DNA of 28,434 nt from the IMG/VR virus record IMGVR_UViG_3300024359_000029, positions 1-28,434 of that record; one strand, given 5' to 3'. Under the pieces are notes generated by a model. That model had not been told where the DNA came from, made no database searches, and worked only from the letters and a program-made list of their open reading frames with translations. Of the stretch, positions 1-28,434 are shown in pieces. Position 1 is the first letter of the stretch, and each line of letters begins with the position of its first letter. The position numbers and the translations under genes were made by a program. Origin of the DNA: a virus.

Positions 1-287
1 AACAGCTCATTTTCCACCATTCTAAGCAACTATCTAAGCAAAGTAATACACTAATATAGATTAATTATTTAAATAGCTTAAACAGTCTTATAATGCTTAA
101 TAGATATTCTTTATAGTTGGTATTGACGTGATATGAATTGTTTATGATGTTAGTTAGCCAATGTAATGATTTCAACGTAAAACGAATAAGTGAGAGTGAT
201 AGTTAGCCGATTTAATAAATTCAAAAGTAGTCCTTATAGGCTTGATTTTAGATTTTGTAACTTACTGATTTATAGCGTTTCTAAAAT
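1..287. other. Non-coding left end
   Basis: I find no convincing reading frame on either strand here. The stretch lies beyond the terminator of the leftward operon. It holds a 9-bp direct repeat (TCTAAGCAA at 21-29 and 33-41) and a longer imperfect repeat pair described separately. No house-keeping promoter of the TTG-N19-TAnnTTTG kind was recognised. What lies to its left is outside the window. Confidence 0.5.
151..224. repeat. Pair of 25-bp imperfect direct repeats
   Basis: The segments at 151-175 and 200-224 both begin TAGTTAGCC and both end TTCAA, and agree at about 21 of 25 positions. They are 49 bp apart start to start and lie in non-coding DNA. Repeats like these can be protein-binding sites (replication initiator or regulator), but nothing in the sequence decides this. 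Confidence 0.5.
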
Positions 288-326
288 AAAAGTTGTCGGA
301 AAATATTCGTAATCACCGACACTTTT
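288..326 (-). terminator. Hairpin terminator of the leftward operon
   Basis: Arms at 288-299 and 316-326 pair over AAAAGT/GTCGG with one bulged T and a 16-nt loop. Read leftward, the stem is followed by TTTTATTTT, the form of an intrinsic terminator. The right arm reaches the stop codon of the 326-940 gene, so it ends the leftward transcript directly after the last gene. Read rightward it is followed by a short T-run as well, so it may work in both directions. Confidence 0.75.
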
Positions 327-940
327 TAATAATTAGTACAAATATACTTTACCTGTACCTTACTTAACTTAAACCATTCACCTCTTACTCTATACTGGTT
401 ATATTCTTTATGTAATTTTCTTTCTATATTTTTATCCCATAATTTAACTATCTTAATTAGAGGTTCTTCTGATTGTAATGTCTTTTCTCTATTTAATGGA
501 TTCTTACTTCTACCTATCTTGTATAAGTTGTTCCTACCATTCTTTATTAGATACGTTTTTTGTTCTTCACCTTCTTTTAGGTAGGTTTTCTTATTATCAT
601 CTATCTTCTTTTTAAGAGTATCTAATTTACCCTCCAGTACTCTTTCACTGTGCTTTAGTCTTTCTATCACATCTTCCTTTTCTTGAAACATATAAGCTAA
701 TAATTCTACCTGTGTAGCTGATAGATTATTGTTTAACTGAATACTATAAGACATATCATTAAAAGTCTGTATATTCTTAGGAGCAGATGTAAAATAGAAT
801 AACCGTTTATTAGCTAAATTGACTTCTTCTTGTGCTTTATGTAGTGCAACTCGTAGGTTATCATTAGCGGTGCGTAAAAAATAGTTTTCACTTTTTAACT
901 CCTGCTCAGTACTTAACTTATATTCTGTAGTGTTTTTCAT
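326..940 (-). CDS. T5orf172 / GIY-YIG-like nuclease-domain protein with coiled-coil N-terminus
   Basis: This 204-residue protein is the last gene of the leftward operon. Its C-terminal part (about 129-193) matches the T5orf172 (MUG113-like) branch of the GIY-YIG fold. Tyr130 stands in the GIY position, LYKIG (139-143) in the YIG position, Arg151 in the catalytic arginine position, and ERKLHKEY (173-180) followed by GEWFKL is the usual ending of this domain. The first 125 residues are charged and look coiled-coil, with no other domain that I recognise. Such proteins are common in phages as nuclease-like or DNA-binding accessory genes, and their roles are mostly unknown. The start overlaps the end of the upstream HTH gene by 4 bp, which suggests translational coupling. 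It could be a free-standing mobile nuclease or a regulator; the domain call is firm, the function is not. Confidence 0.75.
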   Translation of the reverse strand: MKNTTEYKLSTEQELKSENYFLRTANDNLRVALHKAQEEVNLANKRLFYFTSAPKNIQTFNDMSYSIQLNNNLSATQVELLAYMFQEKEDVIERLKHSERVLEGKLDTLKKKIDDNKKTYLKEGEEQKTYLIKNGRNNLYKIGRSKNPLNREKTLQSEEPLIKIVKLWDKNIERKLHKEYNQYRVRGEWFKLSKVQVKYICTNY

Positions 941-1344
941 TTTAAATGTCTTTCTACTGTTCTAATTGATACTTCTAATATATCAGCTATCTCTTTATTG
1001 GTTATAGATGGCTTTAAAATTTTAATCTCATTTACTTTCTGTTTAGTTTTCTTACAATACTCATTAGAGATTTCTTTTATCTTAACATCTACTTCAAGTT
1101 CTTTAATCATTTCATTAAAGTAAGATTCACTTCTTTGTTTATATTCTTTATCCCATCTAGCAACGGTAAAGTATATCCAGCTCATAGGTTTATTGTAGTT
1201 ATTAAAACTAACAATACATTGTCTTTGCCACTCACCATCTATTTTAGACAACCACACAAACTCATAACCATCAAAAATGACTTTGTGGTTGGTTAGTTCT
1301 TTTAATTGTCTTAAATGCTCTGTACTCCAACTTGTTTTATTCAT
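937..1344 (-). CDS. HTH protein, possible transcriptional regulator
   Basis: The protein has 135 residues and no family I can name. The C-terminal 25 residues (about 111-135) read as a helix-turn-helix: 'SITNKEIADILEVSIRTVER' is close to the second-helix pattern of LuxR-type or homeodomain-like HTHs. The N-terminal part is rich in Trp and Tyr (for example residues 39-66) and may bind a partner or ligand. It overlaps the next gene (T5orf172 protein) by 4 bp. The 163-bp gap upstream contains a 17-bp inverted repeat and two mutually exclusive hairpins, so this gene may be separately controlled, perhaps by its own product; that is inference. It could also be part of a mobile nuclease pair with the T5orf172 gene. 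Confidence 0.55.
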   Translation of the reverse strand: MNKTSWSTEHLRQLKELTNHKVIFDGYEFVWLSKIDGEWQRQCIVSFNNYNKPMSWIYFTVARWDKEYKQRSESYFNEMIKELEVDVKIKEISNEYCKKTKQKVNEIKILKPSITNKEIADILEVSIRTVERHLK

Positions 1345-1377
1345 ATTCTTATGTTATTTAATTTTGGTTGATAAAAA

Positions 1378-1394
1378 TTATCGTTTATCGATAA
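1378..1394. promoter_or_regulatory. Inverted repeat, possible operator
   Basis: TTATCG-TTTAT-CGATAA is a perfect inverted repeat with 6-bp arms and a 5-bp centre. It lies 34 bp before the start of the leftward HTH gene (start at 1344). The size and position fit a dimeric regulator site; the binding protein is unknown. Confidence 0.4.
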
Positions 1395-1408
1395 CTATAG
1401 AAAAATAA

Positions 1409-1445
1409 TATAGTAGGCTATGTTACTATAAGTTTTCTTTATAGT
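1409..1445 (-). promoter_or_regulatory. Two mutually exclusive hairpins in the leader of the HTH gene
   Basis: TATAGTA (1409-1415) pairs perfectly with TACTATA (1424-1430). ACTATAA (1425-1431) pairs perfectly with TTATAGT (1439-1445). The two stems share bases 1425-1430, so only one can form at a time. This is the geometry of an RNA switch or attenuator, although the stems are short and A+T-rich. No T-run follows either stem in the leftward direction. Confidence 0.35.
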
Positions 1446-1454
1446 TAAACATTA

Positions 1455-1496
1455 CCAAACCTCTACATAGTGGATGCTACGATACGTGAGGCTTGG
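1455..1496 (-). other. G+C-richer stem-loop in the gap after the lipoprotein gene
   Basis: In leftward RNA, CCAAGCCTC (from 1496-1488) pairs with GAGGTTTGG (1463-1455) over 9 bp, one being G-U. The loop is 24 nt and contains a further short GTAG/CTAT stem. It begins 12 bp after the lipoprotein stop. No U-run follows, so it is not a standard terminator. It may be a processing site, a 3' stabiliser or part of a leader for the next gene. Confidence 0.4.
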
Positions 1497-1507
1497 CTTT
1501 GTTATTT

Positions 1508-1777
1508 CTATCTATATCCTAAAAAACTACATTTGATTTCACCAACTTTAGGACCTTGTCCTAATGGTCTATAATTTGAAGTCTTATATACTAATTCTCC
1601 ACTACATTGATTCTTAAATGTAACTTTAAAGTTGTAAGTACAACCACTTAAAGCACAACTTCTTCTATAATTCTCTACTCTAATTATCTCATAACATTGT
1701 TCTCTACATATATCTGAATCTGATTCACTACAAGAAGAAAATATAATTAGTATTATTAATATTTTAATTGCTTTCAT
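1508..1777 (-). CDS. Small cysteine-rich lipoprotein
   Basis: The 89-residue product starts with a lipoprotein signal peptide: a short positive start (Lys2, Lys5), a hydrophobic core of Ile/Leu, and a lipobox-like FSSC with Cys16 as the lipidated residue. Directly after Cys16 comes SESDSD. Acid-rich residues in this place act as a surface-export signal in Bacteroidota lipoproteins, so the protein may face outward. The mature part has six more cysteines (24, 28, 41, 46, 58, 83), an even number that suggests three disulfides outside the cytoplasm. Phage lipoproteins made early in infection often block entry of a second phage (the Llp protein of T5 is the model); that role is inferred here only from type and operon position. 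It follows the methyltransferase-like gene by 7 bp. Confidence 0.75.
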   Translation of the reverse strand: MKAIKILIILIIFSSCSESDSDICREQCYEIIRVENYRRSCALSGCTYNFKVTFKNQCSGELVYKTSNYRPLGQGPKVGEIKCSFLGYR

Positions 1778-1784
1778 AATTTGT

Positions 1785-2408
1785 TTATTTATTTGTTATT
1801 GACCATTGGTTAGCCATAGCTTTTGCTATCCCTTCAAAAGTCTTACTACTTTCTTTTGCGTTTTTACTAATACCTCTACTAAAACTTTGCCCTCTTTTTT
1901 TACCACCTGTATTACTTGGTAAATAAGGCTTGTAATCTTTTATTATTTCAGTAGGTTTTAAAGGCTCTAAATTCTTTAACCATAACAAGGTTCTTTTACT
2001 GTAAGGGTGTCCATATTCATAAGGCTGTACAGCTTGCGTGTGTATTGGTAGCCCTACAACTTTTAGTGGCGTAGGATTTTCAACCGCAATATATTTTATA
2101 GGAGCGTTAATCATCTTCATAAAAAAATCTTTTGCATCCATAGCCTTTGCTAATCTTTTTTCACATAAGTTACCTGCTGTTGGATACATCCATCTTGCAC
2201 CTGCTCTACTAAGATAGGTACAGGGTGGGTGTGCTATCATCATATCATACTTACCACTATACGCTTCTTTAATTGCATCACCTATAATATGCCATTCAGG
2301 TTTACCACCACTACAAGGTAATAAATCACAACTAAATGCTTCGTGTCCTAACTTTCTAAATTCTTTTGTTATTGCTTGGCTTTCTTCACAAGCTACTAAT
2401 ATTTTCAT
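1785..2408 (-). CDS. C5-cytosine methyltransferase-like protein (short phage type)
   Basis: The protein has 207 residues and carries the core signs of the cytosine-C5 methyltransferase superfamily: a Rossmann-type start (MKILVACEESQAI, 1-13) for S-adenosylmethionine, PPC at 61-63 (motif IV, catalytic cysteine Cys63) and ENP at 110-112 (motif VI, usually ENV). The C-terminal FEGIAKAMANQW resembles the final motif that folds back onto the cofactor site. It is shorter than true C5 methyltransferases (over 300 residues) and has no room for a normal target-recognition domain. Similar short proteins are widespread in phages. It may methylate phage DNA against restriction or modify a nucleotide; the substrate is unknown. 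It is 3 bp downstream of the 106-residue gene, within one operon. Confidence 0.75.
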   Translation of the reverse strand: MKILVACEESQAITKEFRKLGHEAFSCDLLPCSGGKPEWHIIGDAIKEAYSGKYDMMIAHPPCTYLSRAGARWMYPTAGNLCEKRLAKAMDAKDFFMKMINAPIKYIAVENPTPLKVVGLPIHTQAVQPYEYGHPYSKRTLLWLKNLEPLKPTEIIKDYKPYLPSNTGGKKRGQSFSRGISKNAKESSKTFEGIAKAMANQWSITNK

Positions 2409-2411
2409 AAT

Positions 2412-2732
2412 TTATTTATTTGTTAAGTAATAATGTTCTTTTATTTGTTCTACTAAATCTGTTACCATATCTACCCAAGATTCATCCTCTGTAAGTTCAT
2501 CTTCTTCCATTTCTTCATTAACCAACATACCCAACTCTAAATCTCTAAAGTTATCTATAATGTCTGCGTATAGAAGGTCTATAGGAGAGTTTACTATATC
2601 AGTAGCGTTATTGGCAAGTTGTTGAATGTCTAATCTCTCTGCTGATAATAGTCTTTGTGCTATTACTTCTGACGAGATACATACTAATATAAATCTCGTA
2701 AATGCTTTGTCTAATTCTTCTTGTTTGTTCAT
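2412..2732 (-). CDS. Hypothetical acidic protein
   Basis: This 106-residue protein is not recognised. It is mainly helical in appearance, with a strongly acidic stretch at about 71-87 (EEMEEDELTEDESW). No signal peptide, membrane segment or cysteine motif was seen. It lies in the leftward operon between the DnaA-domain-like gene and the methyltransferase-like gene, 30 bp after the former, behind an A-rich leader of the Bacteroidota kind. Small acidic phage proteins in early operons are sometimes inhibitors or DNA mimics, but nothing specific supports that here. Confidence 0.6.
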   Translation of the reverse strand: MNKQEELDKAFTRFILVCISSEVIAQRLLSAERLDIQQLANNATDIVNSPIDLLYADIIDNFRDLELGMLVNEEMEEDELTEDESWVDMVTDLVEQIKEHYYLTNK

Positions 2733-2762
2733 CTTATTGTTTATTTAATTAATTATTATTTA

Positions 2763-3269
2763 TTACCAAGTATCCTCTAACGGACTACTTCCTTCTATTA
2801 TTTCACATCTATCTTTAGATTTCCATTCCCAAGACTTAACCCTTAGACTAACTAATTCGTATATCTCCTCTCTATTCTCTTTAGCTATACTATCTATTAA
2901 CTTATCTAACTTATCTTTCTCTCTATCATCTTTCTTATTAAGTATGTGTACTGGCTCATACTTTTCTTTAAAGTCTGAAAAGAACTTGTCGTAATAGTAT
3001 CTCCAAGTAGGGTTCATTTTATAGTTAGTTTCTAAACCACTAAGAGCGACATAAACAGTAGACCTATCTACCTTGTAACCTAACCTAAACATTATATCCT
3101 CTGTTTCGTAATCGTTAAGACCTTTGTGGTGTAATATTTTGTAAAAAATTGCTCTAAGGAAAGGCATAGGGTACTTTCTGGTCTTTTGAAAAGGGTCTGC
3201 CTTTAATATATTCTTAAAATGATTGTATTCATACTTAATCTCTGCAAACATCTCTTTACTTAGCTTCAT
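2763..3269 (-). CDS. DnaA domain IV-like DNA-binding protein
   Basis: The protein has 168 residues. Residues 28-82 resemble the C-terminal DNA-binding domain of the replication initiator DnaA: a basic helix with 'TRKYPMPFLRAIFYKI', then 'DIMFRLGYKVDRSTVYVAL', where DRSTV lines up with the DnaA signature DHSTV that reads the DnaA box. There is no AAA+ ATPase part, so it would be a stand-alone domain IV. Residues 100-140 are highly charged and probably form a coiled coil. It may bind a phage origin or act as a regulator. The start overlaps the end of the upstream gene by 14 bp, so the two are probably co-translated. The domain call is from motif reading alone. Confidence 0.55.
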   Translation of the reverse strand: MKLSKEMFAEIKYEYNHFKNILKADPFQKTRKYPMPFLRAIFYKILHHKGLNDYETEDIMFRLGYKVDRSTVYVALSGLETNYKMNPTWRYYYDKFFSDFKEKYEPVHILNKKDDREKDKLDKLIDSIAKENREEIYELVSLRVKSWEWKSKDRCEIIEGSSPLEDTW

Positions 3270-3516
3270 AATACCAATTTAATTTATTATTATTAACTTC
3301 TTTATTTAATCTATCTTCTAAAATATCCATTATACTACTAATAAGTTCCGTAGTTAACTTCATCTTCTTCTTACATTGTAAACCTAATGTACCATTCTTG
3401 TTTAAAGACAACTCTATGTCATCTGCATTTATGGTTATCTCATACGCTACACCATTAATATACTCAAAGGTAGGTATAGTAGTAGCTATTGTTTCATATA
3501 GTCTTAAATCTTTCAT
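3256..3516 (-). CDS. Hypothetical protein, first gene of the leftward operon
   Basis: The protein has 86 residues when started at the ATG at 3516-3514 (MKDLRLYE). The open frame runs on to 3585, but that upper part would overlap the promoter at 3544-3573 and reads unlike a protein start, so the internal Met is preferred. It contains 'INADDIELSLNKNGTLGLQC', which looks like a beta-hairpin, followed by a helical half. I do not recognise a family. Its leader is A-rich (AAAACAAGTAAA) with no Shine-Dalgarno, normal for this phylum. It overlaps the DnaA-domain-like gene by 14 bp. Confidence 0.6.
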   Translation of the reverse strand: MKDLRLYETIATTIPTFEYINGVAYEITINADDIELSLNKNGTLGLQCKKKMKLTTELISSIMDILEDRLNKEVNNNKLNWYYEAK

Positions 3517-3543
3517 TTTACTTGTTTTTAAATTAATACATAG

Positions 3544-3573
3544 CAAAGATACAATATAAAATGACTTACACAA
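3544..3573 (-). promoter_or_regulatory. Bacteroidota house-keeping promoter for the leftward operon
   Basis: On the minus strand, TTG (3573-3571), exactly 19 bp, then TATCTTTG (3551-3544) match the known Bacteroidota consensus (-33 TTG / -7 TAnnTTTG). Transcription should start a few bases on, about 25 bp before the ATG at 3516. It should therefore be read by host polymerase at once after infection. Confidence 0.8.
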
Positions 3574-3576
3574 TCT

Positions 3577-3596
3577 TTTTAACATATTTTAACATA
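3577..3596. repeat. Perfect 10-bp tandem repeat in the divergent control region
   Basis: TTTTAACATA occurs twice back to back (3577-3586 and 3587-3596), that is, one helical turn apart. It lies just upstream of the -33 element of the leftward promoter and 22 bp before the candidate late element at 3618. A regulator bound here could control both directions. The TTAACA core also recurs in the repeats before the other early promoter (25422-25453). Confidence 0.5.
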
Positions 3597-3617
3597 TAAC
3601 TATAAATTTTACTTTTT

Positions 3618-3628
3618 ACGTTATAATA
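3618..3628 (+). promoter_or_regulatory. Candidate phage-sigma promoter element before the chaperone gene
   Basis: ACGTTATAATA stands 4 bp before the ATG at 3633. It belongs to a set of related elements found in the gaps before structural genes (11745, 13577, 16066). There is no TAnnTTTG promoter for the rightward structural genes here. If it is a -10 element the transcript would be nearly leaderless. Confidence 0.4.
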
Positions 3629-3632
3629 GTAT

Positions 3633-4325
3633 ATGGAAGAATTTATTATTAAAATACCTGCAACAAAGAGGGATATAAAACTAAAGGACTGGCAGAAGTT
3701 TCAAGACGTTTTAGAAAAAAATAAAGATGTAAAAGATAGTGATGAGTTTATTAACCTAAAAGCACTACAGTTCTTTTGTGGTTTAAATTTAAAGATTATC
3801 AATAATATACCTTTAAGTCAATTTCAAGAAGTATTAGACCACTTAGGAGAGATATTAAGTGAGAGAGATGATAGAGTTAATACTTTTAAATTAAGAGGAA
3901 CTGATGGCGTAGAGGTAGAATTTGGTTTAGTACCTAACTTAGATGAAATGAGTTATGGTGAGTATAAGGATTTAGAGAATTATATCTTCGACTATAAGAC
4001 TGCTCACAGAGCAATGGCTGTATTGTATAGACCTGTTCAGTATAGGAAAGGAGATACATATCACATACAAAGGTATAAAGGTTCAGACCACTTATCAGAC
4101 ATAATGAAGGATGCACCTTTAGATGTTTACTTAGGTGTAAGGGTTTTTTTTTACAATTTAGCGAAAAAATTGCCTCTTTATACGATGGACTGTACACTTC
4201 AACAGTTACAGGAGAACGTGGAGAATCTATCAGACAATCCTTCGGAAAGAAGTGGGGTGGCTACCAAGCAATCTATACACTTGCACAGGGAGATGTTACG
4301 AAATTTGATGAAGTTACAACCTTAA
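3633..4325 (+). CDS. Tail assembly chaperone, zero-frame product
   Basis: The unshifted frame gives 230 residues. It is the first gene of the rightward structural block and is followed by tail completion genes, which suits the chaperone that coats the tape-measure protein during tail building (gpG of lambda as the functional model). Up to about residue 178 (VRVFFYNLAKKL) the sequence looks like a natural helical protein. After that the zero frame becomes odd (YTMDCTLQQLQENVENL...) and its third codon positions lose the A/T bias of neighbours. The -1 frame stays open from there to 4414, is A/T-biased and ends in an ATGA overlap with the next gene. So the major long product is probably made by a -1 shift at the T9 run (4144-4152) or the A6 run (4164-4169), while the zero frame gives the short form. 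A base-count error in T9 would look the same. Confidence 0.6.
   Translation: MEEFIIKIPATKRDIKLKDWQKFQDVLEKNKDVKDSDEFINLKALQFFCGLNLKIINNIPLSQFQEVLDHLGEILSERDDRVNTFKLRGTDGVEVEFGLVPNLDEMSYGEYKDLENYIFDYKTAHRAMAVLYRPVQYRKGDTYHIQRYKGSDHLSDIMKDAPLDVYLGVRVFFYNLAKKLPLYTMDCTLQQLQENVENLSDNPSERSGVATKQSIHLHREMLRNLMKLQP
4144..4169 (+). other. Probable -1 ribosomal frameshift site
   Basis: Two homopolymers lie close together: nine T (4144-4152) and six A (4164-4169). In the zero frame the codons are GTT TTT TTT TAC, so T-TTT-TTT allows both tRNAs to slip back one base. Downstream, the -1 frame carries the protein-like sequence. No strong downstream hairpin was seen by eye. Confidence 0.5.
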
Positions 4326-4414
4326 ACTTACACAAAGCCTTAATGTACTTAGAATACATTAAAGAACTAAACGAAACAGAGAATAAGATTATGAAACAAA
4401 ATATGAAACGATGA
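4151..4414 (+). CDS. -1 frame extension of the tail assembly chaperone
   Basis: This is the part read after a -1 shift; it has no start of its own. The frame runs without a stop to TGA at 4412-4414, which overlaps the ATG at 4411 as ATGA, the same tight coupling seen elsewhere in this genome. It reads as a convincing protein end: a loop, then 'SFGKKWGGYQAIYTLAQGD', then helices with NLHKALMYLEYIKEL. Such a tryptophan/glycine patch followed by helices is the part I would expect in the longer, GT-like form. Expression as a fusion in a minor fraction of translation would match lambda gpGT. The shift site cannot be fixed by reading: the T-TTT-TTT heptamer at 4145-4151 has the standard X-XXY-YYZ form, while the A6 run at 4164-4169 is less regular. 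Confidence 0.6.
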   Translation, partial: LQFSEKIASLYDGLYTSTVTGERGESIRQSFGKKWGGYQAIYTLAQGDVTKFDEVTTLNLHKALMYLEYIKELNETENKIMKQNMKR

Positions 4415-4869
4415 GAGAATTTTATACAGCAGTAGATGCAGTTAAAGATGCTTTAAGAGCAAATAATAGCATAAATACTGTTACTTTTGGGGATTTATCA
4501 GATATAGACTTAGATAAGACTACTATATTTCCATTATCTCACATTTTCGTAGAAAGAGTAAGAAATGAGGATAATATGCTAATATTTGACTTCTCTGTTC
4601 TGGTTGCTGATATAGTAGATTTTAGCAATGAAGAAACAGAATTTGATGATTTCTTTGGTAATGATAACCTACACGATGTATTAAACACTCAATTAACAGT
4701 CATTAATAGCCTTATAACAAGCCTTAGAAGAGGTGATTTATACAGAACACAATATCAACTAGACAACGAACCTATTGCAGAGCCATTTAAAGAGCGTTTT
4801 AAGAACCTTTTAGCAGGTTGGGAAGCAACTATATCAATTAGAGTTAAAAACAACGTTACAATCTGTTAA
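4411..4869 (+). CDS. Probable tail completion / tail terminator protein
   Basis: The protein has 152 residues. Its layout (an N-terminal helix 'MREFYTAVDAVKDALRANN', then beta strands with 'SHIFVERVRNEDNMLIFDFS' and a closing 'WEATISIRVKNN') fits small alpha/beta tail terminator proteins that cap the tail tube (lambda gpU type). That is supported by place: it lies between the chaperone and an HK97-gp10-like gene. The start is fixed by the ATGA overlap with the frameshifted chaperone end. I see no diagnostic motif, so the call leans on fold impression and synteny. Confidence 0.5.
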   Translation: MREFYTAVDAVKDALRANNSINTVTFGDLSDIDLDKTTIFPLSHIFVERVRNEDNMLIFDFSVLVADIVDFSNEETEFDDFFGNDNLHDVLNTQLTVINSLITSLRRGDLYRTQYQLDNEPIAEPFKERFKNLLAGWEATISIRVKNNVTIC

Positions 4870-4870
4870 A

Positions 4871-5386
4871 ATGGGTAAATTAAAGGAAGTTTTATCAGAT
4901 TTAGCTAAAGACTATAAAGAGGCTATACAAAGACTAATAATACAGGAAGAATTAGTTGATAAAGGTGATTTAAAGAACTCTATTAGGTTTGAGGTAACTG
5001 ATAATGGTTTCTCTATAACATCTGATGAGAAGTATGCTCATTTATTGGGTTCTAATGGTTATTTAAAGAGATGGAGTAGACCACCTGCACAGAAATTAGC
5101 AGAGTGGGCGAAAAGAAAGGGTATGCGACCTCTGCTTAGAGATAGTAAAGGTAGGTTTAAGAAAATGACAGATAGAAGTTTTCTTAGTTTAGGTTATGCT
5201 TTAGCTAAAAGCATTGATAAGAAAGGTACTGTTAAAAGGTATGGTTATAGAGGTTCAAGAATTATACAAAGAGTTAATCAACAAATGGAAGGTAAACTTG
5301 CAGGAGAGATTACAGAAGCGTATAGGTTAGAACTTATAGAAGGAATGAAACAAACATTTGAGTTTGATAATATAAAAATACAATAA
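4871..5386 (+). CDS. HK97 gp10-like / virion morphogenesis protein
   Basis: The protein has 171 basic residues. After a helical start come 'GDLKNSIRFEVTDNGFSITS', 'EKYAHLLGSNG' and 'RPPAQKLAEWAKRKGMRPL'. The order (loop with NSI, strands, then tyrosine-histidine near a glycine-rich turn and a PP...W helix) is typical of the gp10 / tail-completion family that joins head and tail. The C-terminus is amphipathic. It starts one base after the previous stop and shares bases with the next ATG (AATAATGAG), so the three genes form one translation unit. A related role as minor tail protein is possible. Confidence 0.6.
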   Translation: MGKLKEVLSDLAKDYKEAIQRLIIQEELVDKGDLKNSIRFEVTDNGFSITSDEKYAHLLGSNGYLKRWSRPPAQKLAEWAKRKGMRPLLRDSKGRFKKMTDRSFLSLGYALAKSIDKKGTVKRYGYRGSRIIQRVNQQMEGKLAGEITEAYRLELIEGMKQTFEFDNIKIQ

Positions 5387-6600
5387 TGAGTTTAATATTA
5401 ACAAGAAGTCCATATTTTGTAAGTAGAAAAGACTTAGACAATGATGCTACTCTTAAATTAGAAATAGGTTATTATGAGGATGGGTTTAATTTTTACATAG
5501 AAAAAACATATAACCTAGCCTTTAGGAATAATTACTTAATGGATGTATCTCCATTTATAAGGGATTACTTGGGTGATAGGTTTATTTGGTATGGAAGTAG
5601 TGGCTACTCTAAATATAATAGAGAGTTATCTAAGTATGTTAGAATTACCGTATCTGGTAGTAAGGTTGGCGTTGCTCAATCAGATGTTATTTCAGAATAT
5701 TATGCGACTGATGGGTATTTGTACTCTACAGATGATTATAATAAAGATTTTTCAAGTGAATTGAAGGCTAAGGCGTATTATGCAGGTTCTACTGATGTGG
5801 TTTACAAGTTAGATGATTCAGATATTGAGATACCTTTAGTAAATACGTTTAACAAGTTAATAGCAGACTCTCCTGTTGCAGATGAAAAAGTTTATATTTT
5901 TTACAAAAGAAATGGAATTGTAGTAAATAGAAAAGTTGTTACATTGTCAAATGAATTTAGCTCTAGTGGTGTGTATATAGCTTCGAGTGTAGGGCAAGAT
6001 GACAATTTAGGGGATACTAATATAGTGTCTTACAGGTACAGAGTATTAGAAGATTCTGGTTTTTATGAAGATAATAAATGTATAAACGATTTTTTTGATA
6101 AATTTAAGATTGAAGACTATGATGAAATATTTATATCTAACGAATCAGGAGATACTCATAAATTAACAGTAAGAACAATAGAAGAGTGTAAACATAAACC
6201 GTATTTAGTTAGGTTTATTAATAGGTATGGTGTTTATGATAATTTATGGTTTTTTAAGCGTTCAGACAAAAGTATTACTGTAAATAAAGAGGTTTATAGA
6301 GGAAATTCTATTGCAATGTATTCTTCTGGTGATGGTATTAAAACGATGAATGACTTTAACGTAAATGGTAAAGAGAAGATAACGCTAAATAGTGGCTTTG
6401 TAGATGAAGAAATGAATGAAGCATTTAGACAATTATTATTATCCGAAGAAGTTACCTTATACGACTATAAAGAAAATAAAACTTATAACGTTAATTTAGG
6501 TACTTCTGAATTACAATATAAACAACATATAAACGATAAACTAATAAACTACACAATAGAATTTGAATTTGCTCACGAAGTAATAAACAATGTAGGATAA
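5386..6600 (+). CDS. Probable tail-tip/baseplate structural protein
   Basis: The protein has 404 residues and is mainly beta-rich. Its last 90 residues (from about LNSGFVDEEMNEAFRQLLL) look like the closing region of Bacteroidota phage tail proteins: a 'LLLSEEVTLYDY' strand pair, then 'INDKLINYTIEFEFAHEVIN'. The N-terminus starts with 'ILTRSPYFVS', another feature I associate with this group. The gene lies between head-tail completion genes and the large FN3-bearing tail protein, so a distal-tail or baseplate role is likely. No enzyme motif or signal peptide is seen. Its stop and the next start overlap (TAATGA). Confidence 0.5.
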   Translation: MSLILTRSPYFVSRKDLDNDATLKLEIGYYEDGFNFYIEKTYNLAFRNNYLMDVSPFIRDYLGDRFIWYGSSGYSKYNRELSKYVRITVSGSKVGVAQSDVISEYYATDGYLYSTDDYNKDFSSELKAKAYYAGSTDVVYKLDDSDIEIPLVNTFNKLIADSPVADEKVYIFYKRNGIVVNRKVVTLSNEFSSSGVYIASSVGQDDNLGDTNIVSYRYRVLEDSGFYEDNKCINDFFDKFKIEDYDEIFISNESGDTHKLTVRTIEECKHKPYLVRFINRYGVYDNLWFFKRSDKSITVNKEVYRGNSIAMYSSGDGIKTMNDFNVNGKEKITLNSGFVDEEMNEAFRQLLLSEEVTLYDYKENKTYNVNLGTSELQYKQHINDKLINYTIEFEFAHEVINNVG

Positions 6601-9398
6601 TGAGATTAAAAACACAGCTTTATATTGACACTTCTAATAATACTATAGATGGAGAAGCTAATTATGAATTAGTAGATTTCTTTGACTTTGAATCTATAGA
6701 AATTACTGAAACTATTAAGAATATACAAGAGTTTGATGTTGTTTTTACGGATTATACAAAAGAATTTGTTGTACCTGCTAATAAAACTAACAACAAGATA
6801 TTTCAGCACTATTATTCTACATCTCTAATAAATTCATTTGATGCAAGAATTAAGAAAAGAGCAAGAATATTTATTAACGGTATATTCTTTAAGCAAGGTT
6901 ATATAAGACTAACTGCTGCTAAAATAAAGAATGGTTATCCTTATGCTTACAACCTTACCTTCTTTGGTGCTTTAAGTGGTTTAGGAGATGTTATAGGAGA
7001 AGATAAGTTATCTGACTTAGATTATCTAAATAGATTCGACCACGAATTTAACTTATCTAATGTAAGTAGTGGTTTAAAAAAAGGATTGCAGTATAATGGT
7101 ACTGCTATGGAAGAATTTACTAATATATCAAAAGATATAATATACCCTTTAATATCTGTTCAAAACAAGTGGTTTTATGATGGTAGTGGGGTAACTGCTG
7201 ATACTGAATTTCAAGAAGGTTTTTCTGTAAATATTTATAAAGACAATAGTGGTGCAGATGCTAATTATGGTCTAAGACACACTCAATTAAAACCTGCAAT
7301 AAAAGTTGCTCACATATTTAAAGCAATAGACGAAAAGTATGATTCTATAAACATAAAACAAGACTGTTTTGTTTATGGCTCAAAGTTAAATGAATTATAT
7401 TTACTACTACATAACAAGAAAGGCTCTTTAACACAAGGTATTGGTGGTGAAGAAACATTTTCTAAGACTTTCATAGCGTACGCTAATAATGGTAAAACTG
7501 ATTTTAATACTTCTGGTGCAGACCAAGAACTACTACCTATAAATACTTACACAAAGTACGTGCAGTTATCGCAAGTAAGACACAGAACTGAAATACAGTT
7601 TGATGTAGAAATTATTCAGCCTATAGCTGGAGATGTAGAATACACTATGGAGATATTTGATGGTACTACTCCATTAGTATCCAAAAGAAGTACAAGTTTG
7701 TCTGGTGATTCTATTCAGTATGAGTTAAAATCAATAGACTACAAGACTTGGGATATTAGGTTTAGAATAACATCTGATGGTAGTGTTGCTGATTATGATG
7801 TAGAAATGACTATAGATGAGTTCTACGAAAGTCGTTCTTATTCTGCATCTATATCTGATAGTGCTTGGAGTAGCAATGATAAAACACATACCTATCAATC
7901 AATAGAAGGTGCTTATACTTTTCCACAAAGAGCAGAGATTATGAGGCAAGTACCAGATATGAAAGTAATAGACTTTATGACAGGTATTTTTAAGATGTTT
8001 AATTTGGTTGCCAAGGTAGATGACAGTACAGGTGAGATGGATATATTACCTTTAAACGATTACTATCTTTCAGGTCAAGAAAGGGATATAACAAATTATG
8101 TAGATACTTTTAATTACGATGTAGAGAGATTGCAGTTATATGGGAATATAAACTTTAATTACGAAGATGCTTCTACTTTTGGGTTAGTTAATCATAATGA
8201 AATACAACAAGATAATTTTGGAGATTTAAAATTTGATGCTACAGATAATGGTAAGAATAATAACTTTGTGTTTGATAAAGGTAAATATGATGTAAAAGTT
8301 CCTTTTGAGAAACTTTACTTTAGTAGGCTTCGTGATGAGAATAATAAAGATTTAACTAATATCTGTGAGAGTTGGTTAGTTAATGAAGACCAAGAACCAG
8401 AAACACCTAAACCTGTATTATTTTTTGGTATAAATACTTCTGTAGATACAAATGTTTACAAGTTTGGATTAAGAGAAGAAACAAGTTTTATAAGCACTTA
8501 TAACAGAGGTTCTAATAGTAATTCAGATGGTTCTTTAACTATTAACTTTGGCAAAGAAGTAGATGAATATACGTTGCAAGTAAATGAAAATAGTTTATTT
8601 GATAACTATTATAGTTCTTACATCTCAAATATGTTTAATAATGAATCAAGAAATCTAAAAATAGAGGGTAGGCTTCCTTTAAGTTTCTTATTTGAATATT
8701 CTTTAGCAGACAGATTGATTATAAATGGTGCACCTTACATTATAAATGAAATAACAACTAACTTAAACACTAATAAAAGTCAATTAGACCTAATTACTGC
8801 TTTTGATATTAATTTAGAAGATTTTGTTGATGTAACACCACCTGCTGATGTAGTTGGGTTAGCTATAGAAACAACACTTACAGATAGAGTTAGAATGATT
8901 TGGAATCAAAATATAGAAACAGACCTTGCAGGGTATAAGGTCTATGTAGATGGTGTATTATACGCTACATTAGGTTTACAAAACAATATAATGATTACAG
9001 GATTAAGTCAATCTACAAGTTATGCTATAAAAGTTACAGCTTATGATGAGGCAGGTAATGAAAGTTCATTATCTTCTGCTACAGAGGTTACAGCAACTAC
9101 TGGTAGTGCATCAGATGTAACTTCACCTACAATACCAACTAACCTAAGAGCAACTTTAATAGGTTCTACAGGATTTACAGTTGCTTGGGATGCTTCAACT
9201 GATGATACAGGTGTAACTATGTATAAGGTTTATTTAGATAACGTTTTACAAACACCTTCTGATGCTAATACATTCTACACATTTGGTTTATTATTACCAG
9301 ATACAGATTATAGTGTAACAGTAGAGGCTTTAGATGCAGCGAATAATGTAAGTGCAAGAAGTGTAAAATTAGAGGTAAAAACATTAGATATAATATGA
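6600..9398 (+). CDS. Large tail-tip protein with two fibronectin type III domains
   Basis: The protein has 932 residues. The first ~740 are structural with no clear enzyme motif; the start contains 'IKNIQEFDVVFTDYTKEFVV', typical of baseplate hub/tail proteins of Bacteroidota phages that begin with a conserved assembly module. The C-terminal ~190 residues hold two fibronectin type III domains: about 745-837 (from 'TPPADVVGLAIE' through 'YKVYVDG' and 'YAIKVTAYDEAGNES') and 842-930 (from 'TIPTNLRATLIG' through 'YKVYLDN' and 'YSVTVEALDAANN'). Such domains in phage tails usually bind surface sugars or space the receptor-binding tip. Its stop overlaps the start of a 52-residue gene (ATGA). Confidence 0.65.
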   Translation: MRLKTQLYIDTSNNTIDGEANYELVDFFDFESIEITETIKNIQEFDVVFTDYTKEFVVPANKTNNKIFQHYYSTSLINSFDARIKKRARIFINGIFFKQGYIRLTAAKIKNGYPYAYNLTFFGALSGLGDVIGEDKLSDLDYLNRFDHEFNLSNVSSGLKKGLQYNGTAMEEFTNISKDIIYPLISVQNKWFYDGSGVTADTEFQEGFSVNIYKDNSGADANYGLRHTQLKPAIKVAHIFKAIDEKYDSINIKQDCFVYGSKLNELYLLLHNKKGSLTQGIGGEETFSKTFIAYANNGKTDFNTSGADQELLPINTYTKYVQLSQVRHRTEIQFDVEIIQPIAGDVEYTMEIFDGTTPLVSKRSTSLSGDSIQYELKSIDYKTWDIRFRITSDGSVADYDVEMTIDEFYESRSYSASISDSAWSSNDKTHTYQSIEGAYTFPQRAEIMRQVPDMKVIDFMTGIFKMFNLVAKVDDSTGEMDILPLNDYYLSGQERDITNYVDTFNYDVERLQLYGNINFNYEDASTFGLVNHNEIQQDNFGDLKFDATDNGKNNNFVFDKGKYDVKVPFEKLYFSRLRDENNKDLTNICESWLVNEDQEPETPKPVLFFGINTSVDTNVYKFGLREETSFISTYNRGSNSNSDGSLTINFGKEVDEYTLQVNENSLFDNYYSSYISNMFNNESRNLKIEGRLPLSFLFEYSLADRLIINGAPYIINEITTNLNTNKSQLDLITAFDINLEDFVDVTPPADVVGLAIETTLTDRVRMIWNQNIETDLAGYKVYVDGVLYATLGLQNNIMITGLSQSTSYAIKVTAYDEAGNESSLSSATEVTATTGSASDVTSPTIPTNLRATLIGSTGFTVAWDASTDDTGVTMYKVYLDNVLQTPSDANTFYTFGLLLPDTDYSVTVEALDAANNVSARSVKLEVKTLDII

Positions 9399-9553
9399 TA
9401 AAAGATATAATAGAATTATTAAATAGTAACGATTTTTACGATGTAGCAGATGATGATATTCAGTTTGCTAAAGGTGCGTACAACTTTCCTACAAGTATAA
9501 AGAGGTTAAAAGATTACAGAAAAAGACAAAAAGCATTAAGAAATGGCAGATAA
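9395..9553 (+). CDS. Small basic protein between tail-tip and tape-measure genes
   Basis: This 52-residue frame starts at ATG 9395 in an ATGA overlap with the previous stop and ends at TAA 9551-9553, 11 bp inside the tape-measure gene. Both overlaps and the lack of any other reading for this 144-bp gap support it as a real gene. The N-terminal half is acidic (MIKDIIELLNSNDFYDVADD), the C-terminal half strongly basic (RLKDYRKRQKALRNGR). It may help tape-measure or tail-tip assembly, being fixed between those two genes, but I do not recognise it. Confidence 0.65.
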   Translation: MIKDIIELLNSNDFYDVADDDIQFAKGAYNFPTSIKRLKDYRKRQKALRNGR

Positions 9554-11720
9554 CAATATTGAAATAAAGATACATTTAGAAGAAGGTGGCTCAACTGCTA
9601 CTCTAAAAAACTTCAAAGATGAGGTAATAAAATCGGGGGTTTCTTTAAGGGATTTAAGAGGTGAGTTTGGTAACTTTATTGTTCACTCTAAGAAGATGTC
9701 TGCTTCTGTAAAACTTACAGGAAAAGAGTTAAAAAACTTAGAGAAAACAGTTGGTGGATTCAAGACAGCTACAGGTGGTGCTACTGCTGCTGCTATGGAA
9801 TTGGGTAGAGTTGTATCGGATGCACCTTATGGTATTCGTGGTATGGCTAACAACGTTTCTCAGTTAGCATCTCAGATAACCTATATGGCTAACGCAACAG
9901 ATAAGGCTACAGGAAAGTCTGTTGGTTTTATGGGTGCTATAAAAGGTGTTGGTCGTTCTTTAATGGGTACAACAGGTGTATTGTTGGCTATACAGGCTGT
10001 TATTGCAGCAGTAGACTATTTCGCTAATAGGACAGATAATTCTACTGAGAGTTTAAAAAACTTAAACGAAGAGTTAGATAATACTGTTGATAAATTAGAC
10101 CTTCTTTCTGGTAAGCTTGATTTCCTTGATGATATAGAACTTTTTAGTGCGTTAGGATTGAGTAATGAAGAAGATGCAGAAAATATAAAAAAGTTTTCTG
10201 ATAATATGAAAGAAACTTTAGCTGTTTTAAATAATGAGTTTCCAGAATTTAAAAAGGCTTATGATGATTTGAGTAAAACTCAAAAAAAAGACCCTTTAGT
10301 TATAGGTAAATTAATATTAAAGTATAGGGAATTAATAGACACGAGAAGAGAAATAAATAAACAAGAAGCTGTACTTAAATCACTAAAAGGAAAGACAGGG
10401 GAATATGCAGAAACTACCTTAAATAGAGCGACAGAAACATATAAACAGCTACTGCTTCAAAAGATACAGTTAGAGGAAATCTTTAAGGTAAGAAAGAAAA
10501 ACAATAAGAAGGAAAGGGTAATAAAAGAGCCTAAATCCAAATTAAAAGAAACCTTAAATAAAGAAGCTGAAACTACAAGAGAACATTTGCAGAAACTTCT
10601 TTTAATGCAAGAGGAAGACCAGATTAAAAAAGCTAAATTAAAGGTTAAGTTTGATATAGAAAATGCAGAAAGAGAAAAGGAGGTAGCCGTAAAAGAGTTT
10701 ATTTTTCAAACACGTAAGTATCATAAAGAATTAGAATTATACTTACATCAACAAGTTAAGTTAGGTAAAATAACAAAAGAGCAAGCTGAAAAAAGAATTA
10801 AAGAATCAGCAAGTAAAGCCTCTGAAATGTTGAATCAATTAAGACAGACGTATGATGCAAGAATAAGTTATTTAAAAGCAGTAGGTAACGAGGAAATATC
10901 ACAAGCTGTAAATAAAGAGGCTCTAAAATCATCTAAACAGATTCAAGAGATACAAAAGTATTTAGATAAGAAAGTACAACTTCACGAGAAGGAGTTGCAA
11001 CTTGATATGGCTTTTTACAACAAACAAGAGGCGATAGCAAATTCTGCTAAAAAGATAGCAGATACTAAGGCTAAGGCTATGCAAGGTTACATAGAAGCCT
11101 TAAGGGTAGCTTTAGATGGTGTTTCTTCTTTTGTACAAGCAGAAGCAGATAGAGAAGTTACTGCTGTAGAGAATAAAAATAATGCTTTAAATGAAGAATT
11201 AAATAATAGGTTGCTTAATGAAAACCTATCTGTAAAAGAAAGAAAGAAAATACAAAACGAGATAGCAAGGAATGACGAGGAAGCAAGAAAGAAGCAAAAT
11301 GCTATAAAGAAAAAAGCATTTGAAGCACAGAAAGCATATAACATAGCTAATGCAGTTATAAACACTTACGCAGGTGCTACAAGAGCCTTAAGTGAATATC
11401 CTGCACCTGCAAGTTTTGTTCTTGCAGCAGCAACTATTGCATCTGGTTTATTGCAAGTAGCGACAATATCAAGACAAAAATTCCAACCAGAAGCAGCATC
11501 TACACCAATAAGAACATCAGGCGGTGGTGGTGCAGGTGGTGGAGTAGGTAACAGAACCTTTGACTTCAATTTAGTTGGTAGTAGTCAAGGAAACCAAGTA
11601 GCAGAAGCAGTACAAGGTCAATTCGATAAACCTATTAAAGCGTATGTAGTTTCTAAAGACATAACTAATCAACAACAGTTAGATGCTAACACTAAATCAT
11701 CAGCAAGGTTTGGTGGTTAA
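9543..11720 (+). CDS. Tape-measure protein
   Basis: The protein has 725 residues. It sets tail length and passes into the host at infection. Evidence: a long charged coiled-coil middle (about 330-560) flanked by hydrophobic, glycine/alanine-rich parts ('GRSLMGTTGVLLAIQAVIAAV' region near 135-158, and near 600-650 'TYAGATRALSEYPAPASFVL'). 'SDAPYGIRGMANNVSQLASQ' near 90-110 is typical of tape measures in Bacteroidota phages. The C-terminus is a glycine-rich linker followed by 'PIKAYVVSKDITNQQQLDAN'. At roughly 0.15 nm per residue, a tail of about 110 nm is expected; this is an estimate from the usual rule. Several minus-strand frames inside it are shadows. Confidence 0.9.
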   Translation: MADNNIEIKIHLEEGGSTATLKNFKDEVIKSGVSLRDLRGEFGNFIVHSKKMSASVKLTGKELKNLEKTVGGFKTATGGATAAAMELGRVVSDAPYGIRGMANNVSQLASQITYMANATDKATGKSVGFMGAIKGVGRSLMGTTGVLLAIQAVIAAVDYFANRTDNSTESLKNLNEELDNTVDKLDLLSGKLDFLDDIELFSALGLSNEEDAENIKKFSDNMKETLAVLNNEFPEFKKAYDDLSKTQKKDPLVIGKLILKYRELIDTRREINKQEAVLKSLKGKTGEYAETTLNRATETYKQLLLQKIQLEEIFKVRKKNNKKERVIKEPKSKLKETLNKEAETTREHLQKLLLMQEEDQIKKAKLKVKFDIENAEREKEVAVKEFIFQTRKYHKELELYLHQQVKLGKITKEQAEKRIKESASKASEMLNQLRQTYDARISYLKAVGNEEISQAVNKEALKSSKQIQEIQKYLDKKVQLHEKELQLDMAFYNKQEAIANSAKKIADTKAKAMQGYIEALRVALDGVSSFVQAEADREVTAVENKNNALNEELNNRLLNENLSVKERKKIQNEIARNDEEARKKQNAIKKKAFEAQKAYNIANAVINTYAGATRALSEYPAPASFVLAAATIASGLLQVATISRQKFQPEAASTPIRTSGGGGAGGGVGNRTFDFNLVGSSQGNQVAEAVQGQFDKPIKAYVVSKDITNQQQLDANTKSSARFGG

Positions 11721-11744
11721 AAACAATATAATATAATAAATAAA

Positions 11745-11757
11745 ACGTTACAATAAT
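11745..11757 (+). promoter_or_regulatory. Candidate phage-sigma promoter element before the protease gene
   Basis: ACGTTACAATAAT directly precedes the ATG at 11758 in a 37-bp gap after the tape-measure stop. It is a member of the CGTTAYA-type set. An A-rich AAC lies about 22 bp upstream, as with the other copies, but that is weak in A-rich DNA. Confidence 0.35.
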
Positions 11758-12345
11758 ATGGAGAACTTGCAAACAATTGAACTATTTATAGACGAAGAAA
11801 ATAGAGAAGATGGAATATACGCTATTTCATTAGTGGAATTTCCTGCTATAGAGGAAAACTTTGTAGCACTTAGCCAACACAAGGTAGAGTTTAAAACCTT
11901 AGACGAAGACAAGAGAGTAGTTGTAGGTTTAGCTTTAGTACCAGACAAGAAGATTTACAGACGTAAAAAAGATTATGAGTATAACATAACATTTTCTAAA
12001 GATACTGTTAGAAAGGCGTCTGAATTATACTTAAAGTCTTTAAGAAACAATAATACAACTTTAGAACACCAAACATTAACAAGTGGTGTATCTGTTATAG
12101 AATCTTGGATAGTTGAAGATGAGAGAATGGATAAGTCTAACATCTATGGTTTAAATGCTAAAGAAGGTTCTTGGGTGGTAACTATGAAAGTAGATAATGA
12201 TGCAGTATGGCAAGACATTAAAGATAAAAAGTATTTAGGACTTTCTATTGAAGGTATATTTTCTGATAAGGTTGAGATGAGTAAAGATGAAATGACTGAT
12301 GAGGAAAAGTTAAATAAGATAATAGAAATTATAAAGCAAGAATAA
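11758..12345 (+). CDS. Prohead protease, XkdF-like serine protease
   Basis: The protein has 195 residues and matches the XkdF-type (S78-like) phage protease layout: 'VVVGLALVPDKKIYRR' near 54-69, 'YNITFSKDTVRKASELY', then 'TLEHQ' with His104, 'VIESWIVEDERMDKS', 'GSWVVTMKV' and finally 'LGLSIEGIF' with Ser163. His104 and Ser163 are the likely catalytic residues of this herpes-protease-like fold. It would cleave scaffold and perhaps capsid protein during head maturation, in line with the scaffold and capsid genes 1.3-2.3 kb downstream. The last 25 residues are an acidic, lysine-rich tail. The gene opens its own unit behind a CGTTACA element. Confidence 0.8.
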   Translation: MENLQTIELFIDEENREDGIYAISLVEFPAIEENFVALSQHKVEFKTLDEDKRVVVGLALVPDKKIYRRKKDYEYNITFSKDTVRKASELYLKSLRNNNTTLEHQTLTSGVSVIESWIVEDERMDKSNIYGLNAKEGSWVVTMKVDNDAVWQDIKDKKYLGLSIEGIFSDKVEMSKDEMTDEEKLNKIIEIIKQE

Positions 12346-12366
12346 GTAAATTAAAACAAATAGATA

Positions 12367-12729
12367 ATGAGTAGATTAATAGTTCGTAGAGGTTTAGACT
12401 TTCAATTACCTAACATCTTTACAATAGAGGCAAGTAATGAAATGAAATTAGCAACAGGTTTAGATAATATTATTTTTACAGTAAATAAAGATGGTTCTAA
12501 TTCTGTAAATGTAGAATTAAACTTTTTGTTTGATATTCCTGCATCTCAATTTGCTAATACAACAGAATGGATTAAAGTATCAGGAGATACTAAACAACTA
12601 ACATCAGATTTACCTGCTGCTGTTGATACACAAATATCAGACGTTTGGTTTTTTATAAACGAAGATGAATTATTTGAATTTGAAAGAGCATTATTTGCAG
12701 ATGTTTCGTTAGAACTAAAACTTAAATAA
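12367..12729 (+). CDS. Hypothetical structural-region protein
   Basis: The protein has 120 residues, acidic and beta-rich ('GLDNIIFTVNKDGSNSVNVE', 'DVWFFINEDELFEFERALF'). No family recognised. It lies 21 bp after the protease gene and before the small cysteine-rich frame, within the head-gene cluster. It may be a minor head protein or decoration factor; nothing but position supports this. Confidence 0.6.
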   Translation: MSRLIVRRGLDFQLPNIFTIEASNEMKLATGLDNIIFTVNKDGSNSVNVELNFLFDIPASQFANTTEWIKVSGDTKQLTSDLPAAVDTQISDVWFFINEDELFEFERALFADVSLELKLK

Positions 12730-12740
12730 AGTTAATATAA

Positions 12741-12866
12741 ATGCTAAAACAAGCAGAGTATTGTCGTTGTCTTAACACGTATACAAGAACAAAGTGTAAG
12801 AAAAAGAAGTGTAAACAACACCCTATATGGAAGCAAGGTATTGGAAAAATACAGAAAACAGACTAA
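12741..12866 (+). CDS. Small cysteine-rich basic protein, possibly altered at its 3' end by the adjacent nuclease gene
   Basis: This is a 41-residue frame 11 bp after the previous stop, ending one base before the ATG of the GIY-YIG gene. It has CRC at 8-10, then Cys19, Cys24 and His27 in a lysine-rich setting, which could be a small zinc-binding knuckle. Its last codons (AAGGTATTGGAAAAATA...) resemble the bases just after the nuclease gene (AAGGTACTACAGAAGAATAA at 13534-13553), where the frame would read GTTEE then stop. This suggests that the mobile gene entered near the 3' end of this small gene and replaced or duplicated its tail. That is inference. Confidence 0.5.
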   Translation: MLKQAEYCRCLNTYTRTKCKKKKCKQHPIWKQGIGKIQKTD

Positions 12867-12867
12867 T

Positions 12868-13527
12868 ATGCTTATAGGTATTTATAAAATAACATCACCA
12901 ACAAACAGAATTTATATAGGTCAAAGTAGAAATATAAAAAAAAGACTATCAAACTATAAGCAGAATTGGTTTTTAGAGTCTGGCAGACAACCTAGGCTGA
13001 GAAATTCATTAAAAAAATATGGTGCAGATGCTCATAAATTTGAAATAATTGAAATATGTAATGTTAATGAGTTAGATATTAAGGAGAGATTTTATCAAGA
13101 AAAATATGACGTCTTATCTAAAAGTGGATTAAATTGTGTTTTAATATCTGACGAAAACAAACCTCACATTAGGTCTAGTGAAACTAGGGAGAAAATATCA
13201 AAATCAAATAAAGGTAAGGTTCACTCAGAGCTAACTAAAAAAAAGATTAGCGAAGCATTAAAAGGTAGAGTTCAGTCAAATGAAGTTAAAAAGAAAAGAG
13301 GAGATTCTTTAAAAGGTTACAAGCATTCAATTGATTTCTGCAAAAGTATCTCCGAAAGAATGAAAGGTTGCTTAAATCATCAATCTAAAATAGTTTTAAA
13401 CACAGAAACAGGAATATTCTACGATTCAATAACTGAATGTGCTAAATCATTAAATATAAAGCCAAAAGCATTGTCAGCTATGTTGAACGGATGGGCGAAA
13501 AAGAAAGTAAACGTGGAGTTTGTCTAA
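12868..13527 (+). CDS. GIY-YIG homing endonuclease with NUMOD3 and NUMOD1 modules
   Basis: Started at ATG 12868, the protein has 219 residues (an upstream TTG at 12841 extends the frame but overlaps the previous small gene and precedes the conserved motif). The catalytic domain begins at once: GIY at 4-6, YIG at 16-18, Arg26 as the likely catalytic arginine and Glu73 in the metal-binding position. Residues about 101-170 hold repeated NUMOD3-type DNA-binding motifs (SSETREKISKSNKG, SELTKKKISEALKG, KHSIDFCKSISERMKG). Residues about 175-215 are a NUMOD1-type helix-turn-helix (IVLNTETGIFYDSITECAKS...). This is the architecture of free-standing homing endonucleases, which cut phage genomes lacking them and spread by recombination. 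It lies between head genes with no sign of an intron. Confidence 0.9.
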   Translation: MLIGIYKITSPTNRIYIGQSRNIKKRLSNYKQNWFLESGRQPRLRNSLKKYGADAHKFEIIEICNVNELDIKERFYQEKYDVLSKSGLNCVLISDENKPHIRSSETREKISKSNKGKVHSELTKKKISEALKGRVQSNEVKKKRGDSLKGYKHSIDFCKSISERMKGCLNHQSKIVLNTETGIFYDSITECAKSLNIKPKALSAMLNGWAKKKVNVEFV

Positions 13528-13554
13528 CACAAAAGGTACTACAGAAGAATAAAA

Positions 13555-13590
13555 ACGATATAATAAAAAAGTAACAACGTTATATAATTA
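13555..13590 (+). promoter_or_regulatory. Two candidate phage-sigma promoter elements before scaffold and capsid genes
   Basis: ACGATATAATA (13555-13565) and ACGTTATATAATTA (13577-13590) lie in the 80-bp gap between the homing endonuclease and the scaffold gene (ATG 13608). Both resemble the element at 3618. The scaffold and capsid need strong late expression, so a promoter is expected here. The pair is 22 bp apart, so the first could also be the upstream part of one promoter. Confidence 0.4.
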
Positions 13591-13607
13591 TAAAACAGAT
13601 TAATACA

Positions 13608-14042
13608 ATGAAGAATCAAGAATTAAACACTTTAGACAAAATTAAGGAAGTCTTAGGTCTTTCTGTAGAGAAAGAGACTAAAGAAATTGAAGTTAAAGAT
13701 GAAGTTGTTTTAAACGAAGATGTGAAGCAAGAAGAGCCTAAACAAGAAGAAGTTAAGGTTGAAGTAAAATACGCTACACAGGAAGAACTTGCACAAGTTG
13801 AAAGTAAGTTTATGAATATGTTTAAAGCATTTTTAGAAGAAGCTAAAAAAGAAGTTAAAGAAGTGCCACAAGAATTAGCATCTCAAAAAGAAGAGGTTAA
13901 GGAAGAGGTAGAATTAAGTGAGGTTAAGGAGATTGTACATTCTCCAGAAAATGTAGTAGAAAAGAAAGAAGTTAAATTTAGTAAACCTTTCGCATCTATG
14001 ACACCTCAAGAAAGAATTTATCAAATGTTGAATAATAAATAA
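13608..14042 (+). CDS. Probable capsid scaffolding protein
   Basis: The protein has 144 residues, made mostly of Glu, Lys and Val, with a long low-complexity helical region (about 18-120) and a short conserved-looking end, 'FSKPFASMTPQERIYQMLNN'. Such a charged, coiled-coil protein directly before the major capsid gene (9-bp gap) is the hallmark of a scaffold that guides shell assembly and is then removed by the prohead protease. No catalytic motif is present. The biased composition is natural for this role and also makes shadow frames on the other strand likely. Confidence 0.7.
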   Translation: MKNQELNTLDKIKEVLGLSVEKETKEIEVKDEVVLNEDVKQEEPKQEEVKVEVKYATQEELAQVESKFMNMFKAFLEEAKKEVKEVPQELASQKEEVKEEVELSEVKEIVHSPENVVEKKEVKFSKPFASMTPQERIYQMLNNK

Positions 14043-14051
14043 AAATAAGAA

Positions 14052-14999
14052 ATGGCAACAACTACAAGTATAACAACTACTTATGCAGGGGAATCGAAGA
14101 ATCAAATTATCTCTGCAGCTTTATTAGCAGGAAACACCCTTGCTCAAGACGCAATCACTTTTAAACCTAATATCGTAGGTAAAGAGGTTGTAAGAAGATT
14201 AGAAACTGATGGATTAATTAAAGGTGCTACCTGTGATTTTTCAGATACATCTACAATTACATCTACAGAAAGAATTATTGAACCTAAAGAGTTTCAAGTA
14301 AACTTAGAGTTATGTAAGACTGATTGGTTTAATGATTGGAATGGATATCAAATGGGGGGTTCTGCTCACAGAAATATGCCTTCTACTATTCAAGAGTACA
14401 TCTTACAGTATGTAGCTGCTAAAGTAGCACAAACTAACGAGAACTCTATTTGGTCTGGTGTTGACGGTGCAGATAACTATGATGGCTTCGCTACTTTATT
14501 AGCTGCTGATGCTAACTTACCTGCTGCAAACGAAGTAACAGGAACTAATGTAACTGCTGCTAACGTTATCGACGAAATGGGTAAGGTATATGCAGCTATT
14601 CCAAAAGCATTATTTGGTTCACCAGAACTTTCTTTATATGTTTCACAAGATGTTTATAAGTCTTATGCAATCGCTTTAGGTGGTTTTGCATCACAAGGTC
14701 AAGGTGCTAATGGTATCAATGCACAAGGTTTAAACCAAGCGTTTTCTGGATTACAGTTTGCAGGCGTAAACATATTTATGGCAAACGGATTACCTGCTAA
14801 CACTATGATTTTAGCTGAAAAGTCTAACTTATGGTTTGGTACTTCTATCGCTTCTGACTGGAATGAGGTGAGATTATTAGATATGGCTGACTTAGATGGC
14901 TCTAAGAATGTAAGAGTAATTATGAGATTCTTAGCAGGCGTTCAGTACGGAGTTGCTGAAGACATCGTAACTTACGGAATCGTAAACAGTGCTAACTAA
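14052..14999 (+). CDS. Major capsid protein
   Basis: The protein has 315 residues and fits an HK97-fold capsid protein: 'VGKEVVRRLETDGLIKGATC' near the N-terminus, a central alpha/beta body with 'GSPELSLYVSQDVYKSYAIA' and 'FAGVNIFMANGLPANTMILA', and a C-terminal 'WNEVRLLDMADLDGSKNVRVI' strand region. It follows the scaffold gene by 9 bp and is followed at once by a strong hairpin terminator, as expected for a heavily expressed gene. Its codon use and G+C (more C-ending codons such as ATC and TAC) look higher than in neighbours, a common sign of high expression. The position in the head cluster makes the call firm. Confidence 0.9.
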   Translation: MATTTSITTTYAGESKNQIISAALLAGNTLAQDAITFKPNIVGKEVVRRLETDGLIKGATCDFSDTSTITSTERIIEPKEFQVNLELCKTDWFNDWNGYQMGGSAHRNMPSTIQEYILQYVAAKVAQTNENSIWSGVDGADNYDGFATLLAADANLPAANEVTGTNVTAANVIDEMGKVYAAIPKALFGSPELSLYVSQDVYKSYAIALGGFASQGQGANGINAQGLNQAFSGLQFAGVNIFMANGLPANTMILAEKSNLWFGTSIASDWNEVRLLDMADLDGSKNVRVIMRFLAGVQYGVAEDIVTYGIVNSAN

Positions 15000-15010
15000 T
15001 AATTAATAAT

Positions 15011-15038
15011 AAAGGGAGATTAATTTCTCCCTTTTAAT
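15011..15038 (+). terminator. Intrinsic terminator after the capsid gene
   Basis: AAAGGGAGA (15011-15019) pairs perfectly with TCTCCCTTT (15026-15034) around a 6-nt loop, followed by a short T-rich stretch. It begins 12 bp after the capsid stop codon. It should limit read-through into the nuclease gene behind it. Confidence 0.85.
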
Positions 15039-15047
15039 TATTTTTAC

Positions 15048-15055
15048 TATATTTG
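15048..15055 (+). promoter_or_regulatory. Bacteroidota -7 element before the second GIY-YIG gene
   Basis: TATATTTG matches TAnnTTTG perfectly and lies 5 bp before the ATG at 15061. No clear TTG is seen at -33. Transcription would start almost at the ATG, giving a nearly leaderless message. The arrangement is almost identical to that before the HNH gene at 24594. Confidence 0.6.
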
Positions 15056-15060
15056 CACTT

Positions 15061-15447
15061 ATGGGATTAATTTATAAAATAACCAACCCAATGAACGAGG
15101 TTTATGTGGGTAGTACAAAGAGAAAGGATATAAGTAACCGAAAAGGGGAACATAAGTATCAAGCAAAAAAAGGTAAGATTAGTTTAGTTTATAATAGCTT
15201 TAGAAAATACGGATTTGATAATCACGATTTTGAGATTATTACAGAGGTAAGTGAACAGGATAGGATAGAGCTGGAACACTTTATTATACAAGAGTTTGAG
15301 CCATCTTTAAATATGGTTAGTAATCATAACAACACTGCTCAAGGTAAAATTTGGGTAAACAATGGTCAGAAAGAATTTCAGATTCTACCAAAATTCTTTA
15401 ATGACTACAAAAATATAAAAAAGGGTAGATTAATTAAAAAACAATAA
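15061..15447 (+). CDS. Small GIY-YIG homing endonuclease
   Basis: The protein has 128 residues. The catalytic domain starts at the first residues: LIYKITNP (3-10) for GIY, VYVG (14-17) for YIG, Arg27 as the likely catalytic arginine and Glu72 as the metal ligand. The C-terminal 35 residues ('GKIWVNNGQKEFQILP' to KKGRL) resemble the short W-x-NNG DNA-binding module found at the ends of several GIY-YIG and HNH mobile nucleases. It lies between the capsid terminator and the tail-tube-like gene (4-bp gap) and has its own house-keeping promoter element, so it is probably expressed independently of late transcription. Its transcript may also serve the tail-tube gene, since no other promoter is evident there. 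Confidence 0.88.
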   Translation: MGLIYKITNPMNEVYVGSTKRKDISNRKGEHKYQAKKGKISLVYNSFRKYGFDNHDFEIITEVSEQDRIELEHFIIQEFEPSLNMVSNHNNTAQGKIWVNNGQKEFQILPKFFNDYKNIKKGRLIKKQ

Positions 15448-15451
15448 AACA

Positions 15452-15979
15452 ATGCCGTGTGATATATCAAGAGGTAGATTAGAACCTTGTAAAGACAAAG
15501 TAGGTGGTGTTAATAAAGTGTATTTTGTAAACAATGGCGATTTAGGTGATGTTACGTATGATACAACAGATACCGATGTAATTGCTACTGTTACGGGAAC
15601 ACCATCTGCTTACGAATTTGAAGTAAGAGGTGCATCTTCTTACACAGAAACACCTACATCAAGTAGAGAAAACGGAACAACATACTTTGAACAAGTATTA
15701 GAGTTACAATTACCACAATTAAGTAAAGAAGACCATAAGACAATTAAACTATTGTCTTACGGACATCCTCACGTTATCATTGAAGATAACAACGGAAACT
15801 TGCTTTTAGCAGGATTAGAGTACGGAATGGATGTTACAGGTGGTTCTATTGCTACAGGTAGTGGTATGGGAGAATTTAACGGTTATACATTAACCTTTAC
15901 AGGAATGGAAAAAGTACCTGCAAACTTTTTAGCAGACACATTATCAGCAGTTGGATTTACTGTTGTACCTGGTGCATAA
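15452..15979 (+). CDS. Probable tail tube (major tail) protein
   Basis: The protein has 175 residues, mainly beta-rich. It starts 'MPCDISRGRLEPCKDKVGGV' and has a C-terminal part with 'NGNLLLAGLEYGMDVTGG' and 'FNGYTLTFTGMEKVPANFL', a pattern I associate with tail-tube-like proteins of Bacteroidota phages. The small size, beta content and the terminator placed right behind it fit a highly expressed virion protein. Its separation from the tape measure by the whole head cluster is unusual, so a head-decoration role cannot be excluded. Confidence 0.6.
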   Translation: MPCDISRGRLEPCKDKVGGVNKVYFVNNGDLGDVTYDTTDTDVIATVTGTPSAYEFEVRGASSYTETPTSSRENGTTYFEQVLELQLPQLSKEDHKTIKLLSYGHPHVIIEDNNGNLLLAGLEYGMDVTGGSIATGSGMGEFNGYTLTFTGMEKVPANFLADTLSAVGFTVVPGA

Positions 15980-16005
15980 AGATTTCTTTTACTTCCAATT
16001 TGATT

Positions 16006-16040
16006 AACCCTTGTATTGATTTACAGGGGTTTTTCTATTT
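16006..16040 (+). terminator. Intrinsic terminator after the tail-tube gene
   Basis: AACCCTTGT (16006-16014) pairs with ACAGGGGTT (16023-16031) over 9 bp with one T-G pair and an 8-nt loop, followed by TTTCTATTT. It lies 27 bp after the stop codon at 15979 and closes the transcript before the portal unit. Confidence 0.85.
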
Positions 16041-16064
16041 AAGACGAACTAAAAAAATTATATT

Positions 16065-16078
16065 TCGTTATATTATTA
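16065..16078 (+). promoter_or_regulatory. Candidate phage-sigma promoter element for the portal unit
   Basis: TCGTTATATTATTA lies 13 bp before the start of the next gene (ATG 16092) and 25 bp after the terminator. As transcription is stopped just upstream, a promoter is needed here, and no TAnnTTTG motif is present. GAACT lies 19-20 bp upstream, in the place of a -35 element of an ECF-like sigma factor. This is the best-placed copy of the set. Confidence 0.5.
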
Positions 16079-16091
16079 GATAGTGTAAAAA

Positions 16092-16523
16092 ATGAAGATA
16101 GTACAACCTATTACATCTGAACAAGAGATACTTATTATTCCAAGAGAAAGTTTAGATTATTCTAACTTAGACTTTAAGGGTAGAGTTATATCTGATGGTG
16201 GAACTATAAGTAATTCTTCTTGTGTTTCTACTGCACTTGCAGAGCATAATGATGTTGATATGATTATCAAGAAAGATGGACAAAATACTACTGAAACTAT
16301 AAGTAACTTAGTTGTAACTGAATTAAGTAATTATTTTAAGGTATCATTTTCATCTACAATATTAGAGGAAGGTTTTGGGTATTCTATAACATTAACTAAA
16401 GGTGGTAGTTTATTCTACAGAGATAAACTTTATGTTACATCTCAAACAGACTTTACAACAAAGCATAAACAATCTCAAAATAAATATAAAGAGGTTGTAG
16501 ACGATAATACTTACGTGATATAA
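16092..16523 (+). CDS. Hypothetical virion-region protein
   Basis: The protein has 143 residues and appears to be a beta-sandwich ('FKGRVISDGGTISNSSCVST', 'FKVSFSSTILEEGFGYSITL', 'GGSLFYRDKLYVTSQTDF'). It is directly before the portal gene (1-bp gap) and is the first gene of that transcription unit. A minor structural role is likely from position and fold impression; no family name can be given. Confidence 0.6.
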   Translation: MKIVQPITSEQEILIIPRESLDYSNLDFKGRVISDGGTISNSSCVSTALAEHNDVDMIIKKDGQNTTETISNLVVTELSNYFKVSFSSTILEEGFGYSITLTKGGSLFYRDKLYVTSQTDFTTKHKQSQNKYKEVVDDNTYVI

Positions 16524-16524
16524 T

Positions 16525-18270
16525 ATGAGCGATAAAAAAGAATTTAAAAATAACGTTAGATTTCTAAGTCTATCATCTTATCAGACACCAATAATCAAAG
16601 AGGAATATAATGATGATTATGTTTGCTTTGGTGAGGATAACGATTACTTTGATAGAGTTTGTGATTTATACCTAAACAGCCCTACTAATGCTACCTGTAT
16701 TAATGGTATATCTGATATGATTTTTGGTAAAGGGTTAGAATCTCTAAATTCTGATGACTTTCCAGAGCAATATGTAAAAATGAAGTCTTTACTTAAGCCT
16801 GCTGAAATAAAGAAATTAGTTAAAGATTATTACTTATTAGGTCAAGGTGCTTTACAGATAACATACAACACAGGTAAAACTAAGATATTAAAGGTTTCTC
16901 ATTTTCCAATGGAAACATTGAGAGCAAATAAAGCACAAGAAGGTATCATAAAAAAATGGCACTATCATCCTAATTGGAGTAACAAAAAGAAAGGAGACAA
17001 AACAAAACCAATACCTTCATTTGGGTTTGGTAGTGCTAAAGAATTAAATGAATTATATATCTTTAAACCTTATAAACCTAAATTCTATTATTATGCACCT
17101 ACAGAGTATCATTCTTGCTTACAGTATGCTGAATTAGAAGGTGAAGTAAGTGAATACCATATAAGTAATATTCAGAATGGTTTAGCACCAAGTCTATTTA
17201 TCAACTTTAATAATGGTGTACCAGACGACCAAACTCAACAGTTAATAGAGAATAAGATTAACGAAAAGTTTAGTGGTACTTCTAATAGTGGTAAAGCTAT
17301 GATTGCTTTTAATGACGATAAGGAAAGTCAAGCTACCATAGAGCCTATACATTTACCAGATGCACACGCACAATATCAGTTCTTATCTGATGAAGCAAGA
17401 GAGAAGATAATGTTAGGTCATAAGATTGTATCACCTATATTATTAGGTATTAAAGATAATACAGGGTTTGGTAACAATGCAGAGGAATTAAGAACTGCAT
17501 CTGTATTAATGGATAAAGTAGTTATAAGACCAAGACAAGATGAAATCCTTAATGGACTTAAAGAAATATTATCTTTTAATAACATTCATCAAGACTTATA
17601 TTTTGTAACATTACAACCTATAGAGTTTACTGCATCTGAAAATATAGCTACAAATATACGTAGAGAAGAAGAAACAGGAGAGAAGTTATCGAGTGATAAA
17701 GAACAAGAAGACTTTTCTGATGAAGAAGGAGAAAACCTAATAGACCAATTAGAAGGCTTAGGAGAGGTTTTAAGCGACGATTGGGAGATGGTCTATAGTG
17801 AAGTATACAAAGACGAGAAAGAAGAGCTTAAAATGGCTGAAATCAAGTATAAAGATGGTAAGAGTAAAGAAGATAATGAAGTCTATAAAATTCGTTATGC
17901 TTATATGCCTGTACGCAATAGCAGTAAGAGTAGAAACTTTTGTAGGAAAATGGAAAGCTTAACAGCTAATAAAGTTGTATTTAGAAAGGAAGATATTAAT
18001 ATGATGTCTTTTAGAGGTGTTAATAAAGAGTTAGGACATAAAGGAAGAAACTATAGTTTACTAAAGTTCAAAGGTGGTAAAAACTGCCATCATTACTGGG
18101 AGTTACAGGTTTACAGAAAGAAGAGTGGTAAGAAGGTAGATTCAGAGGCAGCCTATGATAAAGGGTTAACTGAACCTAACAATCCTAATGAAATGCCTGT
18201 TAGACCTGTGGATATGCCTAATAGAGGTGGTATGTTAAGTAAAATAAGAAAAACATTTGGCTATGAGTAA
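16525..18270 (+). CDS. Portal protein with C-terminal Cys/His module
   Basis: The protein has 581 residues. The N-terminal ~400 residues fit a portal: 'DYFDRVCDLYLNSPTNATCI' near 37-56, 'KKLVKDYYLLGQGALQITYN', and a long middle ending 'LMDKVVIRPRQDEILNGLKE', the region that carries the portal's central helices. Portals form the 12-subunit ring through which DNA is packed. From about 430 on there is an extension after an acidic linker: 'SRNFCRKMES' (Cys473), 'VVFRKEDINMMSFRGVN', 'YSLLKFKGGKNCHHYWE' (Cys521, His522, His523). The Cys/His pattern could bind a metal. I believe this module recurs in Bacteroidota phage head proteins, but its function is not known to me. The last 8 bp overlap the connector gene. 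Confidence 0.8.
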   Translation: MSDKKEFKNNVRFLSLSSYQTPIIKEEYNDDYVCFGEDNDYFDRVCDLYLNSPTNATCINGISDMIFGKGLESLNSDDFPEQYVKMKSLLKPAEIKKLVKDYYLLGQGALQITYNTGKTKILKVSHFPMETLRANKAQEGIIKKWHYHPNWSNKKKGDKTKPIPSFGFGSAKELNELYIFKPYKPKFYYYAPTEYHSCLQYAELEGEVSEYHISNIQNGLAPSLFINFNNGVPDDQTQQLIENKINEKFSGTSNSGKAMIAFNDDKESQATIEPIHLPDAHAQYQFLSDEAREKIMLGHKIVSPILLGIKDNTGFGNNAEELRTASVLMDKVVIRPRQDEILNGLKEILSFNNIHQDLYFVTLQPIEFTASENIATNIRREEETGEKLSSDKEQEDFSDEEGENLIDQLEGLGEVLSDDWEMVYSEVYKDEKEELKMAEIKYKDGKSKEDNEVYKIRYAYMPVRNSSKSRNFCRKMESLTANKVVFRKEDINMMSFRGVNKELGHKGRNYSLLKFKGGKNCHHYWELQVYRKKSGKKVDSEAAYDKGLTEPNNPNEMPVRPVDMPNRGGMLSKIRKTFGYE

Positions 18271-18778
18271 AGCGTTATTTATATCAGTTAAAGATTTAAA
18301 AGATAAGTCTATTATTAATGGTAATGTAGATGCTGATAAGATAATACATTTTATTGAGATAGCACAAGACATTTATATACATCAGTATTTAGGTACGTCT
18401 TTATATGACAAGTTACAGGCGTTAATTATAGCAGACACCTTAGATGATGTAGGTAATGCTAATTATAAGCTATTAAGAGATAACTATATTAAACCTTGTA
18501 TGATTTGGTTTACACATATAGAGTATTTACCAGAATCTTTATTTACTATAGATAATAGTGGATTAACAAGACACAGGGGAGAGAATGAAGATGCTATAGA
18601 CTTTTCAGAGGTTGATAGGTTAGTAGATAAAGCAAGAGCAAGAGCAGACTTTTACACACAGAGAATGGTAGATTACCTATGTAATAACTCTAACTTGTTT
18701 CCAGAATACTTAAACAATTCAAACGAAGATTTAAGACCTAATAGAGATAATAATAATTTTTCAAGTATAGTAATCTAA
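18263..18778 (+). CDS. Head-tail connector (gp6-like adaptor)
   Basis: Started at ATG 18263 the protein has 171 residues (a TTG two codons upstream is less likely). The N-terminal 'SVKDLKDKSIINGNVDADKI' and 'IEIAQDIYIHQYLGTSLYDKL' pattern, an all-helical small protein entering with a strand-helix repeat, matches gp6-type adaptors that sit under the portal. The C-terminus, 'ARADFYTQRMVDYLCNNSNLFPEY', is typical of the Bacteroidota phage version. It overlaps the portal by 8 bp and its stop overlaps the next start (TAATG). Confidence 0.7.
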   Translation: MSKALFISVKDLKDKSIINGNVDADKIIHFIEIAQDIYIHQYLGTSLYDKLQALIIADTLDDVGNANYKLLRDNYIKPCMIWFTHIEYLPESLFTIDNSGLTRHRGENEDAIDFSEVDRLVDKARARADFYTQRMVDYLCNNSNLFPEYLNNSNEDLRPNRDNNNFSSIVI

Positions 18779-18894
18779 TGGATAAGAAGAGAGATAGAAA
18801 GAAGGTTGGAAGTTATAAAGTAAAGGACAAGAACGTTATAAACCTAAATAAGTTTTACAAGGAAAAGATTAAAGAATGGCAACAAACACAATAA
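18778..18894 (+). CDS. Small basic protein in overlap between connector and virion genes
   Basis: This 38-residue frame starts in a TAATG overlap with the connector stop and ends 19 bp inside the next gene. It is strongly basic (MDKKRDRKKVGSYKVKDKN...). It fills a 97-bp gap that otherwise has no content, and the tight overlaps on both sides favour a real gene. No function can be suggested beyond possible nucleic-acid contact. Confidence 0.5.
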   Translation: MDKKRDRKKVGSYKVKDKNVINLNKFYKEKIKEWQQTQ

Positions 18895-19160
18895 ATTGGG
18901 GTAAAATATATGAATCTACTTGGTGGGGTATAGGTGTTAATTCTAACACTATATCTTGGGGTAAATCTTATGAAGAGTTAGCAGGGTTTTCTGAATTAGT
19001 ACAAAGGTTTGTATCAAGAGTAGAAACAGATAGTGGAGTAGTTGAAAGTGAAAATTGTGTAAATAACGTAGACTTTAAAAATAATAATTGGGATTACTAT
19101 TTCAGAGTTATAGATGATAGTGGAGTAGTAGAAAGTTTAGAATGTATAAATAATATTTAA
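18876..19160 (+). CDS. Small virion-region protein with internal repeats
   Basis: The protein has 94 residues built from two repeated pairs. 'NTINWGKIYEST' and 'NTISWGKSYEEL' (about 4-15 and 24-35) repeat the same W-G-K-Y pattern; 'RVETDSGVVESENCVNNV' and 'RVIDDSGVVESLECINNI' (about 47-64 and 77-94) repeat a beta-strand pattern ending in a cysteine and NN. It appears to have grown by duplication and probably forms a small repetitive beta structure. It lies directly before the fibre-like gene, so a role in the fibre or as decoration is likely. Confidence 0.6.
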   Translation: MATNTINWGKIYESTWWGIGVNSNTISWGKSYEELAGFSELVQRFVSRVETDSGVVESENCVNNVDFKNNNWDYYFRVIDDSGVVESLECINNI

Positions 19161-19171
19161 TAAAAATAAAA

Positions 19172-20368
19172 ATGTCAAAAATTCCGAGCATATGTATGAT
19201 ACCTTCAGGGTATAAAGCAAACAAAGTGTATAGTGTATTACCTACAAATGGTGATGCAGATTTAGCAACAACAAGAGCATCAACAGCAACAAGGGTTAAT
19301 GAAATAGGTTTAATAGAAGAAGTAGCTTCTAATGTACCAAGATTAGATTATTCTGATGGTGGATGCCCTGCTCAATTATTAGAGCCTGAATCAAGAAATT
19401 TATTTACGCATTCAGAAGATTTTAGCACTTACTTAGTTTCTCCTACACAAACAACTAATTCGACTGTTGGAATTAATGGGATTTCTGTAAACTCTTATTA
19501 TGGTGCAACTACTTCTTCAACAATTACTGTTTTAACAGATACATACTATACTGTAAGTATCTATGCTAAAAAAAATAATTGGGGTTTTATACAAATACGA
19601 ACATCAAATTTTGATGCAGGTAGTAATGCAAGGACTTGGTTTGATTTAGAGAATGGCATTGTAGGCTCAACCGACACACCTGCTAATCACATCAATCAAA
19701 CTATTAAGTCATTTGGTAACGGATGGTACAGATGTAGTATTACTTTCAAATCGGTAACAGATTTGAACGGTAATGTTACTTTCTCTGTAAATGAATCAGA
19801 CACAAGTTTAATAAATGGTTCTTCATCATCTGAAGATTTATTTTTCGATGCAGCACAATTAGAAGAACAATCTTACGCAACAAGCTATATACCAACAAGT
19901 GGTGCAACTGCAACAAGAGTAGCAGAAACATTAAGTAAGACTGGCTTAAGTAATTATATTAATAGTAGTGAGGGTGTTTTTTATTTTGAGGGTAGTTTTT
20001 TATCAAATTCTGATACTTCTTTAATAGAACTTAATGACAACAGTAGTAATAATAGAGTTTCTATTTATACAGAAAGTGGTTTGTTGAACGCTAATTGCTT
20101 TAATGGAGTAAGCAACACTATATCTTTTGCAGGTAATCCAACTGAAAACAACAAATTAGCTATTAAATACTCAATTAATGATTTAAGATTTTTTATAAAC
20201 GGGACTTTAGTTGGAACAGATAATACATTTTCAGGTTTTACATCTGATTTATCTGCAATTTATTTTTCTTTGTCGAGTGGATTAATTCCATTTAGGGGAA
20301 AAATAAAAGACTTAAGAGTGTACAATGAAGCATTAACAGACGCAGAATTACAAAAATTAACAAGCTAA
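19172..20368 (+). CDS. Lectin-like fibre or adhesin protein (concanavalin/LamG-type)
   Basis: The protein has 398 residues. It starts with 'SGYKANKVYSVLPTNGDADL' and has a first beta-rich module with 'GYKANKVYSVLP', 'EPESRNLFTHSEDFS' and 'QLEEQSYATSYIPTSGATAT', motifs seen in phage fibre proteins that carry a carbohydrate-binding fold. The last ~140 residues form a second concanavalin-like sandwich with 'EGVFYFEGSF', 'IKYSINDLRFFINGTLVGT' and 'FRGKIKDLRVYNEALTDAEL', the classic LamG ending. It probably binds surface glycans of the host and may be the receptor-binding protein or a head fibre. It stands apart from the tail-tip genes, next to the connector genes, so a head or neck fibre is possible. 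Confidence 0.7.
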   Translation: MSKIPSICMIPSGYKANKVYSVLPTNGDADLATTRASTATRVNEIGLIEEVASNVPRLDYSDGGCPAQLLEPESRNLFTHSEDFSTYLVSPTQTTNSTVGINGISVNSYYGATTSSTITVLTDTYYTVSIYAKKNNWGFIQIRTSNFDAGSNARTWFDLENGIVGSTDTPANHINQTIKSFGNGWYRCSITFKSVTDLNGNVTFSVNESDTSLINGSSSSEDLFFDAAQLEEQSYATSYIPTSGATATRVAETLSKTGLSNYINSSEGVFYFEGSFLSNSDTSLIELNDNSSNNRVSIYTESGLLNANCFNGVSNTISFAGNPTENNKLAIKYSINDLRFFINGTLVGTDNTFSGFTSDLSAIYFSLSSGLIPFRGKIKDLRVYNEALTDAELQKLTS

Positions 20369-20378
20369 TAAATAAATT

Positions 20379-20717
20379 ATGAAAATAAACATTGGAAAAT
20401 ACGCTTTTGATAGCAAAGAACAAGCACAAACTAAAATTAAAGGTTTAGGCGTAGAAACAGATGAAAATGGTAATGAATATCCAACACATAAACACACTAT
20501 CGTACATTTAGGGCATATAGTAGAACAACAAGGGCAATATGATGAAGATGGTAATGAAGTAGTTGCACCTGTGTTATCTTCTAAATATCACGTTGATGTT
20601 TTATGGAAAGGTATTGATGACCATCCTTATGGTTGGAAGTCTTATGCAGCTAATGTAATTGGAAATGGAGTGCATTCATTTTTAGGCTTAAATTATGATT
20701 CATATAAAATAGACTAA
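20379..20717 (+). CDS. Hypothetical protein after the fibre gene
   Basis: The protein has 112 residues. It has 'PTHKHTIVHLGHIVEQQG' near 35-53, rich in histidine, and 'HVDVLWKGIDDHPYGWKSYA', with a conserved-looking 'GNGVHSFLGLNYD' close to the C-terminus. I have the impression of a protein widely present in marine phages after fibre genes, but no function is known to me. The stop overlaps the next ATG (TAATG), so it is coupled to the lysis region genes. Confidence 0.55.
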   Translation: MKINIGKYAFDSKEQAQTKIKGLGVETDENGNEYPTHKHTIVHLGHIVEQQGQYDEDGNEVVAPVLSSKYHVDVLWKGIDDHPYGWKSYAANVIGNGVHSFLGLNYDSYKID

Positions 20718-20977
20718 TGATAGAGTTAATAAAGAAAATATTAACACACCAAGATAGAATAGCAGTTGATAAATTAAGACACTTTTATAGTGGTACATTA
20801 GGCTTTGCTTTATTCTGTATATTAATAAATCCTATTTGGGCATCAGTTATTGTAGTTGGTGCAGGAGTGTTTAAAGAATTATATGATGTAATTACAGATA
20901 AAGGTAAAGGAGAGGTTTTAGATGGCTTCTTTACTTCTCTGCCTGTTATATTATATTGGTTAGTAGTAATATTTTAA
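20717..20977 (+). CDS. Small membrane protein with two hydrophobic segments
   Basis: The protein has 86 residues. After a basic N-terminus ('DRIAVDKLRHFYSG') come a first hydrophobic stretch (about 26-50) and, after the polar KELYDVITDKGKGEVLDG, a second one (about 70-86). The K-E-x-x-D and G-x-x-x-D pattern between the two segments resembles small phage or VanZ-like membrane proteins. It precedes the GAF-like membrane protein, endolysin and holin candidates, so it may help lysis or change the membrane during infection. Coding overlaps the previous gene by 1 bp. Confidence 0.55.
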   Translation: MIELIKKILTHQDRIAVDKLRHFYSGTLGFALFCILINPIWASVIVVGAGVFKELYDVITDKGKGEVLDGFFTSLPVILYWLVVIF

Positions 20978-21005
20978 AATGATGCACGTTGAGTGCTAAT
21001 GAAGT

Positions 21006-21644
21006 ATGAATAAATATATGTTGTTATTAGAGGCGATTAATAAGACAAAATGGTGGATAATCTTACTATTGTTTTTAGGTTTTATAATTAATAGTTTTAA
21101 GACAGAAATACAATATCTTGTAGAATATAAGTTATTAAACAAAGATGTTATAATAGAAAGGTTAGATGGAGATGTATTAATTGAAGATGCATTGTATGAT
21201 TTGATGAACAAAACAGGTGCAGATAGAGCATATATTTTTAGGTTTCATAATGGAGTAAACTATTACAATGGAAAACATAAATCTAAAATGTCTAATGATT
21301 TTGAAGTAACAAGAGCAGGAATAAGTAGTGAAGCACAAAGATTACAAGATGTACCTGTTGGTTTATACGCTAAATGGATTAAAGATGTAATTAATTACAG
21401 AATGATGCACCCTGATGTTAATGAAATAAAAGATGTTAGAACAAGGTTAGAGTTACAAAGGCAAGGAATTAATGCTATTGGAGTAGTGCCTTATTACAGA
21501 AAAGGTAAAATATTAGCTTTAATAGGAGTTGACTATGTAAGACCATTAGATAGTGTAAAGTATCACAAATACTTAAAAGACCCTAAAGGAGGTTTAGAAA
21601 GGTTTAAAGTAAGTGCAAACGAAATTGGAAATTTATTAAGATAA
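21006..21644 (+). CDS. Membrane-anchored GAF-like domain protein
   Basis: The protein has 212 residues. A single membrane helix (about 16-33, WWIILLLFLGFIINSF) is followed by a soluble domain (about 58-178) with the look of a GAF fold: 'GADRAYIFRFHNGVNYYNGK', a helix with 'AGISSEAQRLQDVPVGLY', and the closing 'INAIGVVPYYRKGKILALIG', where strand-turn-strand ending in GVDYV is typical. GAF domains sense small ligands such as cyclic nucleotides or redox state. There is no output domain (no kinase, HTH or cyclase part). Set between small membrane proteins and the endolysin gene, it may monitor the cell state or tune lysis; this is inference. No catalytic motif is seen. Confidence 0.55.
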   Translation: MNKYMLLLEAINKTKWWIILLLFLGFIINSFKTEIQYLVEYKLLNKDVIIERLDGDVLIEDALYDLMNKTGADRAYIFRFHNGVNYYNGKHKSKMSNDFEVTRAGISSEAQRLQDVPVGLYAKWIKDVINYRMMHPDVNEIKDVRTRLELQRQGINAIGVVPYYRKGKILALIGVDYVRPLDSVKYHKYLKDPKGGLERFKVSANEIGNLLR

Positions 21645-21650
21645 AAAGCT

Positions 21651-21827
21651 ATGAAACAAATAGTATTTAAAAATGGATACACCTTTGATATTACTAAAGA
21701 AGCAGCGAACACTTTAAAAAATGAAATAATAAGAGGTTGTAGTAAAAATCAAGTTCTTGTTAGAGGTAATAATGAATTAGATTTTATGATAAACATTGAT
21801 GAAGTGATTTTGATAAAAGATATTTAA
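21651..21827 (+). CDS. Small hypothetical protein
   Basis: A 58-residue frame starting at ATG 21651, 6 bp after the GAF-like gene. It reads as a compact small protein of the form strand-helix-strand (MKQIVFKNGYTFDITKEAAN ... VILIKDI). It could be a YopX-like or generic phage orphan. Start context 'AAAGCTATG' resembles the contexts of the next two genes (AAGATAAGCTATGA), which supports translation of all three. Confidence 0.55.
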   Translation: MKQIVFKNGYTFDITKEAANTLKNEIIRGCSKNQVLVRGNNELDFMINIDEVILIKDI

Positions 21828-21843
21828 TTTATTAAGATAAGCT

Positions 21844-22011
21844 ATGAATGAACAAGATATAAAATTAGCTATTTTAAACATATTGAGCTTTATTTTAAGT
21901 TTCTCTAATGTTGAAATGACACTAAAAATAATATTACTTATTGTTTCAATAACGTACACCTTAATAAAAATCAATCAATCTCTAAAAAATAATAAAAAAG
22001 ATAAGCTATGA
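21844..22011 (+). CDS. Small membrane protein, holin candidate
   Basis: A 55-residue frame with two hydrophobic stretches (about 9-20, AILNILSFILSF, and 28-43, KIILLIVSITYTLIKI) and a lysine-rich, polar C-terminus (NNKKDKL). Size and layout fit a small class II-type holin. It overlaps the endolysin gene as ATGA (stop 22009-22011, start 22008), the classic holin-endolysin coupling. A second candidate with two membrane helices is at 22462-22953, so the two may share or divide the holin role. Confidence 0.55.
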   Translation: MNEQDIKLAILNILSFILSFSNVEMTLKIILLIVSITYTLIKINQSLKNNKKDKL

Positions 22012-22340
22012 CTCGTTATTTTAAAGAATTAGATAATTTAGATAAGATGGATAAAACTTTCTTATTAAGATTAGATGAAGCAAGAGAAAGAGCAGGAATA
22101 CCATTTATAATTAATTCAGCATATAGAACACCTGAACATAATGCTAAAATAGGTGGTAAGCCTAATTCAAGCCATTTAAAAGGACTTGCAGTAGATATTA
22201 GTGTTACTAATAGTAGACAACGTTTTGTTATATTAGAATCTCTTATAAAGGTTGGTTTTAATAGAATAGGTATTGCAGATACATTTATTCACGTAGATTT
22301 AGATAAAGAGAAATCTGAAAAAGTTGTTTGGACTTATTAA
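22008..22340 (+). CDS. Endolysin, M15-type peptidase
   Basis: The protein has 110 residues, about the full length of a single catalytic domain of the M15_3 family (D-Ala-D-Ala carboxypeptidase / L-Ala-D-Glu endopeptidase type). Motifs: 'INSAYRTPEHNAKIGG' (35-50), SHLKGLAVDI with zinc ligands His56 and Asp63, and FIHVD with His95. It cuts peptide cross-links of peptidoglycan to free progeny. No signal peptide or cell-wall-binding domain is present, so it needs a holin; candidates stand directly before and after. The start overlaps the preceding small membrane gene by 4 bp. Confidence 0.88.
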   Translation: MTRYFKELDNLDKMDKTFLLRLDEARERAGIPFIINSAYRTPEHNAKIGGKPNSSHLKGLAVDISVTNSRQRFVILESLIKVGFNRIGIADTFIHVDLDKEKSEKVVWTY

Positions 22341-22351
22341 CGAGTGTAAAT

Positions 22352-22432
22352 TATACGTCTATACATACAATAAGTGTAAAAAAGCTAACATTATACGCTT
22401 ATACATATAATAAAGATAGAAAAAACTAACAT
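22352..22432. repeat. Contiguous 40/41-bp imperfect tandem repeat
   Basis: Unit 1 is 22352-22391 and unit 2 is 22392-22432. Both start TATACG, continue TATACATA.AATAA and end CTAACAT. The spacing is head-to-tail with no gap. Directly after them is a perfect 7-bp tandem repeat, ATATCGC (22435-22441 and 22442-22448). The block fills the 121-bp gap between endolysin and the second holin-like gene. It is too short and too divergent for a CRISPR array. It may be a regulatory or recombination site. Confidence 0.7.
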
Positions 22433-22461
22433 TAATATCGCATATCGCAATACACAATAAA

Positions 22462-22953
22462 ATGGAAAACAATAACCCTAAATTAAGAAAAAATGGTGGT
22501 AAAGGAACTTTCTTTGGTAACTTATGGAGAAGTGTTGTAAAAAACAATATTCCTTTAGGTGATACTATTATTGATGCTATTGACAAGAAAGATGTTGGTA
22601 AAATATTTGAATCTATTACTAATGATGTTCAATTAACAGAAGAACAAAAAGAAATACTATTAGCTAACTTAAAACAAGACGTTACTGAAATGGAAGAAGT
22701 AACAAAACGTTGGCAATCTGATATGTTATCTGATAGTTGGTGGAGTAAGAATATAAGACCTTTAAGCCTTGCTTTTTTAACTTTAGCATTATTCCTATAT
22801 ATTATATTAGATAGTTCATTAGAAGGCTTTAAAATAAACGAAGCGTGGATAGATTTATTGTCTTCTTTATTATTATTAGTCTATGGAGGTTATTATGGTG
22901 CAAGAGCAGTTGAAAAAGTAACTCACATCAAAAATAATAGAAATATGAAGTAA
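22462..22953 (+). CDS. Holin-like membrane protein (3TM holin type)
   Basis: The protein has 163 residues. A soluble, charged N-terminal part of about 95 residues with a helical 'QLTEEQKEILLANLKQDVTE' is followed by 'RWQSDMLSDSWWSKNIRPL', a signature leading into two membrane helices (about 98-117 and 129-148). The short C-terminus is basic (HIKNNRNMK). This is the arrangement of the gene-transfer-agent/3TM holin group found in Bacteroidota phages. It would form or assist membrane holes that release the endolysin made from the gene before it. Alternatively it acts as an inner-membrane partner of the small holin candidate at 21844. Confidence 0.7.
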   Translation: MENNNPKLRKNGGKGTFFGNLWRSVVKNNIPLGDTIIDAIDKKDVGKIFESITNDVQLTEEQKEILLANLKQDVTEMEEVTKRWQSDMLSDSWWSKNIRPLSLAFLTLALFLYIILDSSLEGFKINEAWIDLLSSLLLLVYGGYYGARAVEKVTHIKNNRNMK

Positions 22954-22969
22954 AAAAAATAATCAAATT

Positions 22970-23365
22970 ATGAAGTCAGAAGAAATAAAGCCTAATGATG
23001 GTAGAAAGAATAACAGTAGAAAGAAATCTATACCTTTAAGTAAAGTACCAGATAGAGATAGGAGTAATGTTCCTGCAAAGAATTACGCTAAGAAGAAGAG
23101 AACTAAACAGTATGCTAAGAAAGCGTTAAAGAATGTTTTTGGTAGTGAAGTTAATGCTTTTGAAGAAGTAGCTAAGAGAGCAAAGAAAACAGGTAATTAC
23201 AATATGTATAAGATGTTGTTTGACTATGCTTATGATGATGAAAAAGATGTTAAACCTGTTGCTAATAATGCACCTGTAATTAATTTCTTTGGTAATAGTA
23301 ATCCTAAGTTAGAAGAAAAGACTATTGATGTAGAACATAAAGACGTTGATGATGAAGAATCTTAG
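22970..23365 (+). CDS. terS: Terminase small subunit
   Basis: The protein has 131 residues. It lies just before the large terminase gene and overlaps it by about 17 bp. It has a basic N-terminal half (many Lys and Arg, about 1-55) and a helical middle ('ALKNVFGSEVNAFEEVAKRA' then NYNMYKMLFDYAYD). The C-terminus is acidic (IDVEHKDVDDEES), suited to contacting the large subunit. The shape fits a small terminase that binds the packaging site and loads the motor. The call rests mainly on position and composition since small terminases are poorly conserved. Confidence 0.7.
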   Translation: MKSEEIKPNDGRKNNSRKKSIPLSKVPDRDRSNVPAKNYAKKKRTKQYAKKALKNVFGSEVNAFEEVAKRAKKTGNYNMYKMLFDYAYDDEKDVKPVANNAPVINFFGNSNPKLEEKTIDVEHKDVDDEES

Positions 23366-24563
23366 TATTCACGAAAAGTATCAGCCATTATTTAATAGTG
23401 ATAGTAGGTATTATATCGTAACAGGTGGTCGTGGTTCGGGAAAGTCTTTTGGTGTTGCTTTAAGATTGTTAATGCTTACTTATGAAACAGGTCATAAAGT
23501 ATTATTTACACGATATACAATGACTTCTGCACATACTTCTATTATACCAGAGTTTGTTGAAAAGATAGATTTATTAGGTAAGAACAAAGACTTTAGGATT
23601 ACTAAAGATGAAATAATGAATCTAACAACAGGTTCTTCTATTATATTTAAAGGTATTAGAACAAGTAGTGGTAACCAAACAGCAGCACTTAAATCACTTA
23701 ATGGTATTACTACCTTTGTAGTAGATGAGGCAGAAGAGTTAGATGATGAAGAAACTTTTGATAAAATAGACTTATCTGTAAGAGCAATAACTAAACAAAA
23801 CAGAGTTATATTAATACTAAACCCTGCAACTAAAGAGCATTGGATATACAAAAGGTTTTTTAGAGATGCTTTAGTTAAAGATGGTAGTAATTTAACAAAG
23901 AAAGGTGTTACTTACATACACACTACTTATAAAGACAATAAATCTAATTTACCAGAATCTTTCTTACAGACTATTTATAAGACTAAAAGAAATAATCCAA
24001 GTAAATACTTACACCAAATATTAGGTGGTTGGAAAGAGCGTGCAGAAGGGGTTATTATAAAGAACTGGAGAACAGGCGTTTTTATGGATAGAGAGTTAAT
24101 GTGCTATGGGCAAGATTTTGGTTTTAGTTTAGATGATACAACGTTAGTTAAAGTTTCTGTAGATGTACCTAATAGACAGTTATGGGTAAAGCAATGTTAT
24201 AATAAACCTAACTTATCTACAAGTGAAATTATAAGACTAAACAAGGCTTATGCTAAATCTGATTTAATTATTTGTGATAACTCTGAACCAAGATTAATTA
24301 GAGAACTAAAGAATAGTGGTTTAAATATGAAGCCTACTGTTAAAAAGACTGGTAGTATATTAAGTGGTATAGCTTTAATACAAGACTATGAATGGATTAT
24401 AGATAAAGATAGTATTGATGTTATTAAAGAAGTAAACAATTACGCTTGGAAGGATAAAAACACAGTTCCTATTGACAAATTTAACCACTACATTGACGCT
24501 ATAAGATACGCTATGCAGTTTCTTGTTCAGGGCAAAAGTTCAGGTGTATACCATATTAAATAG
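23349..24563 (+). CDS. terL: Terminase large subunit
   Basis: The protein has 404 residues from ATG 23349 (23352 is equally possible; an upstream TTG is less likely). ATPase: Walker A GGRGSGKS at 26-33, Walker B in 'TTFVVDEAEELDDEETF' near 130-146, and a coupling motif region near 'VILILNPATKEHWIYKRFF'. Nuclease: 'YGQDFGFSLDDTTLVKV' with the first acidic residue, LIICDNSEPRLIREL in the middle, and 'FNHYIDAIRYAMQFL' with the last acidic residue. It cuts concatemers and drives DNA into the prohead through the portal. Its place at the far end of the structural block, after lysis genes, is unusual. It is followed by an HNH homing endonuclease. Confidence 0.93.
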   Translation: MMKNLSIHEKYQPLFNSDSRYYIVTGGRGSGKSFGVALRLLMLTYETGHKVLFTRYTMTSAHTSIIPEFVEKIDLLGKNKDFRITKDEIMNLTTGSSIIFKGIRTSSGNQTAALKSLNGITTFVVDEAEELDDEETFDKIDLSVRAITKQNRVILILNPATKEHWIYKRFFRDALVKDGSNLTKKGVTYIHTTYKDNKSNLPESFLQTIYKTKRNNPSKYLHQILGGWKERAEGVIIKNWRTGVFMDRELMCYGQDFGFSLDDTTLVKVSVDVPNRQLWVKQCYNKPNLSTSEIIRLNKAYAKSDLIICDNSEPRLIRELKNSGLNMKPTVKKTGSILSGIALIQDYEWIIDKDSIDVIKEVNNYAWKDKNTVPIDKFNHYIDAIRYAMQFLVQGKSSGVYHIK

Positions 24564-24581
24564 TATTTAAATTATTTTTTG

Positions 24582-24589
24582 TATATTTG
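24582..24589 (+). promoter_or_regulatory. Bacteroidota -7 element before the HNH nuclease gene
   Basis: TATATTTG ends 4 bp before the ATG at 24594, giving an almost leaderless transcript, as with the GIY-YIG gene at 15061. The upstream bases ATTTTTTG resemble those before 25918. No clear TTG at -33. Confidence 0.6.
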
Positions 24590-24593
24590 CTTT

Positions 24594-25181
24594 ATGAAAA
24601 AATTATGTAAATATTGTGGCGAAGAGAAACCTATTACTCAGTTCAATAAAAAGAAAAATGGGAAGTACGGTGTGTCGTCTAAGTGTAAACCTTGCTTTAG
24701 TGAATATTATAAGTCCTACTACAACAAAAACAAGAAATCTAAAATTAATTCAGTAAAAAACTACTACAACAATAACAAGGATTCAGTTTTAAAATATAAG
24801 AAGGAGTATTATGTTGAAAATAGGGAGCTTCTTATTAGAAAAGCATCAGATAGAAAAGAATTTAAGAGAAAGACAAGTGGGTTTCATAGGATGAAGTATA
24901 ATCTTAGAAAAAGAACATCTTCGGCTTTTAAGGTTAATTACTGGACTAAAAAAAGTAGTAATTCTAAAATGCTTGGGTGTTCCTATAATGAAGCTAAATC
25001 TTACTTAGAAAGTAAGTTTGTTGATGGAATGAATTGGGATAACTATGGAGAATGGCATATAGACCATATAAAACCTTTATGTTCTGCTGAAACTAAAGAA
25101 GATTTGATAAAACTATGTCACTACACTAATTTACAGCCTTTATGGGCAAAAGATAATTTATCTAAAGGTGGTAAATATTAG
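24594..25181 (+). CDS. HNH homing endonuclease with N-terminal zinc ribbon
   Basis: Started at ATG 24594 the protein has 195 residues; an upstream ATG at 24579 would place the promoter element inside the coding region. The N-terminus holds a zinc-binding site: Cys5-x2-Cys8 and Cys31-x2-Cys34 around GEEKPITQF. The middle is a basic, tyrosine- and asparagine-rich linker typical of mobile nucleases. The C-terminus has the HNH-type catalytic region: 'YGEWHIDHIKPL' (His155, Asp157, His158), then 'TNLQPLWAKDNLSKGG' with Asn179 and Asn188. It stands 30 bp after the terminase gene. No intron boundaries are seen, so it is free-standing. Confidence 0.85.
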   Translation: MKKLCKYCGEEKPITQFNKKKNGKYGVSSKCKPCFSEYYKSYYNKNKKSKINSVKNYYNNNKDSVLKYKKEYYVENRELLIRKASDRKEFKRKTSGFHRMKYNLRKRTSSAFKVNYWTKKSSNSKMLGCSYNEAKSYLESKFVDGMNWDNYGEWHIDHIKPLCSAETKEDLIKLCHYTNLQPLWAKDNLSKGGKY

Positions 25182-25193
25182 ATAGCTAAGTGA

Positions 25194-25361
25194 AACCCTC
25201 TCAAAAAGGGTTGAACGTATTAAACTTTTCTTAAACACTAAAAAAATAAATATATCTCTTTTTTTTAAATAGCACCTTTTCCAATTCCACTTTGCGTTAT
25301 CAATCACTTGACGACCCTCTTTGGGGAGGTCGTCTGCGTTAGACTACTTAATAGTAGTTCT
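25194..25361. other. Structured intergenic block beside the terminase genes; candidate packaging (cos/pac) site
   Basis: Three hairpins occur in 170 bp of otherwise non-coding DNA. AACCCT/AGGGTT (25194-25199 with 25207-25212), GACGACC/GGTCGTC (25310-25316 with 25328-25334, with additional CTC pairing inside) and ACTACT/AGTAGT (25343-25348 with 25353-25358). The middle one is the most G+C-rich element of the neighbourhood and is flanked by a direct repeat, TGCGTTA (25293-25299 and 25335-25341). None is followed by a T-run, so they are not classic terminators. A symmetric G+C-rich site flanked by repeats near terminase genes fits a packaging site; structured RNA is the alternative. Confidence 0.4.
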
Positions 25362-25421
25362 AAAACAAAAATAAGCAAATTTAAACCAAAAGTTTTATTT
25401 ATGCAAGACTTATTTTAAAAA

Positions 25422-25453
25422 GTTATTAACAATATTTCTATGTTATTAACAAT
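25422..25453. repeat. 12-bp direct repeat upstream of the early promoter
   Basis: GTTATTAACAAT occurs at 25422-25433 and 25442-25453, exactly 20 bp apart (two helical turns), ending 1 bp before the -33 element of the promoter. The near-palindromic core GTTATTAAC suggests a dimer-binding site. It is a good candidate operator for a repressor or activator. Confidence 0.55.
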
Positions 25454-25454
25454 C

Positions 25455-25484
25455 TTGTTTATTAAATTATTTTTATTATATTTG
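25455..25484 (+). promoter_or_regulatory. Bacteroidota house-keeping promoter of the rightward early operon
   Basis: TTG (25455-25457), exactly 19 bp, then TATATTTG (25477-25484) match the -33/-7 consensus perfectly. The transcript should start near 25490, 10-14 bp before the ATG at 25504. Same spacing as the leftward early promoter at 3544-3573. Confidence 0.85.
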
Positions 25485-25503
25485 CATTATAAAATTAATA
25501 ATT

Positions 25504-25857
25504 ATGATAGCAACATTAAGAAAACTTACAAGAAAGTCTACGTTAAAAGTAGGTAAACACAAAGACCTTACAGTACAAAGAGTATTGGATTTAGGCAAGA
25601 AGAAGGATTTAGTATATTTATACTTTAATACGTCTAATATGACGTTTATGGATGATATATTAGATGAACTTAGGATAACAGAGGAATTTAGAATAAGTAA
25701 ACCAAGTAAGAGTAGAAGTGCTTATAATAACTTTCTTAATGAATCTTATTACTACACTAATAAAAACAACAGAGGTTATGGTTCAGATAAACTGATTAAA
25801 AGAAAAGAAACTCTTAGCAAGTCTGTGTTAAAGTTTAAAAATCAGAAATTTATTTAA
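25504..25857 (+). CDS. Conserved-looking hypothetical early protein
   Basis: The protein has 117 residues, basic. It starts 'MIATLRKLTRKSTLKVGKHK' and continues 'DLTVQRVLDLGKKKDLVYLYFN', then a 'MTFMDDILDELRI' helix. I have the impression of a short protein common in early regions of Bacteroidota phages, but no function is known to me. It is the first gene after the strong early promoter and is followed by a 60-bp gap with a weaker promoter-like TATATTGC (25888-25895). Confidence 0.6.
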   Translation: MIATLRKLTRKSTLKVGKHKDLTVQRVLDLGKKKDLVYLYFNTSNMTFMDDILDELRITEEFRISKPSKSRSAYNNFLNESYYYTNKNNRGYGSDKLIKRKETLSKSVLKFKNQKFI

Positions 25858-25917
25858 AATAATTGTAGATAATTAAAATATTTTTTGTATATTGCGACAA
25901 ATTAAATCAATTAAAAT

Positions 25918-26262
25918 ATGCCAATTAATAGTAGAAATAAAGGAAATAAATACGAAAGAGATATAGCTAAGGAGTTTAGAGATATGGGATTTGTTGATTG
26001 CAAGACCTCCAGATATGAGAGTAAGATGCTTGATGATATGAAAGTAGACTTAACCAATACAGGCATCTTTAACGTACAACTAAAGCACGTTGAGAAATTA
26101 GGTACTTATCATAAGATATTAGATTCAATGCCTAAAGACAATAACTACAACGTTATATTCCATAAAAGAAATAGATTAGGTGAAGTAGTTGTTATGACGA
26201 AAGAAGATTTTTATGATATATTACAAATGTTAATTAATACAGATATAGTAAATGTTAGATAA
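25918..26262 (+). CDS. PD-(D/E)XK nuclease, Holliday-junction-resolvase-like
   Basis: The protein has 114 residues. 'SRNKGNKYERDIAKEFRDMG' near the N-terminus carries the helix with Glu13; 'VDLTNTGIFNVQLKH' gives Asp44 and the Q-x-K pair (Gln54, Lys56), the E...D...QxK pattern of archaeal-type resolvases and restriction-like nucleases. The rest, 'NNYNVIFHKRNRLGEVVVMT', completes a small alpha/beta fold. It would resolve branched DNA during replication or packaging. A weak promoter-like element lies 23-30 bp upstream. It overlaps the sigma factor gene by 11 bp. Confidence 0.7.
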   Translation: MPINSRNKGNKYERDIAKEFRDMGFVDCKTSRYESKMLDDMKVDLTNTGIFNVQLKHVEKLGTYHKILDSMPKDNNYNVIFHKRNRLGEVVVMTKEDFYDILQMLINTDIVNVR

Positions 26263-26821
26263 GGTAGCTAAATTACACAGTCTTTGGATTAAATGTTGCA
26301 TTAACTTTGGTTGCAATTATCAAGACGCACAGGATATAGTACAGGAGATGTACTTAAAGATTTCTAAAATAGAGAATAAGGATAAGTTTAAATATGGTGA
26401 AGATGGTATAAATAAATACTATATTTATATGACTTTAAAAAACTTGTTTATAGACATTAAGAGAAAGAAACTATTAGCTGATTCTTTATTGCTTAATGAT
26501 GAATTAGATTTACCAGAAGATGTTAATTACGACTATGCAAGAGATACAGCATTAGAGGACATTATCAATGATATAAGAAAGGATTTATCTAAGAAAGACC
26601 AATTTGTACAAAAGTTATTTGAATTGTATTATAGAGTACCTATTAATAGTAATGTATCTTATTTCTCTAAAGAAAAGCTATCTCAACAGAAGATATCTGA
26701 TGACGCTAATGTAACAAAGTATTCTGTATCTGAGAAGTTAAAGAAACTAAAGAAGGAATTAAGAGAAAAATACAAGGAAAATATAGAGGACTTTTTCAAT
26801 GGCGATTATGATAAACTGTAA
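26252..26821 (+). CDS. Sigma-70 family (ECF-like) RNA polymerase sigma factor
   Basis: The protein has 189 residues. Region 2 is clear: 'NYQDAQDIVQEMYLKISK' (about 22-39), with the D-A-x-D-I-V-Q-E signature of region 2.2 that grips the polymerase clamp, then 'YYIYMTLKNLFIDIKRKK' (56-73), the helix that reads the -10 element. The C-terminus has a region 4-like helix-turn-helix (about 142-168, with KLSQQKISDDANVTKYSVSE). There is no region 1 or 3, as in ECF factors. It lies in the early operon, so it should appear before the structural genes are read. It is the natural candidate for recognising the CGTTAYA-type elements before those genes. Coding overlaps both neighbours (11 and 23 bp). Confidence 0.8.
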   Translation: MLDKVAKLHSLWIKCCINFGCNYQDAQDIVQEMYLKISKIENKDKFKYGEDGINKYYIYMTLKNLFIDIKRKKLLADSLLLNDELDLPEDVNYDYARDTALEDIINDIRKDLSKKDQFVQKLFELYYRVPINSNVSYFSKEKLSQQKISDDANVTKYSVSEKLKKLKKELREKYKENIEDFFNGDYDKL

Positions 26822-27038
26822 AGAAGTTAGAGATTGCTGGATTAATGGTATATTTATATCACCAACAGCAATTAACAGTATGCAAGACGTAAGAATAGAT
26901 GTTTACAACATAGAGAACGGAAGGCTGGTAACAAGAAGAAAAGGTACTACAATCTTTAAGCAAAAGACTAAGAAAGAGAAAGAAAAGATTTACGAAACAA
27001 TATTAGAAGCATATAAACATTATTATAACAAATTATGA
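26799..27038 (+). CDS. Hypothetical early protein
   Basis: The protein has 79 residues (a second ATG at 26808 could also be the start). It is small and basic, with 'CKEVRDCWINGIFISPTAIN' and a lysine-rich helix near the C-terminus. No family recognised. It overlaps the sigma factor by 23 bp and the next gene by 4 bp, so it may be co-translated with the factor. An anti-sigma or co-factor role is possible only by position. Confidence 0.55.
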   Translation: MAIMINCKEVRDCWINGIFISPTAINSMQDVRIDVYNIENGRLVTRRKGTTIFKQKTKKEKEKIYETILEAYKHYYNKL

Positions 27039-27514
27039 AAAAAGACAAGTATTACAAAGATTTAGAAGAAAAAGGTTATTACGATAGTATAGACAAGCGT
27101 TCTAAAGACTACAGAGAGTATAAGGAATGGAAAGCTAAATTCCAAGAGAAAGAAGAGGTAGGTTTAGGTGATGTAGTAGAGAAGATTACTAAAGCTACTG
27201 GTATTAAGAAAGTTGTAGAAGCTGTTACAGAAGTGTTAGATGCTGATTGTGGATGCGAAGAACGTAAAGAAAAGTTAAACAAATATACTGCTTGGGGTAG
27301 AAGAAGGTTAAACTGTATCTCTGAAGAAGATTATAACTGGTATGTTTCAGGGAACATTAAGAAAAAGTCCAGATGGAAGTTTAATGAGGTAGAAAGATTA
27401 GTTTCTGTTTACAATAGTATATTTAATACTAAAATAAAACCAAGTAGTTGTTCTTCTTGTATAAAAAGCTACCAAGAGAACTTAAATAAGTACATAGAAA
27501 TTTATAACAGTTAA
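27035..27514 (+). CDS. Conserved Bacteroidota-phage protein with DCGCEER motif
   Basis: The protein has 159 residues. It contains 'GLGDVVEKITKATGIKKVVE' followed by VTEVLDADCGCEERKEKLNK, a stretch that I associate with a very common but uncharacterised early protein of Bacteroidota phages. The DCGC and a later CSSC (about 147-150) give four cysteines that may hold a metal. The N-terminus is highly charged (YREYKEWKAKFQEKEE). Set between the sigma factor region and the exonuclease gene. No function can be named. Confidence 0.65.
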   Translation: MKKDKYYKDLEEKGYYDSIDKRSKDYREYKEWKAKFQEKEEVGLGDVVEKITKATGIKKVVEAVTEVLDADCGCEERKEKLNKYTAWGRRRLNCISEEDYNWYVSGNIKKKSRWKFNEVERLVSVYNSIFNTKIKPSSCSSCIKSYQENLNKYIEIYNS

Positions 27515-27518
27515 GATA

Positions 27519-27842
27519 ATGTATCATAAAAGTAAAAGATTAACAAAAAAAGCTAATGAGATTTTTGGTGGTATAGTTAAAAATGCTTACATTAGTTTGT
27601 CTGATATATCAGAAATAGAGGATAGAGATATACTTATTTTTACAGTTGAGAAAAATTGTGATACAATTACAGATATTGAAAGTAGATGTGGCAGAAGTGA
27701 AGATAGTTTTGAAGTAGAAGGCGACACGATTGCCTTACAATTCTTTAATGATTCTCTTGTTGAATTTCACGTTAGCGAATGGCTAACAATTAGTTCTATA
27801 AAATTAAAAAAAATAAAGAAAGGAGGTAAGTTATCAGACTAA
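27519..27842 (+). CDS. Hypothetical early protein
   Basis: The protein has 107 residues, with alternating strands ('DISEIEDRDILIFTVEKNCD', 'SFEVEGDTIALQFFNDSLVE') suggesting a small beta barrel or split fold, and a lysine-rich end. No family recognised. Its last codons overlap the ribosome binding site and first codons of the exonuclease gene. If the base at 27835 were G in place of C, its stop would be TGA at 27834-27836 and would form an ATGA overlap with the next gene, which seems to be the original state. Confidence 0.6.
   Translation: MYHKSKRLTKKANEIFGGIVKNAYISLSDISEIEDRDILIFTVEKNCDTITDIESRCGRSEDSFEVEGDTIALQFFNDSLVEFHVSEWLTISSIKLKKIKKGGKLSD
27819..27835 (+). promoter_or_regulatory. Perfect ribosome binding site before an ATC start
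   Basis: AAAGGAGGT (27819-27827) is a full Shine-Dalgarno sequence; GGAGG is followed by 6 bases and then ATC (27833-27835). It is the only strong Shine-Dalgarno I found before a gene in this window; the other genes have A-rich leaders. The spacing is ideal for initiation at ATC. Confidence 0.7.
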
Positions 27843-28434
27843 TATTAGATGCAGATAGTTTAATTTATTCAGCTTGTTTTAATGTAGAAACATTAGATGA
27901 GGCTAAGAATAAGTTTGATAACTATTTAGGCTATGTTTTAAAGGATTTAAGCGACATTTGTGAGTTCGATGATATTTGGATATGCAATGGCTCTAAAAAT
28001 AACTTTAGAGTGGCTTTAAATAAGCAATACAAGGCTAATAGAACACAAGAAAGACCTGCATTTTTGTCAGATTTACATAATCACGTAAAAAAAGAGTTTA
28101 ATTCTTATTGGGTTGATGGTTATGAAACAGATGATGTTGTTGCTACCTTATGGAAACAATCTTGCGATGAATTAGGTGAGAATAATGTAATTATCGCTGC
28201 TAATGATAAAGACTACAAGCAATTTCCTTGTTGGTTTTTTGATACTTACTACTCCAGAAGAGAGTTGGTTAAGATAGAAGATTTTGAGGCTAAGTATAAC
28301 TTTTATCATCAAATGATAATGGGAGATACTGCTGATAATGTAAAATACTTTAAAGGTTATGGTAAAGCTAAAGCACATAAAATACTTAAAGGTGCTAAAA
28401 CAGAGTTTGCTTTAATCAGAAGAGTTTATAGTTT
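27833..28434 (+). CDS. 5'-3' exonuclease / flap endonuclease, partial, apparent ATC start
   Basis: At least 200 residues are present and the gene runs past the window end. It begins (A)TC-encoded residue, then RLILDADSLIYSA, the N-terminal metal-binding strand of the FEN family with Asp in LDAD. Further motifs: 'GYETDDVVATLWKQ' (acidic pair), 'AANDKDYKQF' and 'IMGDTADNVKYFKGYGKAKA', the conserved helix-hairpin-helix DNA-binding site. It would remove primers or degrade host DNA, as T7 gp6 or T4 RNase H do. In frame, a stop (TAA) stands at 27827-27829 and no ATG, GTG or TTG comes before the first conserved motif, so ATC at 27833 is the only start with a ribosome binding site at the right distance. 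A change of that C to G would restore ATG. Confidence 0.8.
   Translation, partial: MRLILDADSLIYSACFNVETLDEAKNKFDNYLGYVLKDLSDICEFDDIWICNGSKNNFRVALNKQYKANRTQERPAFLSDLHNHVKKEFNSYWVDGYETDDVVATLWKQSCDELGENNVIIAANDKDYKQFPCWFFDTYYSRRELVKIEDFEAKYNFYHQMIMGDTADNVKYFKGYGKAKAHKILKGAKTEFALIRRVYS

Follow-up and report, generated by a model that had tools for sequence, protein, structure and literature searches.

A membrane-anchored GAF-fold protein encoded beside a phage endolysin as a possible T-type lysis timer

The window, the whole stretch of DNA analyzed here, is a virus contig of 28,434 bases. Its + strand carries a run of close genes in the order tail, 112-aa ORF, 86-aa ORF, GAF gene, 58-aa ORF, 55-aa ORF, endolysin, holin, 131-aa ORF, and terminase, with the tail protein (19172-20368) standing first. 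The GAF gene (21006..21644, +) starts with ATG and encodes a membrane-anchored protein of 212 aa. Upstream of it, the 112-aa ORF (20379..20717, +) matches phrog_18574, a family with no function assigned, while the 86-aa hydrophobic ORF (20717..20977, +), for which Pfam and PHROG profile searches returned no family match, is a possible holin; both ORFs recur upstream in the nearest relatives. Downstream, the 58-aa ORF (21651..21827, +) lies between the GAF gene and the endolysin, and the 55-aa hydrophobic ORF (21844..22011, +), which has relatives in loci L016 and L121, overlaps the endolysin start. The endolysin (22008..22340, +) belongs to the peptidase M15 family (PF08291, E 2e-16; phrog_894, E 1.1e-26). 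It is followed, about 800 bases downstream of the GAF gene and in the same gene run, by a holin of 163 aa (22462..22953, +; phrog_3427, E 2.5e-27) that weakly matches the Pfam family GTA_holin_3TM, to which TeaA of ICP1 was assigned (PMC7182436). The gene had been placed in a lysis region from the sequence alone, and the downstream M15 endolysin and phrog_3427 holin confirm this placement. Elsewhere in the window, an Endonuclease VII/HNH-like gene (24579-25181; phrog_1035, E 6.9e-24) directly follows the terminase, and a DNA methyltransferase gene (1785-2408, - strand; phrog_757, E 2.5e-49) lies in an oppositely oriented left block. Because the nearest named relative of the GAF protein is gp12 of Nonlabens phage P12024S, the host is likely to be a marine member of the Flavobacteriia.

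The protein begins with a weakly amphipathic N-terminal helix (21009..21044, +; residues 2-13; moment 0.37 versus a group mean of 0.56), which is followed by a membrane helix (21048..21104, +), seen as a hydrophobic stretch at residues ~15-33 and as a helix at residues 16-30 of the AlphaFold2 model. Two bridge helices (21099..21215, +; residues 32-44 and 48-70) run into the GAF domain (21153..21641, +; residues ~50-212), whose limits are based on both profile and model. The model, built from a 53-sequence alignment, reached a mean pLDDT of 88.9 and a pTM of 0.73. Its top matches in the PDB were GAF domains (Foldseek E 3.2e-7, prob 1.00), and re-checking of the Foldseek matches with VIA-align gave a Z of 16.1 over 145 residues at 2.6 A against a solved GAF domain. 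The best matches came from cyanobacteriochromes and phytochromes; the closest solved domains are bilin binding, which gives no information on the ligand of the window protein.

At the level of sequence, the window protein on its own scored 17.9 bits (E 0.0045) against Pfam GAF PF01590, below the cut-off of 22.4, while 40 of the 53 family members matched Pfam GAF and 8 of the 53 matched GAF_2 at E <= 0.1. BLAST linked the protein to a PAS-GAF-GGDEF protein through the latter's GAF domain (E 3e-7), and a sequence search of the PDB returned no matches with A1 and four marginal ones (E 0.13 or worse) with A3. The GAF assignment is sound. The protein shares the fold and a detectable BLAST similarity with bacterial GAF domains such as those of cyanobacteriochromes and PAS-GAF-GGDEF proteins; in contrast to these, it carries an HNG motif and a membrane anchor, and its 212 aa contain no output domain. 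The sequence-only reading had described one membrane helix and a lone GAF-like domain without an output module, and all three points were borne out, with structure prediction having been its own proposed check on the domain.

We found nine residues invariant in all 53 aligned sequences of the phage family: R74, H81-N82-G83 (21246..21254, +), G89, E100, G105, P162, and G174. Three alignment scans of IMG/VR, which overlap one another and from each of which 80 relatives at most were kept, yielded 137, 197, and 64 confirmed relatives. In bacterial and archaeal genomes (84,980 species, one genome each), two motif scans produced 14 and 32 pattern matches, none of which was confirmed as a relative. 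Since these scans were keyed on the YIFRFHNG-type motif, the description of the family as phage-only applies to its motif-bearing members as seen here, and cellular relatives lacking the motif may exist. Among the 53 members, 51 matched PHROG 14038, 45 matched PHROG 38864, and 37 matched PHROG 30125, all of which are annotated as being of unknown function.

The nearest named relative, P12024S gp12, is 48% identical to the window protein over the full length, shows no notable difference from it, and is likewise followed by an endolysin and a holin; it is annotated as hypothetical. In the crAss-like phage BS-TP1, the relative lies three genes before the endolysin, and in cr52_1 it adjoins a LysB-like gene. 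BLAST also matched two records deposited as "Bacteriophage sp.", MT837964 (L003) and MT835688 (L094). These were rejected as phage relatives because they carry bacterial-looking PAS-GAF-GGDEF proteins, in the case of L003 together with housekeeping-like genes; they are probably bacterial contigs and were excluded from the phage counts, serving as evidence for GAF homology only.

To assess the link to lysis genes, we counted endolysins among the next three ORFs after each GAF gene. The first set comprised 100 distinct proteins; 62 of them were adjacent to PhoH, and none of these 62 had an endolysin at that distance. Loci were considered informative if they held at least 900 bases downstream, which left 30 of the other 38 (8 shorter contigs were dropped); an endolysin was present within the next three same-strand ORFs in 25 of these 30, as compared to 18 of 241 other ORFs at the same loci. 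This first-set neighbor count omits the named-record loci L002, L004, L092, L093, and L095-L097. An enlarged set of 106 distinct proteins, deduplicated on the last 150 aa, contained 53 PhoH-adjacent members, again without an endolysin in any (0/53), and 53 others. Of the latter, 43 were informative (10 shorter contigs dropped), and the endolysin lay within the next three ORFs in 32 of the 43, with varied endolysin types. Co-occurrence with lysis genes in other phages, which the sequence-only reading had proposed as a check, was thus found. Among the 11 misses, an earlier clustering assigned an M15 endolysin to L111, L215 has an endolysin-like ORF in fourth place, and L031 has its amidase and holin on the opposite strand. 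No endolysin was found among the ORFs listed for the remaining eight.

The endolysins beside the GAF genes matched PHROGs 894, 822, 7, 6584/17001, 2649, and 465, and the weakly lysis-like PHROG 1259 was also among the matches at the endolysin position. Because PHROGs 894, 2649, and 465 may all be M15-like, we counted the unrelated endolysin kinds as at least five. Near-identical GAF proteins (L131, L123, and L121) adjoin different endolysins. In the tree, the window falls within a set of 17 rows, all of them endolysin-linked (99/90), while the PhoH-linked rows form two separate groups. The GAF protein of the window's lineage is not a stray sensor.

The PhoH-linked relatives, such as that of Microcystis phage Mel-JY01, belong to the same family and have one membrane helix, a GAF domain, and the HNG motif in common with the window protein; they differ in having no endolysin neighbor, almost no segment before the membrane helix, and the opposite charge bias. 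PhoH has a lone membrane-anchored GAF gene as its fixed neighbor in two groups of T4-like phages (L032-L091 and L132-L150); the GAF gene lies upstream of PhoH in one group and downstream in the other.

According to the positive-inside rule, the charges flanking a membrane helix indicate its orientation. In the lysis lineage, the mean net charge was +1.6 before the helix and -0.1 after it, and the N side was the more positive one in 21 of 29 proteins and the less positive one in 1 of 29; the window protein itself has +2 and 0. For the two PhoH-linked groups, the N-side means were -1.6 and -0.9 and the C-side mean was +3.8, with the same sign in 24 of 24. By flanking charge, the PhoH-linked GAF domains look to face the cytosol, while the lysis-linked ones are more likely to be on the periplasmic side. 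Because the same measure was flat for the T4 holin T (+1 and +1), whose family is characterized by an N-in, C-out orientation, we treat this orientation as a weak hint.

Comparison of the window model with predicted viral structures (Foldseek) returned close relatives first and then annotated holins: a class III holin (E 2.1e-5), a holin (E 8.8e-5), and a T holin lysis mediator (E 1.4e-3), all with prob 1.00. T4 T chains were absent among the 50 re-aligned matches listed for the window model, which carries no weight either way. We then examined T from the other side, using a model of T4 T (gene t at L174:2722-3378) built from 15 relatives (pLDDT 80.5). This model matched its own crystal chains (6PXE, 6PX4, and 6PSK) with Z values of 24.5-26.2, and the next matches were the GAF domains of a phytochrome and of PixJ (Z 13.5, 127 and 132 residues, 2.9 A). 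Since GAF domains come directly after T's own chains, the periplasmic regulatory domain of T4 T is, as modeled, GAF-like in fold. Among the open-access papers searched, judged by title and the start of the abstract, we found none that links GAF domains to phage lysis; the word "GAF" is absent from the main text of PMC11413866 and PMC12162936, and the T crystal structure paper may note the GAF nature of the domain.

Because the GAF fold is common, its presence in both proteins does not by itself show function; the likeness to T extends to layout and gene position. T has been described as having an N-terminal helix, one membrane helix, a bridge helix, and a C-terminal globular domain, the latter being regulatory and the N-terminal and bridge helices making the hole (PMC12162936). 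At 218 aa, T4 T is about as long as the window protein, and both models present the same order of elements, namely, a short helix, the membrane helix, the bridge helix, a hairpin, a helix, a hairpin, and a C-terminal helix. Tail fiber genes lie upstream of T in T4, as in the window, and in T5-like phages and Vibrio phage Chloris the T-like holin is immediately followed by a lysozyme or an M15 endolysin (M15 in Chloris). These T-like holins are also the best-scoring T relatives under the GAF family profile, yet they reach 14 bits at most. The two proteins also differ. The H81-N82-G83 family motif is absent from T4 T; conversely, C175 and C207 are invariant in the T alignment, including the T5-like and Chloris relatives, and the periplasmic disulfide of T is reported as important (PMC12162936), while the window protein has no cysteine and hence no counterpart of these residues.

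Profile comparisons gave mixed results. The alignment of the GAF family with the T profile (hhalign) was colinear, with a single-comparison E of 0.0012 and a probability of 19%, and a narrower T set gave an E of 0.0052 and a probability of 7%. The domain-only score (24.1) was higher than that of any of 100 column-permuted controls (maximum 20.3); over the full length, the score (29.2) barely exceeded 100 controls that retained the membrane part (maximum 28.0). With the full-length family profile, four T-family proteins ranked above all 966 unrelated ORFs. The domain-only profile scored Chloris at 11.4 bits and the T5-like protein at 9.8 bits versus 7.2 for the best background ORF, and it placed T4 T itself at rank 497 of 809. 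With a profile of the lysis lineage only, the best background ORF (9.9 bits) beat all T proteins, including the Chloris and T5-like holins (7.5 and 5.5). Searching in the opposite direction, the T profile placed 15 of the 53 family members in the top 20, but the window protein itself ranked 250th of 820. Given this weak sequence support and the missing cysteines, we hold with at most moderate confidence that the window protein works like T, and we do not assign it to the T family.

Together, these data lead us to propose, as a tentative best explanation, that the gene may encode a T-type (class III holin-like) membrane protein that times lysis. The membrane helix, the GAF fold, the fold and layout shared with T, and the conserved lysis position are directly supported; we infer the periplasmic side, the formation of a hole, and a ligand. 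The short N-terminal helix and the single membrane helix would sit in the inner membrane, and the bridge helix would lead to the GAF-fold domain, more likely in the periplasm. By analogy with T4 T, the lesion through which the endolysin escapes would be formed by the membrane part, and the GAF-fold domain would act as its regulator, delaying or releasing the lesion through self-association, a partner protein, or a small ligand in the well-kept pocket. That the GAF motif is conserved across the aligned sequences points to a ligand or a tightly bound partner. Speaking against a T-type protein, besides the weak sequence likeness and the missing cysteines, are the existence of at least one other holin in the window and the absence of the gene from P12024L, a sister phage that shares its host with P12024S. 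The sequence-only reading saw a sensor without output, a frame that is probably wrong, as the membrane helices themselves would probably be the output, as in holin T. Its proposal that the domain could time lysis or sense a host signal stands in its tie to lysis, through the kept endolysin position and the T fold, but not in its cyclic-nucleotide and defense part.

Another explanation, which we consider rather unlikely, is that the GAF protein forms no hole and acts as an antiholin-like regulator that delays or triggers the downstream GTA/TeaA-type holin. The idea arises from the weak match of the 163-aa holin to the Pfam family of TeaA, for which holin activity is reported (PMC7182436), and a phrog_3427 holin accompanies the GAF gene in the window, L014, L023, L025, L100, and P12024S. 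Moreover, P12024L retains a phrog_3427-type holin although it has no GAF gene, as expected if the GAF protein just tunes the holin. Against it, many endolysin-linked relatives have no phrog_3427 holin among their listed neighbors, and the ORFs around ICP1 teaA, considered as a source of related antiholins, proved unrelated to the GAF family. A holin-like protein of 134 aa is also described for MaMV-DC (ORF70; PMC12843271).

It is also unlikely that the protein plays no part in lysis and is instead an accessory membrane protein, serving for example in superinfection exclusion and occupying a variable slot between the tail fiber and endolysin genes. In P12024L, two ORFs of 47 and 88 aa replace the GAF gene between near-identical flanks (L171:8462-8893). 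Because this phage lives without it, the gene is dispensable for growth there; the P12024S and P12024L genomes differ in other genes too. Relatives also occur elsewhere, half of the enlarged set beside PhoH (53/106) and, in Salmonella phage Arash, one within a gene cluster that carries a structural annotation. The variable-slot explanation is, however, at odds with the enrichment of endolysins next to the GAF gene over other ORFs of the same loci, which holds across several endolysin families. The 88-aa replacement, with a single hydrophobic stretch and possibly a coiled coil, itself weakly matches lysis-type families (Rz-like spanin, E 0.035). In addition, Polaribacter phage P12002L encodes a highly diverged GAF-like protein, found by structure search, in the same place, directly before the endolysin (P12002L_0031, L200:26905-27528); the structure match was tied to this gene by phage and by the length of 207 aa. 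P12002L_0031 also has a weak SieA-like match.

GAF domains often bind small ligands, and a signature of the NKFDE type marks those that bind cyclic nucleotides. This background favors a ligand sensor, as do the cytosolic look of the PhoH-linked relatives and the kept stretch from E100 to P117 (E....GIS.E...LQ.(I/V)P), which resembles bacterial PAS-GAF-GGDEF proteins; nevertheless, it is very unlikely that the protein is a cytosolic, membrane-tethered GAF domain whose ligand is a host signal (a cyclic nucleotide, for example) and which serves as a sensor or an anti-defense sponge, given that a pattern search found an NKFDE-like signature in none of the 53 members, that the charge bias of the window's lineage leans the opposite way and weakly hints at a periplasmic GAF domain, and that PADLOC, a library that models defense systems and hardly covers counter-defense proteins, gave no match for the window protein at E <= 0.1. 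Neither the cyclic-nucleotide sensing nor the counter-defense role suggested from the sequence alone is thus supported.

Returning to the T-type lysis timer, a bolder version, which we regard as improbable, would be a ligand-gated holin of Bacteroidota phages, in which a small molecule in the GAF pocket sets the timing of lysis. T4 T would then be a derived form that lost the pocket motif and gained the protein partner RI, and members of this one phage family would lie in the membrane in opposite orientations, depending on whether they serve lysis or adjoin PhoH.

What determines when lysis occurs, and which signal T-type holins respond to, is an old question in phage biology. If T is regulated by a GAF domain, and a wide set of phage relatives retains a conserved GAF motif, control of lysis by a ligand can be tested directly. 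The T-type reading would also give a likely function to PHROGs 14038, 38864, and 30125.
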